From contig JAOUHJ010000008.1 of assembly GCA_029865225.1 (NCBI GenBank), positions 1-64,000 on the forward strand: 64,000 nt of DNA. The letters run 5' to 3'. Every line of letters starts with the position of its first letter. The first letter of the stretch is position 1. Under the pieces are notes generated by a model, which saw only the letters and a program-made list of their open reading frames with translations, was not told where the DNA came from and did not search any database. The position numbers and the translations under genes are program-made. Shown one piece after another: positions 1-64,000 of this stretch. This stretch comes from Nitrospira sp. (GTDB taxonomy: Bacteria; Nitrospirota; Nitrospiria; Nitrospirales; Nitrospiraceae).

Positions 1-130
1 TCCGCTTCCCTGATTTGCAACCATCCATGAGCCGCTGAAGGAACCCCATAGATCTATTATCCATGAGTCGTTCAGCATGAAAATCGCTGCCACACCAGTG
101 CGCGGCCTGACCCTTGGCGAATGTGGTGTT

Positions 131-267
131 CCGCTACAGGACTTGCTTTCAGCACTGTAGCAAGACTCCCCCGCTGCTTTCCCCCGTTCTTCAGAGCCAG
201 AAGAATCTGAGTGATCTCGCGCCGTTCGAGCGTCAGCCGAACCAAGAAAACAAGGTGTCATCTTTGC
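131..267 (+). promoter_or_regulatory. Candidate sigma-54 promoter with upstream activator-like words
   Basis: A GG-N10-GC element lies at 253-267 with a good -12 box (TTTGCA) and a weaker -24 box (AGGTGT). About 90-120 bp upstream are TGTAGCA at 156-162 and, on the other strand, TGTAGCG (132-138). The same word recurs before other sigma-54-like promoters in this window. The first 366 bases hold no convincing gene. Transcription would start near 279, leaving a leader of about 90 nt before the start codon at 367. The element is read by eye; the activator is unknown. Confidence 0.4.
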
Positions 268-366
268 ACGGTTGCCCGGAAGGGGAGTGGGCCAGGAGGG
301 AAAGTCATGTGTACATTCTTCATCGTATCGCCGGCGCCGGCCACAGTCCGTGATCGAGGTGCAACG

Positions 367-1572
367 ATGCCCGAATTGCTTGTGTACAACTTGTGGCGAG
401 CCTGTATGAGAAGCATGAGCGTGATCCTCGCGCTGATTCTGTGTCTGTCGGGGCCCGGCCTCCTATGGGCCGAGGACTCATCGGAACAGGGCGAATGGCA
501 GAAGCGAGTGGTATTGCGTGCGGGGCAGGAGGTCCAGGGCGATTACTTTGCGTTTGGCCCACATGTGGAGATTTCGGGGACCGTGCATGGCGATGTCTAT
601 GCAGCAGGCGGTGAGGTATTGGTGGACGGAGTCGTAGACGGCGATTTGATCGTGGCCGGTGGTGAGGTGCGGGTCTCGGGTGAGGTCACACAGGATGCCA
701 GGATAGCCGGAGGGACGGTGACGCTCAGCGGCAAGGTTCACCGGAACGCGACTATCGCCGGTGGAGACGTACATCTGACGGATTCCTCGCATCTCAAAGG
801 GAGTGCCGTGATCGGCGCCGGGAATCTGTTGCTTGGGGGATCAATCGACGGAGATGTCCGGATCGGGGCCGGCAATGTCACGCTGTCAAAGACGATCGGC
901 GGTGATCTCGCTGTCGCGGCGGCGGCTATTCGTCTTACGTCCAGAGCATCGGTCGGAAAGAACGTCAGGTATTGGGGCGAGGACGAGCCCTCGATCGACG
1001 AAGGAGCCACCGTGCTCGGCACGGTCACAGGACATCCCGTTCCAGAGGTTTTCAAGGGAAAGGAAAAGGAGGTGCGACGGGGTGTTGTAGGCATGAAGAT
1101 TCTTGCCGGATTGGTCAGCGTTGCTTCGACCTTATTGCTCGGCCCTTTACTGCTGCACATCTACCCAGTCTTTACGGCGAAAGCTGTGACCACGATTCAG
1201 GAACGGCCGTGGATCACGCTGGGGGTTGGGGGGGCTGTGCTGGTCGGAACCCCGCTCGTCGCCTTCTTGTGTATGGCGTCGGTGTTGGGTGTTCCAATAG
1301 GGCTCATGCTGGGTGCGATGTATTTCGTCACTCTGTACCTAGGGCGGGTGTTCGTCCTGCTGTGGCTTGGGCAACGACTTCTGAGATTGGTCTCGGTCTC
1401 ATCTTCCGCTACAAGGGCCTTCGTCACAGGGCTCATCGCCTATTTCATTCTCTCTCTCGTGCCGCTTGTCGGAGGGTTGATCACGGTGGTGACGATCGTG
1501 ACAGGCCTCGGAGCCATTCTGATAACGAAGAAGGAGTTGGTGATGAGGTTGCGGGAGCAGCAGCTGGTGTAG
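367..1572 (+). CDS. Beta-helix (bactofilin-like) protein with C-terminal membrane segments
   Basis: The function is unknown. After a signal-like hydrophobic stretch (alternative starts 406 and 415 would give a cleaner signal peptide ending near LLWA), about 180 residues show short repeats such as VHGDVYAAGGEVLVDG and VDGDLIVAGGEV. This is the pattern of bactofilin-type or other left-handed beta-helix polymer-forming domains. The C-terminal third has about four hydrophobic helices. The layout resembles 'polymer-forming cytoskeletal' membrane proteins and suggests an envelope scaffold role (inference). I chose 367 because GAGGTG sits 6 nt upstream. The frame stays open back to 211, but that N-terminus looks non-coding. 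It stands alone before the glycogen phosphorylase operon. Confidence 0.7.
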   Translation: MPELLVYNLWRACMRSMSVILALILCLSGPGLLWAEDSSEQGEWQKRVVLRAGQEVQGDYFAFGPHVEISGTVHGDVYAAGGEVLVDGVVDGDLIVAGGEVRVSGEVTQDARIAGGTVTLSGKVHRNATIAGGDVHLTDSSHLKGSAVIGAGNLLLGGSIDGDVRIGAGNVTLSKTIGGDLAVAAAAIRLTSRASVGKNVRYWGEDEPSIDEGATVLGTVTGHPVPEVFKGKEKEVRRGVVGMKILAGLVSVASTLLLGPLLLHIYPVFTAKAVTTIQERPWITLGVGGAVLVGTPLVAFLCMASVLGVPIGLMLGAMYFVTLYLGRVFVLLWLGQRLLRLVSVSSSATRAFVTGLIAYFILSLVPLVGGLITVVTIVTGLGAILITKKELVMRLREQQLV

Positions 1573-1666
1573 TCCGGTGTCGGTGTTACAAGGATGTTAA
1601 CCTTTCGCACTTATATTGTCTTAGGGGAGGGACCTCCTTAGAATAAAATTAGAGGGAGGTCTTACG

Positions 1667-3421
1667 ATGCCTGATGGAGTAATCGGGGAGATGGTTGGAA
1701 CAAAAAGCCCGTTGGTCGCCTATTTCTCTATGGAAATCGGTCTTGATCCTGCCATGCCGACGTATGCGGGTGGGTTGGGTGTGCTGGCCGGAGATACCAT
1801 TCGATCAGCGGCCGATCTCAAAATTCCCATGGTAGCGGTCACGCTCCTGCACCGGCGAGGGCATTTCTATCAACGGTTGGACGAACAGGGCTGGCAGCAT
1901 GAAGAGCCGGTAGCCTGGCCGATCAATGATTTCTGCAATCCTGTGAGTCAGCGCATCACGGTCGAAATCGAAGACCGTACGGTGCATGTCGGAGCCTGGG
2001 TATACCGCGTGAAGGGCGAGTTGGGCGACGAAGTGCCCGTCTACCTGCTGGACACGGATCTCCCCGAGAATCAGCCGTGGGACAGGACGCTCACCGATAG
2101 TCTCTATGGGGGAGACGATTATTATCGACTCTGCCAGGAGGTCGTGCTGGGACTCGGTGGGTATCGCATGCTGCGGGCGCTCGGCTATGGGTACCTTCGC
2201 CGGCTCCATATGAATGAGGGGCACGCGGCCTTGCTCGTCCTTGCCTTGCTGGAAGAAAAACTGGCGTCGAGGTCCTATGAAGAGGGAGTCCCTGCCGATC
2301 TCATCGATGCCGTTCGCGAACAATGTGTATTTACGACCCATACGCCGGTGCCGGCGGGGCATGATCAATTTCCCCAAGACCTTGCCCATCGAGTGCTGGG
2401 CAACCGACGCTGTGCGTGGCTCAAAGCCTATGATCCTGACCACTGTTTGAACATGACGCACTTGGCGCTGCGCGGTTCACGGTTCGTCAACGGGGTGGCC
2501 ATGAAACACGGCGATGTCTCGCACAGCCTCTTTCCCGGTTACCCGATTCATTCGATTACCAACGGTGTCCACGCGGTGGCCTGGGCTGCTCCCCCGTTTC
2601 AATCGCTCTATGATCGGCATCTGCCGGACTGGCGGCGCGATCACCTCTCGCTTCGGTATGCGATTAAGATTTCGGATCAGGAAATCTGGGACGCGCACTC
2701 CACCGCCAAACGGACATTGATCGATTATGTGAACCGCGAAACGAATGCGGGGTTCGACCGCGATGTGCTGACGATCGGGTTTGCCAGGCGCGCCGCAGCC
2801 TACAAGCGGGGGACCTTGATCTTTCATGACACCGAGCGGCTGGCCAAGATAGTCAGCCAGGTCGGACCGGTCCAAATCGTCTTCGGCGGTAAGGCACATC
2901 CACGTGACCAGGACGGGAAAAACATCATTCATCGGATCCATGAACTCCGCGACGCCTTGCGGGGCAAGGTTCGAGTCGCATATCTCGCGAACTACGACAT
3001 GGTGCTCGCAAAGATGCTCTGCGCCGGTGTGGACATTTGGCTCAACACGCCGCTCCCTCCGATGGAGGCCTCGGGAACCAGCGGCATGAAGGCGGCGGTC
3101 AATGGCGTGCCGAGTCTGAGTGTACTTGATGGGTGGTGGGCCGAAGGACATGTGGAGGACGTGACCGGCTGGTCCATCGGTGATCGGATCGAAGGCTGCC
3201 TCGAGCCGAGCGGAGACATGGATGCCTGTCATGCCGCGGCCCTATATGACAAGCTGGAGCGGAAAGTCTTGCCCTGCTACTACAAGGAGCGTGAACGTTT
3301 CATCGAGATCATGCGGCATGCGATAGCGTTGAACGGTGGGTTCTTTAATACCCAGAGGATGATGGCCCAATATCTCCATAATGCATACCGATTGGTCGGG
3401 GAGTATCTCCGACGTGAATAG
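1667..3421 (+). CDS. glgP: Alpha-glucan (glycogen) phosphorylase, short form
   Basis: The enzyme releases glucose-1-phosphate from glycogen or maltodextrin using phosphate and pyridoxal phosphate. The 584-residue protein matches the short alpha-glucan phosphorylase family: [20 protein letters not shown] near the N-terminus, [12 protein letters not shown] in the middle, and the cofactor lysine in [14 protein letters not shown] near residue 480. It is shorter than classical GlgP (about 800) because the family lacks the long N-terminal region. The start has a GGGAGGT ribosome site 6 nt upstream. It is the first gene of an operon with acetate kinase (38-nt gap) and phosphoketolase, which suggests glycogen feeds a phosphoketolase pathway. 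Confidence 0.92.
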
Positions 3422-3459
3422 CGGCATGTGCGGATCGGAAGTTTGATGATGAAACCCTC

Positions 3460-4671
3460 ATGACAGATTCCATTTCAGCTTCCCGCGACGGCTTGATCCT
3501 GGTGATCAATGGAGGATCATCGACACTCAAGTTTGCCTTGTTTCGTAGGGAGACCGCACCGGTTCGTGAGTTGTCCGGTTCGATCGACCGCATCGGATTA
3601 TCGGAGGGGACACTGAGATGGACATCTGAGGGAGGCGGCACGGGTGGTTCTCGGGCGATAGCTGTACCAGACCATGCCGCCTGCATCGAGCCTCTACTCA
3701 GCTGTCTCACAGACCGATTGACGCACCACCCACTGGTCGCCATCGGGCATCGGGTCGTGCATGGCGGCCCGCGCTATCGTGCGCCTCAACCGCTGACAGC
3801 GGTTGTGATGAGCGAGTTGCAGCGGTTGAGTGCCTACGATCCGGAACATCTCCCAGGTGAGATCGAATTGATCAAGGGGTTTGCACAACGATATCCGCAT
3901 CTCCCGCAAGTTGCCTGCTTCGACACCGGGTTTCACCGCGATATGCCGCAGGTGGCTCGTCTCCTGCCGATTCCACGACGATATGAAAAGTTGGGCCTTC
4001 AACGATACGGATTTCATGGCCTATCCTATGCCTTTCTCATGAGAGAATTAGGTCGGGTCGGTACTCCGCATGAGATCAATGGTCGTGTCATCCTGGCTCA
4101 CCTTGGCAATGGCGCAAGCATGGCTGCGGTCTACAATGGAAGACCTGCCGACACGACCATGGGCTTCACGCCTGCCTCCGGCCTTCCCATGAGTCGTCGA
4201 TCGGGGGATCTGGATCCGGGGCTTGTGTCGTATCTAGCTCAAACGGAAGGCATGAGCGTGGATCAGTTCCATCAGATGGTCAACAAGGAGTCGGGCTTGC
4301 TCGGCGTCTCGGAGACCAGTTCCGATATGCGCGATCTCCTCAAGGAGGAACAGAACGATCCGAGGGCAGCCGAGGCGGTCGCGCTGTTTTGCTATCACGC
4401 GAAAAAATCCATTGGTTCATTGGCTGCGGCTCTGGGTGGGTTGGATACGCTCGTCTTCACTGCGGGCATCGGAGAGCACTCACCAATCGTGCGTGCGCGC
4501 ATCTGCGAGGGGTTGGAATTCCTCGGCGTGATCATCGATCCTATGCGAAACGAAGCCGGTGAGGCCGTGATTTCGAAGGAAGGCAGCGGCGTGACCGTAC
4601 GGGTCATTCATACCGATGAAGAAAGTGAGATCGGTCGCTCCGTGGTAGAGATCCTCAAAGCCGAGTCGTGA
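3460..4671 (+). CDS. ackA: Acetate kinase
   Basis: It interconverts acetyl phosphate + ADP and acetate + ATP in the cytoplasm. The 403-residue length is normal. The family's N-terminal nucleotide-fold motif reads INGGSSTLKFALF, and HRVVHGG, RYGFHGLSY, LGNGASMAAV, GFTPASGLPMSRRSGDLDPG and the C-terminal TAGIGEHSP follow in the expected order. It lies between glycogen phosphorylase and phosphoketolase with 23 nt to the latter. Its substrate is therefore most likely the acetyl phosphate made by Xfp, giving one ATP per cleavage. No phosphotransacetylase is visible in the window. Confidence 0.96.
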   Translation: MTDSISASRDGLILVINGGSSTLKFALFRRETAPVRELSGSIDRIGLSEGTLRWTSEGGGTGGSRAIAVPDHAACIEPLLSCLTDRLTHHPLVAIGHRVVHGGPRYRAPQPLTAVVMSELQRLSAYDPEHLPGEIELIKGFAQRYPHLPQVACFDTGFHRDMPQVARLLPIPRRYEKLGLQRYGFHGLSYAFLMRELGRVGTPHEINGRVILAHLGNGASMAAVYNGRPADTTMGFTPASGLPMSRRSGDLDPGLVSYLAQTEGMSVDQFHQMVNKESGLLGVSETSSDMRDLLKEEQNDPRAAEAVALFCYHAKKSIGSLAAALGGLDTLVFTAGIGEHSPIVRARICEGLEFLGVIIDPMRNEAGEAVISKEGSGVTVRVIHTDEESEIGRSVVEILKAES

Positions 4672-4694
4672 TGACATAGAAAGAAGGGGGGATT

Positions 4695-7100
4695 ATGCAC
4701 CGTACACAGCCGAAAACATTGAGTCCTGAAATGCTGAAGCATATGGATGCCTATTGGCGTGCGGCCAACTATCTGTCCGTCGGTCAGATCTACCTCTTTG
4801 ACAATCCCTTATTGAAGAAGCCGCTCACGCGGGCTCACATCAAGCCGCGGCTGCTCGGCCATTGGGGGACGACGCCGGGATTGAACCTCATCTATGTGCA
4901 CCTGAACCGCATCATCAACGAACACGACCTCAACATGATCTATCTCACCGGGCCAGGCCACGGCGGTCCTGGGCTCGTCGCGAATGCCTATCTCGAGGGT
5001 ACCTACACGGAAGTCTATACGAATATCGCGCAGGATGAGCATGGAATAAAACGACTGTTCAAACAATTTTCTTTCCCCGGCGGTATTCCCAGCCACGTGG
5101 CGCCGGAGACACCCGGTTCCATTCACGAAGGAGGCGAATTGGGGTATGCGCTCTCACATGCGTACGGAGCCGTCTTCGACAATCCCGACCTGATTGCGGC
5201 CTGTGTGATCGGTGACGGCGAAGCGGAAACCGGCCCGCTCGCAACGAGCTGGCACTCCAACAAGTTTCTCAATCCGGCCACCGACGGCGTTGTCCTGCCG
5301 ATTCTCCATCTGAACGGCTACAAGATTGCGAATCCGACCGTGCTGGCTCGAATCAGTCATGATGAGCTGGATCACCTGATGCGTGGCTATGGGTACAGCC
5401 CCCATTATGTCGAGGGTAACGATCCGTGGGAGATGCATGAACGGATGGCTGCCACGCTCGATGCCATCGTGGGGGACATTGAACGGATCAAGGACGATGC
5501 AGGCCGAAATGGTTCTACGAAGCGGCCACTCTGGCCCATGATCGTCCTCCGGACCCCGAAAGGCTGGACCTGTCCGCCGGAGATCGACGGGAAACGGACC
5601 GAAGACTACTGGCGGTCCCATCAAGTGCCGATGGGCGACATGGACAAGCCGGCCCATATCAAGATCCTTGAACGGTGGATGAAGAGCTACAAACCCCACG
5701 AGCTGTTCGACAAGACGGGCGCTCTTCGCCCTGAATTGGCAGAGCTGGCGCCAAAAGGAAACCGTCGTATGAGCGCGAATCCCCATGCCAACGGCGGCCT
5801 GTTGCTTAGAGATCTACGGTTGCCTGATTTCCGGGAGTATGCCGTCAAGATTCCGGGCCCCGGCGTCCTCGAAGTGGAGTCCACTCGTGTGATGGGGGCC
5901 TTCTTGCGGGATACGATGAAGCTGAACCTGGTAAGTCGGAATTTCCGTCTCTTTAGTCCGGACGAAAACAACTCCAATCGTTGGCAAGATGTCTTGGAAG
6001 TCACCAACCGGGCTTGGATGGCGGACCGCCTTCCGTATGACGATCATCTGGCACCGGACGGAAGGGTGATGGAGATGCTCAGCGAACACCAGTGCCAGGG
6101 GTGGCTGGAGGGCTACCTTCTGACAGGCCGGCATGGCTTCTTTTCCTGCTATGAGGCCTTCATTCACATCATTGATTCGATGTTCAATCAACATGCCAAA
6201 TGGCTCAAGGTCTGCAACCACATCCCGTGGCGGCGACCGATCGCCTCGCTGAACTATTTGTTGTCGTCCCACGTCTGGCGGCAGGATCACAATGGCTTCA
6301 GTCATCAAGATCCGGGTTTTATCGATCACGTGGTCAACAAGAAAGCCGAGGTGATCCGTGTCTATCTGCCGCCCGACGCCAATACGCTCCTGTCCGTCAC
6401 CGACCATTGTCTCCGCAGTCGTAACAAGGTGAACGTCATCGTGGCGGGTAAGCAGCGAGCCCTGCAGTGGCTCACGATGGAGGAAGCGATCATCCATTGC
6501 ACGGCCGGCATCGGCATCTGGGAATGGGCCAGTAATGACAAGGAGAGCGAACCGGATGTCGTGATGGCCTGTTGCGGCGATGTCCCCACCATGGAAACGC
6601 TGGCGGCCGTGTCCTTGATGCGGACCTATCTGCCGAATGTCAGGGTTCGCGTCATCAACGTGGTCGATCTGATGAAGCTGCAGCCGCGCACAGAGCATCC
6701 GAACGGGTTGTCGGACCGGGATTTCGACGCTCTGTTCACCACCGATAAGCCGATCATTTTCGTCTTTCACGGCTATCCCTGGCTGATCCACCGCCTCACC
6801 TATCGACGGACCAATCACAAGAACTTGCATGTGCGTGGGTACAAGGAAGAAGGCACGACTTCGACCCCGTTCGATATGGCGGTGATGAACGATATCGATC
6901 GTTTCCATCTCGTTGCTGACGTCATCGATCGAATCCCACTGCGCGGCTCCCAGGCCGACTACGCCAAACAGGCTTTGCGTGACAAACGCATCCAGCATAA
7001 ACAGTACATCGCCGAATACGGAGAAGACATGCCGGAGATCAGCCAGTGGAAATGGAGTGGGAGACAGACGGCGGTGGCACTTTCGAGGAAGAAGAAATAG
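4695..7100 (+). CDS. xfp: Xylulose-5-phosphate/fructose-6-phosphate phosphoketolase
   Basis: This thiamine diphosphate enzyme splits xylulose-5-P (or fructose-6-P) with phosphate into acetyl phosphate and glyceraldehyde-3-P (or erythrose-4-P). The 801-residue length and motifs fit the family throughout: [54 protein letters not shown] (ThDP/Mg region), [15 protein letters not shown] and [20 protein letters not shown]. It is the third gene of the glgP-ackA-xfp operon, with an AAGGGGGG ribosome site. A 3'-terminal fragment of a second, closely related copy survives about 1 kb downstream at 8113-8229. Whether it prefers xylulose-5-P or fructose-6-P cannot be read from sequence. Confidence 0.96.
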
Positions 7101-7111
7101 TGGCGGGAAAG

Positions 7112-7407
7112 CTATTGTTCCGCGGCTTGATGAATCTCGGTGCTTCCGGGACGGCCTGAAGCCTGGCCCACGCTCTCCATGTAGATCGGCGTAGGAACTC
7201 CACCGATGTGACGATGCAGCTCATGCTCACTCTCGCCATGCCACTCTTCGAACACGACTCGTGCATCTCGCTCATCTCCCGCCATGGGTTTCACTGTTGA
7301 GAGCGGGATTGTCGAAGGCGGCGCCGCACTCGATGCAGCGGACCTTCCCGGTCTTCAGGCCCTGCGGGGTGAGCACGTCGTCGATCATGCGGCTGTGTGC
7401 ACAACAT
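7112..7407 (-). pseudogene. Probable remnant(s) of small unknown proteins, one with a CxxC ribbon
   Basis: On the minus strand an MIDD... reading frame (start 7388, stop 7272-7274) encodes 38 residues including LKTGKVRCIECGAAFDNP, a CxxC zinc-ribbon-like segment. A further upstream ATG at 7407 (MLCT) joins it only if one base is inserted, so a frameshift is likely. A second open stretch (7112-7294) in another frame reads protein-like (RVVFEEWHGESEHELHRHI) but has no recognised family. The surrounding 7.1-8.3 kb holds no intact long gene and contains an xfp fossil, so decay is the simplest reading. Confidence in any function is nil. Confidence 0.3.
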
Positions 7408-7430
7408 CGTGTCGCGCTTGGCGAGGCGTG

Positions 7431-7993
7431 GAATTGCGGTTACTGAGCCGACCACCAAATAGTGCGTAATGTTCAGTTGGCAAAGTCTCAAAACCCCTTG
7501 TTTATAAGCGTTCCAAGAATCAAGATGCGCACTATTTAGCGTTCCCCTCAGTAAGTGGGTCATGTCAAGAACATGGACAGCTCCTTCCCATTGTGAAATC
7601 TCATGTCCGGTGCCCTGCGTGCTGTCGCGAGGAAATTGTACGGAGTAATTCACACTGAAAAAACTAGGAATGAGCCCAGTTCCGTAACAGAAATGCCACG
7701 GTCATGGCACCGAGAGAGCGCCGGTCCTGGTATATTCTATTCCTGCTTCTGTCCGCCTAGGCGGCCGAACGGCGGTTCTTCACGAACCATGAACCGGTTG
7801 TTCCACACGGCGCCGATCGACGGCTCCGCTTGGGAGCAGGTCCTGACAGCGGCCGTGACCGTGTACGTCATTGTGGAAGAGGAAACCTGGTTACGGCTGC
7901 AGTGGAAGCGCCGCATGCGGGCAGCCGCATCGACCAGGAAGAGTGCTCACAATGATTGAAGTGCTGCGGGAGGCGTTAGAAAGGAGGACGGAC
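7431..7993. other. Gene-poor stretch, no convincing gene
   Basis: I see no recognisable protein. An open frame with ATG at 7789 (56 codons, to 7959) has no clear ribosome site or known motif. TGGCAC at 7705-7710 begins a GG-N10-GC element, but its -12 part (GAGC) is poor. A TATATT hexamer at 7731-7736 could be a -10 box. The stretch lies between a decayed region and an xfp fossil, so it is probably relic DNA. Confidence 0.4.
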
Positions 7994-8089
7994 ATGGATC
8001 CATTCTTGCTCCTCGGGGGCCTAGCCATCGTTATTGGTATCGTTGGTGTGATCGTGCTGATGAAAGGTAGGAAGAAGAGAGTCCGATGA
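7994..8089 (+). CDS. Small single-span membrane protein (31 aa)
   Basis: The product is 31 residues: a short MDPF start, about 22 hydrophobic residues (LLLGGLAIVIGIVGVIVLM) and a basic end (KGRKKRVR), typical of a small single-pass inner-membrane protein with a cytoplasmic C-terminus. AAGGAGG at 7981-7987 lies 6 nt before the ATG, the strongest ribosome site in this kilobase. A longer frame could start at 7952 but lacks such a site. No family is recognised. It lies in an otherwise decayed region, so it could also be a survivor of a lost operon. Confidence 0.45.
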   Translation: MDPFLLLGGLAIVIGIVGVIVLMKGRKKRVR

Positions 8090-8112
8090 CAAATTGTTCA
8101 GCGTCGGAGTGG

Positions 8113-8229
8113 TCACAGGCCGGCTACGCCAAGCAGGCGCTTCGCGACAAACGCATCGAACACAAGCAGTACATCGCCGAGCATGGGGAAGACATGCCGG
8201 AGATCAACCGGTGGAAATGGACCAGCTGA
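8113..8229 (+). pseudogene. 3'-terminal fragment of a second phosphoketolase gene
   Basis: The frame from 8113 to the TGA at 8227-8229 reads as the last 38 residues of Xfp. It shares [18 protein letters not shown] and GEDMPEI with the end of the intact Xfp (residues about 755-792) and ends RWKWTS. Similarity stops abruptly at 8113: upstream sequence does not match xfp. The intact gene's end differs at scattered codons (for example [10 protein letters not shown] versus IEHKQYIAEH), so this is an old divergent copy, not a recent duplication or an assembly repeat. It is not expected to be expressed. Confidence 0.8.
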
Positions 8230-8370
8230 AAGACCCTTCGTTCCCTCGCTTAACGCGATTCCTCAATCGACCCTAGAACTACATGAATTTCCTCTCAAAA
8301 TATGCTATCGAAAGGGCTGGCGACGGGCCCCAGCAGACATTAGTCAAGAACATCGGATGGGAGGAGATAG

Positions 8371-9339
8371 ATGGGTCGGAGTGTGCCGAATGAACGATGG
8401 ATGGTCGGGATATTAGTCGTGGTCACCTTGTTTACGGGTCAAGTTTACGCAGACGAATCGGGCGAGAAGAAGACAGAGCACGCGACACCAACGGAAGTGC
8501 TGGATTGCCGGTATCAGCAATCTGAAAGGGGGGGAAGAGCCAGTGAATGGTTTCCCTCGGGTGATCTCTTTCGTCCCCTCTTGGCCGATCCCAAACAGCC
8601 GCAATGGTTCGCCCTCTGGCAATCTACGCAATCACGCAATGAACGGACCAATGCGAACATCGGATCTGTTGCGATTGGAGAGAATTTTGGATTTTATACG
8701 AGGCGTGCGGGATGTAATGGATGGCAGATCAGTCTGCTGACGGGGATTTTCGCACAATTTGACCTCGATACGTCGAATGCCGCACTTATCAATGTCGATT
8801 TCAACGTTGGCGTGCCGGTAACCTGGCGTCAAGGAAACTGGTCTGCGCGCCTACGGTTTTATCACCAGAGTAGTCACCTCGGGGATGAGCTCCTTAGGGC
8901 TAACCCCGACTTTCAGTCGATCGGCCTTCAGTATAACGAGGTCGACATGATAGTGTCGTATGATTTCCAGACATGGTTACGCCTGTATGGGGGCGGGGCG
9001 GTGATGGTCAGCCGGCAACCTTCCACGATCGACCGCTGGACGGGGCAATGGGGATTTGAAGCGCGGACTCCAACGCCACTGGGGCGATCTTACGTGTTTG
9101 GCCTGGTTTCGACTCCGATCCTCATTACGCCCCTCCTGACAGCGGACTTTAAGTCGGTCGAGGAGCAGGGCTGGCACATCAATACCAACTTGCTCATGGG
9201 AGTCGATGTGTCCCGTGCCGATTCCTTTAGACGTCTTCGGATTCTTTTCAACTACTATCACGGCTATAATCCCTATGGGCAGTTCTTCTATTCGCAGAAG
9301 ACCGAATCATTCGGAGCCGGTGCGTATTTTATGTTCTAG
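8371..9339 (+). CDS. DUF1207-type outer-membrane protein
   Basis: A 322-residue exported protein with an N-terminal signal peptide (hydrophobic stretch ILVVVTLFTGQVYA) and an aromatic C-terminus ending in F, the usual mark of an outer-membrane beta-barrel. The family pattern includes SGDLFRPLLADPKQPQWF, IGSVAIGENFGFY, HQSSHLGDELL and a final GAGAYFMF. DUF1207 proteins have no established function; the HxSSHLGDE signature resembles lipid-linked barrels, but that is speculative. GGGAGGAG precedes the ATG by 4 nt. The next gene, ftsH, starts 57 nt downstream on the same strand. Confidence 0.8.
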   Translation: MGRSVPNERWMVGILVVVTLFTGQVYADESGEKKTEHATPTEVLDCRYQQSERGGRASEWFPSGDLFRPLLADPKQPQWFALWQSTQSRNERTNANIGSVAIGENFGFYTRRAGCNGWQISLLTGIFAQFDLDTSNAALINVDFNVGVPVTWRQGNWSARLRFYHQSSHLGDELLRANPDFQSIGLQYNEVDMIVSYDFQTWLRLYGGGAVMVSRQPSTIDRWTGQWGFEARTPTPLGRSYVFGLVSTPILITPLLTADFKSVEEQGWHINTNLLMGVDVSRADSFRRLRILFNYYHGYNPYGQFFYSQKTESFGAGAYFMF

Positions 9340-9396
9340 ACTGTTGAATGTTGGGCGGACGAGGGTTTCGTTCTGTAGCGACGAGGAGTAAGGGCG

Positions 9397-11199
9397 ATGA
9401 ACAAGAAGGTCTCCTTTTCGATTTGGTACGTGCTGCTCGCTATCATGGCGGTCGTGATCGTACACGACTTCATTCTGGCTCTGAACCAAGTCGAAGAACT
9501 TCCATACAGTGAATTCAAGCGGCAAGTTGCGGAGGGGAAGGTCGCTGAAGTTTCGGTGACCAGCCAGGTGTTGACCGGGAAATTGAAACCCGATGGGGAC
9601 TCGAAAGAGCAGAAAGCCTTCAGGACCGTGCGGGTTGATGATCCGGATCTCGTCCGCGAGCTCAACCAACACGGCGTCACCTTCACCGGTGTCATTGAAT
9701 CCACCTTTTTGCGCGATCTCCTGTCATGGATCATTCCGGTCGCCCTGTTCGTCGGTATCTGGTTCTTTATCTTTCGTCGGTTTGGCCAAGCCCAAGGTGG
9801 ATTCATGCAAGTCGGGCAATCCAAAGCGAAGATCTACGTGGAGAAGGACATCAAGGTGACGTTTGCCGATGTCGCCGGTGTGGACGAAGCCAAAGAAGAA
9901 CTGCGCGAAGTGATCGAGTTCCTTAAGACGCCGGAGAAGTTCACCAAGCTCGGCGGTAAGATTCCCAAGGGGATCTTGCTCGTCGGACCTCCGGGGACCG
10001 GTAAGACATTGCTGGCCCGTGCTGTGGCCGGTGAGGCTGGCGTGACCTTCTTCAGCATCAGCGGATCTGAATTTGTGGAAATGTTCGTCGGGGTCGGAGC
10101 GGCCCGGGTCCGCGATCTATTCGATCAGGCAAAACTCAAAGCTCCCTGCATTATTTTCATCGATGAGTTGGACGCACTTGGGAAAGCGCGTGGCGCGGGG
10201 CCCATGGGGCATGAGGAACGGGAGCAAACGCTCAACCAGCTGCTGGTCGAAATGGATGGCTTCGATCCTCGCATCGGGGTCATTCTCATGGCAGCGACCA
10301 ACCGACCCGAGATTCTTGATCCTGCGTTGCTGCGAGCTGGCCGGTTCGATCGCCATGTGGTTGTGGACCGTCCAGACAAGATCGGTCGCCTCGCCATTCT
10401 TCGCGTGCATGCTAAGCAGGTGGCGCTTGGTCCAGACGCTGATCTTGAAAACATCGCCGCGATGACCCCCGGGTTTTCCGGAGCTGATTTGGCTAACATC
10501 ATCAATGAGGCGGCGTTGTTAGCTGTGCGCCGTGGCAAGGATCAGGTCGGTATTTCCGAATTACACGAGGCGGTCGAGCGAGTCATTGCTGGCTTGGAGA
10601 AGAAGAATCGCGTCCTGAATAAGATGGAGAAGGAGCGGGTGGCCTACCATGAGACGGGTCATGCCCTCATTGCCATGTCTTTGCCTGGGATGGATCAGGT
10701 GCAAAAAATCTCGATTATTCCTCGCGGCGTGGCGGCGCTCGGCTATACGTTGCAGCTTCCGACGGAAGACCGGTTTCTGATGACGAAATCCGAGCTGGAG
10801 AATAAAGTGGCCGTATTATTAGGAGGGCGCATTGCTGAAGAAACCATTTTTGGCGAGGCATCCACCGGAGCACAGAACGATCTCGTGAAAGCCACGGATA
10901 TCGCAAAGAGCATGGTCAAGGCCTACGGGATGAGCGATAAACTCGGTACTATCACGTTGGAGCGCGAGCGACAGCCACAATTTCTCCAACTTCCCGTCGC
11001 ATCCGAAAAAGGGGACTACTCGGAAGAGACTGCTCGCGAGATCGATTGCGAAGTGCGGCGAATCGTTGACGAGCAGTACGGAAGAGTCAAACAGATGTTG
11101 GAAGAACGAAAGGCTGCACTTCATCAGGGTGCGAAGCTCCTGATAGAACGCGAGGTGATTACCGGGTCTGAACTGAAAGCGATCTTAGAAAGCGCATAG
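9397..11199 (+). CDS. ftsH: ATP-dependent zinc metalloprotease FtsH
   Basis: This membrane-bound AAA+ protease degrades damaged membrane proteins and some regulators. The 600-residue protein has two membrane spans (about residues 7-27 and 105-127) around a short periplasmic domain, Walker [14 protein letters not shown] (near 195), Walker [12 protein letters not shown], arginine-finger region [11 protein letters not shown], and the zinc site HETGH (near 415). GAGGAG precedes the start. Nitrospira-type genomes often carry several FtsH copies (family knowledge), so this may be one paralogue. The neighbouring lipid transport operon fits an envelope-maintenance setting. Confidence 0.97.
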
Positions 11200-11243
11200 A
11201 TCAAAGGTTGGAGACCCGCCTGCCGTCTTGACCAGAGGAGCGG

Positions 11244-12410
11244 ATGGAAGTCGCGCGCAGGCTTGTGAGTCGCCAAGTCAGCGACAAAGTGAGGCTGATG
11301 GAACAACAGGCAACCATCTCGGTCGAGGATAATGTGGTCTACTGCCGTGGGGATTGGACCCTTCCGAACTTGGCCCAGCTGGAGCGGAGAGGTCGAACGC
11401 TTCGATGGCCGGACATCCCAACCGTATGCTACGACGCCGGCCAAGTGACCGCCATGGACACTGGCGGTGCGCTCATGCTGCAGCGTTGCATCGAAGGCTT
11501 GCGGCGCAAGGGCCAACAGCCGTCCCTCCAAGGGCTGAAACCGGAATTTGCGGAACTGCTTCGGAAGGTGGACATCGACCGGCCTCGGGCTGAACGCGGG
11601 TCTGCTGTCCAAGGAACAGGTTGGGTCGAACGTCTCTCGCTCGCGCTACAATCTCGGCAAACCTCGGTGACCCATGGGCTTGCCTTTCTGGGTGAAAGCA
11701 CCATCGCAGCCGGTCGGGCCATAACGCAGCCGCATTCCATCCGATGGCGGGCGCTTTTGCGAATCGTGGAAATGGACGGCGTGAGGGCCTTGCCGATTAC
11801 AGGTCTACTGACGTTTCTCGTCGGTGTCGTGATTGCCTATCAGGGTGCGGAACAGTTGCGCAAGTTCGGCACGAACATTTTTATTGTGGATTTGGTCGGC
11901 ATCTCGCTGTTGCGCGAGATTGCACCATTGATCGTGGCGATCCTTATCGCAGGCCGTTCAGGATCCGCCTATGCGGCCGAAATCGGCACGATGAAGGTCA
12001 CGGAAGAATTAGACGCGGTGCGGACGTTGGGCATCTCGCCCATGAATTTGCTTGTGCTACCACGAGCGCTTGGTCTCATCATTGCTCTACCCTTGTTGAC
12101 GGTATATGCGGATGTTGTGGGTGTATTCGGGGGCATATTGATTGCCATGGGTGAGCTCAATGTAAGCTTCGTTGAGTTTGTCGCTCGATTCGAGGAAGCG
12201 GTTCCATTGCGACATTTTCTCATCGGGTTGGCAAAAGCGCCATTCTTTGCGGCGATCATCGCACTGGTGGGCTGTTATCAAGGATTTCAGATTCGAGGTG
12301 GTGTTGACGACGTCGGACGACACACTACCATCAGTGTCGTGCAAGGAATTTTTCTCGTCATCGTGTTCGATGCGCTCTGCAGCATCTTGCTTAATTGGTG
12401 GGACCTGTAG
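11244..12410 (+). CDS. mlaE: MlaE-type lipid ABC permease with N-terminal STAS domain
   Basis: This is the inner-membrane permease of an MCE/Mla phospholipid transporter. The first 110 residues form a STAS-like domain (TISVEDNVVYCRGDWTLPNL ... DTGGALMLQRC), which in the E. coli system is the separate MlaB protein. The remaining 260 residues are the permease, with the family's EIGTMKVTEELDAVRTLGI and PRALGLIIALPLLTVYAD signatures and about five spans. GAGGAG lies just before the ATG at 11244; 11298 is a possible second start. It is first in a four-gene operon with ATPase, MCE protein and lipoprotein. Confidence 0.92.
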   Translation: MEVARRLVSRQVSDKVRLMEQQATISVEDNVVYCRGDWTLPNLAQLERRGRTLRWPDIPTVCYDAGQVTAMDTGGALMLQRCIEGLRRKGQQPSLQGLKPEFAELLRKVDIDRPRAERGSAVQGTGWVERLSLALQSRQTSVTHGLAFLGESTIAAGRAITQPHSIRWRALLRIVEMDGVRALPITGLLTFLVGVVIAYQGAEQLRKFGTNIFIVDLVGISLLREIAPLIVAILIAGRSGSAYAAEIGTMKVTEELDAVRTLGISPMNLLVLPRALGLIIALPLLTVYADVVGVFGGILIAMGELNVSFVEFVARFEEAVPLRHFLIGLAKAPFFAAIIALVGCYQGFQIRGGVDDVGRHTTISVVQGIFLVIVFDALCSILLNWWDL

Positions 12411-12444
12411 TGTGTTGTGCAGCCTGTATGAGAGGTAGTTCCTG

Positions 12445-13260
12445 ATGCCGTCGGCCACGAATCTTGAGACGCCGGTGATTGAAGTGAGTCGTGTCGCCAC
12501 GAAGTTTGGACAGGCAATGGTTCATAAGGACGTTAGTCTGTCCATCAACCGAGGCGAAATCTTCGCGATCGCCGGCGGGAACGGCTGTGGCAAAACCACG
12601 TTGTTGCGGGAGATTGTCGGTCTGATTACACCATCGGACGGGACGATCCGGTTGTTTGGAATAGACAGCCGGCGATTGGAAGCGGGTGACGGCCATCCGG
12701 TCCATCGCCGATTCGGGGTGATGTTCCAGCACGGTGCCTTATTCAGCTCATTCACCCTGGCGGAGAATGTGGCGGTGCCGCTGCGGGAGCATACGACCTT
12801 GAGTGCCGACCTGATTCGAGATATTGTGACCACCAAGATTGCAATGGTCGGATTACCGCCGGACAGTGCGGCGAAATATCCGAACGAACTCAGCGGAGGC
12901 ATGCGGAGGCGAGCGGCGCTGGCCCGAGCGATCGTCATGGATCCGGAGCTCTTGTTCCTCGACGAGCCGACGGCCGGACTCGACCCGATCATCGCCGCGG
13001 GGTTCGACGAGCTCGTGCTTTCATTGAAGAATCTTCTGGGTTTGACGGTGGTGATGGTGACCCACGACCTGGATTCTTTGTGGGGCATCGCCAATCGTGT
13101 GGCCGTGCTGGGCAGTGGAAGGGTGCTTGGGATCGGCACGATGCAGGAGTTGTCTCGATCGGACGATCCTGTCATCCGTGAATATTTCCAGGGCCCGCGT
13201 GGACGGGCAGCTACGGAACAGGCGGCGTGGAATGGGGACCGGGTCAGGCGTGAAGCGTGA
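12445..13260 (+). CDS. mlaF: Mla-type lipid ABC transporter ATPase
   Basis: It powers the adjacent MlaE-like permease. The 271-residue protein has Walker A GGNGCGKTT (near residue 46), Q-loop FQHGALFSSFT (the FQxGALFxSLT form is typical of MlaF), signature LSGGMRRRAALARA, Walker B LLFLDEPTAGLDP and H-loop VTHD. It starts 34 nt after the permease with no intervening promoter that I can see. The whole operon is colinear with standard Mla/MCE sets. Confidence 0.95.
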   Translation: MPSATNLETPVIEVSRVATKFGQAMVHKDVSLSINRGEIFAIAGGNGCGKTTLLREIVGLITPSDGTIRLFGIDSRRLEAGDGHPVHRRFGVMFQHGALFSSFTLAENVAVPLREHTTLSADLIRDIVTTKIAMVGLPPDSAAKYPNELSGGMRRRAALARAIVMDPELLFLDEPTAGLDPIIAAGFDELVLSLKNLLGLTVVMVTHDLDSLWGIANRVAVLGSGRVLGIGTMQELSRSDDPVIREYFQGPRGRAATEQAAWNGDRVRREA

Positions 13261-13342
13261 AGGGGTGACCGCACCATGCGATTGAGGTCTGTTGATTGTC
13301 GAAAGCCGGCACGAATCGGTTAATGCCAACCATGGAGTGACG

Positions 13343-14305
13343 ATGGAACCAAAGGTCAACTATATCCTGGTCGGCTCGTTTGTGGCGTTTCTCGGAGCGG
13401 CTGTTTTGGTCGGGATCTTGTGGCTCGGGAAGACCGACTATCGGGGCTCATACGATCGATATGAGGCCTATATGAAGGAGTCGGTCGCAGGATTGAGTGT
13501 GGACTCGACGGTCAAATATCGAGGTGTCGACGTTGGCCGAGTGAGGGACATTGCCTTGAGGCCAGATAATCCGGAAGAAGTCCTCCTGATACTTGATATC
13601 GCCCGCGGAACGCCGATCAAGACGGATACACTTGCCGTGCTCGAAACCCAAGGGCTCACCGGTCTTGCGACGGTCAATTTGACGGGAGGCAGCCGAGAGG
13701 CACCAGCATTAGTTGCGGTGGAAGGGCAGATGTATCCGGTCATTAAGACCGGCCCGTCGCTGTTTTTCCGCTTGGATGAGGCCGTCTCCCGTTTACTTTC
13801 CGAGGAAGGTTTGGCCCAGTTGATTGTTCATCTGGATTCCGCAGCTGTAGGCGTGACGAAGATGCTCGATGAGGAGAATCAAACGCTGCTCAAACGCACG
13901 ATCAAGGATCTCTCGGATGTTGCCCAAACCATTGCCGCCCATAGAACCCAGATTGATCAAAGTTTGAACGGTGCAGCCAAGGGTGCCGACAACCTGGTGA
14001 AGCTGACGGCCTCGTTGAATGCCCAGGTTCCAACCCTCCTTGCAGGCATCAACAAAAGCGTGGTGGCCTTGGATAGGGCAACGGAGGAACTTGCGAAGAC
14101 CAGTAAGACCGTTGGGACGGTCGTCAATGAATCCAAACCGGAGCTGCAACAATTCACGAAACGCACGCTGCCCGAAGCCGGCTTATTAGTCACGGAGCTC
14201 AGACAGCTCACGGGTACGTTGACTCGTGTGGCACGGGAGTTGGAGCGAGAACCAAGCTCGTTGGTGTTTGGACGGAAGGCACAACCACGTGGTCCTGGGG
14301 AATAA
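13343..14305 (+). CDS. mlaD: MCE (MlaD-type) lipid-binding periplasmic protein
   Basis: This anchored periplasmic lipid carrier works with the MlaE/F core. It has a single N-terminal membrane helix (YILVGSFVAFLGAAVLVGIL), then an MCE domain (GLSVDSTVKYRGVDVGRVRD ... LAVLETQGLTGLATVNLTGG), then about 150 residues of predicted helix and coiled coil that would extend across the periplasm. I chose the ATG at 13343 because GGAG lies upstream and the product begins MEPKVNYILVG, the usual MlaD start. The frame extends to 13292 without family support. Confidence 0.9.
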   Translation: MEPKVNYILVGSFVAFLGAAVLVGILWLGKTDYRGSYDRYEAYMKESVAGLSVDSTVKYRGVDVGRVRDIALRPDNPEEVLLILDIARGTPIKTDTLAVLETQGLTGLATVNLTGGSREAPALVAVEGQMYPVIKTGPSLFFRLDEAVSRLLSEEGLAQLIVHLDSAAVGVTKMLDEENQTLLKRTIKDLSDVAQTIAAHRTQIDQSLNGAAKGADNLVKLTASLNAQVPTLLAGINKSVVALDRATEELAKTSKTVGTVVNESKPELQQFTKRTLPEAGLLVTELRQLTGTLTRVARELEREPSSLVFGRKAQPRGPGE

Positions 14306-14324
14306 GATCCTGAACGATCATGCT

Positions 14325-14963
14325 ATGAAGAAGTATTGGTTCATTCATGTCATGTGCGCCCTGTGGGTTTCTGCGCTACCGGGCTGTCTGTCGCCCAGAT
14401 CGGACTCACCGGAAATCCATACGTATCAGTTGGGCCTTGATGAACAGCGGAGCGAAGTCCGGCGTGAACCGCTCGATGGTCCGGTGTTGCTCGTGAGTCC
14501 CCCTCAAGCGGAGCCGGGATTTGAAACGCAACGTATGGTGTACGTCAAACGTCCATTCCAAATCGAATATTTTGCCGTGAATGAATGGGCCGATACACCG
14601 GTGCGCATGTTTGCTCCGTTGATGGTCCATGCACTTAATCACAGCGGGACGTGGTATGCCGTGATCCCACTCCCGAGCTCGATCCCCGGGGACTATCGCC
14701 TGGATACGTATGGATTTCTCCTACAGCACGAGTTTATCCAACAGCCCAGTCGAGTCAGGATCTTAGCTCGGCTGCAGCTTGTGGACTTAAGAGAGTCGAC
14801 GATTGTCGGCACCAGGGCTTTCGAGACGGTGGAGAATGCTCCGAGCGAGAATGCCTATGGGGGTGTGCTGGCCGCCAATCGAGCGGTCGCTGGTTTGCTC
14901 GACCAGATCGCGTCATGGGTTCAGCAATGCGTTCGGCGTTCACCGGAGTGTGGCCGTTCATAG
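14325..14963 (+). CDS. ABC-type transport auxiliary lipoprotein (PqiC/LptE-like partner of MCE)
   Basis: About 212 residues with a signal peptide ending in a lipobox-like ALPGC (Cys near residue 18), suggesting an outer-membrane lipoprotein. The body (YQLGLD ... RMVYVKRPFQIEYFAVNEWAD, later NHSGTWYAVIP and DYRLDTYGFLLQHEF) fits the 'ABC_trans_aux' family that accompanies MCE systems and is thought to receive or pass lipids at the outer membrane. It follows mlaD by 19 nt and ends the Mla operon. The ATG at 14325 gives the clean signal peptide. Confidence 0.8.
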   Translation: MKKYWFIHVMCALWVSALPGCLSPRSDSPEIHTYQLGLDEQRSEVRREPLDGPVLLVSPPQAEPGFETQRMVYVKRPFQIEYFAVNEWADTPVRMFAPLMVHALNHSGTWYAVIPLPSSIPGDYRLDTYGFLLQHEFIQQPSRVRILARLQLVDLRESTIVGTRAFETVENAPSENAYGGVLAANRAVAGLLDQIASWVQQCVRRSPECGRS

Positions 14964-14999
14964 ATTGGTTCCTGGCTATAATCGAGAGGGCAAGCAACG

Positions 15000-15347
15000 A
15001 TGAACACTGCCTTCCCTGTTGCGTGCGGAATTGCCATGATCTGCTGGCTCGCGATTTCCACACCCGGTTTTGCCGCGGATGAACGAAATCTGGAGCGAGG
15101 CAAGAGACTCTACGAGAAGTATTGCCTGGCTTGTCATGGTCCAAAAGGTCGGGGAGACGGAGCGACGCAGTTTGTCCCACCTGTGGCGGATCTGACCTCA
15201 AGCGACGTGCTGCTCAAACCGGATTCTCGCCTCTTAAAGAGCATCCATGAAGGCAAACCGAATACGGCCATGGATGCCTGGACATCCCGATTATCAGACG
15301 AGGCCATCCGCGATGTGCTCGCCTATGTGCTGACCTTCCCGCGCTGA
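15000..15347 (+). CDS. Periplasmic monoheme cytochrome c
   Basis: A 115-residue exported protein with signal peptide (to about residue 25, GFAA) and one heme site CLACHGPKGRGDG. The C-terminal half has PPVADLTSSDVLL, HEGKPNTAMDAW and LSDEAIRDVLAYVLTF. The methionine in NTAM is the probable sixth heme ligand. It is a clear paralogue of the cytochrome at 27425 (shared HEGKPNTAM and LSDE.I.DVLAYV). It acts as a small soluble electron carrier; the partner is unknown. It follows the Mla operon by 36 nt and may be co-transcribed. Confidence 0.88.
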   Translation: MNTAFPVACGIAMICWLAISTPGFAADERNLERGKRLYEKYCLACHGPKGRGDGATQFVPPVADLTSSDVLLKPDSRLLKSIHEGKPNTAMDAWTSRLSDEAIRDVLAYVLTFPR

Positions 15348-15366
15348 CAGGGGTCGATGAAGCCGC

Positions 15367-15849
15367 ATGAAAACATCCTGGAGGACAGGGATCAGTTTCG
15401 GATTAACGTCGGGGGTCATTACCACACTTGGCTTGATGGTAGGTTTGCATTCCGGCACACATTCGCGCGCCATCGTACTCGGCGGTATTCTCACGATCGC
15501 GATTGCCGACGCCATGTCGGATGCGCTCGGCATCCATGTGTCCGAAGAATCAAAGAACAGCGGCCCTGCGAGTCACATCTGGGAAGCGACGCTCGCCACA
15601 TTCGCTGCAAAGTTTCTTGTGTCAGCGACCTTTGTCATTCCTGTCCTCTTCGGTCCACTCGATCAGGCGATTGTCATCAGCGTGGCCTGGGGGTTGTTCT
15701 TGCTCACAGTCCTGAGTTTCTTCATTGCTCGCGCACAGGCGACCGCTCCCTGGAAGGTGATCGGAGAGCATCTCATCATCGCACTGTGCGTGGTGGCAAT
15801 CACGCATGCGGTCGGAGATTGGGTGAAGGGTTTCGTGGAGGCGGAATGA
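15367..15849 (+). CDS. VIT/CCC1-like membrane protein, short form
   Basis: A 160-residue integral membrane protein with about five hydrophobic helices. The beginning (GISFGLTSGVITTLGLMVGL) and ADAMSDALGIHVSEES resemble the first half of VIT1/CCC1 vacuolar iron/manganese transporters, in which the latter segment carries metal-binding residues. The usual C-terminal half is shorter here. A role in Fe or Mn movement is inferred from the family. It is 19 nt after the cytochrome c gene. Confidence 0.65.
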   Translation: MKTSWRTGISFGLTSGVITTLGLMVGLHSGTHSRAIVLGGILTIAIADAMSDALGIHVSEESKNSGPASHIWEATLATFAAKFLVSATFVIPVLFGPLDQAIVISVAWGLFLLTVLSFFIARAQATAPWKVIGEHLIIALCVVAITHAVGDWVKGFVEAE

Positions 15850-15894
15850 TAGGACAGAACAGGTGAATGAAATGGTGGCACCCAATGACTCTCT

Positions 15895-16416
15895 ATGATG
15901 ATGCAACAAGAATCAGGCCGTGATACGGCCTATGATCATCTCATCACGCTCTGGACCTCGGGAGTTCGGAACTATCACACGATGCTGTCCGATTACCTCA
16001 CTGCGAACTCCATCTTCGTAGCCGTCATCGGTCTGATTATCTCTCGGGAGTCGTTGGCGCTCCCATTTATGGCGCTGATCATTCTACTCTGTATTTTTGG
16101 GCTGCTCCTTTGTTTTCAAATGGCGATTGTCCTCGGCCGGTTCTCAGGGCAGAATGCCTTGTGGGAGTGGCAGCTCAGGGGTATCGAACAGACCCAGGAC
16201 TGGAACCAGCCCAAACTCATCACGGGTCTCTATCACCTGCATGAAACGCAGCAGCCGATTGAAGATCGGAACAACGAGCCGCAGGTGTTTACACCGAACT
16301 GGGCGTTCCGCCAGCACCGGCAGTGGTGGGGACATCGTGCCGTCAGTTTCCCCTGGTTCTTCGGCTGCGTTTACGGTGCGTTTCTTATTTGGACTGTGAC
16401 ACAGTTGAGGAGCTAG
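15895..16416 (+). CDS. Unknown membrane protein with two spans
   Basis: A 173-residue protein: about 45 soluble residues (YDHLITLWTSGVRNYHTMLSD), two adjacent hydrophobic helices (about 48-65 and 67-88), then a soluble C-terminal region rich in Trp and Gln, and a last hydrophobic segment near 155-170. The layout is reminiscent of RipA-type small octameric membrane proteins, but I cannot assign it. Nearby ATGs at 15898 and 15901 are also possible. It lies 45 nt after the VIT-like gene. Confidence 0.6.
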   Translation: MMMQQESGRDTAYDHLITLWTSGVRNYHTMLSDYLTANSIFVAVIGLIISRESLALPFMALIILLCIFGLLLCFQMAIVLGRFSGQNALWEWQLRGIEQTQDWNQPKLITGLYHLHETQQPIEDRNNEPQVFTPNWAFRQHRQWWGHRAVSFPWFFGCVYGAFLIWTVTQLRS

Positions 16417-16469
16417 TCATCAACCGCTTTGTAAGGAACGTGAGAAAATAGAGAGCCGAAGGAGAACAA

Positions 16470-16904
16470 ATGGACCAGAAGAGCAAAATCTACATGTATC
16501 ACACAATGGTCAAGTGGACGGAACAGCGCAAGGGAATCATGTCCTGTGCAGGAAAACCGGAGGTCCAAGTGGCCACGCCTCCGGAATTCAAGGGGCATGA
16601 GGGCATTTGGTCTCCCGAAGATCTCTTCGTGGCGTCCGCCAATATTTGTCTGATGACAACGTTTCTTGCTGTAGCAGAGCGGGCCGGCCTCGCATTCTCT
16701 GCCTACGAAAGTACGGCGGAAGGTCGGCTGGAGTTGGTGGAGGGAAAATTCCAATTCACTGCCATCACAATCAGGCCTTCGATTACATTGAAGCCAGGGG
16801 GTGATGCGGCCAAAGCCAAGGAGCTGATTGAAAAGGCTGAGTCGAATTGTCTGATTTCTAACTCGATGAAAGCCATGGTGACCTTAGAGCCGGTCATCCG
16901 CTAG
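16470..16904 (+). CDS. OsmC family protein
   Basis: OsmC/Ohr proteins reduce organic or fatty-acid hydroperoxides with a cysteine pair. The 144-residue length and the pattern GIWSPEDLFVASANICLMTTF ... AESNCLISNSM fit, with Cys near residues 57 and 127 as the probable redox pair (family knowledge: one Cys in each motif). A second, more distant OsmC protein is encoded at 28978. It lies 53 nt after the preceding membrane gene, and its end is only 18 bp from the convergent phosphopantetheinyl transferase gene. Confidence 0.85.
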   Translation: MDQKSKIYMYHTMVKWTEQRKGIMSCAGKPEVQVATPPEFKGHEGIWSPEDLFVASANICLMTTFLAVAERAGLAFSAYESTAEGRLELVEGKFQFTAITIRPSITLKPGGDAAKAKELIEKAESNCLISNSMKAMVTLEPVIR

Positions 16905-16922
16905 TACCAGAACAAAGACTTC

Positions 16923-17687
16923 TTACTCCGGGGGTGAGCCGTACTGCTGCACTCGGTCTAAATCTCGTGCAGCCACGGCCGCTTCCCATCCCTTTTCACA
17001 ACGGAGAAGACGAACTCGGAGCGGATTGGTGAAGTGAGCACCCAAGCGGGGACGAATGTCGGCGCTGACTCCGTCCGCCTCAAGGAAAATCTCGCAGTCG
17101 GACAGCCCACGGAGACCGATACCCTGTGCCTTGAGCAGTGCTTCCTTCGCAACCCAATAGCGAAAAAATTTGGTCGTACGTTGTTCCTCAGGGGCCTGCA
17201 TGATCGCCGCATGTTCTGAGCGGGAAAAATAGCGCTCGGATAAGGCTGAGGCGTTGACCTCCGAACGAACGGATTCAAGATCGACTCCAACTTCTTGTCC
17301 GTTGGAAACCGCAATGAGTGCTCGGCCATGAGCATGGGACAAATTGAACGTGATCGTTGGCTGATCTTGTCGATCCCTCGTGAGGAAGGGCTTGCCCGTT
17401 GCAGTCCGATCTATCGCGACATGATTCGGTGCGACTCCAAGGTACGTGCTGAGCACGGCTCGGAGGCCTCCGTGAGCCAGCTTGTACTGTCGCTGTAGGT
17501 CCTTCCGAACAAAGCGAGCCGCTCGCTGTTGTTCTACTTCATCCAGCCACCCTGCGCAGCGCTCCAGGCACTGTGGTGGTCCATCCAGCTCAATTCCCCA
17601 CAGGTGAACGGCGCTTGGTTCAATGGGGATGCAGTCTGGAACCTCTGCACCAATTAGATGCTCAATTGACAGGAATGAGGTCAGCAT
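16923..17687 (-). CDS. 4'-phosphopantetheinyl transferase (Sfp type)
   Basis: It loads the phosphopantetheine arm from CoA onto carrier-protein serines. The 254-residue Sfp-type protein shows the three family motifs: FNLSHAHGRALIAVS, VGVDLESVRS (Mg-binding Asp and Glu) and FRYWVAKEALLKAQGIGL (W..KEA..K). It begins 58 nt after the NRPS stop on the same strand, so it is almost certainly the dedicated activator of that synthetase's three carrier domains. TAAGGATG upstream of the ATG is the likely ribosome site. Confidence 0.93.
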   Translation of the reverse strand: MLTSFLSIEHLIGAEVPDCIPIEPSAVHLWGIELDGPPQCLERCAGWLDEVEQQRAARFVRKDLQRQYKLAHGGLRAVLSTYLGVAPNHVAIDRTATGKPFLTRDRQDQPTITFNLSHAHGRALIAVSNGQEVGVDLESVRSEVNASALSERYFSRSEHAAIMQAPEEQRTTKFFRYWVAKEALLKAQGIGLRGLSDCEIFLEADGVSADIRPRLGAHFTNPLRVRLLRCEKGWEAAVAARDLDRVQQYGSPPE

Positions 17688-17745
17688 GGTGGCATCCTTA
17701 CTGCCGACAGAATCTTGATTGATCGACGAAAGAAAGTGGCGATGC

Positions 17746-20700
17746 TCACGCAGCTCTATTCGTCGTAGGGTGGACAGGTGAATCTTGAGAGCTCTCGATA
17801 ATAAAGCGTTCGATATGCTTGGCTACCTCTTCAACATACGATGAAACAAGGAGGTCGGCTGTACGGCGAACCGCCACCTCTATGTTCAGGCTCCCGCCTC
17901 TTGCCATCTCGCTCCATGTATATCTGGTATCCTGCTCGGCAATCCGCTGCGAAGCCACGATGTTAAGAATGCGACCTGGATAGGTCCGCATGGCATAGGA
18001 AGCGGCTGCACGGAACATCGCTTGTTGGATGTGCTTGAGTTGATGTTGTCTCAGCTCATCCCCGGTCGGTTTTCGAAGAACCGCCCGAACCTTCTCGTAC
18101 TTGCGTCGCAGGATCGGCATCCAATCTTTCATCGGCCTACGCCGGAATTCGCCGAGGGTCCTCGCGGTCATTGAAAGGAATCCCAATGGAGAGGCCAGCC
18201 CGAAGGGGAGATCGCTATGATGCGAGCGATATGAAATCGGATGCCAGCTGTTCAAGATGATCAACATGACCGCTGTGTCCTGTTCGACCAGTTGCTGTGC
18301 CATCTCATAAGCGACCAGCCCGCCGGTACATGCGCCAACAAGAGCATATGGACCTTGCGGCAGGCATCTGCGGATTTCTGTCATGTAGTGGTTCGCCATC
18401 TCCGGGACTGAGCGGAACGGTTCCTCTTTCCAATCGAATCCTCTGGCTTGCAAGCCGTACACCGGATGCGCACGGCCGAGTAGCCTCGCCAACTGGGCGA
18501 ACCACAAAACATCGCCACCCACTCCAGGAATAAGAACAATAGGGATGCCCGAACCGCTTGGTTGCATGGCCACCAGCGACTGCCATGGGGGTGTCCATTG
18601 CTTTTGTCTAAGAACTGACGTGAGTGTGGCAATGGTTGGTGCCTGAAACAGTGTGGCGAGAGGAAGATGTCGCCCATAGACCTGTTCTATGAGATAGAAC
18701 AGGTGAGCTGCTTTGAGGGAGTGGCCGCCGAGATCGAAAAAGTTGTCGTGAACCCCGACCTTGTCGATCCCTAACACTTGCTGCCACAAGGCCGCCATTT
18801 GTATGTTCATTCGATCGCTCGGTGCGACATGGACGGCGCTGCTTGAAGGATTGAAGGATGGCGACGGCAATGCTTTCCGGTCGATCTTGTTGTTTGCCGT
18901 CAGGGGCATAGTCTCCAGAAAGACGAAGAGCGAGGGTACCATATAATCTGGAATTTCTGTCCGCAGGAACGAGCGAAGCTCCAGCTGGCTTGGAACAGGG
19001 CCGTCGTGGCAGACCATGTATGCCACTAACTGCTTGACACTGTGCTGATCCTCTCGTACGACAACCACCGCATGGTGGATGGCTTGATGATGGCTCAGTG
19101 CCGCCTCAATATCGCCCAATTCGATCCTGAAGCCTCTGATCTTGACCTGATTGTCCATTCGACCCAGATGCACGATGCGCCCATCAGTCCGATAACGAGC
19201 TAGATCTCCTGTGCGGTATAGTTTCGCAAGAGGATCTGGAGAAAATGGATGAGGGATAAACCGGTCTGTCGTCAACTCTGGCCGCCCTCGATAGCCTCGG
19301 GCTAGCCCATGGCCCCCTATATAGAGTTCACCGGCCACGCCGATTGGAGTGGGCTGAAGGAATTGATTTAAGATATACACATCCGTATTGGTGATCGGCC
19401 TCCCAATGGTAATCTCCCGGTCGGTCCGTTCTATTTTCTCGATCGTGGACCAAATCGTCGTTTCAGTCGGGCCATACATGTTCCACAAGGCGAGGCTTCG
19501 ATCCAACAACGCTGTGGCGAGATCTGGAGGAAGAGCTTCTCCACCGCAGAGAACCGTCATGTTTTTACCGCCCAACCATCCGGCTTCGATCAACATGCGC
19601 CATGTTGCCGGAGTCGCTTGCATGATCGTCGGCTGTACGGCCTCACAGAGGCTACGGAGTTGTCGTCCGTCCATTGCAACAGCTCGACTGGCGATCTCGA
19701 CACGGGCTCCGACCAGCAACGGCACATAGAGTTCCAAGCCGAAGATATCGAAGGAGATGGTCGTCACAGAGAGCATGACATCTTGAGCGGAACATCCCGG
19801 CTCTTGTCGAATCGAGCACAAGAAGTTGACCAGTGCTCGGTGCGGAATTTCGACTCCCTTGGGCTGTCCGGTCGAACCAGACGTATAGAGGATGTACGCG
19901 AGGTCTTGAGGCGTGGCGACCGGCGTCAGATCGTGGTCAGCCTCTTGCGCGATGCGTTCCGCTTCGCGATCAAGGCAGAGCAAGCGACAGACCCGAGCGT
20001 CAAACCGATCGGAGAGGTCTGCAGATGTCAGCACGGCGGCGACCGAGGTGTCCTGGGCCATAAACCGAAGCCGGTCTCGTGGAAACTCGGGATCGAGCGG
20101 GACATAGGCCGCACCGGTCTTAAGTACGGCGATCAATGCAATGATCATCTCTAAAGATCGCTCGAGGCCGATACCCACCGTCACACCGGGTTTGGCGCCC
20201 AGCGTTCGGAGATAGCGTGCCAGCTGATTCGCCCCTGCATTGAGTTGACCATACCGTAATGTCTTCGGTCCCATCGATATGGCTACGGCATCGGGCGTCC
20301 TTTCGACTTGGGCTTCGAATAATTGAGGAAAGCACTCAGACTGCGGATAGTCTCGTTGCGTACGGTTCCAATCCTTGAGCATCAGCTGACGTTCGGCTGC
20401 CGTCACTGTTGGGAGCTCAGATAACTTGGTATGGGGATTGGCCAATGCGTGCTGGAGCAGAACCCTATACTGTCCCAACATCCGTTCGGCGGTCTGAGGC
20501 TCGAAGAGATCTGTATTGAACGTGAGGTAGGCTTTTCGTGAGAACTCCGTCTCAATTGTCAAGCTCAAGTCGAATTGTGCGGCTTGCGTCTCCACCTCGA
20601 AGGGCACCCAACTCAACCCCTGAACGTTGATTTCCCTGATCAGCGCATTCGGGATGTTGAAGAGGACCTGCACCAACGGAGCAGAGCTCTGATCGCGAGA

Positions 20701-23700
20701 GGAGTGCATCATCTCGACCAACTTGTCGAATGGGAAGTCCTGATTGGCATAGGCTTCCAACGCGGTTTCACGCACCCGTGCCAGCAATTCGATGAACGTT
20801 GGATCGCCGGAGAGATCGGTACGTATGACGAGCGTATTGACGAAGGAACCGATGATCGACTCGACCGCGGATTGCGTTCGGTTGGCGATAGGAGAGCCGA
20901 CGGCGACATCGGTCTGGCCGGAATAGCGACTCAAGAGAATCTGGAAACAGGCCAACAGAGTCATGAACACCGTCGCATTGTGTTCCGCACTGAATTGTTT
21001 CAGTCGTTCGATCAACGATGTGGGAAATTCCAGCATGCGATGGGAGCCGTTAAAGGTCTGCGTCACAGGCCGTGGATGATCGGTCGGCAACGACAGCTTG
21101 GATAGCCCGGCCAGCTTCTTCTGCCAGTAGTTCGATTGTGCGCTGAGCCAATCGTCGGTCAGACAACGCCGCTGCCACACCGCGTAGTCGGCATACTGAA
21201 GGAGGATCGGTTTGGCCGAAGGGACGTCTCCCCGACAAAACGCGTTGTAGAAGAAGGCGAACTCATAGCCGATGACTCCGAATGACCACTGGTCTCCGAT
21301 GATATGATGCATTGTGAGCACCAACACATGGTCTTCGGGCTCGATCTCAATCAAGAGGAACCGTGCGAGAGGTCCCTGCTCCAGATCAAACGGCCGGTTC
21401 GCTTCCTGCTCGACGAGCCGAGCTGCCTGCTCTTGGCGCTGTGCCGATGGGAGGTGTGTCAGGTCCATTTCGACCCAGTGAGGAGGACGAAAGGGCTGAA
21501 TGAGTTGGACAGGCCCCTCCCCCTTCATCATGAACATCGTTCGAAATGCCTCATGCCGGTTGCAGATGGCGTCGATCGTACTCCGGAGCGCCGCCTTGTT
21601 CAGTCGCCCCATCTGCCGTGAGGCAAACGGCATGTTATACGCCGTACTCTCAGGAGCCAGCTGATGCATCAACCACATGCGTTGCTGAGAAGAGGACAGG
21701 GGGAGGGGCTGATCTCTCGGCACCGGAATGATCGGTGGCAAGGCAGGCGCCTGCCGATCCCCTTGGCGCAATCGCGTCACTTCTTCAGCCAAGGCCGAGA
21801 TCGTCGGTCGTTCAAACAGCATCTGCAGCGAGATCTCGACTTCGAAGAGCTCGCGTATCCGGGAGATAATTTGGGTGGCCAAGAGCGAATGGCCTCCCGC
21901 TTCAAAGAAATGGTCATGGATGCCCGCCTCGGGCACCTCAAGCACGGACTTCCACAGCTCAGCTAAGGCTTCTTCGACTGCATTTCGCGGAGCAATTCTT
22001 GCTGCTGCTTGACCGGTTGTGCGTTCCGGAACGGGAAGAGCCTCTCGATTCACCTTTCCGGTGGGACTGAGCGGCATCGTGTCGAGCCACAATATGACGG
22101 AGGGCACCATATAGTGCGGTAATTGCGCGGTGAGATAACTGCGGACTTCTTCGAGTTTTTCTTTGAGCGACGACTTCCCGGCGAGATAGCCGACCAACCG
22201 GTGCTGGTCCCGCTTATCCTCCCGAAGCAGCACCGCAGCGTGATGGACCCCGGGGAAATTGCTCAGCGCATATTCGATTTCTCCGAGCTCAATCCGGTAG
22301 CCACGCAGTTTGACCTGCTGATCGACTCGTCCAAGAAACTCCACATTGCCGTCGGCTCGATACCGAGCCAGGTCTCCGGTCCGATACAGCTTGGTGCCGG
22401 GCACGTAGGGATTCGTCAGAAATCGTTCGTGGGTCAGGTGCGGCTGATTGACATAACCGCGGGCCAGACAGTCTCCCGCGACATAGAGTTCTCCCGGCAC
22501 CCCGATCGGCACCGGCTGCAGACGCTCATCTAGCACATAGAGCTGCATATGGGCGATGGGTTGGCCGATCGGGACTCGAGCCCCTGTTTCTTCGCGCGTG
22601 GTTTGGTACACGCTACACCAGACCGTGGCTTCCGTCGGTCCATATTCATTGTAGAGCCTGGCATGAGGCAGGAGCTGGTAATGCCGTCTCAGGAGTTCAA
22701 GGGGCAGGCTCTCTCCAGCCGTGATGACGACACGAAGGGATTCCAGTTGAGTACTCAACGCCTCACCGAGCACCGCCTGGTACAAAGATGGGACCCAGAC
22801 CACGTGCGAGATGTGATGATGTGCGATGAGTGTAGCAAGCTCCGTGGGATCACGATGGGCGGTCTCAGATGGGATGACCAGTTCTCCCCCCCGCAGCAAC
22901 GTCCAAAAGATGCCAGTCACAGACCCGTCAAACGCTAGAGAGAAGGTCAGTAGAAATCGAGAGACCGGCTCCGGATAGTACTGAAGCCTGGCATGAAGAG
23001 AGGTCACCAGACTGCGGTGTGTCACGGCTACACCCTTGGGTCGCCCCGTCGAGCCCGAGGTGTAGATAATATAAGCGAGCTGATCCGGCGAAACGGCTCG
23101 TGCGGGGTTCTTCTCCTCCTCCCCTGCTCCGCCGATGGGAGATGTATCCAAGGTTTCCACGTCGAAGATTCGGCCACGGTAGTTCTGTAAGTGGTGACGA
23201 AGGTGCGCCTGTGTCACCATGATGGATACGTGAGCATCCTCCAGCATCAGCTGGAGACGGTGGCTGGGGAAGGATGGATCAAGGGGAACGTATCCTCCTC
23301 CGGCTTTGAGGATACCCAAGAGGCCCACGAGGGCATCGACGGAGCGCTCGGCATAGAGACCCACCGGGACCTCTGCACCGACCCCCAATTTCAATAGTGC
23401 GTGAGCAACTCGATTCGCTCGCCGGTTCAGTTCCTGGTAGCTGATGGATTGGCCTCCACAGGTCACAGCGGCTGCATCTGGAGTCCGCTGGACTTGCGCC
23501 TCGATAAGCGTATGGATACCTGAGGCTGTAGAGGGCGGCTCGTTCCATGTCAGTGGAATGTTCCGTCTTTCCTCGGCGGTCAGTAATGAAAGTTGGTGAA
23601 GATGAGCAGCAGGTTTCTTGAGAAATTCTTCAAGGAGAATTTCCAGTTGTCCCAACATCCGGTCGACCGTCGAGTCCTCAAAAATCGTGGGATCATGGAG

Positions 23701-26700
23701 AAACGCCAACTCCAAGCCGTTTACCTTATTGACGACCATCAACACGAGGTCGAACTCCGACGCGGTCGGTTCCCAAGGGAGATGAGAGACCTCTAGGTCC
23801 TTGGCGCTGAACGTGGCCAAGGGGTCTTCTTCACTTACGATCATCACGTTGAACAGTGGAGATAAGGATCGTTCGCGCTGGAGCGACAGCGCCTCGATCA
23901 CCTCTTCGAACGGGAGGTCCTGATGATCGTAGGCATCGACCACTAGGCGGCGCACCTGCTTCAGCAGCTCGTGTCCCGTCAACTCATCTGAAAGTCCTAC
24001 CCGCAACGCCACGGTATTGACGCAATAGCCCATTACGTTTTCCAGTTCTCTCCGACGCCTGCCTGACACGATCGAGCCGATCACGATATCCGATTCTTGT
24101 GTGTAGCGATACAACCAGGTCGCAAAAATGGCGTACAGCACCATGAAGGTCGTGACATGCTGCTGTTGGCAGAATTGAGCAAGGCTTGCTGAAAGTCCCG
24201 GAGAGAGCGATCGTGATCGCACGCTTCCTTCGAACGTGCGTACTCGCGGTCGCTGACGGTCGACTGGGAGCTCCGGGAGAGGGTGGGCGCCTGTCAGCTG
24301 CCGGATCCAATAGGCACGCTGGACTTCGCCAAGGCCTTGATCGAGCCTGGCTCTTTGCCAATCGACATAGTCCAGGTACTGAACTGCCACTATGGGAAGC
24401 TGAGCGTCTCGTGCATCGCCACCGGCCTCCCACAGAAGGGCAAATTCCTTCCAGAAGATCCCGAGAGACCATCCGTCGGCGACAAGACGGTGGAATGTCA
24501 ACGCCAGAATAGACACAGTGGGTTCAAGGGCCAGTAAGGTAACTCTAAATAGCGGTCCTTGTCGTAAGTCAAACGGCCGGGTCCTCTCCGTTTCCAGGAA
24601 TTGCTGTACGTGACGGTCTTGCTCCGTGGCATCCAATCGTTGGAAGTCTTGCTGCCTGATCGTGACGATTGCCTCAGAAGATACTTCCGCGAACCCCTCG
24701 CCTCGCTCCGATCCGAAACGAGTTCGAAGAATCTCGTGACGACGGACGATTTCCTGTACGGACCGCTCTAACACCTCAGGAATGATGGACCCCCGCAGAC
24801 GTACATTCATCGAAATATGGTTGATCGCGCTCCCGGGGTGAACGTGCTCTAAGAACCACAGCCGTTGCTGGGCTGGACTGAGGGGAATCTTGCCTGGTCG
24901 TGGGGATCCAGAGGAACGTGGGACCAGCAACGTCCGTGCGTTCCCGTCACCATCTGCGCATTGATCGTGCCGTGCATCCGATCCAGCGACACCTGGATCC
25001 GTGTTCAGCTCATCGATTCGCGCGGCGAGTGTGGACAATATCGGGTATTCAAATAGCGTACTGAGGGGGAGTTCGACGTGGAACGTCTCGAGAATGCGCG
25101 TGACAATCTGTGCTGCGAGAAGCGAATTGCCTCCGAGTACAAAGAAGTTTGCATGGCGATGCGGAAGATCTCCTCCAAGCACCTCTTGCCAGATCTCGGC
25201 CACCTTCTGCTCGATACGGGTTTGCGGGGGCTCAGTCACTAACACATCGGGGACAGCGTCTACATCCTGGTCCAGCGTATGGGCCGCAACGACAGTGAGA
25301 TGGTCGGATTCAAAGGCATCTCGGCAGGCACGCCGCTGGATTTTTCCACTGGAGGTTCTTGGGATGGCACCAGACTTGACCAAGGCCACTGTGTGAAGTT
25401 CCAGTTCGTACTCGTCTGCGATGGCTCGGCGGATGCAGCGTATCGCAGCCATCATGTCCGATTCCGGCACACGCTTCTCGAGTTCATGGACCAGCACCAC
25501 ACGTTCTCCGGTCTCACCTTCAATTGAGAAGGCCGCTCCGCTCCCTCGCCGTAGGCTTGGGTGCGCTTGCCCCGCTGTCCATTCCAAATCATGGGGATAA
25601 TAGTTTCGGCCCCGTACAATGATCAGGTCTTTGAGGCGTCCAGTCAGGAACAATTCTCCGTGGTGGAGAAAGCCAAGATCACCTGTCCGCAAATAGGGAC
25701 CTCCATCTGATCCGGCGATGGTCGCCTGAAACACGGCTTCGCTTTCTTGAGGTTTCTCCCAATATCCAGATGCGATTCCGGCTCCGGCCAGCCATACTTC
25801 CCCGACAACGCGTGATGGGCACTCGGTATGGGTCTCAGGATTCACAATCCTGAGACAAGTCTCCTCGAGGGGCTCCCCGCATCCGACCAATGTACGAATT
25901 TTCCCTTCCGATGCGGGAGATATCTGGACGACTGCGTTGGACAGCGCCTCAGCATCTACGTTCAAAAAACTCGGCTCTGCACCAGTCCGTTTCATCGTGA
26001 CCAAGAGAGTCGCTTCTGCGAGACCATAGGCCGGCGCGAACGAGGTTGACCGGAAGCCTCGTGGACCAAAGGTATCGATGAACCGGGTAACCGTATCAGG
26101 GTGAATAGGCTCCGCACCGCAACTTGCGACCGCCCACGCACTCAGGTCCGCTTGCCACTCCTTCTGCTGCTGTGCGGCTCGGACGCAGGACTCATACGAA
26201 AAGTTTGGTCCACCGCTGTGTGTAATCGCAAATTGGGCCACCGCTTCGAGCCACCGCAATGGTCGCCTGAGAAACGTAAGGGGTGACATGAGATAGGCAG
26301 GGATACCGGCATAGAACGGAGCGATGATTCCATGCACCAATCCATAATCATGAAAGTACGGTAACCAGCAGAGCGACCGACTGGTGGGCGATACATTTCC
26401 CGCCAGGCTCAGGGCCCTGCAATGAGCAAGCACGTTCTGATGGTTGACCATGACGCCCCGAGGAGTGGCCGTCGATCCCGATGTGTACTGCAGATACGCA
26501 AGGGTAGTATGGCTATAATCAGGCAACCTCATTGAATCGGCTGCCTCATAGGCGTGATCCGTCGCGATGCATGTGATAGGACTCGCATCCTCGGTGATCG
26601 AAAGCTCCGAAACCGTGGTTTCGAGTCCTGATGTGGTGAGAATCAGCGCAACGCGAGCATCATCGATGATGGCGCGAAGTCGATGTAGACTGTGTTTCCG

Positions 26701-27006
26701 CCTGATAGGGTCAGGAGCCGGAGCAGGAACCGGAACGAGGCCGGCACAGACACAGGCCCAAAAGGCGTAGACGACGTCGAGCCCTTGGGGGTAGAGAAGA
26801 AGAGCTCTGGTTCCTGGTGGAAACTCACGTGCGAGATGGCCGGCAAGCGAATAAACCGTCCGTTCAAGTTGGACGAACGTGACGTGATTCTCAACGTCGA
26901 GGTTGTCACGGACGAACGCATAGGCCCGGCCATTCGGATTCTTCCGACAACCGAACTGAAAGAGCGAGGCAAGATCGTGTATAAGAGGAGAGGATGGTTG
27001 CGACAT
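17746..27006 (-). CDS. Nonribosomal peptide synthetase: FAAL-PCP-C-A-PCP-C-A-PCP-TE
   Basis: A 3086-residue lipopeptide-type synthetase. Approximate domains: fatty acyl-AMP ligase 1-580 (LQYTSGSTATPRGV); carrier 595-665 (Ser 628); condensation 690-1125; adenylation 1145-1640; carrier 1675-1745; condensation 1765-2200 (HHIIGDQ, His1900-His1901); adenylation 2215-2710; carrier 2725-2795; thioesterase 2815-3075. Expected product: a fatty acid joined to two amino acids. By alignment to the GrsA pocket I read the second adenylation code as DILQLGMIWK, one change from a known glycine code; the first reads DGTWIAEVWK, which I cannot assign. Oddities: the first condensation motif is HRLVADG (Arg840 replaces the catalytic His), and the thioesterase has GACTGG (Cys2893 replaces Ser) with no obvious catalytic His in VRRTADLL. 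There is no epimerase or transporter beside it. Confidence 0.95.
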   Translation of the reverse strand: MSQPSSPLIHDLASLFQFGCRKNPNGRAYAFVRDNLDVENHVTFVQLERTVYSLAGHLAREFPPGTRALLLYPQGLDVVYAFWACVCAGLVPVPAPAPDPIRRKHSLHRLRAIIDDARVALILTTSGLETTVSELSITEDASPITCIATDHAYEAADSMRLPDYSHTTLAYLQYTSGSTATPRGVMVNHQNVLAHCRALSLAGNVSPTSRSLCWLPYFHDYGLVHGIIAPFYAGIPAYLMSPLTFLRRPLRWLEAVAQFAITHSGGPNFSYESCVRAAQQQKEWQADLSAWAVASCGAEPIHPDTVTRFIDTFGPRGFRSTSFAPAYGLAEATLLVTMKRTGAEPSFLNVDAEALSNAVVQISPASEGKIRTLVGCGEPLEETCLRIVNPETHTECPSRVVGEVWLAGAGIASGYWEKPQESEAVFQATIAGSDGGPYLRTGDLGFLHHGELFLTGRLKDLIIVRGRNYYPHDLEWTAGQAHPSLRRGSGAAFSIEGETGERVVLVHELEKRVPESDMMAAIRCIRRAIADEYELELHTVALVKSGAIPRTSSGKIQRRACRDAFESDHLTVVAAHTLDQDVDAVPDVLVTEPPQTRIEQKVAEIWQEVLGGDLPHRHANFFVLGGNSLLAAQIVTRILETFHVELPLSTLFEYPILSTLAARIDELNTDPGVAGSDARHDQCADGDGNARTLLVPRSSGSPRPGKIPLSPAQQRLWFLEHVHPGSAINHISMNVRLRGSIIPEVLERSVQEIVRRHEILRTRFGSERGEGFAEVSSEAIVTIRQQDFQRLDATEQDRHVQQFLETERTRPFDLRQGPLFRVTLLALEPTVSILALTFHRLVADGWSLGIFWKEFALLWEAGGDARDAQLPIVAVQYLDYVDWQRARLDQGLGEVQRAYWIRQLTGAHPLPELPVDRQRPRVRTFEGSVRSRSLSPGLSASLAQFCQQQHVTTFMVLYAIFATWLYRYTQESDIVIGSIVSGRRRRELENVMGYCVNTVALRVGLSDELTGHELLKQVRRLVVDAYDHQDLPFEEVIEALSLQRERSLSPLFNVMIVSEEDPLATFSAKDLEVSHLPWEPTASEFDLVLMVVNKVNGLELAFLHDPTIFEDSTVDRMLGQLEILLEEFLKKPAAHLHQLSLLTAEERRNIPLTWNEPPSTASGIHTLIEAQVQRTPDAAAVTCGGQSISYQELNRRANRVAHALLKLGVGAEVPVGLYAERSVDALVGLLGILKAGGGYVPLDPSFPSHRLQLMLEDAHVSIMVTQAHLRHHLQNYRGRIFDVETLDTSPIGGAGEEEKNPARAVSPDQLAYIIYTSGSTGRPKGVAVTHRSLVTSLHARLQYYPEPVSRFLLTFSLAFDGSVTGIFWTLLRGGELVIPSETAHRDPTELATLIAHHHISHVVWVPSLYQAVLGEALSTQLESLRVVITAGESLPLELLRRHYQLLPHARLYNEYGPTEATVWCSVYQTTREETGARVPIGQPIAHMQLYVLDERLQPVPIGVPGELYVAGDCLARGYVNQPHLTHERFLTNPYVPGTKLYRTGDLARYRADGNVEFLGRVDQQVKLRGYRIELGEIEYALSNFPGVHHAAVLLREDKRDQHRLVGYLAGKSSLKEKLEEVRSYLTAQLPHYMVPSVILWLDTMPLSPTGKVNREALPVPERTTGQAAARIAPRNAVEEALAELWKSVLEVPEAGIHDHFFEAGGHSLLATQIISRIRELFEVEISLQMLFERPTISALAEEVTRLRQGDRQAPALPPIIPVPRDQPLPLSSSQQRMWLMHQLAPESTAYNMPFASRQMGRLNKAALRSTIDAICNRHEAFRTMFMMKGEGPVQLIQPFRPPHWVEMDLTHLPSAQRQEQAARLVEQEANRPFDLEQGPLARFLLIEIEPEDHVLVLTMHHIIGDQWSFGVIGYEFAFFYNAFCRGDVPSAKPILLQYADYAVWQRRCLTDDWLSAQSNYWQKKLAGLSKLSLPTDHPRPVTQTFNGSHRMLEFPTSLIERLKQFSAEHNATVFMTLLACFQILLSRYSGQTDVAVGSPIANRTQSAVESIIGSFVNTLVIRTDLSGDPTFIELLARVRETALEAYANQDFPFDKLVEMMHSSRDQSSAPLVQVLFNIPNALIREINVQGLSWVPFEVETQAAQFDLSLTIETEFSRKAYLTFNTDLFEPQTAERMLGQYRVLLQHALANPHTKLSELPTVTAAERQLMLKDWNRTQRDYPQSECFPQLFEAQVERTPDAVAISMGPKTLRYGQLNAGANQLARYLRTLGAKPGVTVGIGLERSLEMIIALIAVLKTGAAYVPLDPEFPRDRLRFMAQDTSVAAVLTSADLSDRFDARVCRLLCLDREAERIAQEADHDLTPVATPQDLAYILYTSGSTGQPKGVEIPHRALVNFLCSIRQEPGCSAQDVMLSVTTISFDIFGLELYVPLLVGARVEIASRAVAMDGRQLRSLCEAVQPTIMQATPATWRMLIEAGWLGGKNMTVLCGGEALPPDLATALLDRSLALWNMYGPTETTIWSTIEKIERTDREITIGRPITNTDVYILNQFLQPTPIGVAGELYIGGHGLARGYRGRPELTTDRFIPHPFSPDPLAKLYRTGDLARYRTDGRIVHLGRMDNQVKIRGFRIELGDIEAALSHHQAIHHAVVVVREDQHSVKQLVAYMVCHDGPVPSQLELRSFLRTEIPDYMVPSLFVFLETMPLTANNKIDRKALPSPSFNPSSSAVHVAPSDRMNIQMAALWQQVLGIDKVGVHDNFFDLGGHSLKAAHLFYLIEQVYGRHLPLATLFQAPTIATLTSVLRQKQWTPPWQSLVAMQPSGSGIPIVLIPGVGGDVLWFAQLARLLGRAHPVYGLQARGFDWKEEPFRSVPEMANHYMTEIRRCLPQGPYALVGACTGGLVAYEMAQQLVEQDTAVMLIILNSWHPISYRSHHSDLPFGLASPLGFLSMTARTLGEFRRRPMKDWMPILRRKYEKVRAVLRKPTGDELRQHQLKHIQQAMFRAAASYAMRTYPGRILNIVASQRIAEQDTRYTWSEMARGGSLNIEVAVRRTADLLVSSYVEEVAKHIERFIIESSQDSPVHPTTNRAA

Positions 27007-27424
27007 CTAAATAAAGCGCCAAATCCGAAGCTATGCTGAGGAGAAAGATCTCCCATTAGTTATCGGTTTACTGAAGGAATAGCGTAGTGGGTTTGGGGAA
27101 AAGCTCAAAGAACTTCTTATTTTCCGACCGGTATCGAACTGGCGTACTCGAGGATCACGCCATCAGATAAGGGGTCACAAGTCCACTCGGCGTTTGGCCT
27201 TCACGTCTACCGAGCTTTAACTATGCGGGAGTGAGGCTCTGTAGCATCCTGCGCCAGTGGGCGAGACAGTCCTGAGGCGTTTTTCACCAGCTCAAGCCAC
27301 ATGTCGGCGCACCATGCTCACAAAATGTCGTAAGCCATGGTTTCCTAATAAGAATACTATCAACTTCTCTTTGGGCAACATGGCACACGGCTCGCAAAGT
27401 ATGAGACTTATGAGGGGGAAAAAG
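27007..27424. other. Divergent promoter region between NRPS and cytochrome operon
   Basis: No gene is seen here. The right part holds the sigma-54-like promoter described separately. For the NRPS (start codon at 27006, minus strand) I find no clear -35/-10 pair and no strong ribosome site, so its promoter is undefined. Confidence 0.5.
27239..27395 (+). promoter_or_regulatory. Sigma-54-like promoter of the cytochrome operon
   Basis: TGGCAC at 27381-27386, N5, then TCGCA at 27392-27396 gives a canonical GG-N10-GC element with a perfect -24 box. The word TGTAGCA lies at 27240-27246, about 140 bp upstream, in the usual range for an enhancer-binding activator. The start of transcription would be near 27407, which argues for translation from the ATG at 27425 and against upstream ATGs at 27401 and 27410. 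Confidence 0.6.
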
Positions 27425-27814
27425 ATGCCCATCACTGGACGGATGCTTGTTTTTTGCGCATTGTTGGCTGGGGTGCTGGGGCTGGGGTTCAGCAATCTCG
27501 GAGTAAGCGAGCTGGTGACTGCTGCTAAAGGTGGCGATGCGGTCAGCGGGCGGGAGATCTACGTCAACACCTGCATCCGTTGCCATGGCATCGACGGAAA
27601 AGGAACATTGGGAATCAAGCTTGTTCCGCCTCCGGCAGATCTCACCGCTTCCGATGTGCAAAGTCGACTTGACGGGACGTTGTTTCGTCGCATTCATGAA
27701 GGCAAACCGAATACCGCCATGGGGGCGTGGAAACATTCACTCTCCGATGAAGAAATCTGGGATGTCTTGGCCTACGTGCGCACCCTCAGGGTCGAGGCTG
27801 AGGGGCAGCCATAA
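27425..27814 (+). CDS. Periplasmic monoheme cytochrome c
   Basis: About 129 residues with signal peptide and one heme site CIRCHGIDGKGT. PPPADLTASDVQ, HEGKPNTAMGAW (probable Met ligand) and LSDEEIWDVLAYVRTL match the paralogue at 15000. AGGGGG lies before the ATG at 27425. It is the first gene of a same-strand series reaching 32979 that contains three further cytochromes, behind a sigma-54-like promoter. It probably acts as the small electron carrier for that set. Confidence 0.88.
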   Translation: MPITGRMLVFCALLAGVLGLGFSNLGVSELVTAAKGGDAVSGREIYVNTCIRCHGIDGKGTLGIKLVPPPADLTASDVQSRLDGTLFRRIHEGKPNTAMGAWKHSLSDEEIWDVLAYVRTLRVEAEGQP

Positions 27815-27894
27815 GAGATGAATCCAACAGGCAAAAGTTGTCTCATACGGGTCTGTCAGGGAGTGGGACAACCGCGGGACAAGGAGGTATCGAC

Positions 27895-28113
27895 ATGACT
27901 TGTAATGTGGGCGGAATTGAACGACCGATACGGATTGGGGCGGGGGTGCTGGCGATCGCGATCGGTCTTTTTGCCGGACTCTCATCAACCATTGCCGGTG
28001 CATTCGTGGTCATCGGCGCAATATTACTGTTGACCGGGGCGGTAGGGTTTTGCCCGTTGTTCACCTTGCTGGGAATCAACACCTGTTCTCCTTCTTCCAA
28101 CCTAAAGAAGTGA
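27895..28113 (+). CDS. DUF2892 (YgaP-like) small inner-membrane protein
   Basis: 72 residues beginning MTCNVGGIERPIRIGAGVLA, the standard DUF2892 opening, followed by two hydrophobic helices and the conserved GFCPLFTLLGINTC. The family is often fused or adjacent to rhodanese (sulfane-sulfur) domains; its function is not established. AAGGAGG at 27881-27887 fixes the start. It sits between a cytochrome c gene and a TsdA-like gene, which fits the sulfur link of the family, though this is inference. Confidence 0.85.
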   Translation: MTCNVGGIERPIRIGAGVLAIAIGLFAGLSSTIAGAFVVIGAILLLTGAVGFCPLFTLLGINTCSPSSNLKK

Positions 28114-28122
28114 GGCCGGTGA

Positions 28123-28977
28123 ATGGATAGACGTTCGATCGCAAGCACCGTGCTGGCGGTTGTTGTGTTAATGGCGAGTGCTTGCGCTCCACCTCCCCGG
28201 ATGACCGGTGAGGAGAATTCCATTGGCTCTTCCGATACGGAGGCAGCCGCTAACGCGTTGTTTGCTCCGCCTTCACCCGAAACTATTCCCGGCGATCTCC
28301 GGGGAGAGCAGATACGGCTGGGCTACTTGATGGTGGTCGACACGCAAGGGTACGGGAAACGGTATGTGGGGAATGGGCTGAACTGCACCAATTGTCATTT
28401 GGATGCCGGCCTCAACCCGAATGCGGCGTCATTTGTCGGCATCAGTCTCCTCTACCCGCGCTATCACGAGCGTGCCGGCCGACAAGTATCCCTTGCGGAT
28501 CGGATCAACGAGTGCTTCGAGCGCAATATGAACGGCAAGTCACTCCCGCCCGACAGTGTCAAACTGACGGGTATCGTGGCCTACATCGAATGGCTGTCGC
28601 AGAATATGCCGGCAGGCAGTGCTGTGCCGTGGCGAGGAATCCCACGCCTTACATCGACCCATCAGCCGGATCCTCTTAATGGGAAGAAGGTGTACGAGCA
28701 AAAATGTGTATTCTGCCATGGCTCCGAGGGGCAGGGAACAATGACGGCGCCGCCGGTGTGGGGACCGCGTTCGTACAACATCGGTGCGGACATGGCGAGG
28801 ATCAGCGTGGCGGCTGCGTTTATCAAAGCCAATATGCCGAGAGGGTGGGGGTGGACCGTCTCGGACGATGAGGCGTTTGATGTCGCGGCCTATGTCAATA
28901 CTCAGCCACGCCCCGACTTTTCCGGCAAGATCCATGATTGGCCCAAGGGGGGCAAGCCGGCGGATGCCCCATATTGA
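28123..28977 (+). CDS. TsdA-like diheme cytochrome c lipoprotein
   Basis: 284 residues with a lipoprotein signal (Cys near 22, ASAC). Two heme sites, NGLNCTNCHLDAG and KCVFCHGSEGQG, and the thiosulfate dehydrogenase (TsdA) pattern throughout: YPRYHERAGR, RINECFERNMNG, PPVWGPRSYNIGADMAR, AAFIKANMPRG. The Cys of RINECFERNMNG corresponds to the unusual cysteine heme ligand of TsdA, which joins two thiosulfates to tetrathionate. The substrate here is unproven: some relatives may serve other sulfur or one-electron reactions. Neighbours (DUF2892, DsrE, OsmC) favour a sulfur or thiol role. Its start is 9 nt after the DUF2892 stop. Confidence 0.82.
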   Translation: MDRRSIASTVLAVVVLMASACAPPPRMTGEENSIGSSDTEAAANALFAPPSPETIPGDLRGEQIRLGYLMVVDTQGYGKRYVGNGLNCTNCHLDAGLNPNAASFVGISLLYPRYHERAGRQVSLADRINECFERNMNGKSLPPDSVKLTGIVAYIEWLSQNMPAGSAVPWRGIPRLTSTHQPDPLNGKKVYEQKCVFCHGSEGQGTMTAPPVWGPRSYNIGADMARISVAAAFIKANMPRGWGWTVSDDEAFDVAAYVNTQPRPDFSGKIHDWPKGGKPADAPY

Positions 28978-29433
28978 ATGGTTGACAAGAGCGAGATGAA
29001 GCTTACGGCCACCTTTCATGGCGGGACACGCTACGACATCGTGAGCGGGCAGCATCGAGTCATCACCGACCAGCCGGCGGAGGACGGAGGTCGGGACGCC
29101 GGAATGAGTCCTGTCGAACTCTTTGTCGGATCAGTCGCAAGTTGTATCGCGTATTTCGTCGGGCAATTCTGCGGGCGACACGGCATTGATCGAGACGGCC
29201 TCAGCGTGGATGCGGAATGGGGCATGGCCGAACGTCCTCACCGTGTCGGTCGTATCGACATCGAAATCCACGTGCCTCATCGAGTCACCGCGGAACAACG
29301 AGAGCGACTCTTGAAAGTGGCGCATGCTTGCACCGTCCACCAAGCTATCGCCGTGACGCCGATCATCACAATACAACTGAATCCACACACGCATCAAAAA
29401 TCCAACCGGTCTGAAGGCATGCCTCAGAGATAG
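28978..29433 (+). CDS. OsmC family protein
   Basis: 151 residues. GMSPVELFVGSVASCIAYFVGQF and HACTVHQAI are the two OsmC cysteine motifs (Cys near 53 and 118). Likely thiol peroxidase-type or unknown OsmC subgroup. The ATG directly follows the TsdA-like stop codon (TGA ATG), a sign of translational coupling; MKLTATFHGG at 28996 is an alternative start. It is only distantly like the OsmC protein at 16470. Confidence 0.82.
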   Translation: MVDKSEMKLTATFHGGTRYDIVSGQHRVITDQPAEDGGRDAGMSPVELFVGSVASCIAYFVGQFCGRHGIDRDGLSVDAEWGMAERPHRVGRIDIEIHVPHRVTAEQRERLLKVAHACTVHQAIAVTPIITIQLNPHTHQKSNRSEGMPQR

Positions 29434-29478
29434 GACGTGTAATGTGTGCCGTGATCGTATGGAGAGGAGGAGGGTGAG

Positions 29479-30888
29479 ATGAGTTTCGGCAGGATGAGGG
29501 TAGGGATCGTCACGACAGGGATGTTGATCGTTGGGACGCTCGTGTTTCAAGGGCCGTCTTTCGCGAGCGATCAATCTCGTGCAAAGGACCTCATCCAACA
29601 GACCTGTGTGCAATGCCACCGGCTGGAAGGGACAGCCGATTCTCGGTTCAATCTGCGAGCGCCGGATTTGATCTGGGCCGGCAGCAAATATCAACGATCG
29701 TGGCTTATTCGTTGGCTCACGGGAAAGGAAGCACCGCTTTATGCCAAGGGCTATCGGTGGGACTTGACGGACGTTCCATCGAAGCATCCGATGGTGACGG
29801 AGTCGGAGGCGAACGCGATCGCGGATTATTTTGCCGAACACAACAAAGATCCGCGTGTCACCGTGGGCGCATTCGATCTCTCAAAAGTGACGAAGTTCGA
29901 TGTGACCTTCGGCGGGATGGCCTATAAAGCACACGCCTGCCTCGGTTGCCACACGATCGAGGAGAACGGCAAACTGATTGGTGGACCACAGAGCACGGCT
30001 CTGCAGAATGCCGGTCAGCGGTACAACATGGACTGGCTCTATCGTTTTGGACAGAATCCGCAGGACTTCATCACCCATACCGGAGAATTTCTGGCCGATG
30101 CAACCGACCCGCAGTTACGGGCCGTGATCGGATTTCTCGCCGCGCAGGGCGTGAAGGACTTCAACTATTACGAGCCCTGGATGAGTCAGGAATTCGCCAA
30201 TGCGAGCGTGGATCGAGGCAAGACGCTGTACAAGGAATACTGCGCCCAGTGCCACGGCTTCACCGGCAAAGGCGACGGTCCCGCGGCCTCCGGATTGGAG
30301 CCCAAGCCTGCCATTCACGCCAACATGCCCTTCGACAAACTTCCGATTGAATATCTTTATAATGTCATCAACCATGGCGGAGTGGCCATCGGCAAATCGC
30401 CGAATATGCCCTACTGGGGCCTTACGATCGGCCAGCAAGGCGTGGCGGATGTGATTGCCTATTTGAAGGTCACCTTCAAGGGGGTTCCTGATGTGGCCGC
30501 CGCGGGTGAAGGTGCGCCAGGCACCGCCTGTGTGCAGCCGCGCAAGACAGCCAAAGCGCCGGCAGACTTCTGGGCCAAGACGAATCCGCTTCCGTCGTCA
30601 TCCAGTGCTATCAAGGCGGGAAAGGAGTTGTTCCTGAAAGGAGCGCAACCGGTGGCCTGCGTGATGTGTCACGGGGAACTGGGCGATGGGAAAGGGTTGA
30701 TGGGCGGGGCCTTTGTGCCGCCCCCCAGGAACTTTACCTGCGGCATAATGATGAAAGAGTTACCAGATGGCCAACTGTTCTGGATCATCAAGAACGGGTC
30801 GCCGGGGACCGGGATGATGGCATTTGCTGGGCTGCCGGACGAACAGGTGTGGCAGTTGATTCACTACATTCGTTCGCTGGCGAAGTAA
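29479..30888 (+). CDS. Four-heme cytochrome c built from cytochrome c domains
   Basis: 469 residues with signal peptide (to about residue 30, SFAS). Four heme sites: CVQCH (near 43), CLGCH (near 154), CAQCH (near 255) and CVMCH (near 394). Each belongs to a separate cytochrome c-like fold, so this is a fused multidomain periplasmic electron carrier. The last domain (FWIIKNGSPGTGMMAFAGLP) closely resembles the cytochrome at 32461. GAGAGGAGGAGG precedes the ATG. It could act as an electron wire between the membrane chain and the TsdA-like protein; the partners are not known. Confidence 0.9.
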   Translation: MSFGRMRVGIVTTGMLIVGTLVFQGPSFASDQSRAKDLIQQTCVQCHRLEGTADSRFNLRAPDLIWAGSKYQRSWLIRWLTGKEAPLYAKGYRWDLTDVPSKHPMVTESEANAIADYFAEHNKDPRVTVGAFDLSKVTKFDVTFGGMAYKAHACLGCHTIEENGKLIGGPQSTALQNAGQRYNMDWLYRFGQNPQDFITHTGEFLADATDPQLRAVIGFLAAQGVKDFNYYEPWMSQEFANASVDRGKTLYKEYCAQCHGFTGKGDGPAASGLEPKPAIHANMPFDKLPIEYLYNVINHGGVAIGKSPNMPYWGLTIGQQGVADVIAYLKVTFKGVPDVAAAGEGAPGTACVQPRKTAKAPADFWAKTNPLPSSSSAIKAGKELFLKGAQPVACVMCHGELGDGKGLMGGAFVPPPRNFTCGIMMKELPDGQLFWIIKNGSPGTGMMAFAGLPDEQVWQLIHYIRSLAK

Positions 30889-30952
30889 CACGTGAAGCGT
30901 TGCTCGCGAGAGATGAATGACGAAAAACGAAGACTGAACCAAGGGGGTATAC

Positions 30953-31312
30953 GTGGCAACGTTCATTATTTCGGGCAGTCGAGGAACAGATGATCCAACG
31001 ATGGCGACGCTGCCGTTCATGGCGGCGAAGACGGCAAAAGAGCAAGGACACGATGTGGTCCTGTGGCTATGGAATGAAGCCGTGACGTTGGGGCGGAAAG
31101 GCGTGGCCGATTATGTGACCGGTGTGAACCTCACCCCGCTGAAGGAGTTGCTTGCTGCCGTGCAGGCGGCGGGAGTTCCGATCTGGGTCTGCGGGGCCTG
31201 TGCGGTAGCCAGACAAGTTGGTACAGCCGATCTGGTAGCCGGTGCCTCCATCAAAGGCATGCCGGATTTCATCAAGGCCGTGGCGGAGCGAGATCGAAGT
31301 GTGGCATTCTGA
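30953..31312 (+). CDS. DsrE family protein
   Basis: 119 residues, starting with GTG (AAGGGGGT at 30941-30948 supports it). The DsrE/DsrF-like fold is suggested by ATFIISGSRGTDDPTMATLPF, DVVLWLWNEAVTL and VPIWVCGACAVARQ. The Cys pair in VCGACA may be the sulfur-carrying site (family knowledge: sulfur relay). It lies in the cytochrome operon after the four-heme gene and supports a sulfur-related role for that operon. Confidence 0.82.
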   Translation: MATFIISGSRGTDDPTMATLPFMAAKTAKEQGHDVVLWLWNEAVTLGRKGVADYVTGVNLTPLKELLAAVQAAGVPIWVCGACAVARQVGTADLVAGASIKGMPDFIKAVAERDRSVAF

Positions 31313-31341
31313 TTCTATATCTGGTGATGAGGAGGTCTTGC

Positions 31342-32400
31342 ATGGCTGCTGATGGCGAATCGACCGGGAAGTCCAAAGGCCGCAAACATCGAGATGTGTC
31401 GGAGAGCGATGAACTCACGAGGCAAACACACGGAGCGGATGAGAACGACTTGGAGGCGATCCCCACCAGGGTTCCGGTGGAGGGAGATGGATATATACCG
31501 CCGGGTGGTGCTGCCATCGATAGGGTATTGAAGAAAATCGGGGATCCAGGCTCCACCCTGACCGAAGATGATCTGCAAAGAATCAATACGAGGAAAGGCC
31601 TCTTTCAGCTGTTGGAGAACAGAGGTGTCGACCTTCAAGATGTCCGTAAGAGGCTGCTGTATGAGTATGAGTTGCGGCAATTACAAGTCGAGTTAGTCAA
31701 GCTGCAGCGATGGATCCAAAATACGGGAGAACGCATTGCGATTCTGGTCGAAGGACGGGATGCAGCGGGAAAAGGGGGAACGATCCGTCGCTTCACGGAA
31801 CACCTGAACCCTCGTGCGATGCGTGTCGTGGCGCTGCCCAAGCCGACCGACGAAGAGCGGGGCCAGTGGTATTTCCAGCGATATATCAGGCAGCTGCCGA
31901 ACAAGGGTGAGATCGTTTTCTTTGATCGAAGCTGGTACAACCGCGCGGTCGTGGAACCAGTGATGGGATTCTGCACAAAAAAGGAGCACCAACGCTTCCT
32001 GCAGCAGGTGCCCGAGTTCGAACACATGCTCTATGAAGATGGCGTTACCATCATCAAATTTTGGTTCTCCATTTCAAAAGAAGAGCAGGCCCGGCGCTTC
32101 GAAGCCAGGCGCCAGAATCCTTTGAAACAGTGGAAGCTCAGCCCGGTCGATGAGAAGGCACAGGAACTGTGGGATGCCTACACCCGCACCAAAGAAGAGA
32201 TGTTCAGCAAGACACACACGACGTACAGTCCCTGGATCATCGTGAAGGCGAACGATAAACAGGCGGCACGTCTCGAGAGCTTGCGATACGTGTTGAACCT
32301 GCTGCCCTACAAAGGGAAGGAAGAAGCCCAGATCAGATTGACGCCGGACCCGAACATCATCACTCGATTCCACCGCAAAATGGTGGAATTGGATCTGTGA
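31342..32400 (+). CDS. ppk2: Polyphosphate kinase 2 (PPK2)
   Basis: It transfers phosphate between polyphosphate and nucleotides. The 352-residue protein has Walker A EGRDAAGKGGTIRRFTEHLN (near residue 140), lid KPTDEERGQWYFQRY and Walker B VFFDRSWYNRAVVEPVMGF. An N-terminal extension of about 100 charged residues precedes the core. The ATG at 31342 follows GAGGAGG with good spacing. Its place inside a cytochrome/stress operon suggests use of polyphosphate as an energy reserve under the same conditions (inference). Confidence 0.93.
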   Translation: MAADGESTGKSKGRKHRDVSESDELTRQTHGADENDLEAIPTRVPVEGDGYIPPGGAAIDRVLKKIGDPGSTLTEDDLQRINTRKGLFQLLENRGVDLQDVRKRLLYEYELRQLQVELVKLQRWIQNTGERIAILVEGRDAAGKGGTIRRFTEHLNPRAMRVVALPKPTDEERGQWYFQRYIRQLPNKGEIVFFDRSWYNRAVVEPVMGFCTKKEHQRFLQQVPEFEHMLYEDGVTIIKFWFSISKEEQARRFEARRQNPLKQWKLSPVDEKAQELWDAYTRTKEEMFSKTHTTYSPWIIVKANDKQAARLESLRYVLNLLPYKGKEEAQIRLTPDPNIITRFHRKMVELDL

Positions 32401-32460
32401 CAGCTTCGGCAAGGCGTCTCATGGATTCCATGTGGGTCCCATCGATGAAGGAGCAGGGCG

Positions 32461-32979
32461 ATGAAGACAAAGACGTTCTCGGTACTGGCTATTATGATTT
32501 TCTTCGGAGTTTCCACGAGCGAGGCAGAACGGCATATGATGCAACCAGTCGTGCCGGCCAATAAGCTGGCCGAAGCCAGAGCGCTCAGGAGCCCGCTCCC
32601 GGCATCTCAAGACGTTGTAGAAAAAGGGAAGGCGCTCTATCACGGCAAGGGCACATGCTTCACCTGTCACGGAGTCAATGGAGACGGCACAGGACCAGGA
32701 GGCGCTCAGCTGAATCCTTCCCCTCGGAATTTTCAGCACCACGGATTCTGGCGGCACCGTACAGAGGGGGAAATTTTCTGGGTCATCAAACATGGCTCTC
32801 CCGGAACCGGCATGATTGGGTTTGGCCAAGTCCTGTCGGATGAAGAAATCTGGGCTCTGATTCAGTACGAACAAACTTTCGCGGGCATGCATGGGCCAGG
32901 AATGAGAGGTCATAGAGGTGGTATGGGTGGAATGAAAGGGATGAGGCATGGAGGAAAGGGAGATGAGATGGATGAATAA
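32461..32979 (+). CDS. Monoheme cytochrome c with Gly/Met/His-rich tail
   Basis: 172 residues with signal peptide and one heme site CFTCHGVNGDGT. FWVIKHGSPGTGMIGFGQVLSDEEIW is the Met-ligand half, very close to the last domain of the four-heme protein. The last 30 residues (GMHGPGMRGHRGGMGG and onward) are rich in Met, His and Gly, like metal-binding or flexible tails; a similar tail ends the Spy-like protein at 33325. GAAGGAG precedes the start. It is probably the last gene of the operon that begins at 27425. Confidence 0.88.
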   Translation: MKTKTFSVLAIMIFFGVSTSEAERHMMQPVVPANKLAEARALRSPLPASQDVVEKGKALYHGKGTCFTCHGVNGDGTGPGGAQLNPSPRNFQHHGFWRHRTEGEIFWVIKHGSPGTGMIGFGQVLSDEEIWALIQYEQTFAGMHGPGMRGHRGGMGGMKGMRHGGKGDEMDE

Positions 32980-33324
32980 AATGTGAGCCTCTCGTCACGG
33001 TCCTCCTCCCTAACTTCTCCTGACCGGGCTGGCACTGGCGGGCTCTTGAATTGGGTGTTGGGTAGCTCCGCCAGGCATCCTTTGTAGCGTTTTTCCCCAC
33101 CTGACAACCTGGCCGTGAGTATTCCTGCATCACATCGCACCACTCGTACGTGATACACCCGCTTAAACCACTGTTTCCCTGAATAAATTCCCCAGGTCTT
33201 ACGAAGCCGAGGGGCGGCGCAAGATTCGCAATTGATCTGAATCCAATCTTGATGAAAACGCTCTCAGTGGATGGAGGAGGCGGGCGATCAGTTTGTCAAA
33301 GGATCAAAACCTGGAGGTACAGTT
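32980..33324 (+). promoter_or_regulatory. Intergenic region with weak sigma-54-like element
   Basis: No gene is seen. A GG-N10-GC element at 33215-33229 reads CGGCGC-N5-TCGCA, with a good -12 but imperfect -24 box. TGTAGCG at 33083-33089 lies about 130 bp upstream, one base from the word found before other sigma-54-like promoters here. It would drive the Spy-like gene at 33325. An apparently better TGGCAC near 33028 has the wrong spacing to a GC. Confidence 0.35.
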
Positions 33325-34065
33325 ATGACGAAGTGGATAAGGCGATGGATGGTTGCAGTTGCAGGAGCTGGGGTGATCGCCGCTATGTTGGTGGCACCGA
33401 CCTTTGCCGACGAAGGCCATGGGAAGAAAGGGCATAGTGGCCACGATCAGGAGGAACAGCACGATCATAGTGGGCACTACCTGAAACATTTATTGAAGCA
33501 TGCCAAGGAGTTTGAGTTGACGCAGGAGCAAATCAGCAAGCTCAAGGCCATCCAGCTGGATTTCAAACGCTCGGAGGCCAGGTTGGAAGCCGACGCCAAG
33601 GTGGCGAAGCTCGAACTAGACGCGCTGTTGGAGGAGGAACAGGTCGACCTTAAGGCGATTCAGGCAAAGGTCGAGCAACTGAAAAAATCGGAAGGAGCCT
33701 GTCTGTTCGAAGCGATCAAAAGTAAGCGCACCGCCATGGCCCTGTTGACTCCCGATCAACGGGAAAAGGACCGTGCCCATCATGAACAAATGAAGAGCAA
33801 GGGTGAAGGGCAGCATGGAGGCGGAATGGGCGGTATGGGTAAAGGTGGGATGATGGGTGGGAGAGGCGGAATGGGCGGCATGATGGGTGGAATGGGAAGT
33901 GGAATGATGGGAGGTGGTGGGCACGGAGGCGGCCAATCAAGTGGTGAACATCAGTCTGGGATGGGCGGAATGGGCGGCATGATGGGTGGTGGCGGACAGG
34001 GCGGACATGACGGTGGCGATCATGGGAGTGGAGGATTCGGCGAAGGGCAGCAACACCAGCATTGA
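33325..34065 (+). CDS. Spy/CpxP-like periplasmic protein with Met/His/Gly-rich tail
   Basis: 246 residues. Signal peptide to about residue 28 (TFADEGH), then a His-rich stretch (GHGKKGHSGHDQEEQHDHSG), a long helical core (residues about 50-150) ending in the Spy-like LLTPDQREK motif (LTxxQ), and an 80-residue low-complexity tail of GGM repeats with His. Spy/CpxP/ZraP relatives are periplasmic chaperones or metal sensors. The tail suggests metal binding (Cu or Zn), which is inference. GGAGG lies before the ATG at 33325. A frame start at 33271 lacks a signal peptide. Confidence 0.78.
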   Translation: MTKWIRRWMVAVAGAGVIAAMLVAPTFADEGHGKKGHSGHDQEEQHDHSGHYLKHLLKHAKEFELTQEQISKLKAIQLDFKRSEARLEADAKVAKLELDALLEEEQVDLKAIQAKVEQLKKSEGACLFEAIKSKRTAMALLTPDQREKDRAHHEQMKSKGEGQHGGGMGGMGKGGMMGGRGGMGGMMGGMGSGMMGGGGHGGGQSSGEHQSGMGGMGGMMGGGGQGGHDGGDHGSGGFGEGQQHQH

Positions 34066-34098
34066 GTTCAACCACTGTACAATGGTTGAACTGATGCC

Positions 34099-34437
34099 AT
34101 GACGAACGAGCAGGGATTTCGGTTGGGGACGGCGGTCGTTGGTTGCATCGCGGTTCTCATGCTCTTGGCACCCGTAGCAATGCCGGCAGCACCACGCGTG
34201 AACAGGCGGCTCAGGAGGCCGCCGGCTCCTTTCTGAAAGAACTAGGTGCGGCCATGACGCAGGAGATGACGAAAAGATGGCAGGCAGAGGCCACAAGGTC
34301 TGTGCCCAGCTCGCTCCGGAAATCGCGGACGGTTGTCGCGGGAACAGGGCTGGCGCGTCACCCGCGTGGGGACACGAGAGCGCAACCCATTGCTCGGCAT
34401 GCCTGATGCGTGGGAGCAGCAAGTCTTGGCCGAGTTC
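34099..34437 (+). pseudogene. Frameshifted DUF3365 (Tll0287-like) protein
   Basis: The pieces of one protein appear in successive frames: a signal peptide start at 34099 (MTNEQGFRLGTAVVG ... PVAMPAA), then EQAAQEAAGSFLKELGAAM in another frame, then KVCAQLAPEIADG, then REQGWRVTRVGTRERNPLLG and MPDAWEQQVLAEF back in the first. This order fits DUF3365 sensor-like or heme-associated periplasmic proteins (C..AP.IA, RNP, PD.WE). At least three frame changes are needed, so it cannot make an intact protein. It joins directly to a porB fragment. Confidence 0.6.
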
Positions 34438-34769
34438 GCTTGTTACGACAACGAAGCGCATATGAACACCGGTATTCAACGGTCCGTGGCGACGCCCCCC
34501 TTCGCGCGGACGAACACGACACAGGCGGCGGGCGAGGCCCCTGGCAATCTCCTGGGTACCGGGAAGAATGTCCCTCGCATCGCCATGGCGCACGGCATCT
34601 CCATATCCACGTGCCTTTCTGCTCGGGCGGGGACAGTGGTCGATCGGACGGGGATCCGCTGGAGCAATACCTCGAACTACAAACCCGATTCCAACATCTG
34701 TTCAAGCCACACACGAATAGGGAGGCAATCGCGGCCGTGCTCACCATGCCCCCAGATTCTACCAATTGA
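34438..34769 (+). pseudogene. Remnant of a 2-oxoacid:ferredoxin oxidoreductase beta subunit gene
   Basis: From about 34438 the frame reads CYDNEAHMNTGIQRSVATPP and onward to RIAMAHGI, matching the CYDNEAYGNTGMQLSSATPY region of the intact beta subunit at 46443. After about 34600 another frame reads DPLEQYLELQTRFQHLF, matching its end (PVEDYLKLQGRFRHLFEP). The segment between and the N-terminal half are missing, so this is a truncated, internally deleted and frameshifted fossil. The sequence is closer to the YMNTGxQRSSATP type of beta subunit than to the intact copy here, so it derives from another paralogue. Confidence 0.72.
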
Positions 34770-35042
34770 CCAGGCGTGGGCGAGAAACGCGTCTGCGGCT
34801 GATGTGTCCCCCCCACATCCAACGGCTTCACGACATTCCATTGGAACGATTCGGTCCGCCGCAACGACTCCCGGTCCGTCTCAACGTGAACACCACCTCA
34901 CCGCATCAATTGAAAACTCTTACGGGACTGAGTACGGTGTGACACGGCTTTACCGAAACATGGTAGAAGTGGACGTCTAATTATTCGGATTCCCCCGCGC
35001 GTGAAAGCCGGAGTTTCTCGTCGAACAGGATGATACCCGCTC
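34770..35042 (+). other. Relic intergenic stretch
   Basis: No intact gene is seen. Codons 34939-34980 read VTRLYRNMVEVDV-stop, which resembles the end of the PPK2 encoded at 31342 (ITRFHRKMVELDL). At 13 residues this is suggestive only. The stretch continues the pseudogene zone. Confidence 0.3.
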
Positions 35043-36077
35043 ATGGAGCCCCCCAATCACGTTGGCGATCCCTTACGCCACCTGTTGCATGCGGCAGGTG
35101 TGCTCGCCTTGGTGATTGCCATTGGCACGTGTGGATACGTGATCATCGAAGGGTGGTCGGTCTTCGATGGGCTCTACATGACCGTCACGACGATCACGAC
35201 AGTAGGGTACAGGGAAGTCAATCCCCTTTCGGCTGCCGGCCGGGCCTTCACGATTGGGCTCATACTAGCTGGAGTCGGCACACTGTTCTATGTACTGGGA
35301 AATTTCGCGCGATTCGTGCTCGAAGGGGAGTTGCGGCACGTATTTGGTCGGTACCGATCCGGAGGAAAAGTGAAAGCGATTGCCAACCACTATATCGTCT
35401 GTGGCTACGGCCGAATGGGCCAGCACATCTGTAGGGAACTGCGTGCGAAGCCGGCTGACCTCGTGGTCGTCGAAAAGAACCCAGACCGTGTCGCCGCAGC
35501 ACAACGGGATGGCATGATCACGATTGAAGGCGATGCAACCAAAGACGATGTGCTCGTCCAGGCTGGTGTCGATCGCGCAAAAGGGTTGGTGTCAGTCGTG
35601 AATTCCGATGTGGAAAATCTCTACATCGTGTTGACGGCTCGCGGACTCAACAAGGAACTGTACATCGTAGCGCGTGCCGGTGAAGAAGGGTCCGAACAAA
35701 AGTTGGTGCGAGCAGGCGCCAACCGCGTGTCCTCTCCGTATTTGATCGGCGGCACCCAGGTCGCGCAAGTGCTCCTCAGGCCTCATGTCGTCGATTTTTT
35801 GGAGTTGGCCACGAAGAGCGAACACTTGGATCTGCAGATCGAAGAGATCACGATCCAACAGGGCTCGCGATTTGACGGGAAAACACCCTGCGAATGCGGA
35901 CTTGATCAGGATCAGGGCCTGATCGTGGTCGGCGTCAAGCGGCGATCCGGGCATCTGGAGTTCAATCCCGGTTCTAAGATTAAATTGGCGTCAGGAGATA
36001 CCTTGATTGTGCTCGGACAGCCGCAGAGTCTGAAGAATCTGGAGTCGATCATTCGCTCGGCCGCAGAAATCACGTAA
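35043..36077 (+). CDS. Potassium channel with RCK (TrkA-N/TrkA-C) domains
   Basis: 344 residues: two membrane helices (about 16-36 and 76-96) around a pore helix and selectivity filter TTITTVGYREV, then a RCK NAD-binding domain (YIVCGYGRMGQHICREL, near 118) and a TrkA-C domain in the last 80 residues. This is the MthK/Kch-like ligand-gated K+ channel layout with one pore. Stand-alone gene after the pseudogene zone. It likely controls K+ flux and membrane potential; gating ligand unknown. Confidence 0.92.
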   Translation: MEPPNHVGDPLRHLLHAAGVLALVIAIGTCGYVIIEGWSVFDGLYMTVTTITTVGYREVNPLSAAGRAFTIGLILAGVGTLFYVLGNFARFVLEGELRHVFGRYRSGGKVKAIANHYIVCGYGRMGQHICRELRAKPADLVVVEKNPDRVAAAQRDGMITIEGDATKDDVLVQAGVDRAKGLVSVVNSDVENLYIVLTARGLNKELYIVARAGEEGSEQKLVRAGANRVSSPYLIGGTQVAQVLLRPHVVDFLELATKSEHLDLQIEEITIQQGSRFDGKTPCECGLDQDQGLIVVGVKRRSGHLEFNPGSKIKLASGDTLIVLGQPQSLKNLESIIRSAAEIT

Positions 36078-36158
36078 CACTGGTGAGTGGTGAGCCGACT
36101 TCATGTCTGCGCCTGACTGGATGCGTGATTTCGCACATAGGGTGGTAGGTGTAAGCAG

Positions 36159-36923
36159 TCATGGGATTCCACTCCCTTCATGAGAAAAGACGGCGTGCAG
36201 GGCCAAGTAGACCACTACACTGCCGGCAATGCCTAACGCGAATGATTCCATCTTGCCAAATTTCCTAGCCATTGGAACAAGCTCCAAGAAGGAAATCATG
36301 ACCATGGCACCGGCGGCTATTGCCATCAACGAGGGGTTGAGCGCGGGATTAAAATGGACGGCAAACAACCCGAAGATCGCGCCGGCCGGTTCGGCGAGTC
36401 CTGAGGCAATCGCTGCCTTGAACAAGAGTGTCCGGTTCTTGACGGCGACAGCCGGGATCGCCATCGCGAATTCTTCGGGAATATTGTGCAGTGCGATCGC
36501 GATCGCGATCAATATACCGAGGGAAGGCGAGGCCAGGAACGCATTCGCCATCGCAAAGCCTTCCGGGACATCGTGCAGGATCAGACCGAATGCAGTGAGG
36601 TAGGCCGCGCGGAGTTCGACCGAAGGAGACCGTTCTCTGTCGAGATGAACGTGCGGAATCAGGATATGCAGCGCGAGAATGAGTCCGGCTCCCAGGCCGG
36701 CCGCGATGATTGTGGTTGAGGCTCCGGCGAGGCTCAAGGACTCCGGTATTAGTTCAAAGACGGAAATCATACCCATCATGCCGGTCGAGAAGCCGATGCC
36801 CATCGTCATGATTTTTGGATTGTCGCCGACCGCGATGGCAAGCGCGACACCGAGTAAGGTCGTGCCGCCGGACAGAAAAGCCAGCGCCATGACGGCAACA
36901 TATGAAGCCGGGAGAGATTCCAT
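36159..36923 (-). CDS. ZIP family metal transporter
   Basis: 254 residues with about eight hydrophobic helices and the ZIP signatures HDVPEGFAMANAF and HNIPEEFAMAIP in the central helices, which form the binuclear metal site (Zn or Fe uptake). The usual HNxPEG is HNIPEE here. It is transcribed divergently from clpB across a 346-bp spacer. The last 85 bases between it and the K+ channel gene hold nothing recognisable. Confidence 0.9.
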   Translation of the reverse strand: MESLPASYVAVMALAFLSGGTTLLGVALAIAVGDNPKIMTMGIGFSTGMMGMISVFELIPESLSLAGASTTIIAAGLGAGLILALHILIPHVHLDRERSPSVELRAAYLTAFGLILHDVPEGFAMANAFLASPSLGILIAIAIALHNIPEEFAMAIPAVAVKNRTLLFKAAIASGLAEPAGAIFGLFAVHFNPALNPSLMAIAAGAMVMISFLELVPMARKFGKMESFALGIAGSVVVYLALHAVFSHEGSGIP

Positions 36924-37269
36924 CGTAGTGACTCAAGCGAAGACAGGGAGCATAGCAGAAAGCGTCTGCGGCTTCCGCTGAGTTGGACCTCATGTATGCC
37001 GGAAAGGGGTCCTATGCGTTAGGCGCAACCCCATGACGCGTTCTGCTACAAATCACCCATTGCGGATCTGCCCCTATCTGCTACAGGAAAGGTGAACGCT
37101 AGTCCGGCATCAGCCTTCTCCCCTCCACAATTGGCTGTAAGTGCGCATATAATGCGTCTGTTGCTCCTGGTGCGTCTTTGGCACTGCGGATGCTAGCTCA
37201 GGGAAGCGCCTGTGCCTGCATGATGAACAGAACGGCTTCACATTTCGGAAGAATACAACCTGAGAGAAC
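36924..37269 (+). promoter_or_regulatory. clpB promoter region: sigma-54-like element with paired upstream repeats
   Basis: TGGCAC at 37179-37184, N5, ATGC at 37190-37193: a canonical GG-N10-GC element with perfect -24 box. Two direct repeats TCTGCTACA (37042-37050 and 37077-37085, 35 bp apart) lie about 95-137 bp upstream; read on the other strand they contain TGTAGCA. A TATAAT at 37159-37164 lacks a fitting -35. No CIRCE element is seen. The leader to the start codon would be about 65 nt. Confidence 0.6.
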
Positions 37270-39876
37270 ATGATGGACGTCAACCGCATGACAGTGAAGC
37301 TCCAGGAAGCCCTGCAGGCTGCGTCAGCCCATGCGAGGCGCCGAAGCCATCAAGGCCTCGATGTCGAACACCTTCTGCTGGGACTGATGGAACAGGAAGC
37401 AGGTCTGGCTGGTCCACTGTTTGAACAGGCTGGTTTCTCCCCCGCCGCAGTGCGTAAGGCGGCGGAGGCGGCGCTCGACCGGCTTCCGCAAGTGCAGGGG
37501 CCAGGATCTGCGCCGGGACAGGTCTACCTGACCGAACGCTTGTCGCGGGTACTGGCCCAGGCCGAACAGGAGATGCGCGACCTGCGTGATGACTATGTGA
37601 GCGTCGAACATGTCTTGCTCGCGATGGTGGCGGAGGGGGGTGTTTTCAGACCGCTCGGCATCACCCGCGATCGCCTCTTAACTGCCCTCCAACAGATACG
37701 GGGAAACCAACGGGTGACCAGCCAGGATCCCGAAAGCACCTATCAAGCCCTTGAGAAGTACGGGCGTGATCTCACGAGACTGGCCGGGGAGGGCAAGCTG
37801 GACCCGGTTGTTGGGCGGGATGAAGAAATCCGGCGCGTGATTCAAATTCTGTCACGCCGTACGAAGAACAATCCGGTACTGATCGGTGAGCCGGGGGTCG
37901 GCAAGACCGCCATCGCGGAGGGCTTGGCTCAACGGATCGTCAAGGGAGATGTGCCTGAAGGTCTGAAACACAAACGCGTCGTCGGATTGGACCTGGGAGC
38001 GTTGATCGCCGGAGCCAAATATCGCGGCGAGTTCGAAGAGCGCCTGAAGGCGGTCCTCAAAGAAGTCCAGGCGGGGCATGGCCGGATTCTGCTGTTTATC
38101 GACGAGTTGCACACCGTGGTAGGGGCGGGCGCGGCCGAAGGGGCGATGGATGCGGCGAACATCCTCAAGCCTATGCTGGCTCGCGGCGAATTGCACATGA
38201 TCGGAGCGACCACACTCGATGAGTACCGCAAGCACGTTGAAAAGGATGCGGCGCTCGAACGGCGGTTTCAACCGGTGCTCATCGGTCAACCGACGGTCGA
38301 GGACACCATCTCGATCCTCCGAGGGCTCAAGGAACGGTATGAAATTCATCATGGCGTGCGCATCAAAGACGCCGCGCTCATCAGCGCCGCCCGGCTGTCC
38401 CACCGATATATCGCCGACCGCTTTCTCCCTGACAAGGCCATCGATCTCATGGATGAGGCGGCGGCACGTCTCAGGACCGAGATCGACAGCATGCCGGCCG
38501 AGCTCGATGAAATCTCGCGAAAGGTGTTGCAGCTGGAGATCGAGCGGGAAGCCCTCCGGAAAGAAACCGATCCCGCCAGCCGGGCGAGATTGGAGACGCT
38601 CGAACAGGAGCTTGCCGGGAAGGTGCGCGAACGCGATACGCTGAAGACCCGATGGGAAACAGAGAAAGTATCCGTCGCCCGCCTGCATACGCTGCGTCAA
38701 CAGATCGAAGCCATGAAACAGGAGATGGACCGGGCCGAGCGGGCCTACGACCTGAATCGGGTCGCGGAGTTACGATACGGCGAATTGCCCAGGTTGGAGG
38801 GAGAACTCGCCGCAGAGGAACAGCGCTTGACGACGAAGCAAGACGGACATCGTTTACTCAAAGAGGAAGTGGATGAAGAGGACATCGCGGAGGTCGTCAG
38901 CCGCTGGACGGGTATTCCCGTCGCCCGTCTTGTCCAGGGGGAGATGGAGAAGTTGCTGCATCTTCGAGATCTCCTGCACAAGCGGGTGGTCGGCCAGGAG
39001 GAGGCGGTGCAAGCCGTGGCCAATGCGGTGGTGCGCGCCCGGTCCGGAATCAAGGATCCCGCCAGGCCCATCGGCTCATTCCTGTTTCTCGGTCCCACCG
39101 GAGTCGGAAAAACCGAGCTGGCTCGCGCGCTGGCCGCCACCCTCTTCGATGATGAAGCGAATCTCATCCGCATCGACATGTCGGAATATATGGAGAAACA
39201 CACCGTCGCCAGACTGATCGGTGCACCGCCTGGTTATGTGGGGTACGAGGAAGGCGGTCAACTGACAGAAGCGGTCCGGCGTCGTCCGTTTTCCGTGATC
39301 CTCTTCGATGAAACGGAGAAAGCGCACCATGATGTGTTTAATCTCCTGCTGCAAGTTATGGATGACGGCCGGCTGACCGACTCGCACGGGCGCACCGTGG
39401 ATTTCAAGAATACGGTGTTGATCATGACCTCCAATGTCGGAAGCCAAGACATCCTGGCGGCCCAGCAGCAAGGGTTGTCTTATGAAGAGATGAAAACGGT
39501 GGCCATCACGGACCTCCGCCGGCATTTCCGGCCGGAGTTCTTGAACCGTGTGGATGAGACGGTGGTGTTCCATCCGCTCTCGACCGAACAGTTGGTCACG
39601 ATCGTGGACATTCAGTTGACCCATCTGCAAGCGCGTCTGGGCGAGCGGAGGATTGCCCTCGAGGTCACGGCTCAGGCGAAAGAAGACCTCGCTCAACGCG
39701 GCTATGATCCGGTGTACGGTGCGCGTCCGCTAAAGCGATTGATCCAGCAGGATCTCGAAATCCCCATCGCCTATGCCCTGGTGCAAGGGGAGCTACGGGA
39801 CGGCGATTCCGCTCGTGTGGAGCTCAAAGACGGAAAGATCGTCGTCATTCCGGTTGCCCAGACGCACGTCGTCTGA
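37270..39876 (+). CDS. clpB: Chaperone ClpB (disaggregase)
   Basis: This Hsp100 AAA+ unfoldase extracts proteins from aggregates together with DnaK/DnaJ. The 868 residues show the usual order: Clp N domain (1-145), first AAA domain with Walker [15 protein letters not shown] (near 205), coiled-coil middle domain (about 405-525), second AAA domain with [14 protein letters not shown] (near 605), and C-terminal domain. ATG at 37270 or 37273. It is followed by cbpA, cbpM and a thioredoxin gene in one operon. Confidence 0.97.
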
Positions 39877-39908
39877 CAGACATCGAGTGGAACAGGCTGT
39901 CTTTTGGA

Positions 39909-40841
39909 ATGCAATACAAGGACTATTACAAGATCCTCGACATTGACCGCACGGCCACAGCCGAGGATGTCAAGAAGGCCTATCGCAAGCTGGCGCGCAA
40001 GTATCACCCGGATGTCAGCAAGGAGGCCGGTGCGGAAGCACGGTTTAAGGAAATCGGCGAGGCCTATCATGTGCTTCAAGATCCGGAGAAACGTGCGGCG
40101 TACGATCAACTCGGGGATCGTTGGCGACCAGGACAGGAATTTACCCCTCCTCCAGACTGGGGCGCCGGATTTGAGTTCACGCGAGGTACCGTGCCCCCGG
40201 GGGAGGCCTTCGAGTTCAGCGATTTCTTTTCAAAGTTATTCGTGGGCCTCGGTCGCGCCGCCCGACCTCCACGCGCCGGTGGTGAGGACCATCATGCCAA
40301 GATCTTCATCGGAATCGAGGATGCCGTGACCGGCGCAACCCGGACGTTCACGCTGCGCATGCCGCACCTGGACGCGCACGGTCGTGTCGCGTTACGGGAG
40401 CGGACACTCAACGTGCGGATACCGAAAGGTCTCCGTGGGGGCCAATTGATCAGGCTGGCGGGACAGGGTTCGCCGGGCATCGGCGGCGGCGCCCCGGGTG
40501 ATTTGTACCTGGAGGTCCACTTCGCTCCTCATCCGCTCTACCGGCTAGAGGCGCGGGATGTGTTTCTCACCTTGCCGCTGGCTCCGTGGGAAGCAGCCCT
40601 CGGAGCCACGATCAACGCGCCGACTCCAACCGGGGTGGTCAAGGTCAAGGTTCCGCCTGGTTCGCAGAGCGGACAATCGCTGAGGCTCAAGGGGCGTGGT
40701 CTTCCGGGCGAACCAGCCGGCGACTGTTATCTTGTCCTGCAAGTGGTTCTGCCGAAAGCAGATACGCCGCAGGCCCAGCAGCTCTATCGAACCATGGCGG
40801 AGACGCTGGCCTTCAACCCTCGCCAGAAACTCGGAGTGTGA
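39909..40841 (+). CDS. cbpA: CbpA-type DnaJ co-chaperone
   Basis: 310 residues: N-terminal J domain with the essential HPD ([14 protein letters not shown], near residue 33), a short linker, and two C-terminal client-binding domains ([16 protein letters not shown] ... [20 protein letters not shown]). It lacks the zinc-finger CxxCxGxG repeats of DnaJ, so it is the CbpA/DjlA-like class. The next gene, 3 nt later, is its modulator CbpM. It stimulates DnaK and hands clients to ClpB. Confidence 0.93.
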
Positions 40842-40844
40842 ACG

Positions 40845-41171
40845 ATGACGGACCAAGAGATCTTGACGGGAATCGTGATCGGTGATGAAGGCGCGCTCTC
40901 GATCGAAGAACTGGCCAGGGCATGTCAGGCCGAGTCTCAGTGGGTGTGTGAATTGGTGGCGGCAGGTGTCTTGGTCCCCGATGGACACGAGGCCTCAGTC
41001 TGGAGATTTCGCGCGGCGGATCTCAGGTGCGCCTTGCGAATCGCCCGCTTGCAACGTGATTTCGGAGCCAGTCTCGATGCAGCCGCAGTGATGCTCGAGC
41101 TGCTCGATGAGATTGAACGGTTGCGGACTCGTCTGAGGCGGGCGGGGCTGGATGATGATGAGGGACGGTGA
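40845..41171 (+). CDS. cbpM: Chaperone modulator CbpM
   Basis: 108 residues. The MerR-like helix (LSIEELARACQAESQWVCELVAAGVL) and DLRCALRIARLQRDFGASL fit CbpM, which binds the J domain of CbpA and blocks its action. It starts 3 nt after the cbpA stop, the normal gene order. The region after residue 75 is helical. Confidence 0.9.
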   Translation: MTDQEILTGIVIGDEGALSIEELARACQAESQWVCELVAAGVLVPDGHEASVWRFRAADLRCALRIARLQRDFGASLDAAAVMLELLDEIERLRTRLRRAGLDDDEGR

Positions 41172-41213
41172 ACGAGCTGTGGGGGGACCTCTTTGCCTGA
41201 AAAGGGCTCTCCT

Positions 41214-41648
41214 GTGACAGAGACGTTCCACATCGTCTGTCCTCATTGTGGAGGCGTAAATCGTGTCCCGTCGGCCCGCCTCACGGAGGGGCCCAAGTGC
41301 GGTCAATGTCACACCCCGCTCCTTACGGGGCGCCCGATCACTCTGACGGCAGTGAATTTTGACCGTCATGCCTCGCGTGGCGATATCCCGCTGGTCGTCG
41401 ATTTCTGGGCGCCCTGGTGCGGTCCCTGCCGAACGATGGCTCCTGCCTTTGAGCAGGCCGCGAGGATGCTCGAACCTCAGGTTCGTCTGGCCAAAGTAAA
41501 TACGGAGGAAGAACAGGGACTGGCAGCCCGGTTCGGCATCGTGAGTATCCCGACGCTGATGATCTTCCGAGCGGGACAGCAAGTGGCGCGGCAGTCAGGG
41601 GCCTTCGGGCTGCAGGACATCGTACGCTGGGTCCGCAGTTGCATCTAG
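41214..41648 (+). CDS. trxC: Thioredoxin 2 (TrxC-type, zinc-ribbon thioredoxin)
   Basis: About 144 residues: N-terminal zinc ribbon with two CxxC pairs (VCPHCGG, CGQCHTPL) and a thioredoxin domain with active site WAPWCGPCR. Zinc-ribbon thioredoxins are oxidative-stress reductases in the cytoplasm. I chose the GTG at 41214 (AAGGG upstream); a TTG at 41193 would add seven residues. It closes the clpB-cbpA-cbpM operon, so a thiol-repair role in the same stress response is likely. Confidence 0.92.
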   Translation: MTETFHIVCPHCGGVNRVPSARLTEGPKCGQCHTPLLTGRPITLTAVNFDRHASRGDIPLVVDFWAPWCGPCRTMAPAFEQAARMLEPQVRLAKVNTEEEQGLAARFGIVSIPTLMIFRAGQQVARQSGAFGLQDIVRWVRSCI

Positions 41649-41831
41649 CTTGGAGGTCCGGGGCCATAGAGCAGGCTGCAACTCTGGAACAGTCAAGCTG
41701 AGACTGCCACCCAGCTGTCCAACACAATTCCAGAAGAACATAGCTCTCACCGGTCGCCCACCGACTTGCAAATTTCCTTCGGCAGTCGCTCCCATGGAAC
41801 GACTGTATTGGGCTGGCAGCGAGGCTTGTCG

Positions 41832-43136
41832 ATGACGAGTCGCGAAGGCTTGGCAGGGATGGCAGGGAAACTGTCTTCACAACTCTTCTCGGATGATCGT
41901 GACGACGGCACGCCGCTGGCCAAACGGGTTGCGCTGTACTCACTTCTGGTCAACCTCTTCCTGCTCGGTCTGAATCTTGCCATGGCGGCGTTTTCAGGCA
42001 GTCTCGCGTTGATGGCCGAGACGGCCCACAATCTGGCCGATCTCGCCGCTTCAGCCACCGTGTGGATCGGTCTTACCCTCTCACAGCGGAAATCCCACGC
42101 CTTTCCCTATGGTTTGTATAAGGTCGAAAATGTCGCAGCGATCATCGTGGGGCTGTTCATTTTTCTCACCGCCTACGAGATTGCGAGGGAGGCTCTGTTT
42201 GGGGCCAGCCGAGAAGTCGTCATGCATCCGGCCATTCTAGTCGGAGTCGGTATCGCGGCGCTCGTGCCTTGGCTTTTCAGCCGCTACGAGCTGCGCATTG
42301 CGCGGGCCGTCAATTCGCCGAGCCTGACGGCAGACGCGAAGGAATTTCAGGCGCATGTCTTGTCATCGGGAGTAGTCTTCGCCTCTCTGCTAGGACAATG
42401 GATCGGATGGCCGCTCGATAGGCCGGCTGCATTGGTGATCGTGCTGTGGATCATCCATGCCGGTTGGGAGACGGTGACGGCGGGTATGAGGGTCTTGCTG
42501 GATGCCTCTATTGATAATGAGACGCTGCAGCGGATACGCCGCATTATCGAGCGACAGCCGGCTGTTGTCGAGGTCAGATCACTGGTGGGTCGGAACGCCG
42601 GGCGGTATCGCTTCCTTGAAGCGGAGATCGGAGTGCGTGCGCAGAGTCTAGACAAAGCTCATCAAGTCAGTCATGCCATTGAGTCTGAAATCTGCAGCGA
42701 GATTCCGTTCGTCGAACGCGTCATGATCCATATGGAGCCGGTTTCAAGGGAGACTGTGCGTATCGCAGTGCCGCTGACGGATCAGACTGGGACGGTCAGC
42801 CGGCATTTCGGGCTCGCTCCCTATTTTGCATTGACGGACAGACAGACATCGACGAAAGAGAGCGTCAGAGAAATGGTCATCGCGAACCCGTTCGTGACTC
42901 ATCCTAGAGGGCGGGGTCTGGAAGTCGCGCATTGGTTATTGGAGCAACGCGTTGATGTAGTCGTCACGCCGGACGATATTCGTGACAAGGGACCGGGGCA
43001 TGCGTTGAGCGATGCCGGTGTCACGGTAATCGTCAGGGATGCCAGGACACTCACCGAGGCGACCAGAGAGTTGCCAGCACTTGGTGAGACCGGAGGAGCA
43101 CCCAGTGCGGGCTATCCAAAAACTGCCAGGGCATGA
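41832..43136 (+). CDS. CDF cation efflux protein fused to a NifX/NifB-like domain
   Basis: 434 residues. Residues about 20-215 are a cation diffusion facilitator with six membrane helices and the metal motif AETAHNLADL; a cytoplasmic dimer domain follows (to about 310). The last 120 residues (VRIAVPLTDQTGTVSRHFGLAPYFAL ... VVVTPDDIRDKGPGHAL) match the dinitrogenase iron-molybdenum cofactor-binding fold (NifX/NafY family). Such a fusion is uncommon in my experience and may sense or bind a metal cofactor. The frame is open from 41766 (TTG), but ATG at 41832 starts the family-like sequence. Confidence 0.88.
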   Translation: MTSREGLAGMAGKLSSQLFSDDRDDGTPLAKRVALYSLLVNLFLLGLNLAMAAFSGSLALMAETAHNLADLAASATVWIGLTLSQRKSHAFPYGLYKVENVAAIIVGLFIFLTAYEIAREALFGASREVVMHPAILVGVGIAALVPWLFSRYELRIARAVNSPSLTADAKEFQAHVLSSGVVFASLLGQWIGWPLDRPAALVIVLWIIHAGWETVTAGMRVLLDASIDNETLQRIRRIIERQPAVVEVRSLVGRNAGRYRFLEAEIGVRAQSLDKAHQVSHAIESEICSEIPFVERVMIHMEPVSRETVRIAVPLTDQTGTVSRHFGLAPYFALTDRQTSTKESVREMVIANPFVTHPRGRGLEVAHWLLEQRVDVVVTPDDIRDKGPGHALSDAGVTVIVRDARTLTEATRELPALGETGGAPSAGYPKTARA

Positions 43137-43188
43137 AGCAAGCTCGATTCGGTTCGGCCATCATGACGGCCTTTCTTGGGAACCATCG

Positions 43189-43203
43189 TGGTCTTACGAT
43201 TGC
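43189..43203 (+). promoter_or_regulatory. Sigma-54-like promoter before cytochrome c gene
   Basis: TGGTCT-N5-TTGCA (43189-43204) has the GG-N10-GC spacing and an ideal -12 box; the -24 box is imperfect. It lies about 63 nt before the GTG at 43267. I found no TGTRGCA word upstream, so membership in the proposed regulon is doubtful. Confidence 0.35.
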
Positions 43204-43266
43204 AACACGGTGGGTAAGGGAGTATCAAGGAGACAGGTCATTTAGTCGGTTGGGAGGAGGGAAGTC

Positions 43267-43635
43267 GTGAAAACTACTATGTGTTTAGGCATTCTGAGTG
43301 TTCTGGGAGTCGGGCTGTTCAGCTCTGTGGCAGTCGCCGAGTCTCTGTCCGGAAATCCAAAGAAAGGCGAGGCCTTATACCAACAACATTGTGTCGGCTG
43401 CCATGGAACCACCGGTGATGGGCTAGGGGCTGATATCAAGGAATTGATCGTTCCGCCTGCGAATTTTCGGGCACCGAAATCGCGTACAAGAACCGATATG
43501 GAACTGTACATCGCGATTAAACAAGGGGTCCTCTTCAGTCCGATGCATGGCTGGGCTGATCGGTTATCGGATCAGGAGATTCGAGATGTACTGAGGTACA
43601 TTCGCAGCGTGGCTCCGTTCAATCCCGTCGGCTAA
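43267..43635 (+). CDS. Periplasmic monoheme cytochrome c
   Basis: 122 residues, GTG start preceded by GGAGGAGG. Signal peptide to about residue 24, heme site CVGCHGTTGDG, and a C-terminal half with GVLFSPMHGWADRLSDQEIRDVLRYIRSV (Met in SPMH is the probable ligand). It is a paralogue of the cytochrome at 54558 (GVLFSPMH, LS/TD...DVL.YIR). It stands alone between the CDF gene and the YtxH operon. Confidence 0.9.
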   Translation: MKTTMCLGILSVLGVGLFSSVAVAESLSGNPKKGEALYQQHCVGCHGTTGDGLGADIKELIVPPANFRAPKSRTRTDMELYIAIKQGVLFSPMHGWADRLSDQEIRDVLRYIRSVAPFNPVG

Positions 43636-43660
43636 CTCTGCTTCAATTGCCCATGGGAGC

Positions 43661-43806
43661 CTGTGGCATTCTGCGACAGAGGTATTTCGTGATGGGACCT
43701 GGAATGCCACAGAGCGAGCGGTCTCTCCTCCGAATCGTCCAACAACGGCTCGGTACATTACAACAATTTATGACCTACCCCTAAGCTTCTTTGGCACGGA
43801 CTTGGC
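43661..43806 (+). promoter_or_regulatory. Sigma-54-like promoter with three activator-like words before ytxH-por operon
   Basis: TGGCAC at 43792-43797, N5, TGGC at 43803-43806 gives a GG-N10-GC element with perfect -24 box. About 80-130 bp upstream lie CTGTGGCATT (43661-43670) and its exact inverse AATGCCACAG (43703-43712), with CTGTCGCA on the minus strand at 43672-43679 between them. The arms are 42 bp apart, four helical turns. This is the best-formed enhancer-like array of the window. The leader to 43849 would be about 30 nt. Confidence 0.6.
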
Positions 43807-43848
43807 TTTTTCTACAGGAAGTACGCTCATAGCAATGGAGGATTCACC

Positions 43849-44160
43849 ATGGCACATCAGGACGGTAGAAGCTCACCTGAAACGGTTCTCCTCGCATTTC
43901 TCGGCGGAGCCATCGGAGGCATGATCGCGGGAATCCTTCTCGCTCCGAAATCCGGCGAAGAAACACGTCGTGTGATACAAAGCCATGCTCGAAGGACCGA
44001 AGAAGAAATCATCGAACGAGCAAAAGAGGCGCGAGCGGCTCTTGATGAGGTCATTGAGCGAGGCAAGCATTTCGTGGAGGAGAAGCGAGCCGACGTCGAA
44101 TCGGCCGTGAGGACAGGTCGAGAGGCGGTAAAAGAGAGAATGGAGAAGTTCTCGAGCTGA
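43849..44160 (+). CDS. YtxH domain protein
   Basis: 103 residues. The N-terminus (VLLAFLGGAIGGMIAGILLAPKSGEETRRVI) is the YtxH signature: one membrane helix followed by LLAPKSG. The rest is a charged coiled coil. YtxH proteins are general-stress proteins of unknown role. It is the first gene after the sigma-54-like promoter and lies 8 nt before the oxidoreductase gamma-delta gene. A GGAGG ribosome site is present. Confidence 0.88.
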   Translation: MAHQDGRSSPETVLLAFLGGAIGGMIAGILLAPKSGEETRRVIQSHARRTEEEIIERAKEARAALDEVIERGKHFVEEKRADVESAVRTGREAVKERMEKFSS

Positions 44161-44168
44161 GGTGCGCC

Positions 44169-45086
44169 ATGCTCGCCATTCGCTTTCATGGCCGTGGAGG
44201 TCAGGGGGCCAAGACCGCCAGCCGAATCGTGGGAACCGCTGCGTTCCTAGAAGGGTTTGTCGCCCAGGATTCCCCGATTTACGGCGCGGAACGGCGGGGG
44301 GCTCCAGTGGCGGCATTTACTCGTATTGCGAGAGAACCGATTCGCGAACGAGGGATCATCGCTCATCCCACCGTTGTGGTGGTCGCCGACACATCGCTCA
44401 TCAGTGATCCCGCCGCGCGAGTGCTGGATGGTGTTGACGAGAAGACGGTCCTCTTCATGAATTCGTCACTTTCTGCCGAGCAGTTGGCGACACAGATCTC
44501 GCTCTCCGGTCGCGTCACGGCGTTGGACCTGACCGAGGTTGCGCTCCAGCGTTTTGGCAAGCGGGGCGCAATCAGTGCGTTGCTTGGTGCCGTCGCCGGA
44601 CGACTCGTTGGTCTCCGTCAGGAGTCGATCCACGAGGCGATTTCGCGAGAGCTGGCAGATCTCGGGCTTGCCCCATCGGTGATTGAACAGAATCAAGTTG
44701 CAGCGCGTCATTGCTATGACGCGGTGCCGGTGGTTGCTCTTGAAACCGGCTCGCGCAGGGTTCCCGGTTCGACACGGCTTCGAATACCGAACTATGAACC
44801 GCCGAGCAGAGGAACCGCCAGAATCAGTGCCGCCGCAAATTCGCTTTTGCGTGAGACCGGGGGGTGGAGGACCTTTAGGCCGGTACTGGTACCCGACAAG
44901 TGTAACGGCTGCTGGCTCTGTTTCGTCTATTGTCCTGACGGGGTCATTTCGATGACCAAGGACGACAGGCCGGTGATCGATTATGATCATTGCAAGGGAT
45001 GTCAGATCTGTGTCCAGGAATGTCCGACTCGAGCATTGGTCGCTGAGCGAGAGAAGGAAGGAGAAGCGGCATGGACGGCGAAATGA
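44169..45086 (+). CDS. 2-oxoacid:ferredoxin oxidoreductase, fused gamma and delta subunits
   Basis: 305 residues. The first 180 are the gamma domain (IRFHGRGGQGAKTASRIVGTAAF, FVAQDSPIYGAERRGAPVAAF). The last 70 are a ferredoxin-like delta domain with two [4Fe-4S] motifs, CNGCWLCFVYCPDGVI and CKGCQICVQECPTRAL. Together with the next two genes it forms a pyruvate (or other 2-oxoacid) oxidoreductase that makes acyl-CoA and reduced ferredoxin. It overlaps the alpha gene by 16 nt, so the two are translationally coupled. Confidence 0.93.
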   Translation: MLAIRFHGRGGQGAKTASRIVGTAAFLEGFVAQDSPIYGAERRGAPVAAFTRIAREPIRERGIIAHPTVVVVADTSLISDPAARVLDGVDEKTVLFMNSSLSAEQLATQISLSGRVTALDLTEVALQRFGKRGAISALLGAVAGRLVGLRQESIHEAISRELADLGLAPSVIEQNQVAARHCYDAVPVVALETGSRRVPGSTRLRIPNYEPPSRGTARISAAANSLLRETGGWRTFRPVLVPDKCNGCWLCFVYCPDGVISMTKDDRPVIDYDHCKGCQICVQECPTRALVAEREKEGEAAWTAK

Positions 45087-46309
45087 TGACCGGCAACCTT
45101 GCCGCAGCCTGGGGGGCCCGCCTGGCCGATGTCGACTACGTACCCGCTTTTCCCATCACGCCGCAGACCGAAATCATCGAGGCGCTGGCCAAGTGGTGCG
45201 AGAATGGGCAAATGGCGGCACGGGTCGTGACGATGGATTCTGAGCACTCGATGATGACAGCGGCCGGAGCTGCCGGGGCGACGGGGGCGAGGGTGTTCAG
45301 CGCGACATCCAGCCAAGGGCTTCTGCACGCGTTCGAGCTGCTGTATTCGGTCTCAGGCTGGCGCGTTCCGCTCGTGCTTGTGAACGTCTCGCGGGCGCTG
45401 GCCGCCCCTATTACGCTTGAACCAGATCACAACGATGTGTTGGCTGCGCGAGACTCCGGCTTCCTGCAGATCCATGCTGAGACCTGCCAGGAAGTGCTGG
45501 ATTCGATTCTCATGGCCTATCGGATTGCCGAGGATGAGCGGGTGATGCTGCCGGTCATCGTGAATCTGGACGGCTTCTATTTGTCCTTTACCCGAGAACC
45601 GGTGAGCATACCGGATGCAGGTCAAGTCAGAGAGTTTTTGCCGCCCTTCCGTCCTGCCCATCTCGGGTTTAGAGCCTCAGCCCCCCACGCGCTCGGCACA
45701 GCCGTGTTGGGCGGGTCGATCTACAGTTATTTCCGGCATCAGATTCATTTGGCGTCGATGAATGCGTTGGAGGCGCATGAGGAAGCCGCCCTCGAGTTCA
45801 ACCGGCTGTTCGGCCGTCGCTATGGGGTGGTGGAAGGGTATCGGCTTGAGGATGCTGAGGATGTCTTGGTCATGACCAATGCGTTTGCAAGCAAAGGCAA
45901 GGCAGCCGTCGATGCGGCAAGGGAAGAGGGCCGCAGGGCGGGCCTGCTCAGGCTCCGCATGATCCGCCCCTGGCCCGCTGACGCGATCCGACGCGCGCTG
46001 GTTGGCAGGCGGGCTGTGGCGGTCCTGGATCAGAATCTCTCGCCGGGTCAGGGTGGAATTCTCTTTCAAGAAATCGGGGCGTGCCTCTATCATGAACCGC
46101 TGCGGCCGCGGGCGCTCTGTTCCTTTATCGGAGGCCTGGGAGGAAAGAATATTTCGGAGGGAGAGTTTCGCGCCACCTTCGAGCAGACAGCAGAAGCCGG
46201 AATTCGTGGCAAAGGAATCGGTCCAGTGCTGCTCTATACAGAAGCCGAGCACAGCGAAATGACTCAGCTCCAGGTACTGGCTGCGGGGCCAAGACCGAAT
46301 GGCTCCTAG
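45071..46309 (+). CDS. porA: 2-oxoacid:ferredoxin oxidoreductase, alpha subunit
   Basis: 412 residues. NLAAAWGARLADVDYVPAFPITPQTEIIE and DSEHSMMTAAGAAGATGARVF ... SSQGLLHAFE are the alpha-subunit signatures of pyruvate:ferredoxin oxidoreductase; GQGGILFQEIGACLY lies near the C-terminus. Substrate is inferred as pyruvate from the malic enzyme and acetate genes in the window; 2-oxoglutarate cannot be excluded. Its start overlaps the gamma-delta gene. Confidence 0.92.
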   Translation: MDGEMMTGNLAAAWGARLADVDYVPAFPITPQTEIIEALAKWCENGQMAARVVTMDSEHSMMTAAGAAGATGARVFSATSSQGLLHAFELLYSVSGWRVPLVLVNVSRALAAPITLEPDHNDVLAARDSGFLQIHAETCQEVLDSILMAYRIAEDERVMLPVIVNLDGFYLSFTREPVSIPDAGQVREFLPPFRPAHLGFRASAPHALGTAVLGGSIYSYFRHQIHLASMNALEAHEEAALEFNRLFGRRYGVVEGYRLEDAEDVLVMTNAFASKGKAAVDAAREEGRRAGLLRLRMIRPWPADAIRRALVGRRAVAVLDQNLSPGQGGILFQEIGACLYHEPLRPRALCSFIGGLGGKNISEGEFRATFEQTAEAGIRGKGIGPVLLYTEAEHSEMTQLQVLAAGPRPNGS

Positions 46310-46442
46310 TCAATGTCTCGTGGCTGGAAATGCTCGTCACGCGTCGGTCGTCAATCGTGAAACGGACTGCACGCGGGCTGAGGGGCGATGAACGGAATTC
46401 CACGGGTGACGATTGACGAGTCACGAATAACGAGTTTTGACC

Positions 46443-47390
46443 ATGACATGGCAACGGGAGACATTTAAGAAAATTAAACAAGTCCCACGTGAGGAGCACG
46501 TGTTCCCGGGAACGTCTCTTTGCGCCGGATGCGGGGGGTTGGAAGCGCTCCGACTGGCTTCGAAGGGGTTGGGCGATCACGTCGTCTATGTGAACGCGGC
46601 CGGCTGCTTTACGATGCTGGCTGCCTATCCTTTCACGCCGTTTAAGGGCTCATGGCTCTATACCACCATGGGGTCTGCACCTGCCGGGGCGCAAGGTATT
46701 CGTGATGCCTTGGATGTCTTGATCGCCAAAGGACGGTTGCCGAAGGAGGAGAATCTCAAGATCGTGGTGTTGGGAGGGGATGGCTCCACGTATGACATGG
46801 CGCTCTCCTCAACGTCGGGGGCCATTCATCGCCGCCTCGATTTTTATTACTTCTGTTATGACAATGAAGCCTACGGGAACACTGGGATGCAGTTGTCTTC
46901 CGCGACACCCTACGGAGCGCGGACGGCGACCTCCCCCTGTAGTCTGCAGCACCAAGCCGGCACGCTACAGGAAAAGAAAGATATCTTCGAAATCTGGCGC
47001 GCACACAAGCCACCCTATATCGCAACCGTTGCTCCGCGCTATCCCCTGGACCTGGAAGAAAAGTTCGCGCGAGCGTCCAAATTCGAGGGACCAAAGCTCT
47101 TCCTCGCACTTTCCGCCTGCCCAACAGGATGGCTGTACGATCCTGGTGAGACACCAGAGGTCGCGAAATTGGCGGTCGAGACCGGTCTGTGGCCATTGAA
47201 AGAGGCGATCAACGGTGAGGTCACCCACACCTATATTCCCAAGTTGAAGCCGGTGGAGGACTATCTCAAGCTCCAGGGACGGTTCCGCCATCTGTTTGAA
47301 CCGACCTTGCAGAAGGAAGTGATCGCGCACATCCAGGATCGAGTACACAGATATTGGGAACGGGTGAATCAAGTGGAGCGGAAAGGCTGA
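46443..47390 (+). CDS. porB: 2-oxoacid:ferredoxin oxidoreductase, beta subunit
   Basis: 315 residues. It carries the thiamine diphosphate site (GGDGSTYDMAL and CYDNEAYGNTG), an N-terminal cluster motif CAGCGG, and a further Cys in SACPTGWLYD. It forms the catalytic half with the alpha subunit. A 133-nt gap separates it from porA, unusual inside such an operon; that gap (46310-46442) shows no gene. The ATG at 46443 is preferred over an upstream TTG. A decayed paralogue lies at 34438-34769. Confidence 0.93.
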   Translation: MTWQRETFKKIKQVPREEHVFPGTSLCAGCGGLEALRLASKGLGDHVVYVNAAGCFTMLAAYPFTPFKGSWLYTTMGSAPAGAQGIRDALDVLIAKGRLPKEENLKIVVLGGDGSTYDMALSSTSGAIHRRLDFYYFCYDNEAYGNTGMQLSSATPYGARTATSPCSLQHQAGTLQEKKDIFEIWRAHKPPYIATVAPRYPLDLEEKFARASKFEGPKLFLALSACPTGWLYDPGETPEVAKLAVETGLWPLKEAINGEVTHTYIPKLKPVEDYLKLQGRFRHLFEPTLQKEVIAHIQDRVHRYWERVNQVERKG

Positions 47391-47428
47391 CTGGGCCGAC
47401 AGGTTGATTCAGTGAGGAACCGTGATCG

Positions 47429-47935
47429 ATGTGTAGACTCTCGGACGCTTCATTCTCTAAGGGAACTACCGTCCTGCTCAGTGGAGGACTGCTGTGTACG
47501 ATGGTGGCTGCCGGCTGCGCAGATGCCGGGAGGGTTCACAGCACTATGCATGTGAATCCGTGCCTGATCCCCGATACCAGATATTCCATTCCTTTGTCAT
47601 TATCGGCCGGGAAGGAACATCGCGCGGTTATGCTGCAACACCTGGAAACGCTTCAGGTGATCATGAATGCGTTGGTGGAAGAGGACTATGAATTGGCCCA
47701 GGGCCTGACCGAGGCGCATATCGGCTTTTTCAGACGTCGCCAGGCCATGGCCCATCAGGAACCGGAGAAGTTCCCTGCCGCCTACCATGATCTTGCTCTG
47801 GCCCATCATGAGGCAGCGGAGGAATTGGTGCGGGTGATCCCGAGTAAAGACTTGAAGCAGATCTTGCCATCGGTGAATAATGTCTTGAAAGCCTGTGTGG
47901 CTTGTCATGTGGAATACAGAGTCGGAGAGGGATGA
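47429..47935 (+). CDS. Cytochrome c'-like lipoprotein with C-terminal heme site
   Basis: 168 residues. A signal sequence ends in VAAGC (Cys near 29), a lipobox. The rest is helical (LQHLETLQVIMNALVEEDYELAQ, AAYHDLALAHHEAAEELV) and the single heme motif CVACH lies near the end, as in cytochrome c' (four-helix bundle, heme at the C-terminus). Cytochromes c' bind NO or other small ligands. The neighbouring hemerythrin gene also points to O2/NO sensing or scavenging (inference). Confidence 0.82.
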   Translation: MCRLSDASFSKGTTVLLSGGLLCTMVAAGCADAGRVHSTMHVNPCLIPDTRYSIPLSLSAGKEHRAVMLQHLETLQVIMNALVEEDYELAQGLTEAHIGFFRRRQAMAHQEPEKFPAAYHDLALAHHEAAEELVRVIPSKDLKQILPSVNNVLKACVACHVEYRVGEG

Positions 47936-47952
47936 TCATCACTGATGGGAGG

Positions 47953-48438
47953 ATGAAATTGACTGAGCAACAGACGATCACGACATTCTATGAGAAAGAT
48001 CACGACCGCCTGGATGAGTTGTTTAAGACCTTTCAAACAGTGAAACGGTCGGATTTTCCCAAGGCGAAGGAAGCATTCAAGGAGTTTAAGATAGGTCTCC
48101 AACGCCATATCGTCTGGGAAGAGGAACTGCTGTTTCCGATCTGGGAAGAGAAAACCGGGATGATCGAGGACGGGCCGACGCCCATCATGCGATTTGAACA
48201 TGAACAGATCAAAAAGCTACTCGAAGCCATTCATCAAAAAGTGGAAGGACACAATCTCGAGTCCGATCAGGACGAGCAGGCGCTCCTCAACCTCTTGAGT
48301 TCTCACAATAGGAAGGAAGAACGGGCGCTGTATCCTGCCATCGATAACGTTATCGGCCCAGACGAGTGCGCAAAGATCTTCAGCGACATGAAGAATATTC
48401 CAGAGGATCGGTACAATGCCTGTTGTAGTCAGCATTGA
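47953..48438 (+). CDS. Hemerythrin-like (HHE domain) protein
   Basis: 161 residues. Histidines and acids in FYEKDHDRLDELF, HIVWEEELLFPIWEE, MRFEHEQIKKLLEAI and SHNRKEERALYPAID make the di-iron HHE site. Such proteins bind O2 or NO or repair iron-sulfur clusters (YtfE-like); the C-terminal CCSQH may add function. GGGAGG precedes the ATG at 47953; another ATG at 47932 overlaps the preceding stop. In the por operon it could protect the oxygen-sensitive oxidoreductase. Confidence 0.9.
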   Translation: MKLTEQQTITTFYEKDHDRLDELFKTFQTVKRSDFPKAKEAFKEFKIGLQRHIVWEEELLFPIWEEKTGMIEDGPTPIMRFEHEQIKKLLEAIHQKVEGHNLESDQDEQALLNLLSSHNRKEERALYPAIDNVIGPDECAKIFSDMKNIPEDRYNACCSQH

Positions 48439-48934
48439 CAGTGATCAAAGGCGAGGGCGAGGCGATCTCAGGGGCCTTTTTTCAAAGGTCAGCTACCGCC
48501 GGCTAATCTTGTTTGGTCTCTGTTTGATGGGATGGCTGGGAGTGGAGTCGGTAACTATGACCAGTTACGGTTGGGCCGAGACGTCGTCCTCGCAACCGAC
48601 CGGAAAGCTCAAAGGCAATATCCCGCAAGGCCGGGAGATTTTTAATGGGAAAGGGGTCTGCTACTACTGTCATGGGATTGATGGGTATCTGCACAAAGTT
48701 CCTCGACTTGAAGCGGACACGGCGAAGCTCATCGCAAAACTGAATCCTCCTCCCACCGACTTGCGGAATCCCAACGTCCTTCGCCTGAAAACCAACAAAG
48801 AACGAGCCCGCGCCATCAGGGAAGGTCATCCCGGCACTGGCATGTTTCCCGACACCACTATGACCGATCAAGATCTCGCCGATGTCTTGCTCTACCTCGC
48901 ACTGATCAGAAAAGACCCGAATCCGGAGCAGTAG
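48416..48934 (+). CDS. Exported monoheme cytochrome c
   Basis: 172 residues if translated from 48416, which overlaps the hemerythrin gene by 23 nt; a membrane helix lies at about 27-45 (RRLILFGLCLMGWLGVESV). Heme site CYYCHGIDG near residue 82, then LNPPPTDLRNPNVLRLKTNKE and HPGTGMFPDTTMTDQDLADVLLYL with the probable Met ligand. An internal start would shorten the charged N-terminus but keep the helix. It is the last cytochrome of the ytxH-por operon. Confidence 0.85.
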   Translation: MPVVVSIDSDQRRGRGDLRGLFSKVSYRRLILFGLCLMGWLGVESVTMTSYGWAETSSSQPTGKLKGNIPQGREIFNGKGVCYYCHGIDGYLHKVPRLEADTAKLIAKLNPPPTDLRNPNVLRLKTNKERARAIREGHPGTGMFPDTTMTDQDLADVLLYLALIRKDPNPEQ

Positions 48935-49015
48935 GCTCGGGGCTCACGCGAAGCTGTCCCACGTTGCCATGGTGCGGTAGCTGGCCGATATCCGAGCTTG
49001 GATCAGGACGGTATA

Positions 49016-49330
49016 ATGACGCCGACCAAACGTAAAAGGTGGTCTCAGCGTGTGACCGAAAAGAGCAATGCGCTGGATTTGGAGCCGGGTGTCTTCACCT
49101 TCGAGAACCCGGCTGATATTGCCCGCTCACTGAAGCGATCAGCGGAATGCAGTGACCGTCGAAAGGCTGACCCGTTCCGTTCAGCGATGTCGATGCTCAC
49201 CTTCTATATCAATCGGGCAGGTCGGCAGCTTCATGCGAGCCAGCGCGCTCGGCTTGAGGCTGCAAAGGATGAATTACGCGCGTTATTTGCCAGGCCTCGC
49301 CGGATATCCTGTCGATCAAAGGACAAGTAA
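49016..49330 (+). CDS. DUF3175 protein
   Basis: 104 residues matching DUF3175 along most of its length: KRWSQRVTEKSNALDLEPGVF, PADIARSLKRSAECSDRRK and PFRSAMSMLTFYINRAGRQL. It is a basic, probably cytoplasmic protein of unknown function. ATG at 49016. It lies between the por operon and the BrnT/BrnA locus. Confidence 0.88.
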   Translation: MTPTKRKRWSQRVTEKSNALDLEPGVFTFENPADIARSLKRSAECSDRRKADPFRSAMSMLTFYINRAGRQLHASQRARLEAAKDELRALFARPRRISCRSKDK

Positions 49331-49383
49331 AGGAATCAGACCTACTAAACTCCCCTTGCCAACATGATCGTCAGAGTGTTGGC

Positions 49384-49419
49384 TTGACGAGTCCATAACG
49401 CATACGTACAGTGTACATA
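49384..49419 (+). promoter_or_regulatory. brnTA promoter with overlapping palindromic operator
   Basis: TTGACG (49384-49389), 17-nt spacer, TACAGT (49407-49412). A palindrome GTAC-AGT-GTAC (49406-49416), extended to 6 of 7 matching bases per arm, covers the -10 box, just where the BrnA antitoxin could bind to repress its own operon. The start codon of brnT at 49425 would be only a few bases from the transcript start and has no ribosome site, so translation may be near-leaderless. Confidence 0.55.
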
Positions 49420-49424
49420 ACTCC

Positions 49425-49709
49425 ATGCGTTTTGAATGGGATGCTATAAAGGAAAAGGCGAATCGAAGGAAGCACGGTATTTCGTTCGATGAGGCACAGA
49501 CGGTGTTTTTTGATGAGCATGCCATTCAATTCTTTGATCCAGATCACTCTGATGACGAAGACAGATTTATTATGCTCGGCATGAGCTTCAAGTTGCGTGT
49601 GATCGTCGCGTGCCACTGCTTCCGAGAGAGTGAGACCGTTGTAAGGCTATTCTCTGCGAGGCGGGCTGATAAAAGCGAAGAACGAGAATATTGGAGGAGA
49701 AGACGATGA
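49425..49709 (+). CDS. brnT: BrnT toxin (type II toxin-antitoxin)
   Basis: 94 residues. MRFEWDAIKEKANRRKHGISFDEAQTVFFD and RVIVACHCFRESETVVRLFSARRA are the BrnT signature; the fold is RelE-like and the family acts as an mRNA-targeting ribonuclease toxin. The C-terminal EREYWRRR is typical. It ends inside the start of brnA (overlap of 4 nt, ATGA), the usual toxin-first order for this family. Confidence 0.92.
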   Translation: MRFEWDAIKEKANRRKHGISFDEAQTVFFDEHAIQFFDPDHSDDEDRFIMLGMSFKLRVIVACHCFRESETVVRLFSARRADKSEEREYWRRRR

Positions 49710-49924
49710 GAGAGCACTACGATTTTTCCAAGATGAAAGGGCGTAAGAACCCGTATGTGAAATATTTGAAACAGCCGGTCACGATGCGGCTCGATCGTGA
49801 TACGGTCGCCTATTTCAAGTCCATAGCCGAGGAAATGGGTATTCCCTATCAGAGCCTGATCAACCTCTACCTGCGTGACTGTGCCATGCACCACCGCAAA
49901 CTCCACATGAAGTGGGCGTCCTAG
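49706..49924 (+). CDS. brnA: BrnA antitoxin (ribbon-helix-helix)
   Basis: 72 residues. The DNA-binding part QPVTMRLDRDTVAYFKSIAEEMGIPYQSLINLYLRDC fits the BrnA family: a short N-terminal toxin-binding segment, then a ribbon-helix-helix. GGAGGAG at 49693-49699 supports the ATG at 49706. It neutralises BrnT and likely represses the promoter at 49384. Confidence 0.92.
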   Translation: MREHYDFSKMKGRKNPYVKYLKQPVTMRLDRDTVAYFKSIAEEMGIPYQSLINLYLRDCAMHHRKLHMKWAS

Positions 49925-49942
49925 TTCTGCCTGAGGAAAGGA

Positions 49943-50239
49943 TTGAGGGCATCCGTGAAGACGAATGTGGCCAAGTCCAGCGGCAATGTCTTTATTGATC
50001 TCGGTTTTGATCAAGATGAAGCCGCTGTGCTCCAAATGCGCGCGAATCTCATGAGCGACCTTCGTCTCTATATTGAAAAGCGCAAGCTCACTCAAGCTCA
50101 GGCCGCTAAGCAATTAGGCATTGCGCAATCCCGCGTGTCCGACCTCGTGCGCGGCAAGTGGGACAAATTCAGCCTGGAAATGCTCATCGCGCTTGAAGCG
50201 CGGATTGGTCGGAAAGTGCCGGTCGAGTTTACGGCCTGA
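49943..50239 (+). CDS. XRE family HTH protein (antitoxin-like)
   Basis: 98 residues from a TTG at 49943 (GTG at 49955 also possible). MSDLRLYIEKRKLTQAQAAKQLGIAQSRVSDLVRGKW is a standard XRE helix-turn-helix of the kind found as antitoxin of RelE/HigB-like toxins (HTH_37 type). No such toxin gene precedes or follows it: upstream is brnA and downstream an unrelated membrane protein. It may be an orphan, or a third member of the BrnTA locus. Confidence 0.82.
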   Translation: MRASVKTNVAKSSGNVFIDLGFDQDEAAVLQMRANLMSDLRLYIEKRKLTQAQAAKQLGIAQSRVSDLVRGKWDKFSLEMLIALEARIGRKVPVEFTA

Positions 50240-50268
50240 CAGTTGACAGCCTTTCTAGGAAAGACAAC

Positions 50269-50958
50269 GTGCTCGACATCCAATCAATAACTGACGAGAT
50301 TCAACGACTAAGCCAGTCTGTGGCATGGTGGAATAAATGGGTAATTGGAGGAATGGCTGCAACGGCCATTGCAGCATCTGTCCTGGTAATTGCCCAAATG
50401 ATGGTCAATCGGGAAGCGAAGCTTTTGTCAGAAGCTCAAGATCGACTCTTAAGACTCAAGGATGAAAAGCTAAGCAAAGAATTATCGGACAAAGGGGTCA
50501 TGATCGCGGAAGCAAACGAACGTGCTGCTAAGGCTGATAAAAAGGCAGCCGAAGCGCAATTGGAGTTAGCCAAGTTTAAAGCACCGCGTTCACTGACGGA
50601 TGAGCAGAGAGAACGTATTACCGGAAAACTGAAACCGTTCTTGGGTACCACCTTTGAAGTTGTCACATACCCTGGTGAGCCTGAGCCCGCTACATTCTCA
50701 AACGTTATCGCTGAGACCTTAGTAAAGGCTGGCTGGGTATTCAATCCAAATAATTCGTACGGTCATTTGATGGGATTAGCATCTGGCGTCGTTGTAGTCA
50801 TCGGACAAGAAGCCGGCTTGAACGCTGGAAAGGCGGGAGCGGCACTACTTGAGGCATTAAGAGCTGAAGGTGTGGCGGAAGCAAAACTTGGGCGCGACAG
50901 TTTGCAAATCAACCCAACACCAATCGCAATCCAAATTCAAGTCGCTAAAAAACCATGA
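50269..50958 (+). CDS. Unknown membrane-anchored coiled-coil protein
   Basis: 229 residues from a GTG. One membrane helix (about 25-45, WVIGGMAATAIAASVLVIAQMMV), then a heptad-rich coiled coil (about 48-108: LSEAQDRLLRLKDEKLSKEL, AKADKKAAEAQLELAKFKAP), then a globular domain of about 110 residues (TFEVVTYPGEPEPATF, SGVVVVIGQEAGLNAGKAGAALL). I do not recognise the family. Composition is more A/T-rich and Lys-rich than the neighbours, as is common for acquired genes near a toxin-antitoxin locus. Confidence 0.65.
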   Translation: MLDIQSITDEIQRLSQSVAWWNKWVIGGMAATAIAASVLVIAQMMVNREAKLLSEAQDRLLRLKDEKLSKELSDKGVMIAEANERAAKADKKAAEAQLELAKFKAPRSLTDEQRERITGKLKPFLGTTFEVVTYPGEPEPATFSNVIAETLVKAGWVFNPNNSYGHLMGLASGVVVVIGQEAGLNAGKAGAALLEALRAEGVAEAKLGRDSLQINPTPIAIQIQVAKKP

Positions 50959-51183
50959 AGGCGTGGGATATGCTATGCCTATTTGAACTGCTGGTATAGG
51001 TGTCATATTCAACGTTCACCCCAGGTCGGAATATCCCGTTCAAACCGAAGAATCAGGTTGGAGTGGTGTGCTGGAAGATCTCCAGCCTGCCAACTATGTC
51101 ATTTGGGATGACATAAGTAATTTACCCTCAAGCATGTTCATTCTAAGAGAGTTCGTATTAGAGAGTGGAGCTGGAGCGATTTC
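50959..51183. other. Convergent intergenic region with two inverted repeats
   Basis: Perfect inverted repeats lie at 51071-51085 (CTGGA-5-TCCAG) and 51095-51115 (TATGTCAT-5-ATGACATA), between the ends of two convergent genes. Neither has a T-run. An open frame without a start (50987-51187, 66 codons, protein-like WSGVLEDLQPANYVIWDD) crosses them and may be the tail of a lost gene. No promoter is seen. Confidence 0.4.
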
Positions 51184-53349
51184 CTAAACGGTGTGTCGTG
51201 ATGGCTCGATTCGTATCCTCGCATCCACGATCCGACAACCATGACCTTCTGGGAGGGCAAAGATGGGATTCAAATCCAGCTCGCTGATTTCGGGAATCGC
51301 TTCGGCGAGGTGAGAGATGCGTAACAGCGCGTCTTCAATCGCCTTCAGATCAACGGCTTGCTGGCCACGATAGCCGGTGAGCAACCGATAGCCCTTGATC
51401 GCTTTCACCATGTCGCTCGCATCGCGATCGGTCAGCGGTGCGACGCGGAACTGGAGATCGCCAAGAATTTCCACGTGAATGCCCCCGAGGCCGAATGCGA
51501 TCACGGGGCCGAAAAGTGGATCGCGGGTCATGCCGACCATCACCTCCACTCCACCTGACAGCATCGGTTGAACGAGCACTCCTTCCATTGCCTCCAACTG
51601 GCCAGCCTGTTCGAGCCTGGCCCGAATCCGGTTGAATGCGTCGCGCACTGCGTGGTCATCGGCCAAGTTCAACTGCACTCCGCCCATTTCAGTCTTGTGC
51701 ACAATCTGATGTGATGCCAGCTTTACGGCAACAGGAAAACCGATCTTCTGCGCCAGCTTCACTGCGTCCTCCGCAGTGGTTGCTATGCCACCGGGGATAA
51801 GAGGGATCTTCATAGCCGCAAGGAGGGCATGGGTTTCTTGGGTTGTGAGCCAGCCTGCACCGCGATCGGTCAAGGCCTTGGTATAGATCTCTTTAGCTGC
51901 TACGAGATCGATATCGCTATAGGTAGGTACCTGCCCACACGGTTGTTGCCGCCACGCATCATAGGCCAGTGCAAGGTTGAGGATGCGGGCAGGAATCTCA
52001 GGATGCCGATAAGTTGGAATGGTTTCTCCATCGACGATGAACGAGCGATCGAGATCTCCCTCTGCCATCCAACAGAGGTGGACCGGCTGCTTGTGGCCTA
52101 CCTGGCGAGCTGCACGGATTCCCTTGATGATCCCTGCTGCAACTGGGGGATTGTCTCCAGGTCTCACGGATACGTGTACAATAATCAGAGCGTCAAGTTC
52201 ATCCGATGTCAGCATCGTCTCGACAGCCTGCGCATGCTGCTCTTCAGTCGCAAAGCCGATGACATCGACAGGGTTTCTGAGCGCGGCCATTGAGGGGAGG
52301 AAGGAGGCGAGTGCCGACCGCGTTCGTTCGGACAACTCAGGTACAGAAAGCCCTTCTGCCGCACAACTGTCGGCACAGAGCACACCCGGCCCTCCTGAGT
52401 TGGTCAAGATCCCAATTCGCTTACCTTGTGGACGTGGCTGGCTCGACAGGCCTGTAGCCAGCGCCAGAAACTCTTCTAAGGTCTTTGCCCGGATCACTCC
52501 ACATTGAGCAAACAAGGCGTCAACAGCCTTATCGTTTGTCGCGAGTGCCGCCGTATGCGATCCGGCGGCGGATTGTCCTGCGTCTGTCAGGCCCGCCTTC
52601 AGGACGACGACCGGTTTATTTCTGGCAACTCGTTCGGCAATCCGTCTGAACCGTTGAGGGTCGACGATGGTTTCGAGGTACAAGAGAATGACATCAGTGT
52701 TTGGGTCTTGCTCCCAGTACTCGAGCAGGTCGTTCACAGTCACGTCCACATGATTACCGACGCTGACGAAGCTGGAGACACCCAGATTCAACCGCTGGGC
52801 TGCCGTGACTACGGCCAGTCCGAGTCCGCCGCTTTCGGAAGCGAGGGCCACACGACCGGCCGGTGGAATGATCGGCGTATAGGTGGCATTGAGCCGGATG
52901 GCGGGGTCGAGGTTCATCAATCCGAAACAGTTCGGCCCGATCAGACGAATTCCGTATCGGTGAACTCTTTCGCGCAACTGCTCTTCGAGCGACGTTCCGA
53001 TGTCGCCGGTTTCGGCGAACCCCGCTGTGATGACAATCGCCGCGGGAATCTGTTTGGCCGCACAGTCGTCGATGATGGATAAGGCGAGACCAGCCGGCAC
53101 TGCGATGATGGCCAGATCGACAGGAGAAGGAATGTCCCGAAGCGATGGAAAGGTACGAAGTCCCGCGATCTCAGTGGCATGAGGATTGACCGGGATGACC
53201 GAGCCGGTAAAGCCGCCATTCTGTAGCGACTCGAGAATGCGGTGTCCGATACCGGTTTCTTCGCGGGTGGCGCCGACCAGGGCGATCGCGTGCGGATAAA
53301 AAAATGGCTTCAGCGACCCGCTGCTGTATTCCTGTGAGGGTCCAGTCAT
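51184..53349 (-). CDS. ADP-forming acyl(acetyl)-CoA synthetase, fused alpha-beta
   Basis: 721 residues. It converts acetyl-CoA + ADP + phosphate to acetate + ATP + CoA (or related acids). Order: CoA-binding domain (YPHAIALVGATREETGIGHR), ligase domain with IGPNCFGLMNLDP and the phospho-histidine loop AAGSHTAALA, then the ATP-grasp domain (PVAVKLASHQIVHKTEMGGV, VLVQPMLSGGVEVMVGMTRD). The ATG at 53349 (AAGGGA upstream) is preferred to a TTG at 53385. It is the last gene of the operon that begins with Hsp20, and would yield ATP from acetyl-CoA made by the por enzyme. Confidence 0.93.
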   Translation of the reverse strand: MTGPSQEYSSGSLKPFFYPHAIALVGATREETGIGHRILESLQNGGFTGSVIPVNPHATEIAGLRTFPSLRDIPSPVDLAIIAVPAGLALSIIDDCAAKQIPAAIVITAGFAETGDIGTSLEEQLRERVHRYGIRLIGPNCFGLMNLDPAIRLNATYTPIIPPAGRVALASESGGLGLAVVTAAQRLNLGVSSFVSVGNHVDVTVNDLLEYWEQDPNTDVILLYLETIVDPQRFRRIAERVARNKPVVVLKAGLTDAGQSAAGSHTAALATNDKAVDALFAQCGVIRAKTLEEFLALATGLSSQPRPQGKRIGILTNSGGPGVLCADSCAAEGLSVPELSERTRSALASFLPSMAALRNPVDVIGFATEEQHAQAVETMLTSDELDALIIVHVSVRPGDNPPVAAGIIKGIRAARQVGHKQPVHLCWMAEGDLDRSFIVDGETIPTYRHPEIPARILNLALAYDAWRQQPCGQVPTYSDIDLVAAKEIYTKALTDRGAGWLTTQETHALLAAMKIPLIPGGIATTAEDAVKLAQKIGFPVAVKLASHQIVHKTEMGGVQLNLADDHAVRDAFNRIRARLEQAGQLEAMEGVLVQPMLSGGVEVMVGMTRDPLFGPVIAFGLGGIHVEILGDLQFRVAPLTDRDASDMVKAIKGYRLLTGYRGQQAVDLKAIEDALLRISHLAEAIPEISELDLNPIFALPEGHGCRIVDARIRIEPSRHTV

Positions 53350-53397
53350 CGATCCCTTCTCGTAGGAAGTGTGAGGGTCGCTCAACGGGGCGAACGA

Positions 53398-54552
53398 TCA
53401 GATAAGCCACTCGGGCGAAAGAAGCAAGATGGCTCCGAGACCGGCCATGACCAGGCCACTGGCCAGCTTCAGCCAGCGTCCAGCCCTTTCTTGTAATTTC
53501 CTCCGACTCAGCGTGACCACCGCGATCGTCACCATGAGTCCGTCGTCAAGAATATAGGCCAGGTTATAGAGGCCAAGGTACCCGTAGTAGTTCCACGTCG
53601 GCAACTGTTGCATCGTCAGGATTTGTGTATAGACCGCTGGAAATCCGGCTGTGCAGAGCAATTCAATCGTATTCACAAGCCCGGCCAGAACGATGACGCT
53701 CACCAAGGCTCCGGCAAGGTTGTCGGCCTGGAGGATGCGGCGGATACGAGCATACAGGCCGGGTTTCGCGGACTCGGGGATGCTCAGAGACAGACCTTGA
53801 TGGAGAGCAAAGAAATCTTTCACATTGACCGTTCCGATGAAGAGCGCGATGCCGCCGAGCCCGATCTGAAGGGCGCGCGACAGCCCTACCACAAGAAACA
53901 CGTTGAGCCATGCCGCCATGAAGGCAAAATAGAGCAATCCACTGACGATGACGAACGTTCCGGCGATGAGCGCCATCTTCCGCCGATCTTGGAGATTGAC
54001 CAGCAGCGACAGGAGAAAGAGCAGGACCCACATCGCGCAAGGATTGAAGCCGTCGAGCAAACCGATCACGATGGTGAACAGCGGCAGGCCAAGATCCCGG
54101 ACACGAAGCGAGCCGAACCATCCCGTCTCGATGCTCTCGACCGATGGACCTGGTACGGTGTCCGGTGCTTTCCGGTCGAGCATGGCGCGGATTTTAGCTC
54201 CGGTCGTGTCGGACGACTGGAATCCGAGGATCAGCTCTGTGCCGATGAGAAATGCAGGAACACCAAGGGTGGTGATGCCTCGATCCTTGGCCCATACCTC
54301 GAGTCGTTGTCGCGCGGCGGGGTCCTCAGCGATGTCGTAGAGGGCAATGTGAAGCGAAGGACGCTCGCGTCGAAGGTCGTCGAGGAAAATCTTTGCGGCT
54401 TCGCAATGGGGACAGCCCGCTCTGACAAAAACCTCGATGTCCGGGATAGCTTCTCCCGCCCAAGCGCTGGCCGGGAGAGCGAGCACGATGACGAAGACGT
54501 GCGTGGCGAGCTGACGGAAGAATGTGTGCCAAGCTGTGCGCTGGAACGACAC
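53398..54552 (-). CDS. Thioredoxin/glutaredoxin domain fused to DsbD-like membrane protein
   Basis: 384 residues. After a signal-like helix, residues about 35-135 form a glutaredoxin-like domain with CPHC (FVRAGCPHCEAAKIF). Residues about 150-384 are a polytopic membrane domain with about six helices; its Cys residues in GLLDGFNPCAMW and LLCTAGFP resemble the paired cysteines of DsbD/CcdA electron carriers. It likely moves reducing power across the membrane to a periplasmic thiol protein, perhaps for heme attachment in the many cytochromes c. It is 5 nt from the cytochrome gene. Confidence 0.82.
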   Translation of the reverse strand: MSFQRTAWHTFFRQLATHVFVIVLALPASAWAGEAIPDIEVFVRAGCPHCEAAKIFLDDLRRERPSLHIALYDIAEDPAARQRLEVWAKDRGITTLGVPAFLIGTELILGFQSSDTTGAKIRAMLDRKAPDTVPGPSVESIETGWFGSLRVRDLGLPLFTIVIGLLDGFNPCAMWVLLFLLSLLVNLQDRRKMALIAGTFVIVSGLLYFAFMAAWLNVFLVVGLSRALQIGLGGIALFIGTVNVKDFFALHQGLSLSIPESAKPGLYARIRRILQADNLAGALVSVIVLAGLVNTIELLCTAGFPAVYTQILTMQQLPTWNYYGYLGLYNLAYILDDGLMVTIAVVTLSRRKLQERAGRWLKLASGLVMAGLGAILLLSPEWLI

Positions 54553-54557
54553 CTCTG

Positions 54558-54914
54558 CTAACTGGTGATGTCCGGTGGTGACATGAATCTGATGTACGAC
54601 AACACATCCAGCATTTGCTCATCCGTCAGCTTACCGCGAAAGCTGTGCATCGGGCTGAACAAGACGCCGTTTGAAATCGCCACGAGTAACTCCCAATCCG
54701 TCTTCGAGCGACTGATCTGAGATCGAAGATCGGCCGGTTGGACGATCAAATCTTGGCTCTCTGGCCCATTTCCGTCCAGTTGAGCCCCATGGCAACGGAG
54801 GCACTGTCGCTCATACACACCCTGTCCGGCCTTCGAATCCCCTCGGATCGCTTGAGCGAAGACCACAGATGTTGAGAGGGCAATGAATAGTAGTATGAGA
54901 GTCGTCGCTTTCAT
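54558..54914 (-). CDS. Periplasmic monoheme cytochrome c
   Basis: 118 residues with signal peptide to about residue 21 (VVFAQ) and heme site CLRCHGAQLDG. The remainder (WELLVAISNGVLFSPMHSFRGKLTDEQMLDVLSYIRFM) makes it a paralogue of the cytochrome at 43267. The ATG at 54914 gives a clean signal; the frame also opens at 54950 inside the usp gene. GAAAGGAGCG is the ribosome site. Confidence 0.9.
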   Translation of the reverse strand: MKATTLILLFIALSTSVVFAQAIRGDSKAGQGVYERQCLRCHGAQLDGNGPESQDLIVQPADLRSQISRSKTDWELLVAISNGVLFSPMHSFRGKLTDEQMLDVLSYIRFMSPPDITS

Positions 54915-54925
54915 CTTCGCTCCTT

Positions 54926-55783
54926 TCACCGTAGTACGAGCACCGGGCAAGACACATGATGAACAACGGCATGGGATACGCTTCCCAACAGGAAGCGAGA
55001 AATGCCCTTCCGTCCATGAGAGGTGATGACGACGAGGTCCACAGCCTTTGCCTCTTCTTCGATCACCGAGGCGGCATGACCGGTGGCGACTTTCGTGCTG
55101 ACCGAGTATCGGGGGGTCATGAGTTTGCTGGCGGTCGACTTGACGAGTTCCTCCGCATAACGCTCAGCTCCCTCCCACCATGTTCTGGTACCCATGGCAT
55201 CGTAAGGATCGTCCACTCCGATCGGAACGACGGCGTGGAGTACGCAGAGTTCAGCAGGGTCGGCGAAGGGATGTTTCGTGAGCCATGCCGCGATTCGGTC
55301 AGCATCATCGCGATCCTCGATGGCGACAAGCACCCGTTGAACTTTGCGCGATGCACCCTTGACGATCAAGGTTGGGCGAGAGCCGTGCAAGAGCACCCGA
55401 TGGGATACGCTCCCGAGGACCATCTCCGAGAGCCGGCTTCGTCCACGCACACCGACGACGACGAGATCGGCCGAGAGGTTGTCCGCGCTGTCGAGGATGA
55501 GCTGTGCGGGATTAGCGACTTCATTGACCTTCCTGATGGACTTGATCTCCGGCGGAACCATAGTCGCGGCATGATCCAGTGCCTTGCGCCCGGCATCGAC
55601 CATCGCGTGACGGAAATCCTCGTACCCTTGGACGTTGCCTGCTTGGGCCACGACCGGATTTTGAAGAATTCCCAAGTCGACACCATGGACCAGGGTGACG
55701 TCCGATGGGTGATAGAGGTGGAACGTTTGGGTGACTGCCGCAAACGCCTGATCGGACCAATCGACGCCGATGACGACTCTCAT
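54926..55783 (-). CDS. Universal stress protein, two tandem domains
   Basis: 285 residues made of two UspA domains (about 1-145 and 146-285). Each has the nucleotide-binding G-2x-G-9x-G(S/T) pattern: VVGVRGRSRLSEMVLGSVSHRV and VITSHGRKGISRFLLGSVSHAV. Tandem USPs bind ATP and help survival in stationary or low-oxygen states. It lies in the hsp20 operon, 11 nt before the cytochrome c gene. Confidence 0.93.
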   Translation of the reverse strand: MRVVIGVDWSDQAFAAVTQTFHLYHPSDVTLVHGVDLGILQNPVVAQAGNVQGYEDFRHAMVDAGRKALDHAATMVPPEIKSIRKVNEVANPAQLILDSADNLSADLVVVGVRGRSRLSEMVLGSVSHRVLLHGSRPTLIVKGASRKVQRVLVAIEDRDDADRIAAWLTKHPFADPAELCVLHAVVPIGVDDPYDAMGTRTWWEGAERYAEELVKSTASKLMTPRYSVSTKVATGHAASVIEEEAKAVDLVVITSHGRKGISRFLLGSVSHAVVHHVSCPVLVLR

Positions 55784-55807
55784 TCCATGACCTTTCCCAT
55801 CCGACCG

Positions 55808-56353
55808 TCAAAACAGCGGATGTGGTGCGGTGCCGAACGGAAGCACCAGCGGTGATTCGCCAAGATTGCCGCGAAGACGCCACGAGCCGTTTTCCGGGAC
55901 GAGGTAGTGTACTTCTTCATGCCAACTGTCGATGGGGACATACAGGCCGGTGGTCTTCGATCTGGCCCACAAGTGCCCTGTGCACGTGACCTCCAGCACA
56001 GCATCCTTCCCTGCTCCGAGCTTGGTCATCTTTGTGAAGAGATGGGTACTGGCGATCTCCTCGTACTCATCAAAGAGATCTTTCCAGATCTTGCGGATAT
56101 CGTCCTTCTTAAACCCATGGTAGTTGTACTGGGAGGAATAGATGGCCATGACCTGTTCCAGGTCATGGGCTTTGATCGCTTGCTCCGCCCGCTCAAAGGC
56201 TTTGACAACGCTATTGACCGTCGCCTCGTCGACCTCAATCACCGACCCGGATGGAACGACGATTTTCGCCGATGCCGTGCCCAGTCCGATGACACTTGCG
56301 ATCAGGAGTACCAGTGAGACAACCGTCGATGCTGGATGACCTCGTCCGCTCAA
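55808..56353 (-). CDS. Exported NTF2-like (DUF4440-type) protein
   Basis: 181 residues with signal peptide (SLVLLIASVIGLGTASA) and an NTF2/DUF4440-like domain (VVKAFERAEQAIKAHDLEQVMAIYSSQYNYHG, VLEVTCTGHLW). The fold usually binds a small molecule or acts as an uncharacterised enzyme. No active residues can be assigned. It is exported, so it works in the periplasm. It is 24 nt from the usp gene and 13 nt from the phosphoribosyltransferase gene. Confidence 0.75.
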   Translation of the reverse strand: MSGRGHPASTVVSLVLLIASVIGLGTASAKIVVPSGSVIEVDEATVNSVVKAFERAEQAIKAHDLEQVMAIYSSQYNYHGFKKDDIRKIWKDLFDEYEEIASTHLFTKMTKLGAGKDAVLEVTCTGHLWARSKTTGLYVPIDSWHEEVHYLVPENGSWRLRGNLGESPLVLPFGTAPHPLF

Positions 56354-56366
56354 GCGAGCCTCCTTT

Positions 56367-57056
56367 TTATTGTGGTGGTGAGCCCGTCGAAGAAGGTGTC
56401 CGCTCTTTCCATTCCAACTGCGACTCTTCCGCCAGGTTTAAATACTCCACCACATCGTGATCGCTGACTTCGGCGAAGTCGATAAAGTGATGACCCACAG
56501 CCCAGAATGGGTCTGGTGTGGCGAGGATGACCAACTCATCCACCTGGACGCGCGCCTCTCGTATCGTATCGACAGGGCCGACCGGAATAGCTCCGATCAG
56601 TCGGCGAGGTTTAAGGTGTCTGATGGACTGGACAGCTGCAAAGAACGTGGAGCCGGTGGCGATCCCATCATCCACGAGAATCACACTGTGGTCGGCAAGC
56701 GTGGGCATCTGCCGACCTTGGCGGTACATACTCTGCCGTCGAGCGATCTCTTCTTGCTGCATGTGAACCAGCCCGTCGACGTCGGTTCGTGAAAAACCGT
56801 AGGCCGCCATTGCCTCAGGGTTCAGATAGATCGTCCCTGTTTCACCTACTGCGCCGAGTGCATACTCAGGGTTATCCGGCGCTCCCAGCTTTCGGGTGAT
56901 AAAGACGTCCAGCGGAAGATGGAGCCCCAGGCTCAGCTGATAGCCGACGGCGACCCCACCGCGTGGGAGTGCCAAGATAATGGCTGTTGGGTCATCACGA
57001 TACTGGAGTAGTCGTTCCACGAGCCGACGACCGGCCTCTTCGCGATTCCTGAACAT
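56367..57056 (-). CDS. Phosphoribosyltransferase-family protein
   Basis: 229 residues. FRNREEAGRRLVERLLQYRD and ILALPRGGVAVGYQ open the family, and SVILVDDGIATGST is the PRPP-binding loop. These proteins, often beside universal-stress and heat-shock genes, are annotated as phosphoribosyltransferases but the natural substrate is unknown. It is in the hsp20 operon. Confidence 0.9.
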   Translation of the reverse strand: MFRNREEAGRRLVERLLQYRDDPTAIILALPRGGVAVGYQLSLGLHLPLDVFITRKLGAPDNPEYALGAVGETGTIYLNPEAMAAYGFSRTDVDGLVHMQQEEIARRQSMYRQGRQMPTLADHSVILVDDGIATGSTFFAAVQSIRHLKPRRLIGAIPVGPVDTIREARVQVDELVILATPDPFWAVGHHFIDFAEVSDHDVVEYLNLAEESQLEWKERTPSSTGSPPQ

Positions 57057-57091
57057 TACGCTCTTTCCTTCCGCTCAGTAACCTCGCGGCC

Positions 57092-57256
57092 CTACACAAT
57101 AAGGCCGCTCGTTACTCCGACCCCGATCAACAACATCGCCAATAGAATCACGATGAGCGTGAGTAAGGGGTGGTGATGCGCCCCACCATCCTTCTTATCC
57201 CGCCTCTCCCAGTGCAGCTCCCAGGGAATTTCGAGGTAACGAGGGTGCCGGAACAT
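57092..57256 (-). CDS. Small membrane protein (54 aa)
   Basis: The predicted product has a polar N-terminus (MFRHPRYLEIPWELHWERRD) with Trp and His, a His cluster GAHHH and then one hydrophobic helix of about 23 residues ending GVTSGLIV. GGAGG at 57262-57266 (minus strand) sits 5 nt before the ATG at 57256; another ATG at 57259 is too near. It lies between hsp20 (17 nt) and the phosphoribosyltransferase gene (35 nt) in the same operon. No family is recognised. It could tether or recruit partners at the membrane. Confidence 0.6.
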   Translation of the reverse strand: MFRHPRYLEIPWELHWERRDKKDGGAHHHPLLTLIVILLAMLLIGVGVTSGLIV

Positions 57257-57273
57257 CATCTCCTCCACTTACT

Positions 57274-57747
57274 TCACGCGATTTTGACTTCAATCGCTTT
57301 AGGCTTCGCCTTCTCAGACTTTGGGAGATGGACTTTCAATACGCCATCCTTATACTCGGCGTTGACCTTCGACCCGTCGGCATCTTCGGGAAGGGTAAAG
57401 CTCCGCATGAAACTCCCATAGGCTCGCTCAACGCGGTGATACTTTTTGCCCTTTTCTTCCTTCTCGTATTTCCGTTCGCCACTAATCGAGAGGACATCGT
57501 CTTGGACGTTGATCTTGATCTCTTCTTTCTTCATTTCGGGCACTTCAGCTTTGATGACATATTCCTTCTCGTCCTCCGAGATATCCACGAGCGGCGACCA
57601 TTCGGAGACGGTGAGGGCTTCCTTCTTATCGCCGCCGGTAGGAACCGGTGTGCGGCCGAATAGGGCGGAGAGTCGTTTCTCCATTTCTTCGAGTTCCTTG
57701 AACGGATTCCATCGCGTCGTCGGTTCCCATCGTTGCAATGCGCTCAT
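57274..57747 (-). CDS. Hsp20 small heat-shock protein
   Basis: 157 residues. The alpha-crystallin domain (about 50-150) has YVIKAEVPEMKKEEIKINVQ, DDVLSISGERKYEKEEKGKK, YGSFMRSFTLPEDAD and GVLKVHLPK. It holds unfolding proteins for ClpB/DnaK. It begins an eight-gene minus-strand operon ending at 51184. A sigma-54-like promoter is read 61 nt upstream. Confidence 0.94.
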   Translation of the reverse strand: MSALQRWEPTTRWNPFKELEEMEKRLSALFGRTPVPTGGDKKEALTVSEWSPLVDISEDEKEYVIKAEVPEMKKEEIKINVQDDVLSISGERKYEKEEKGKKYHRVERAYGSFMRSFTLPEDADGSKVNAEYKDGVLKVHLPKSEKAKPKAIEVKIA

Positions 57748-58074
57748 AACCGTCGCCTCCTTGTATGTATGATTGATGAGGGCCTAGATGCTCTGCCATC
57801 AACATTTGCATTGACGGTGCCAACATCCAAGACTTGAAGGATCCACGAGAAAATGGCCTGGTTCTAGATAACCAGGCGGGCCGGGTTCATCAGAAATGGA
57901 GAAGGGTCTGTGGCAATACGGGACAGTGGCACCGAAGGGGCTGTGGCCTCTTTCGACATTGATTGATAGAAAAGTGGGAGGCCTGAAGGCAAGATCTGTG
58001 CATAAGGAGACTCGTGTCCTTGAGGGGGGTTACTGCTTGTCGTCCAGGAAGCAGGACAAGAACTGAGGTTGAGT
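57748..58074 (-). promoter_or_regulatory. Divergent promoter region with sigma-54-like element for hsp20
   Basis: On the minus strand, TGGCAC (57822-57817), N5 and ATGCA (57811-57807) give a canonical GG-N10-GC element, the same ATGC -12 box as the clpB promoter. Further upstream for this gene (plus-strand coordinates) are TGTGGCA 57909-57915 and TGTGGCC 57942-57948, about 90 and 120 bp from the -24 box. A plus-strand TGGCAC at 57927-57932 has a poor -12 partner (GGGC). No small gene is seen in this spacer. Confidence 0.55.
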
Positions 58075-59556
58075 ATGGGTCATGCAGGGCCGAAAGACTG
58101 GACGGGTAGGACCAAAGCAATGCGAAGCAAGTCACTCGCTTCCAGAGGCGGAAGTCACCAATCGGCCAACATGGCGAGGGAAAGTCAAGACGATAAGACG
58201 ACCAAGGTCCTCATCATGGGAGCCGCTGGTCGAGATTTTCATAACTTCAATATCGTTTTTCGGGATAATCCCAGCTATCGAGTCGTCGCATTCACCGCCG
58301 CACAGATTCCCCACATCGCGGGGCGAACCTATCCCCCAGAACTGGCTGGGACTCTCTATCCGAATGGAATCCAAATCGTACCGGAAGAGGAATTCGAGTC
58401 CATCATTAAGGCTCAGGCAGTCGATCAAGCGGTCTTTGCCTACAGCGATGTCTCGCATGAGGAAGTCATGCATAAAGCCTCGCGCGCCCTTGCCGCAGGG
58501 GCGGACTTCCGCCTGTTGGGCCCACGTTCGACGATGCTGTGTTCCATCAAGCCGGTAGTCTCTATTTGTGCAGTTCGGACGGGAGCAGGGAAAAGTCCCG
58601 TCGCGAGAAAAATCGCTGGTTGGCTGAGATCAGAAGGTCGGCGAGTCGCGGTGATCCGCCACCCGATGCCGTATGGCGATCTCGCGCAGCAGGCAGTTCA
58701 ACGGTTTTCCACGATCGAGGACCTGCAGCAGGCACGTTGCACGGTCGAAGAGCGTGAGGAGTACGAACCACATATCAATCAGGGTGATGTCGTCTTTGCG
58801 GGAGTGGATTACGAACGAATAATCAGGCTGGCCGAATCCGAGGCTGATGTCATCCTCTGGGATGGTGGAAACAACGATTTCCCGTTTGTAGAGCCCGATC
58901 TCGAGATTGTCCTCGTTGATCCCCACAGAGCGGGTCACGAACAATGTTATTTCCCGGGAGAGGTCAATCTGCTCCGTGCCGATGTGGTCGTCATCACCAA
59001 GGTGGACACGGCCCATCCGGAGAAGGTCGAAGCCCTTCGGCTGGCGGTTAACTCCGCTAATCCTATGGCTCCGATCATCGAATCCACAATGCCATTCATG
59101 GTCGAGGATGCCTCGGTCATTCAAGGCAAGCGTGTCCTGGTGATCGAAGATGGCCCTACAGTCACACACGGAGGCATGGTGTACGGGGCCGGGATCTTGG
59201 CGGCTAAAAAGTACGGAGCGTCGGCGTTTGTCGATCCGCGGCCGGCCGTGGTCGGTACTCTTCGTGACACATTTCGGGACAATCCACACTTGGATTGCCT
59301 CCTGCCGGCGATGGGCTACGGAGTCGGGCAGCTCCGTGATCTCGAACAGACAATCAACGGGGTGGACTGCGATGTCGTCGTCATTGCGACACCGGTTGAT
59401 CTCCGCGGGCTGATCAATATCAGGCGACCGACCGTGCGAGTAAGCTACGAATTCGAGGAAACCGGCAGCAGGCTTCGCAGCACGGTCATGCAACTGCTGG
59501 CGAACGAGCAGCACGATCGAACTCATCGATTCGGAACTCGAGGGAGCGCGGGATGA
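58075..59556 (+). CDS. P-loop protein like cyclic 2,3-diphosphoglycerate synthetase
   Basis: 493 residues. KVLIMGAAGRDFHNFNIVFRDNPSY opens the family; Walker A is RTGAGKSPVARK (near 168), followed by NNDFPFVEPDLEIVLVDPHRAGHE and VITKVDTA. It matches cDPG-synthetase-like GTPase/ATPases, widespread in bacteria that do not make cyclic 2,3-diphosphoglycerate, so the reaction here is uncertain. Start chosen at ATG 58075 (GAGG upstream); 58120 and 58171 are alternatives. Its last codon overlaps the next small gene in ATGA. Confidence 0.82.
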   Translation: MGHAGPKDWTGRTKAMRSKSLASRGGSHQSANMARESQDDKTTKVLIMGAAGRDFHNFNIVFRDNPSYRVVAFTAAQIPHIAGRTYPPELAGTLYPNGIQIVPEEEFESIIKAQAVDQAVFAYSDVSHEEVMHKASRALAAGADFRLLGPRSTMLCSIKPVVSICAVRTGAGKSPVARKIAGWLRSEGRRVAVIRHPMPYGDLAQQAVQRFSTIEDLQQARCTVEEREEYEPHINQGDVVFAGVDYERIIRLAESEADVILWDGGNNDFPFVEPDLEIVLVDPHRAGHEQCYFPGEVNLLRADVVVITKVDTAHPEKVEALRLAVNSANPMAPIIESTMPFMVEDASVIQGKRVLVIEDGPTVTHGGMVYGAGILAAKKYGASAFVDPRPAVVGTLRDTFRDNPHLDCLLPAMGYGVGQLRDLEQTINGVDCDVVVIATPVDLRGLINIRRPTVRVSYEFEETGSRLRSTVMQLLANEQHDRTHRFGTRGSAG

Positions 59557-59699
59557 AACGAGGTCATAAGTCGTTTAAGAATCTGCCCAAGATCCAGGCA
59601 AAGCGGTTCAAGAAGCTGAGGCTGGAGAAGGAACGAGAGCGAGCCAAGCGAATAAGAGTTAGGTCGGCCGAGAAACGGTCTCCAAGTAGAGGAGACTGA
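59553..59699 (+). CDS. Small highly basic protein (48 aa)
   Basis: The predicted product, from MKRGHKSFKNLPKIQAKRFK to the end KRSPSRGD, is nearly half Lys and Arg. Its ATG overlaps the stop of the P-loop gene in ATGA (59553-59556), a strong sign of coupled translation. Basic composition suggests binding to RNA, DNA or the ribosome, but no family is recognised. Confidence 0.6.
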   Translation: MKRGHKSFKNLPKIQAKRFKKLRLEKERERAKRIRVRSAEKRSPSRGD

Positions 59700-59752
59700 A
59701 GGCCAGGTGTCGATGTCTCCTGTCAATCCTCAAGAGAAGAATGTGGTGCAAC

Positions 59753-61486
59753 ATGCCGGCACATAATGCCGATGTCGCGGCGGTGTTTGAAGAGATGGCA
59801 GACCTTCTCGAGATCGAAGGATCCAACCCATTCCGCATTCGGGCCTATCGCAATGCGGCTCGCACGCTCCGGGATCTCCCGCGTGAAGTCGGCATGATGC
59901 TCGACGAGGGAGAGGATCTAACAGAAATGCCTGGTATCGGGGAAGACCTCGCGGCAAAGATCAAGGAGGTCGTCCAGACCGGTACGGCCGCTGCGCTCGA
60001 AGAACATCGCAAGAAGGTTCCAAAGACTCTCACGGACTTGCTCAGAATTCCCGGCATCGGACCAAAGCGAGCGAAAGCGCTGTACCACGATCTCAACATC
60101 CGGACGCTTGATCAGCTGCAGAAGGCTGCGCAGGACGGGCTGGTGAGATCGCTCCAGGGGTTTGGAGAGAAGACCGAACGATATATCTTGAATCAACTGA
60201 AGGAGCGGGCCGGGGAGGAGAAGCGATTCCAATTGGCGGTCGCCACTCAGTATGCCGGAGCCTTGGTCACCTACCTGAGGGAATCTCCAGGCGTGAAGCA
60301 GGTCGTGGTGGCGGGAAGCTATCGGAGGGCGAAAGACACGATCGGGGATCTCGATATCCTCGTCACCGCCGCCTCCGGTAGCCTCGTGATGGATCGATTC
60401 GTGTCGTATCCGGAAGTCGAAGAGATTCTGGCACATGGGGCGACCAAAGCGAGCGTCAGGCTGGCCTGCAAGCTGCAAGTCGATGTGCGAGTCGTTCGCG
60501 ATGATAGTTACGGATCCGCGCTTCAGTACTTCACCGGTAGCAAGGCGCACAATGTGGCCTTGCGTCAATTGGCACAGCAGCGTGGACTCAAGTTGAATGA
60601 ATACGGTCTGTTCAGAGGCGATCAGTCAGTGGCTGGGGCCACCGAAGAATCAGTCTATGCCGCAGTCGGGCTGCCGTGGATTCCACCGGAACTCCGGGAG
60701 AATCGCGGGGAGTTCGACAGCGCGCGAGCTGGGCGCTTGCCGGTGCTCGTGGAGGTTGCCGATCTGAAGGGCGATTTGCACGCGCACACCAAAGCGACCG
60801 ATGGCCACAACTCCATGAGAGAAATGGCGGAAGCGGCAGGGGCGAACGGTCTTGAGTATCTGGCGATCACCGACCATTCGAGACGTCTGACGATGGCCAA
60901 AGGTCTTGATCCGAAACGGCTGTTTGCACAACTCGAAGAGATCGATCGGCTGAACGAGACGTTGAGCAGCATCACCTTACTGAAGGGGATCGAGGTCGAT
61001 ATTCTTGAAGATGGCAGCCTGGATCTTCCTGATGAAGATCTCTGCCGACTCGACCTGGTAGTTGGGGCCGTGCATAGCCACTTCCGACTCTCCCGAGAAA
61101 AGCAGACCGAACGAATCCTGCGCGCCATGGACCATCCCTGTTTCACGATCTTGGCTCACCCCAGCGGCCGGCTCATCAATGAACGAGCGCCCTACGACCT
61201 GGACATGGCACGTGTCATCCACCATGCCCGAGAGCGAGGCTGCTTCTTGGAGGTGAATGCACATCCAATCCGGCTTGATCTAACCGACACCGACTGCCAG
61301 ATGGCAAAAGAGGAGGGCGTCATGCTCAGCATCAATTCCGATGCCCACAGTACCCTGGATCTTGGGAATCTCCGGTATGGTGTCGGGCAGGCGCGCCGAG
61401 GGTGGGTGGAGAAGAAGGATGTGTTGAATAGCCGGTCTCTACAAGCGCTGCGACCGCTGCTCAAGCGCACGATGATGAACGCGTGA
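59753..61486 (+). CDS. polX: DNA polymerase X family (PolX) with PHP domain
   Basis: 577 residues. Residues 1-330 are Pol-beta-like: helix-hairpin-helix motifs (MPGIGEDLAAKI, IPGIGPKRAKALY), nucleotidyl transfer motif AGSYRRAKDTIGDLDILVTA and later VDVRVVRDDSYG with the catalytic Asp. Residues 330-577 are a PHP exonuclease-type domain (DLHAHTKATDGHNSMREMAEA, AVHSHFRLS, INSDAHSTLDL). The length and layout are those of bacterial PolX used in gap-filling repair. The ATG at 59753 gives the usual NADVAAVFEEMADLLEIEG start; 59741 is possible. Confidence 0.95.
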   Translation: MPAHNADVAAVFEEMADLLEIEGSNPFRIRAYRNAARTLRDLPREVGMMLDEGEDLTEMPGIGEDLAAKIKEVVQTGTAAALEEHRKKVPKTLTDLLRIPGIGPKRAKALYHDLNIRTLDQLQKAAQDGLVRSLQGFGEKTERYILNQLKERAGEEKRFQLAVATQYAGALVTYLRESPGVKQVVVAGSYRRAKDTIGDLDILVTAASGSLVMDRFVSYPEVEEILAHGATKASVRLACKLQVDVRVVRDDSYGSALQYFTGSKAHNVALRQLAQQRGLKLNEYGLFRGDQSVAGATEESVYAAVGLPWIPPELRENRGEFDSARAGRLPVLVEVADLKGDLHAHTKATDGHNSMREMAEAAGANGLEYLAITDHSRRLTMAKGLDPKRLFAQLEEIDRLNETLSSITLLKGIEVDILEDGSLDLPDEDLCRLDLVVGAVHSHFRLSREKQTERILRAMDHPCFTILAHPSGRLINERAPYDLDMARVIHHARERGCFLEVNAHPIRLDLTDTDCQMAKEEGVMLSINSDAHSTLDLGNLRYGVGQARRGWVEKKDVLNSRSLQALRPLLKRTMMNA

Positions 61487-61680
61487 ACTTTCCCTCGACG
61501 TAGCTCGGGGCCCTGGGGCCATCGAAGAGTGAAACGCCAGGCGTGGGTCGGTGGCCTGGTGAGGTATGTATGGACAAGGATAAGTGCAGTTCGGCCTCTC
61601 ACGTTGGGGGTTGTGGATGAATCCTTTCCCAAGATTCAGGCTCATACGAGTCATCCCACAATTCATCAATAAGGAGGTGT

Positions 61681-61935
61681 ATGCCTGTGGTCAACGTCTC
61701 AACATCATTCGTCACCCAAGAACGGGGACGAGTCGACCGCTGCCATCGATGCGGCGGCTTTATGGTTCCGGAGAAAGTGTTCGAAATCGGGTCGATCGAT
61801 TGGCACTGTGTAAGCTGCGGCGAGCGGATCGATCCTGTCATTCTTGCCCATCGTCAGGCACAAGGGCTGACAACTGTTGCTCGCGAAGAGGCCGAGAAGC
61901 TGTTTGTCGGTCACGGCAAGCGCCGCCTGAACTAA
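61681..61935 (+). CDS. Small zinc-ribbon protein
   Basis: 84 residues with two CxxC pairs (DRCHRCGGFMVPE and WHCVSCGERID), likely a four-cysteine zinc ribbon. No known family assigned. AAGGAGG at 61671-61677 is very close to ATG 61681; a GTG at 61687 has better spacing and would shorten the protein by two residues. The 194 bases upstream and the 250 bases downstream hold nothing recognised. Confidence 0.72.
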   Translation: MPVVNVSTSFVTQERGRVDRCHRCGGFMVPEKVFEIGSIDWHCVSCGERIDPVILAHRQAQGLTTVAREEAEKLFVGHGKRRLN

Positions 61936-62186
61936 CCCTTTCTTATTGGAATCGGGGGCGTCATAGCCCCCATCCAATTCAAACCGAACGTCAGTCTCCA
62001 TACCAAGGCAACCTATCAACGGACAGTCCTTTGTCCCGGAGGGATGGACTCGTCGTGCGGATCTGCTCTATCGTCCATCGGAGCGGCTCCGCATGATGCG
62101 GTGGCTCGATACCGAAGTATTGTGTTCGGGACGGCCGAGCGGTGTAGCGTTCGTTTCGATCGCACCCATTGATTGAGAGGACTCCG

Positions 62187-63521
62187 ATGTCGACAAAAGA
62201 AGAGTTACTCGCAAGGGCGCAGAAACCGGCCGAGGAATCTCGGCGACTCCATGCTTTTTACAAGGGGAAGATTCAGACGTTTCCGAAATGCCCCATCCGC
62301 AGCCTCGACGACTTTGCCTTGTGGTACACACCGGGCGTTGCGGCTCCCTGTCGTGACATTCAAGCCACTCCCGGCTTGGTCTACGACCTCACGAATAAAG
62401 CCAACTGCATTGCGGTCGTGTCCGACGGGACGAGGGTGTTGGGCTTAGGCGACATCGGCCCCGAGGCCGGCTTGCCGGTCATGGAGGGAAAGGCATTGCT
62501 GTTCAAGTATCTGGGCGGGGTGGATGCTGTGCCGATCTGTTTGGATACCAAAGACCCCGACGAGATCGTCCGAACCGTCAAACTGTTGGAGCCGTCGTTC
62601 GGCGGCATCAATCTCGAAGACATCGCAATGCCGAAGTGTTTTCGAGTCCTTGAAGAAGCGCGCCGCCTCTGCTCGATTCCCGTCTGGCACGATGATCAGC
62701 AGGGATCCGGCACAGTGCTGCTGGCCGCCTTGATCAATGCACTGAAAATTGTCGGCAAACCGATCGGGAACATCCGCATTGCCATGATCGGGATGGGCGC
62801 GGCCAATGTGCCCACCTATCGGTTCTTGAAAGCCCAGGGAGCAGAGCCGGCGTCGATCGTGGCTTGTGACCTTGGTGGCATTCTCGGAACTCACCGCATC
62901 GACTATCGGGACAATCCTGAATTCAGCCAGCTATGGAAGGTCTGCGTCGAAACGAACAGAAAGGGCCGCCGGGGTGGGATTCCTGAAGTGCTTCGGGGCG
63001 CGGATGTCTGTATCGCCTTTTCGGCGGGAGGAATTATCAAACCGGAATGGATCACGACCATGGCCAAGAATGCCATCGTGTTTGCCTGCGCCAACCCCGT
63101 TCCGGAGATCTGGCCCTGGGAAGCGAAAGAAGCCGGGGCCAAGATTGTGGCGACCGGCCGAAGCGATTTTCCCAACCAAGTCAACAACTCCCTGGTGTTC
63201 CCAGGGATCTTCCGAGGCACGTTGGATGTGCGCGCCCGCACCATCTCGGACGAGATGGCGATCGCAGCAGCGATGGAATTGGCAAGCTGCGCAGAAGAGC
63301 GAGGCATCAGCGACGACAATATCATCAGTACCATGGACGAATGGGAGGTTGTGCCGCGCATTGCCGCCGCCACCGCGCTCAAGGCGCAAGAGCAGGGTTT
63401 GGCTCAACGGAGCCGGACAACAGTGCAGCTGATGGAGGACGCAGCCGAACGAATCAGACAGGTCAGGGAAACAGTTCGTCTGGTGATGAAGGAAGGGGGC
63501 ATTGTGCCACCACCTGCATAA
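62187..63521 (+). CDS. Malic enzyme (oxaloacetate-decarboxylating malate dehydrogenase)
   Basis: 444 residues. It converts malate to pyruvate + CO2 with NAD(P). Signatures: LWYTPGVAAPCRDIQ (tyrosine), VSDGTRVLGLGDIGPEAGLPVMEGKA, PVWHDDQQGSGTVLLAALINA (metal-binding Asp), and the Rossmann motif IGMGAANVPTYRF. This is the short bacterial form without the phosphotransacetylase tail. ATG at 62187 has GAGAGGA upstream. It could supply pyruvate for the por oxidoreductase; the specificity for NAD or NADP is not clear. Confidence 0.94.
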   Translation: MSTKEELLARAQKPAEESRRLHAFYKGKIQTFPKCPIRSLDDFALWYTPGVAAPCRDIQATPGLVYDLTNKANCIAVVSDGTRVLGLGDIGPEAGLPVMEGKALLFKYLGGVDAVPICLDTKDPDEIVRTVKLLEPSFGGINLEDIAMPKCFRVLEEARRLCSIPVWHDDQQGSGTVLLAALINALKIVGKPIGNIRIAMIGMGAANVPTYRFLKAQGAEPASIVACDLGGILGTHRIDYRDNPEFSQLWKVCVETNRKGRRGGIPEVLRGADVCIAFSAGGIIKPEWITTMAKNAIVFACANPVPEIWPWEAKEAGAKIVATGRSDFPNQVNNSLVFPGIFRGTLDVRARTISDEMAIAAAMELASCAEERGISDDNIISTMDEWEVVPRIAAATALKAQEQGLAQRSRTTVQLMEDAAERIRQVRETVRLVMKEGGIVPPPA

Positions 63522-64000
63522 TGTGGGGCATCTTGCCCTCATTGATTCCGACAAGATCGAGGTTACCTGGTAAGTGAAGGAGGTGGCTTGAACTTAGAGA
63601 GGTCGGGAGTCTCGGGTTTTGAAACTCGCTCTTGTGCAGCCAGTAGGCAAGGGGCTGCGGGCGCTGTTTCCGTCGCGGAGTCAGGGTGTTCAAGGGACGC
63701 GCCATCGATCGTCGGTGCCACTAGGCACGGCCGTCTTGTCGGTCTGATCGAAGAGTGAGGCGCGGGGCAATCAGCCTCAGGCGACTGAAGGATTGTCGAA
63801 CGTGATTCCGGCCAGATGACAGCCCCCGTGGTTCCACATGAGAGCGGGCTGTTTTTTTGTGTATTCTCACCATGAAGTGATATCTCACAAGTAAGCAATC
63901 AATACACACGGCGAATAGGTTTGCCGAAGGTCACCTCGATCAGTGCTCACTAAAGGGATAGCCGGGGGTACAACAAAAACCGGAGTGGAGGGTGGGTCTA
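63522..64000 (+). other. End region with no confirmed gene
   Basis: After malic enzyme about 300 bases precede a terminator. A TTG-started open frame of 56 codons (63588-63758) has GAAGGAGGTG upstream but no known family; it may be a small protein or chance. Downstream of the terminator to the end of the window nothing is recognised. Confidence 0.4.
63819..63858 (+). terminator. Rho-independent terminator
   Basis: ACAGCCC (63819-63825) pairs with GGGCTGT (63846-63852), enclosing a 20-base loop with a small internal GTGG/CCAC stem, followed by a run of seven T. It ends transcripts reading rightward, either from malic enzyme 300 bases upstream or from a short unannotated RNA. Confidence 0.75.

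Follow-up and report, generated by a model that had tools for sequence, protein, structure and literature searches.

Nitrospira are widespread nitrite oxidisers whose supply of oxygen and nitrite fails again and again in soils and treatment plants, and how they wait out such failures is poorly known. In the window (the whole 64,000-nucleotide stretch of Nitrospira sp. DNA analyzed here), a small heat-shock protein, a universal stress protein (USP), a cytochrome c and an ADP-forming acyl-CoA synthetase are encoded side by side, and the question is what such a mixture of genes is for and what might switch it on.

All eight open reading frames of the cluster were confirmed on the minus strand, from 57747 down to 51184 (Table 1). 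The intergenic gaps are, first to last, 14, 35, 13, 24, 11, 5 and 12 or 48 nt, the last value depending on whether the synthetase starts at the TTG at 53385 or at 53349. ORF calls, domains and coordinates agree with the eight gene families and 5–48 nt gaps of the first-pass annotation. Searches of Pfam gave no match for the 55-aa membrane protein and no DsbD family match for the DsbD-like protein, whose label is based on a CPHC motif and on cysteines within NPC and LLC in the membrane region; the NTF2-like ORF matched nothing in Pfam or NCBIfam at E 0.001. A structure model of the latter (pLDDT 80) resembles NTF2/ketosteroid-isomerase-like folds with modest TM-scores, and given its N-terminal hydrophobic segment the protein is possibly exported. 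Domain 1 of the USP carries the motif G-2x-G-9x-GS, which is named in PMC11841059. No terminator-like site was detected 3′ of the synthetase gene (fold z −0.85). A PHROGs search matched the USP only, and no tRNA genes, sought as a check for mobile origin, were found.

Table 1. Genes and putative control elements of the operon, in order of transcription
Feature	Position	Strand	Remarks
Distal dyad TGTCGAAAGAGGCCACA	57942..57958	-	Proposed enhancer-binding site
Proximal dyad TGTCCCGTATTGCCACA	57909..57925	-	Proposed enhancer-binding site
Sigma-54-type -24/-12 promoter TGGCACCGTCAATGCA	57807..57822	-	Cross-locus conservation
Hsp20 small heat-shock protein	57274..57747	-	PF00011, 107.9 bits; first gene
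55-aa single-pass membrane protein (one TM)	57092..57259	-	Homologue in 57/70 named loci
Phosphoribosyltransferase, PRPP loop LVDDGIATGST	56367..57056	-	PF00156; PDB 1wd5
NTF2-fold protein, N-terminal hydrophobic segment	55808..56353	-	TTG start; variable operon member
Tandem universal stress protein	54926..55783	-	PF00582, two Usp domains
Cytochrome c, one CXXCH	54558..54914	-	PF13442/PF00034
Glutaredoxin domain + DsbD/CcdA-like membrane domain	53398..54552	-	PF00462 (glutaredoxin); GTG start
ADP-forming acyl-CoA synthetase, fused alpha-beta	51184..53349	-	CoA-ligase/ATP-grasp Pfam domains; TTG 53385 = alternative start

Poor conservation had been named at first pass as a finding that would speak against a unit of this kind, and the conserved order is in fact borne out for a core of Hsp20, small membrane protein, phosphoribosyltransferase (PRTase), USP and cytochrome c genes, which recurs in Nitrospira and in other genera of the family; elsewhere in the phylum the cluster is absent from all 20 loci sampled. 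The PRTase gene is followed by the USP gene within 3 kb on one strand at 65 of the 70 named loci, above chance. Functional residues are kept as well: among covered loci the PRTase retains DDG.ATG in 66/66, the cytochrome its CXXCH in 63/63, and the DsbD-like protein its cysteines 47/50 in 38/38, 172 in 36/36 and 300 in 35/35. A homologue of lxa_BCAM0308 occurs at 57/70 named loci, although these were chosen via the NTF2-like gene, so that NTF2-like and BCAM0308 genes are over-represented; in a less biased sample of 12 copies chosen by promoter site they occur in 2/12 and 1/12, respectively. The NTF2-like gene, absent from 10 of those 12, is no fixed part of the order. One BCAM0308 representative scored 211 bits against NF040826 (cut-off 100). 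In the window this gene is absent, and the 13 nt between the PRTase and NTF2-like genes leave no room for it. None of these counts is independent, since genome sets, named loci and family set overlap and related genomes share ancestry; for example, L211 and L244 both come from N. defluvii, and the pairs L196/L238, L222/L245 and L214/L246 have contigs in common, to judge by length.

Sigma-54 promoters have a GG-N10-GC (-24/-12) core in a TGGCAY..TGC context, and TGGCACCGTCAATGCA, which ends 59 nt before the Hsp20 gene, has this core and context. A sigma-54-type site is present in 12 of 13 upstream regions, the window included (the L043 region is incomplete), and TGGCAYN6TGC lies 43–295 nt upstream of the operon at 59 of the 70 named loci, and those loci contain 94 matches altogether in 2.2 million strand-bases, with the operon sites counted in. 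The pattern TGGCAYNNYCRATGCA has 65 sites in 79 genomes of the genus and its reversed form 10; of the 65, 53 (from 52 genomes) share the strand of the PRTase gene and precede it by 70–1092 nt, and the other 12 are located elsewhere. Within the genome under study alone, the promoter pattern and its reverse each match once, and the one-mismatch form shows no enrichment in the window (10 vs 7.2). This genome has one rpoN match (PF04552), and 23 of its 27 PF00158 (enhancer-binding protein) matches reach at least 200 bits. We infer from these sequence features that the operon promoter uses sigma-54. Because the gaps are short, this conserved site lies upstream and no sigma-70-like site was found on the coding strand (by a scan for a consensus that may not suit the organism), the eight genes fit a single transcription unit.

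Activator dyads of sigma-54 promoters are expected about 80–150 bp upstream. The two dyads found here begin 103 and 136 nt upstream of the -24 element, 33 bp apart, and these upstream distances fit. Two TGY-N11-ACA dyads spaced by 33 occur in 14 of 58 upstream regions, vs 0.28% of random windows comparable in length, and the genome has 30 dyad matches vs 17 for the reversed pattern. Dyad sequence differs between lineages; a profile built from the first group picks up diverged dyad elements at about the same distance in the others. We propose that the dyads are enhancer-binding sites of a putative activator. With 14 of the genome's 23 enhancer-binding proteins as queries, no such gene was found linked to the operon in 150 loci (3/3 positive controls were recovered), and the activator would be an enhancer-binding protein encoded away from the operon.

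On the observed gene content, order, conservation, promoter-like site and dyads we build the following reading, which we consider fairly probable: the locus would be an operon for stress survival in the Nitrospira family, with a single sigma-54 promoter, an enhancer-binding protein encoded elsewhere and a low-oxygen or energy signal, in the manner of lxa/DosR-like dormancy. The activator, bound at the two dyads ~100–150 bp upstream, would open the promoter in response to its signal, most likely oxygen or electron-acceptor/energy shortage. Hsp20 would then protect proteins, the USP would sense or buffer nucleotides, the DsbD-like protein and cytochrome c would handle periplasmic thiols and electrons, and the synthetase would cash acetyl-CoA (or another acyl-CoA) for ATP, with pyruvate dehydrogenase supplying acetyl-CoA where co-encoded. 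By analogy, the operon probably helps the cell to last through periods of low oxygen or scarce energy. The original suggestion of a dedicated low-energy survival unit is partly supported: it fits the BCAM0308 homologues of relatives and the pyruvate dehydrogenase E1 homologue at 16/70 named loci, and less well the lack of BCAM0308 in the window. A further, indirect fit, if N. marina carries the operon, is the report that USPs are among the highest proteome increases of that species at low oxygen (PMC8115632).

As far as it is described in the available part of PMC6127331, the lxa locus of Burkholderia cenocepacia comprises about 50 genes including six USPs, is activated by low oxygen, and shares with the Nitrospira operon an alpha-crystallin-type heat-shock protein, universal stress proteins and a cytochrome c, and with a second Nitrospira cluster (below) a phosphofructokinase. 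Genes for USP, Hsp20 and electron/carbon metabolism stand together in both. The Nitrospira operon differs in having eight genes, a sigma-54-type promoter and no FNR-like box (none, with one mismatch allowed, in the stretch that separates the operon from the divergent gene), and the window copy in lacking the lxa-type BCAM0308 gene. Unlike the control proposed for Nitrospira, DosR of Mycobacterium tuberculosis is not known as an NtrC-type activator. Its regulon, compared here by gene content as given in PMC6127331, likewise has alpha-crystallin, several USPs and phosphofructokinase in one hypoxia response. NmpR of the Myxococcus xanthus NmpRSTU system is NtrC-like, acts at sigma-54 promoters with paired dyads, and has a USP gene among its targets, one of which is up under hypoxia (PMC11841059, available part); its targets and operon make-up differ, and neither Nitrospira dyad, read directly, matches its GCGCA-N5-TGCGC site. 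In open-licence PMC full texts no account was found of this operon or, for Nitrospira, of a stress regulon under sigma-54, and the available parts of PMC8510549, PMC3162934, PMC10284858 and PMC12542776 do not describe the operon.

The synthetase has CoA-binding, succinyl-CoA-ligase-like and ATP-grasp domains and conserved histidines (His 265 and His 551), as in ADP-forming acetyl-CoA synthetase (PDB 4xyl and relatives), from which it differs in being a fused alpha-beta chain. Across family loci the histidine that aligns with that of ADP-forming enzymes is kept in 42/42 covered and a second one in 40/40 covered. Among solved structures the synthetase is best matched by ADP-forming ligases and their subunits, with a 4-hydroxybutyrate-CoA ligase as the best full-length match, and in NCBIfam it falls below the cut-offs for any named substrate. 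ATP production is plausible because the catalytic-type histidines are kept; the direction and substrate given to the enzyme in the proposed pathway are predictions. The solved chains 9it0 and 9isq, labelled ‘protein acetyltransferase’, also match it. Of the 43 family loci that encode a synthetase 3′ of the USP gene (41 further loci have no match there), 27 have a Pfam-supported N-terminal GNAT domain fused to the enzyme. With so many relatives GNAT-fused, a role in protein acetylation is a serious alternative, in which a protein related to Pat-type acetyltransferases would tune enzymes and make no ATP. We regard this as unlikely for the operon, given the histidines and best matches above and a window copy that lacks the GNAT domain expected of a Pat-type acetyltransferase.

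The leading position of Hsp20, the thiol-redox membrane protein and the possibly exported NTF2-fold protein would also suit a general heat-shock or envelope-stress operon with no tie to oxygen or energy, and Hsp20 genes, copies not specified, are highly expressed in a hot-spring comammox Nitrospira (PMC10284858). This is quite improbable in our view: the window contains no CIRCE element (up to 3 mismatches allowed) and no Rfam RNA, such as a thermometer, at gathering score, the coding strand lacks a sigma-70-like site, and both the genes for electron transfer and carbon metabolism and the BCAM0308 homologue speak for a low-oxygen type of cluster. A long-standing grouping of general stress genes, with several transcripts and no shared regulation, would accommodate the several kilobases between the cytochrome c and DsbD-like genes in L050 and L058, the occurrence of the DsbD-like gene in 43/70 and the synthetase gene in 46/70 named loci (contig ends included) and the two kinds of synthetase among relatives, but is very unlikely given the tight gaps here and the conserved promoter before the first gene.

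The sigma-54-controlled survival operon preferred here may have a partner. A second cluster, with USP and phosphofructokinase genes, carries a conserved sigma-54-type site of its own (28 of 30 loci), and its USP gene is found in 69 of 76 genomes. We tentatively suggest, as a possibility that goes well beyond the operon, that the two clusters could be the core of a dedicated sigma-54/enhancer-controlled dormancy regulon switching nitrite oxidisers to fermentative standby. Stored sugar would yield pyruvate, pyruvate dehydrogenase would convert this to acetyl-CoA and the ADP-forming synthetase would turn acetyl-CoA into acetate and ATP, and Hsp20 and USPs would keep the cell intact for as long as oxygen or nitrite is missing. 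A promoter and activator-site signature shared across the family, together with a promoter of like type at another stress cluster, would make such a regulon directly testable and give access to the sensor behind cell shutdown. In the present genome the second cluster also carries a matching dyad. A search for a target gene of the palindrome in L081 yielded none. Separately, three dyad matches in this genome besides C134 (L067, L081 and L084) have a loose TGGC..GC match close by.

All eight genes that the first-pass annotation had placed in one operon were found, in the order given in the table, and the gaps that it put at 5-48 nt correspond to intergenic distances of 14, 35, 13, 24, 11, 5, 12 or 48 nt. 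The source genome comprises 4.12 Mb in 169 contigs. Pfam matches in the operon are Hsp20, phosphoribosyltransferase (PRTase), two universal stress protein (Usp) domains, cytochrome c, glutaredoxin and, in the last gene, the domains of ADP-forming acyl-CoA synthetase. The NTF2-like gene has no match in Pfam or NCBIfam at E 0.001; an AlphaFold2 model of its protein (built from 29 sequences, pLDDT 80) retrieves NTF2/ketosteroid-isomerase-like structures in Foldseek, with 169 matches at E <= 0.001 and query TM-scores of 0.34-0.55 among the 50 listed. The DsbD-like protein combines a CPHC glutaredoxin domain with a membrane part whose cysteines lie in NPC and LLC contexts, and the CPHC, NPC, and LLC cysteines are kept in 38/38, 36/36, and 35/35 covered loci, respectively.

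Features of the operon and its surroundings
Feature	Position	Strand	Sequence	Remark
Operon (Hsp20, small membrane protein, PRTase, NTF2-like, tandem USP, cytochrome c, DsbD-like, acyl-CoA synthetase)	57747-51184	minus
Promoter-like site	57822-57807	minus	TGGCACCGTCAATGCA	upstream of Hsp20; GG, ten bases, GC
Dyad	57958-57942	minus	TGT-N11-ACA	136 nt before -24 element
Dyad	57925-57909	minus	TGT-N11-ACA	103 nt before -24 element
Palindrome	57856-57877	minus	GCCTGGTTATCTAGAACCAGGC	8-bp stem, between dyads and promoter
Hemerythrin-like and cytochrome c genes	47902-48934	plus		facing operon from downstream
FNR-like match	48435-48448		TTGACAGTGATCAA
BrnT/BrnA-like toxin-antitoxin pair and XRE-like regulator	49425-50239	plus		small genes, named by eye
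Cyclic-diphosphoglycerate-synthetase-like and PolX-like genes	58069-61486	plus		divergent from operon

The NTF2-like protein is matched in 29 of 59 relatives, in some only by more distant paralogs elsewhere, one of which the source genome carries as well. Around the close matches the recurring order is Hsp20, small membrane protein, PRTase, (a 166-aa gene), NTF2, USP, cytochrome c, DsbD, and synthetase. We compared 70 named loci of NTF2-like relatives, including Candidatus N. defluvii and N. moscoviensis; 69 are from Nitrospira or Nitrospirae/Nitrospirota/Nitrospiraceae and one is labeled uncultured Nitrosospira. With contig ends counted in, homologs occur at 58 (Hsp20), 57 (small membrane protein), 66 (PRTase), 68 (USP), 61 (cytochrome c), 43 (DsbD), and 46 (synthetase) of these loci, and PRTase is followed by USP on the same strand within 3 kb in 65 (exceptions L219, L229, L231, L232, and L234). 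The NTF2-like gene itself is a variable member: only 2 of 12 PRTase-containing copies picked by their promoter site have it; in N. moscoviensis it is placed ahead of Hsp20. The 166-aa gene, absent from the window, has homologs at 57 of the 70 named loci versus 1 of the 12 promoter-picked copies, and the one representative tested falls in NCBIfam NF040826 (lxa_BCAM0308; 211 bits, cut-off 100). A 75-aa gene, usually before Hsp20, has homologs at 23/70 loci, and pyruvate dehydrogenase E1 alpha at 16/70, upstream of Hsp20 in N. defluvii and its kin; in L050 the E1 alpha, E1 beta, and E2 genes (families checked) lie between cytochrome c and DsbD, and L058 has a similar insert.

Among same-genus genomes, 71 of 79 have the PRTase gene; across the phylum it is present in 128 of 295. 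In other genera of the family, 20 loci were selected by a PRTase match, and 16 of them have all or some of the cluster together with a promoter-like site. Outside the family, Hsp20, cytochrome c, DsbD, and synthetase neighbors were absent from 20/20 loci searched with the window proteins; at one of these (L273) PRTase is adjoined by USPs and a BCAM0308 homolog, and two (L271 and L274) have one isolated promoter-like match each.

Ahead of Hsp20, TGGCACCGTCAATGCA stands in a sigma-54-type context. Of 13 upstream regions compared, the window included, 12 show such a site; in the remaining one, L043, the contig ends early. In the source genome TGGCAYNNNNNATGCA matches once, before Hsp20, as does its reversed control, so a single genome proves nothing and the weight falls on comparison across genomes; the one-mismatch form is likewise not enriched in the window (10 vs. 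7.2 expected). In a set of 59 relatives, 31 sites match TGGCAYNNYCRATGCA and 6 its reverse; 23 of the 31 are located before the operon and one (G005:C100) before a different USP gene. Of the 79 same-genus genomes, 56 contain the pattern, at 65 sites in total (reverse, 10). On the strand of the PRTase gene and 70-1092 nt ahead of it are 53 of the 65, spread over 52 genomes. TGGCAYN6TGC occurs 43-295 nt ahead of the operon in 59 of the 70 named loci; over all 70, 94 matches were counted in 2.2 million strand-bases, operon sites included. Nine of the other 11 are near a contig end by coordinates, and L219 and L229 are not.

The two dyads are 33 bp apart, start to start, a pairing that is unique in the window and found in 0 of 100 shuffles. 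Upstream regions of 200 nt or more were available for 58 loci. Of these, 20 carry one or more strict dyads, against a background of 2.5%, and 14 carry two, in every case spaced by 33, against 0.28% of similar-length random windows. In the regions without a match, diverged elements occur at similar distances, a positional fit to a profile trained on the dyad-bearing group rather than an independent test. The palindrome was not seen in aligned relatives. The source genome has one rpoN match and 23 strong enhancer-binding protein (EBP) matches, and as no EBP gene lies near the operon in 150 loci, the activator is probably unlinked.

Gene content and order, the promoter-like and dyad sequences, and their conservation are established at the level of sequence. 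We propose that an EBP at the dyads would activate RpoN polymerase upon shortage of oxygen or energy; Hsp20 would then protect proteins, the USPs bind nucleotides, DsbD-like protein and cytochrome c move electrons on the periplasmic side, and the synthetase form ATP from acyl-CoA. The published low-oxygen proteome of N. marina, in which USPs are among the proteins with the highest increases (PMC8115632), may lend support to this reading. NmpR of Myxococcus (PMC11841059) shows that a regulon which responds to hypoxia and includes a USP can be driven by an activator of the NtrC type with paired dyads.

The last step has a serious rival, control by acetylation: an N-terminal GNAT domain is fused to the synthetase in 27 of 43 family loci (e.g., L153, L146, and L148; a synthetase match is missing at that place in 41 more), and solved protein acetyltransferases are among the relatives of the window protein, which itself has no GNAT domain. 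All 42 covered family loci keep the aligned SHT histidine, and a second histidine is kept in 40/40 covered; both are presumably catalytic, as in the archaeal enzymes. The window synthetase falls below every NCBIfam cut-off, and its best full-length solved match is 4-hydroxybutyrate-CoA ligase. With the histidines kept and no GNAT domain in the window protein, we favor ATP formation as its probable role.

In its way of working the operon may be likened to lxa, the low-oxygen-activated locus of Burkholderia cenocepacia, and to the DosR regulon, as both are described in PMC6127331; because the BCAM0308 gene is absent and no FNR-like box was found ahead of the operon, we do not class it as a member. 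Searches of open-licence PMC papers turned up no description of this operon and none of a stress regulon under sigma-54 in Nitrospira.

Taken alone, the dyad pattern is weak, since the source genome contains 30 matches to it and 17 to its reverse. One match (contig position C134:16567) is 149 nt upstream of TGGCACCGCGCTTGCT, itself ahead of a USP gene. This USP gene was detected in 69 of 76 genomes; after it come a tandem USP, a 463-aa protein (no Pfam match), phosphofructokinase, a second tandem USP, and a MarR-type regulator. At 28 of 30 loci examined (misses L284 and L300) a TGGCAYNNNNNTTGCT-form site starts 40-57 nt before the USP match, and 8/30 have a dyad at about -200. We infer that this cluster and the operon may share an activator. 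At L081 (G000:C114:16851) there is a perfect palindrome, TGTCGCAAAAAGCGACA, with sigma-54-like TGGCACACACTCTGCT 125 nt away.

Among other features of the window, FNR-like TTGATNNNNATCAA with one mismatch has 10 matches, a number reached by 0/100 shuffles, versus 2.3 expected. The hemerythrin-like gene was named by eye, as was the PolX-like gene; the latter's neighbor, which we assume to be cyclic-diphosphoglycerate-synthetase-like, has LpxK as its sole, weak Pfam match. Homologs of these two divergent genes adjoin the operon in several relatives, and those of the BrnT/BrnA-like and XRE-like genes lie near it in some. Many of the named Nitrospira loci have homologs of the hemerythrin-like and cytochrome c genes close to the operon, encoded on the opposite strand.
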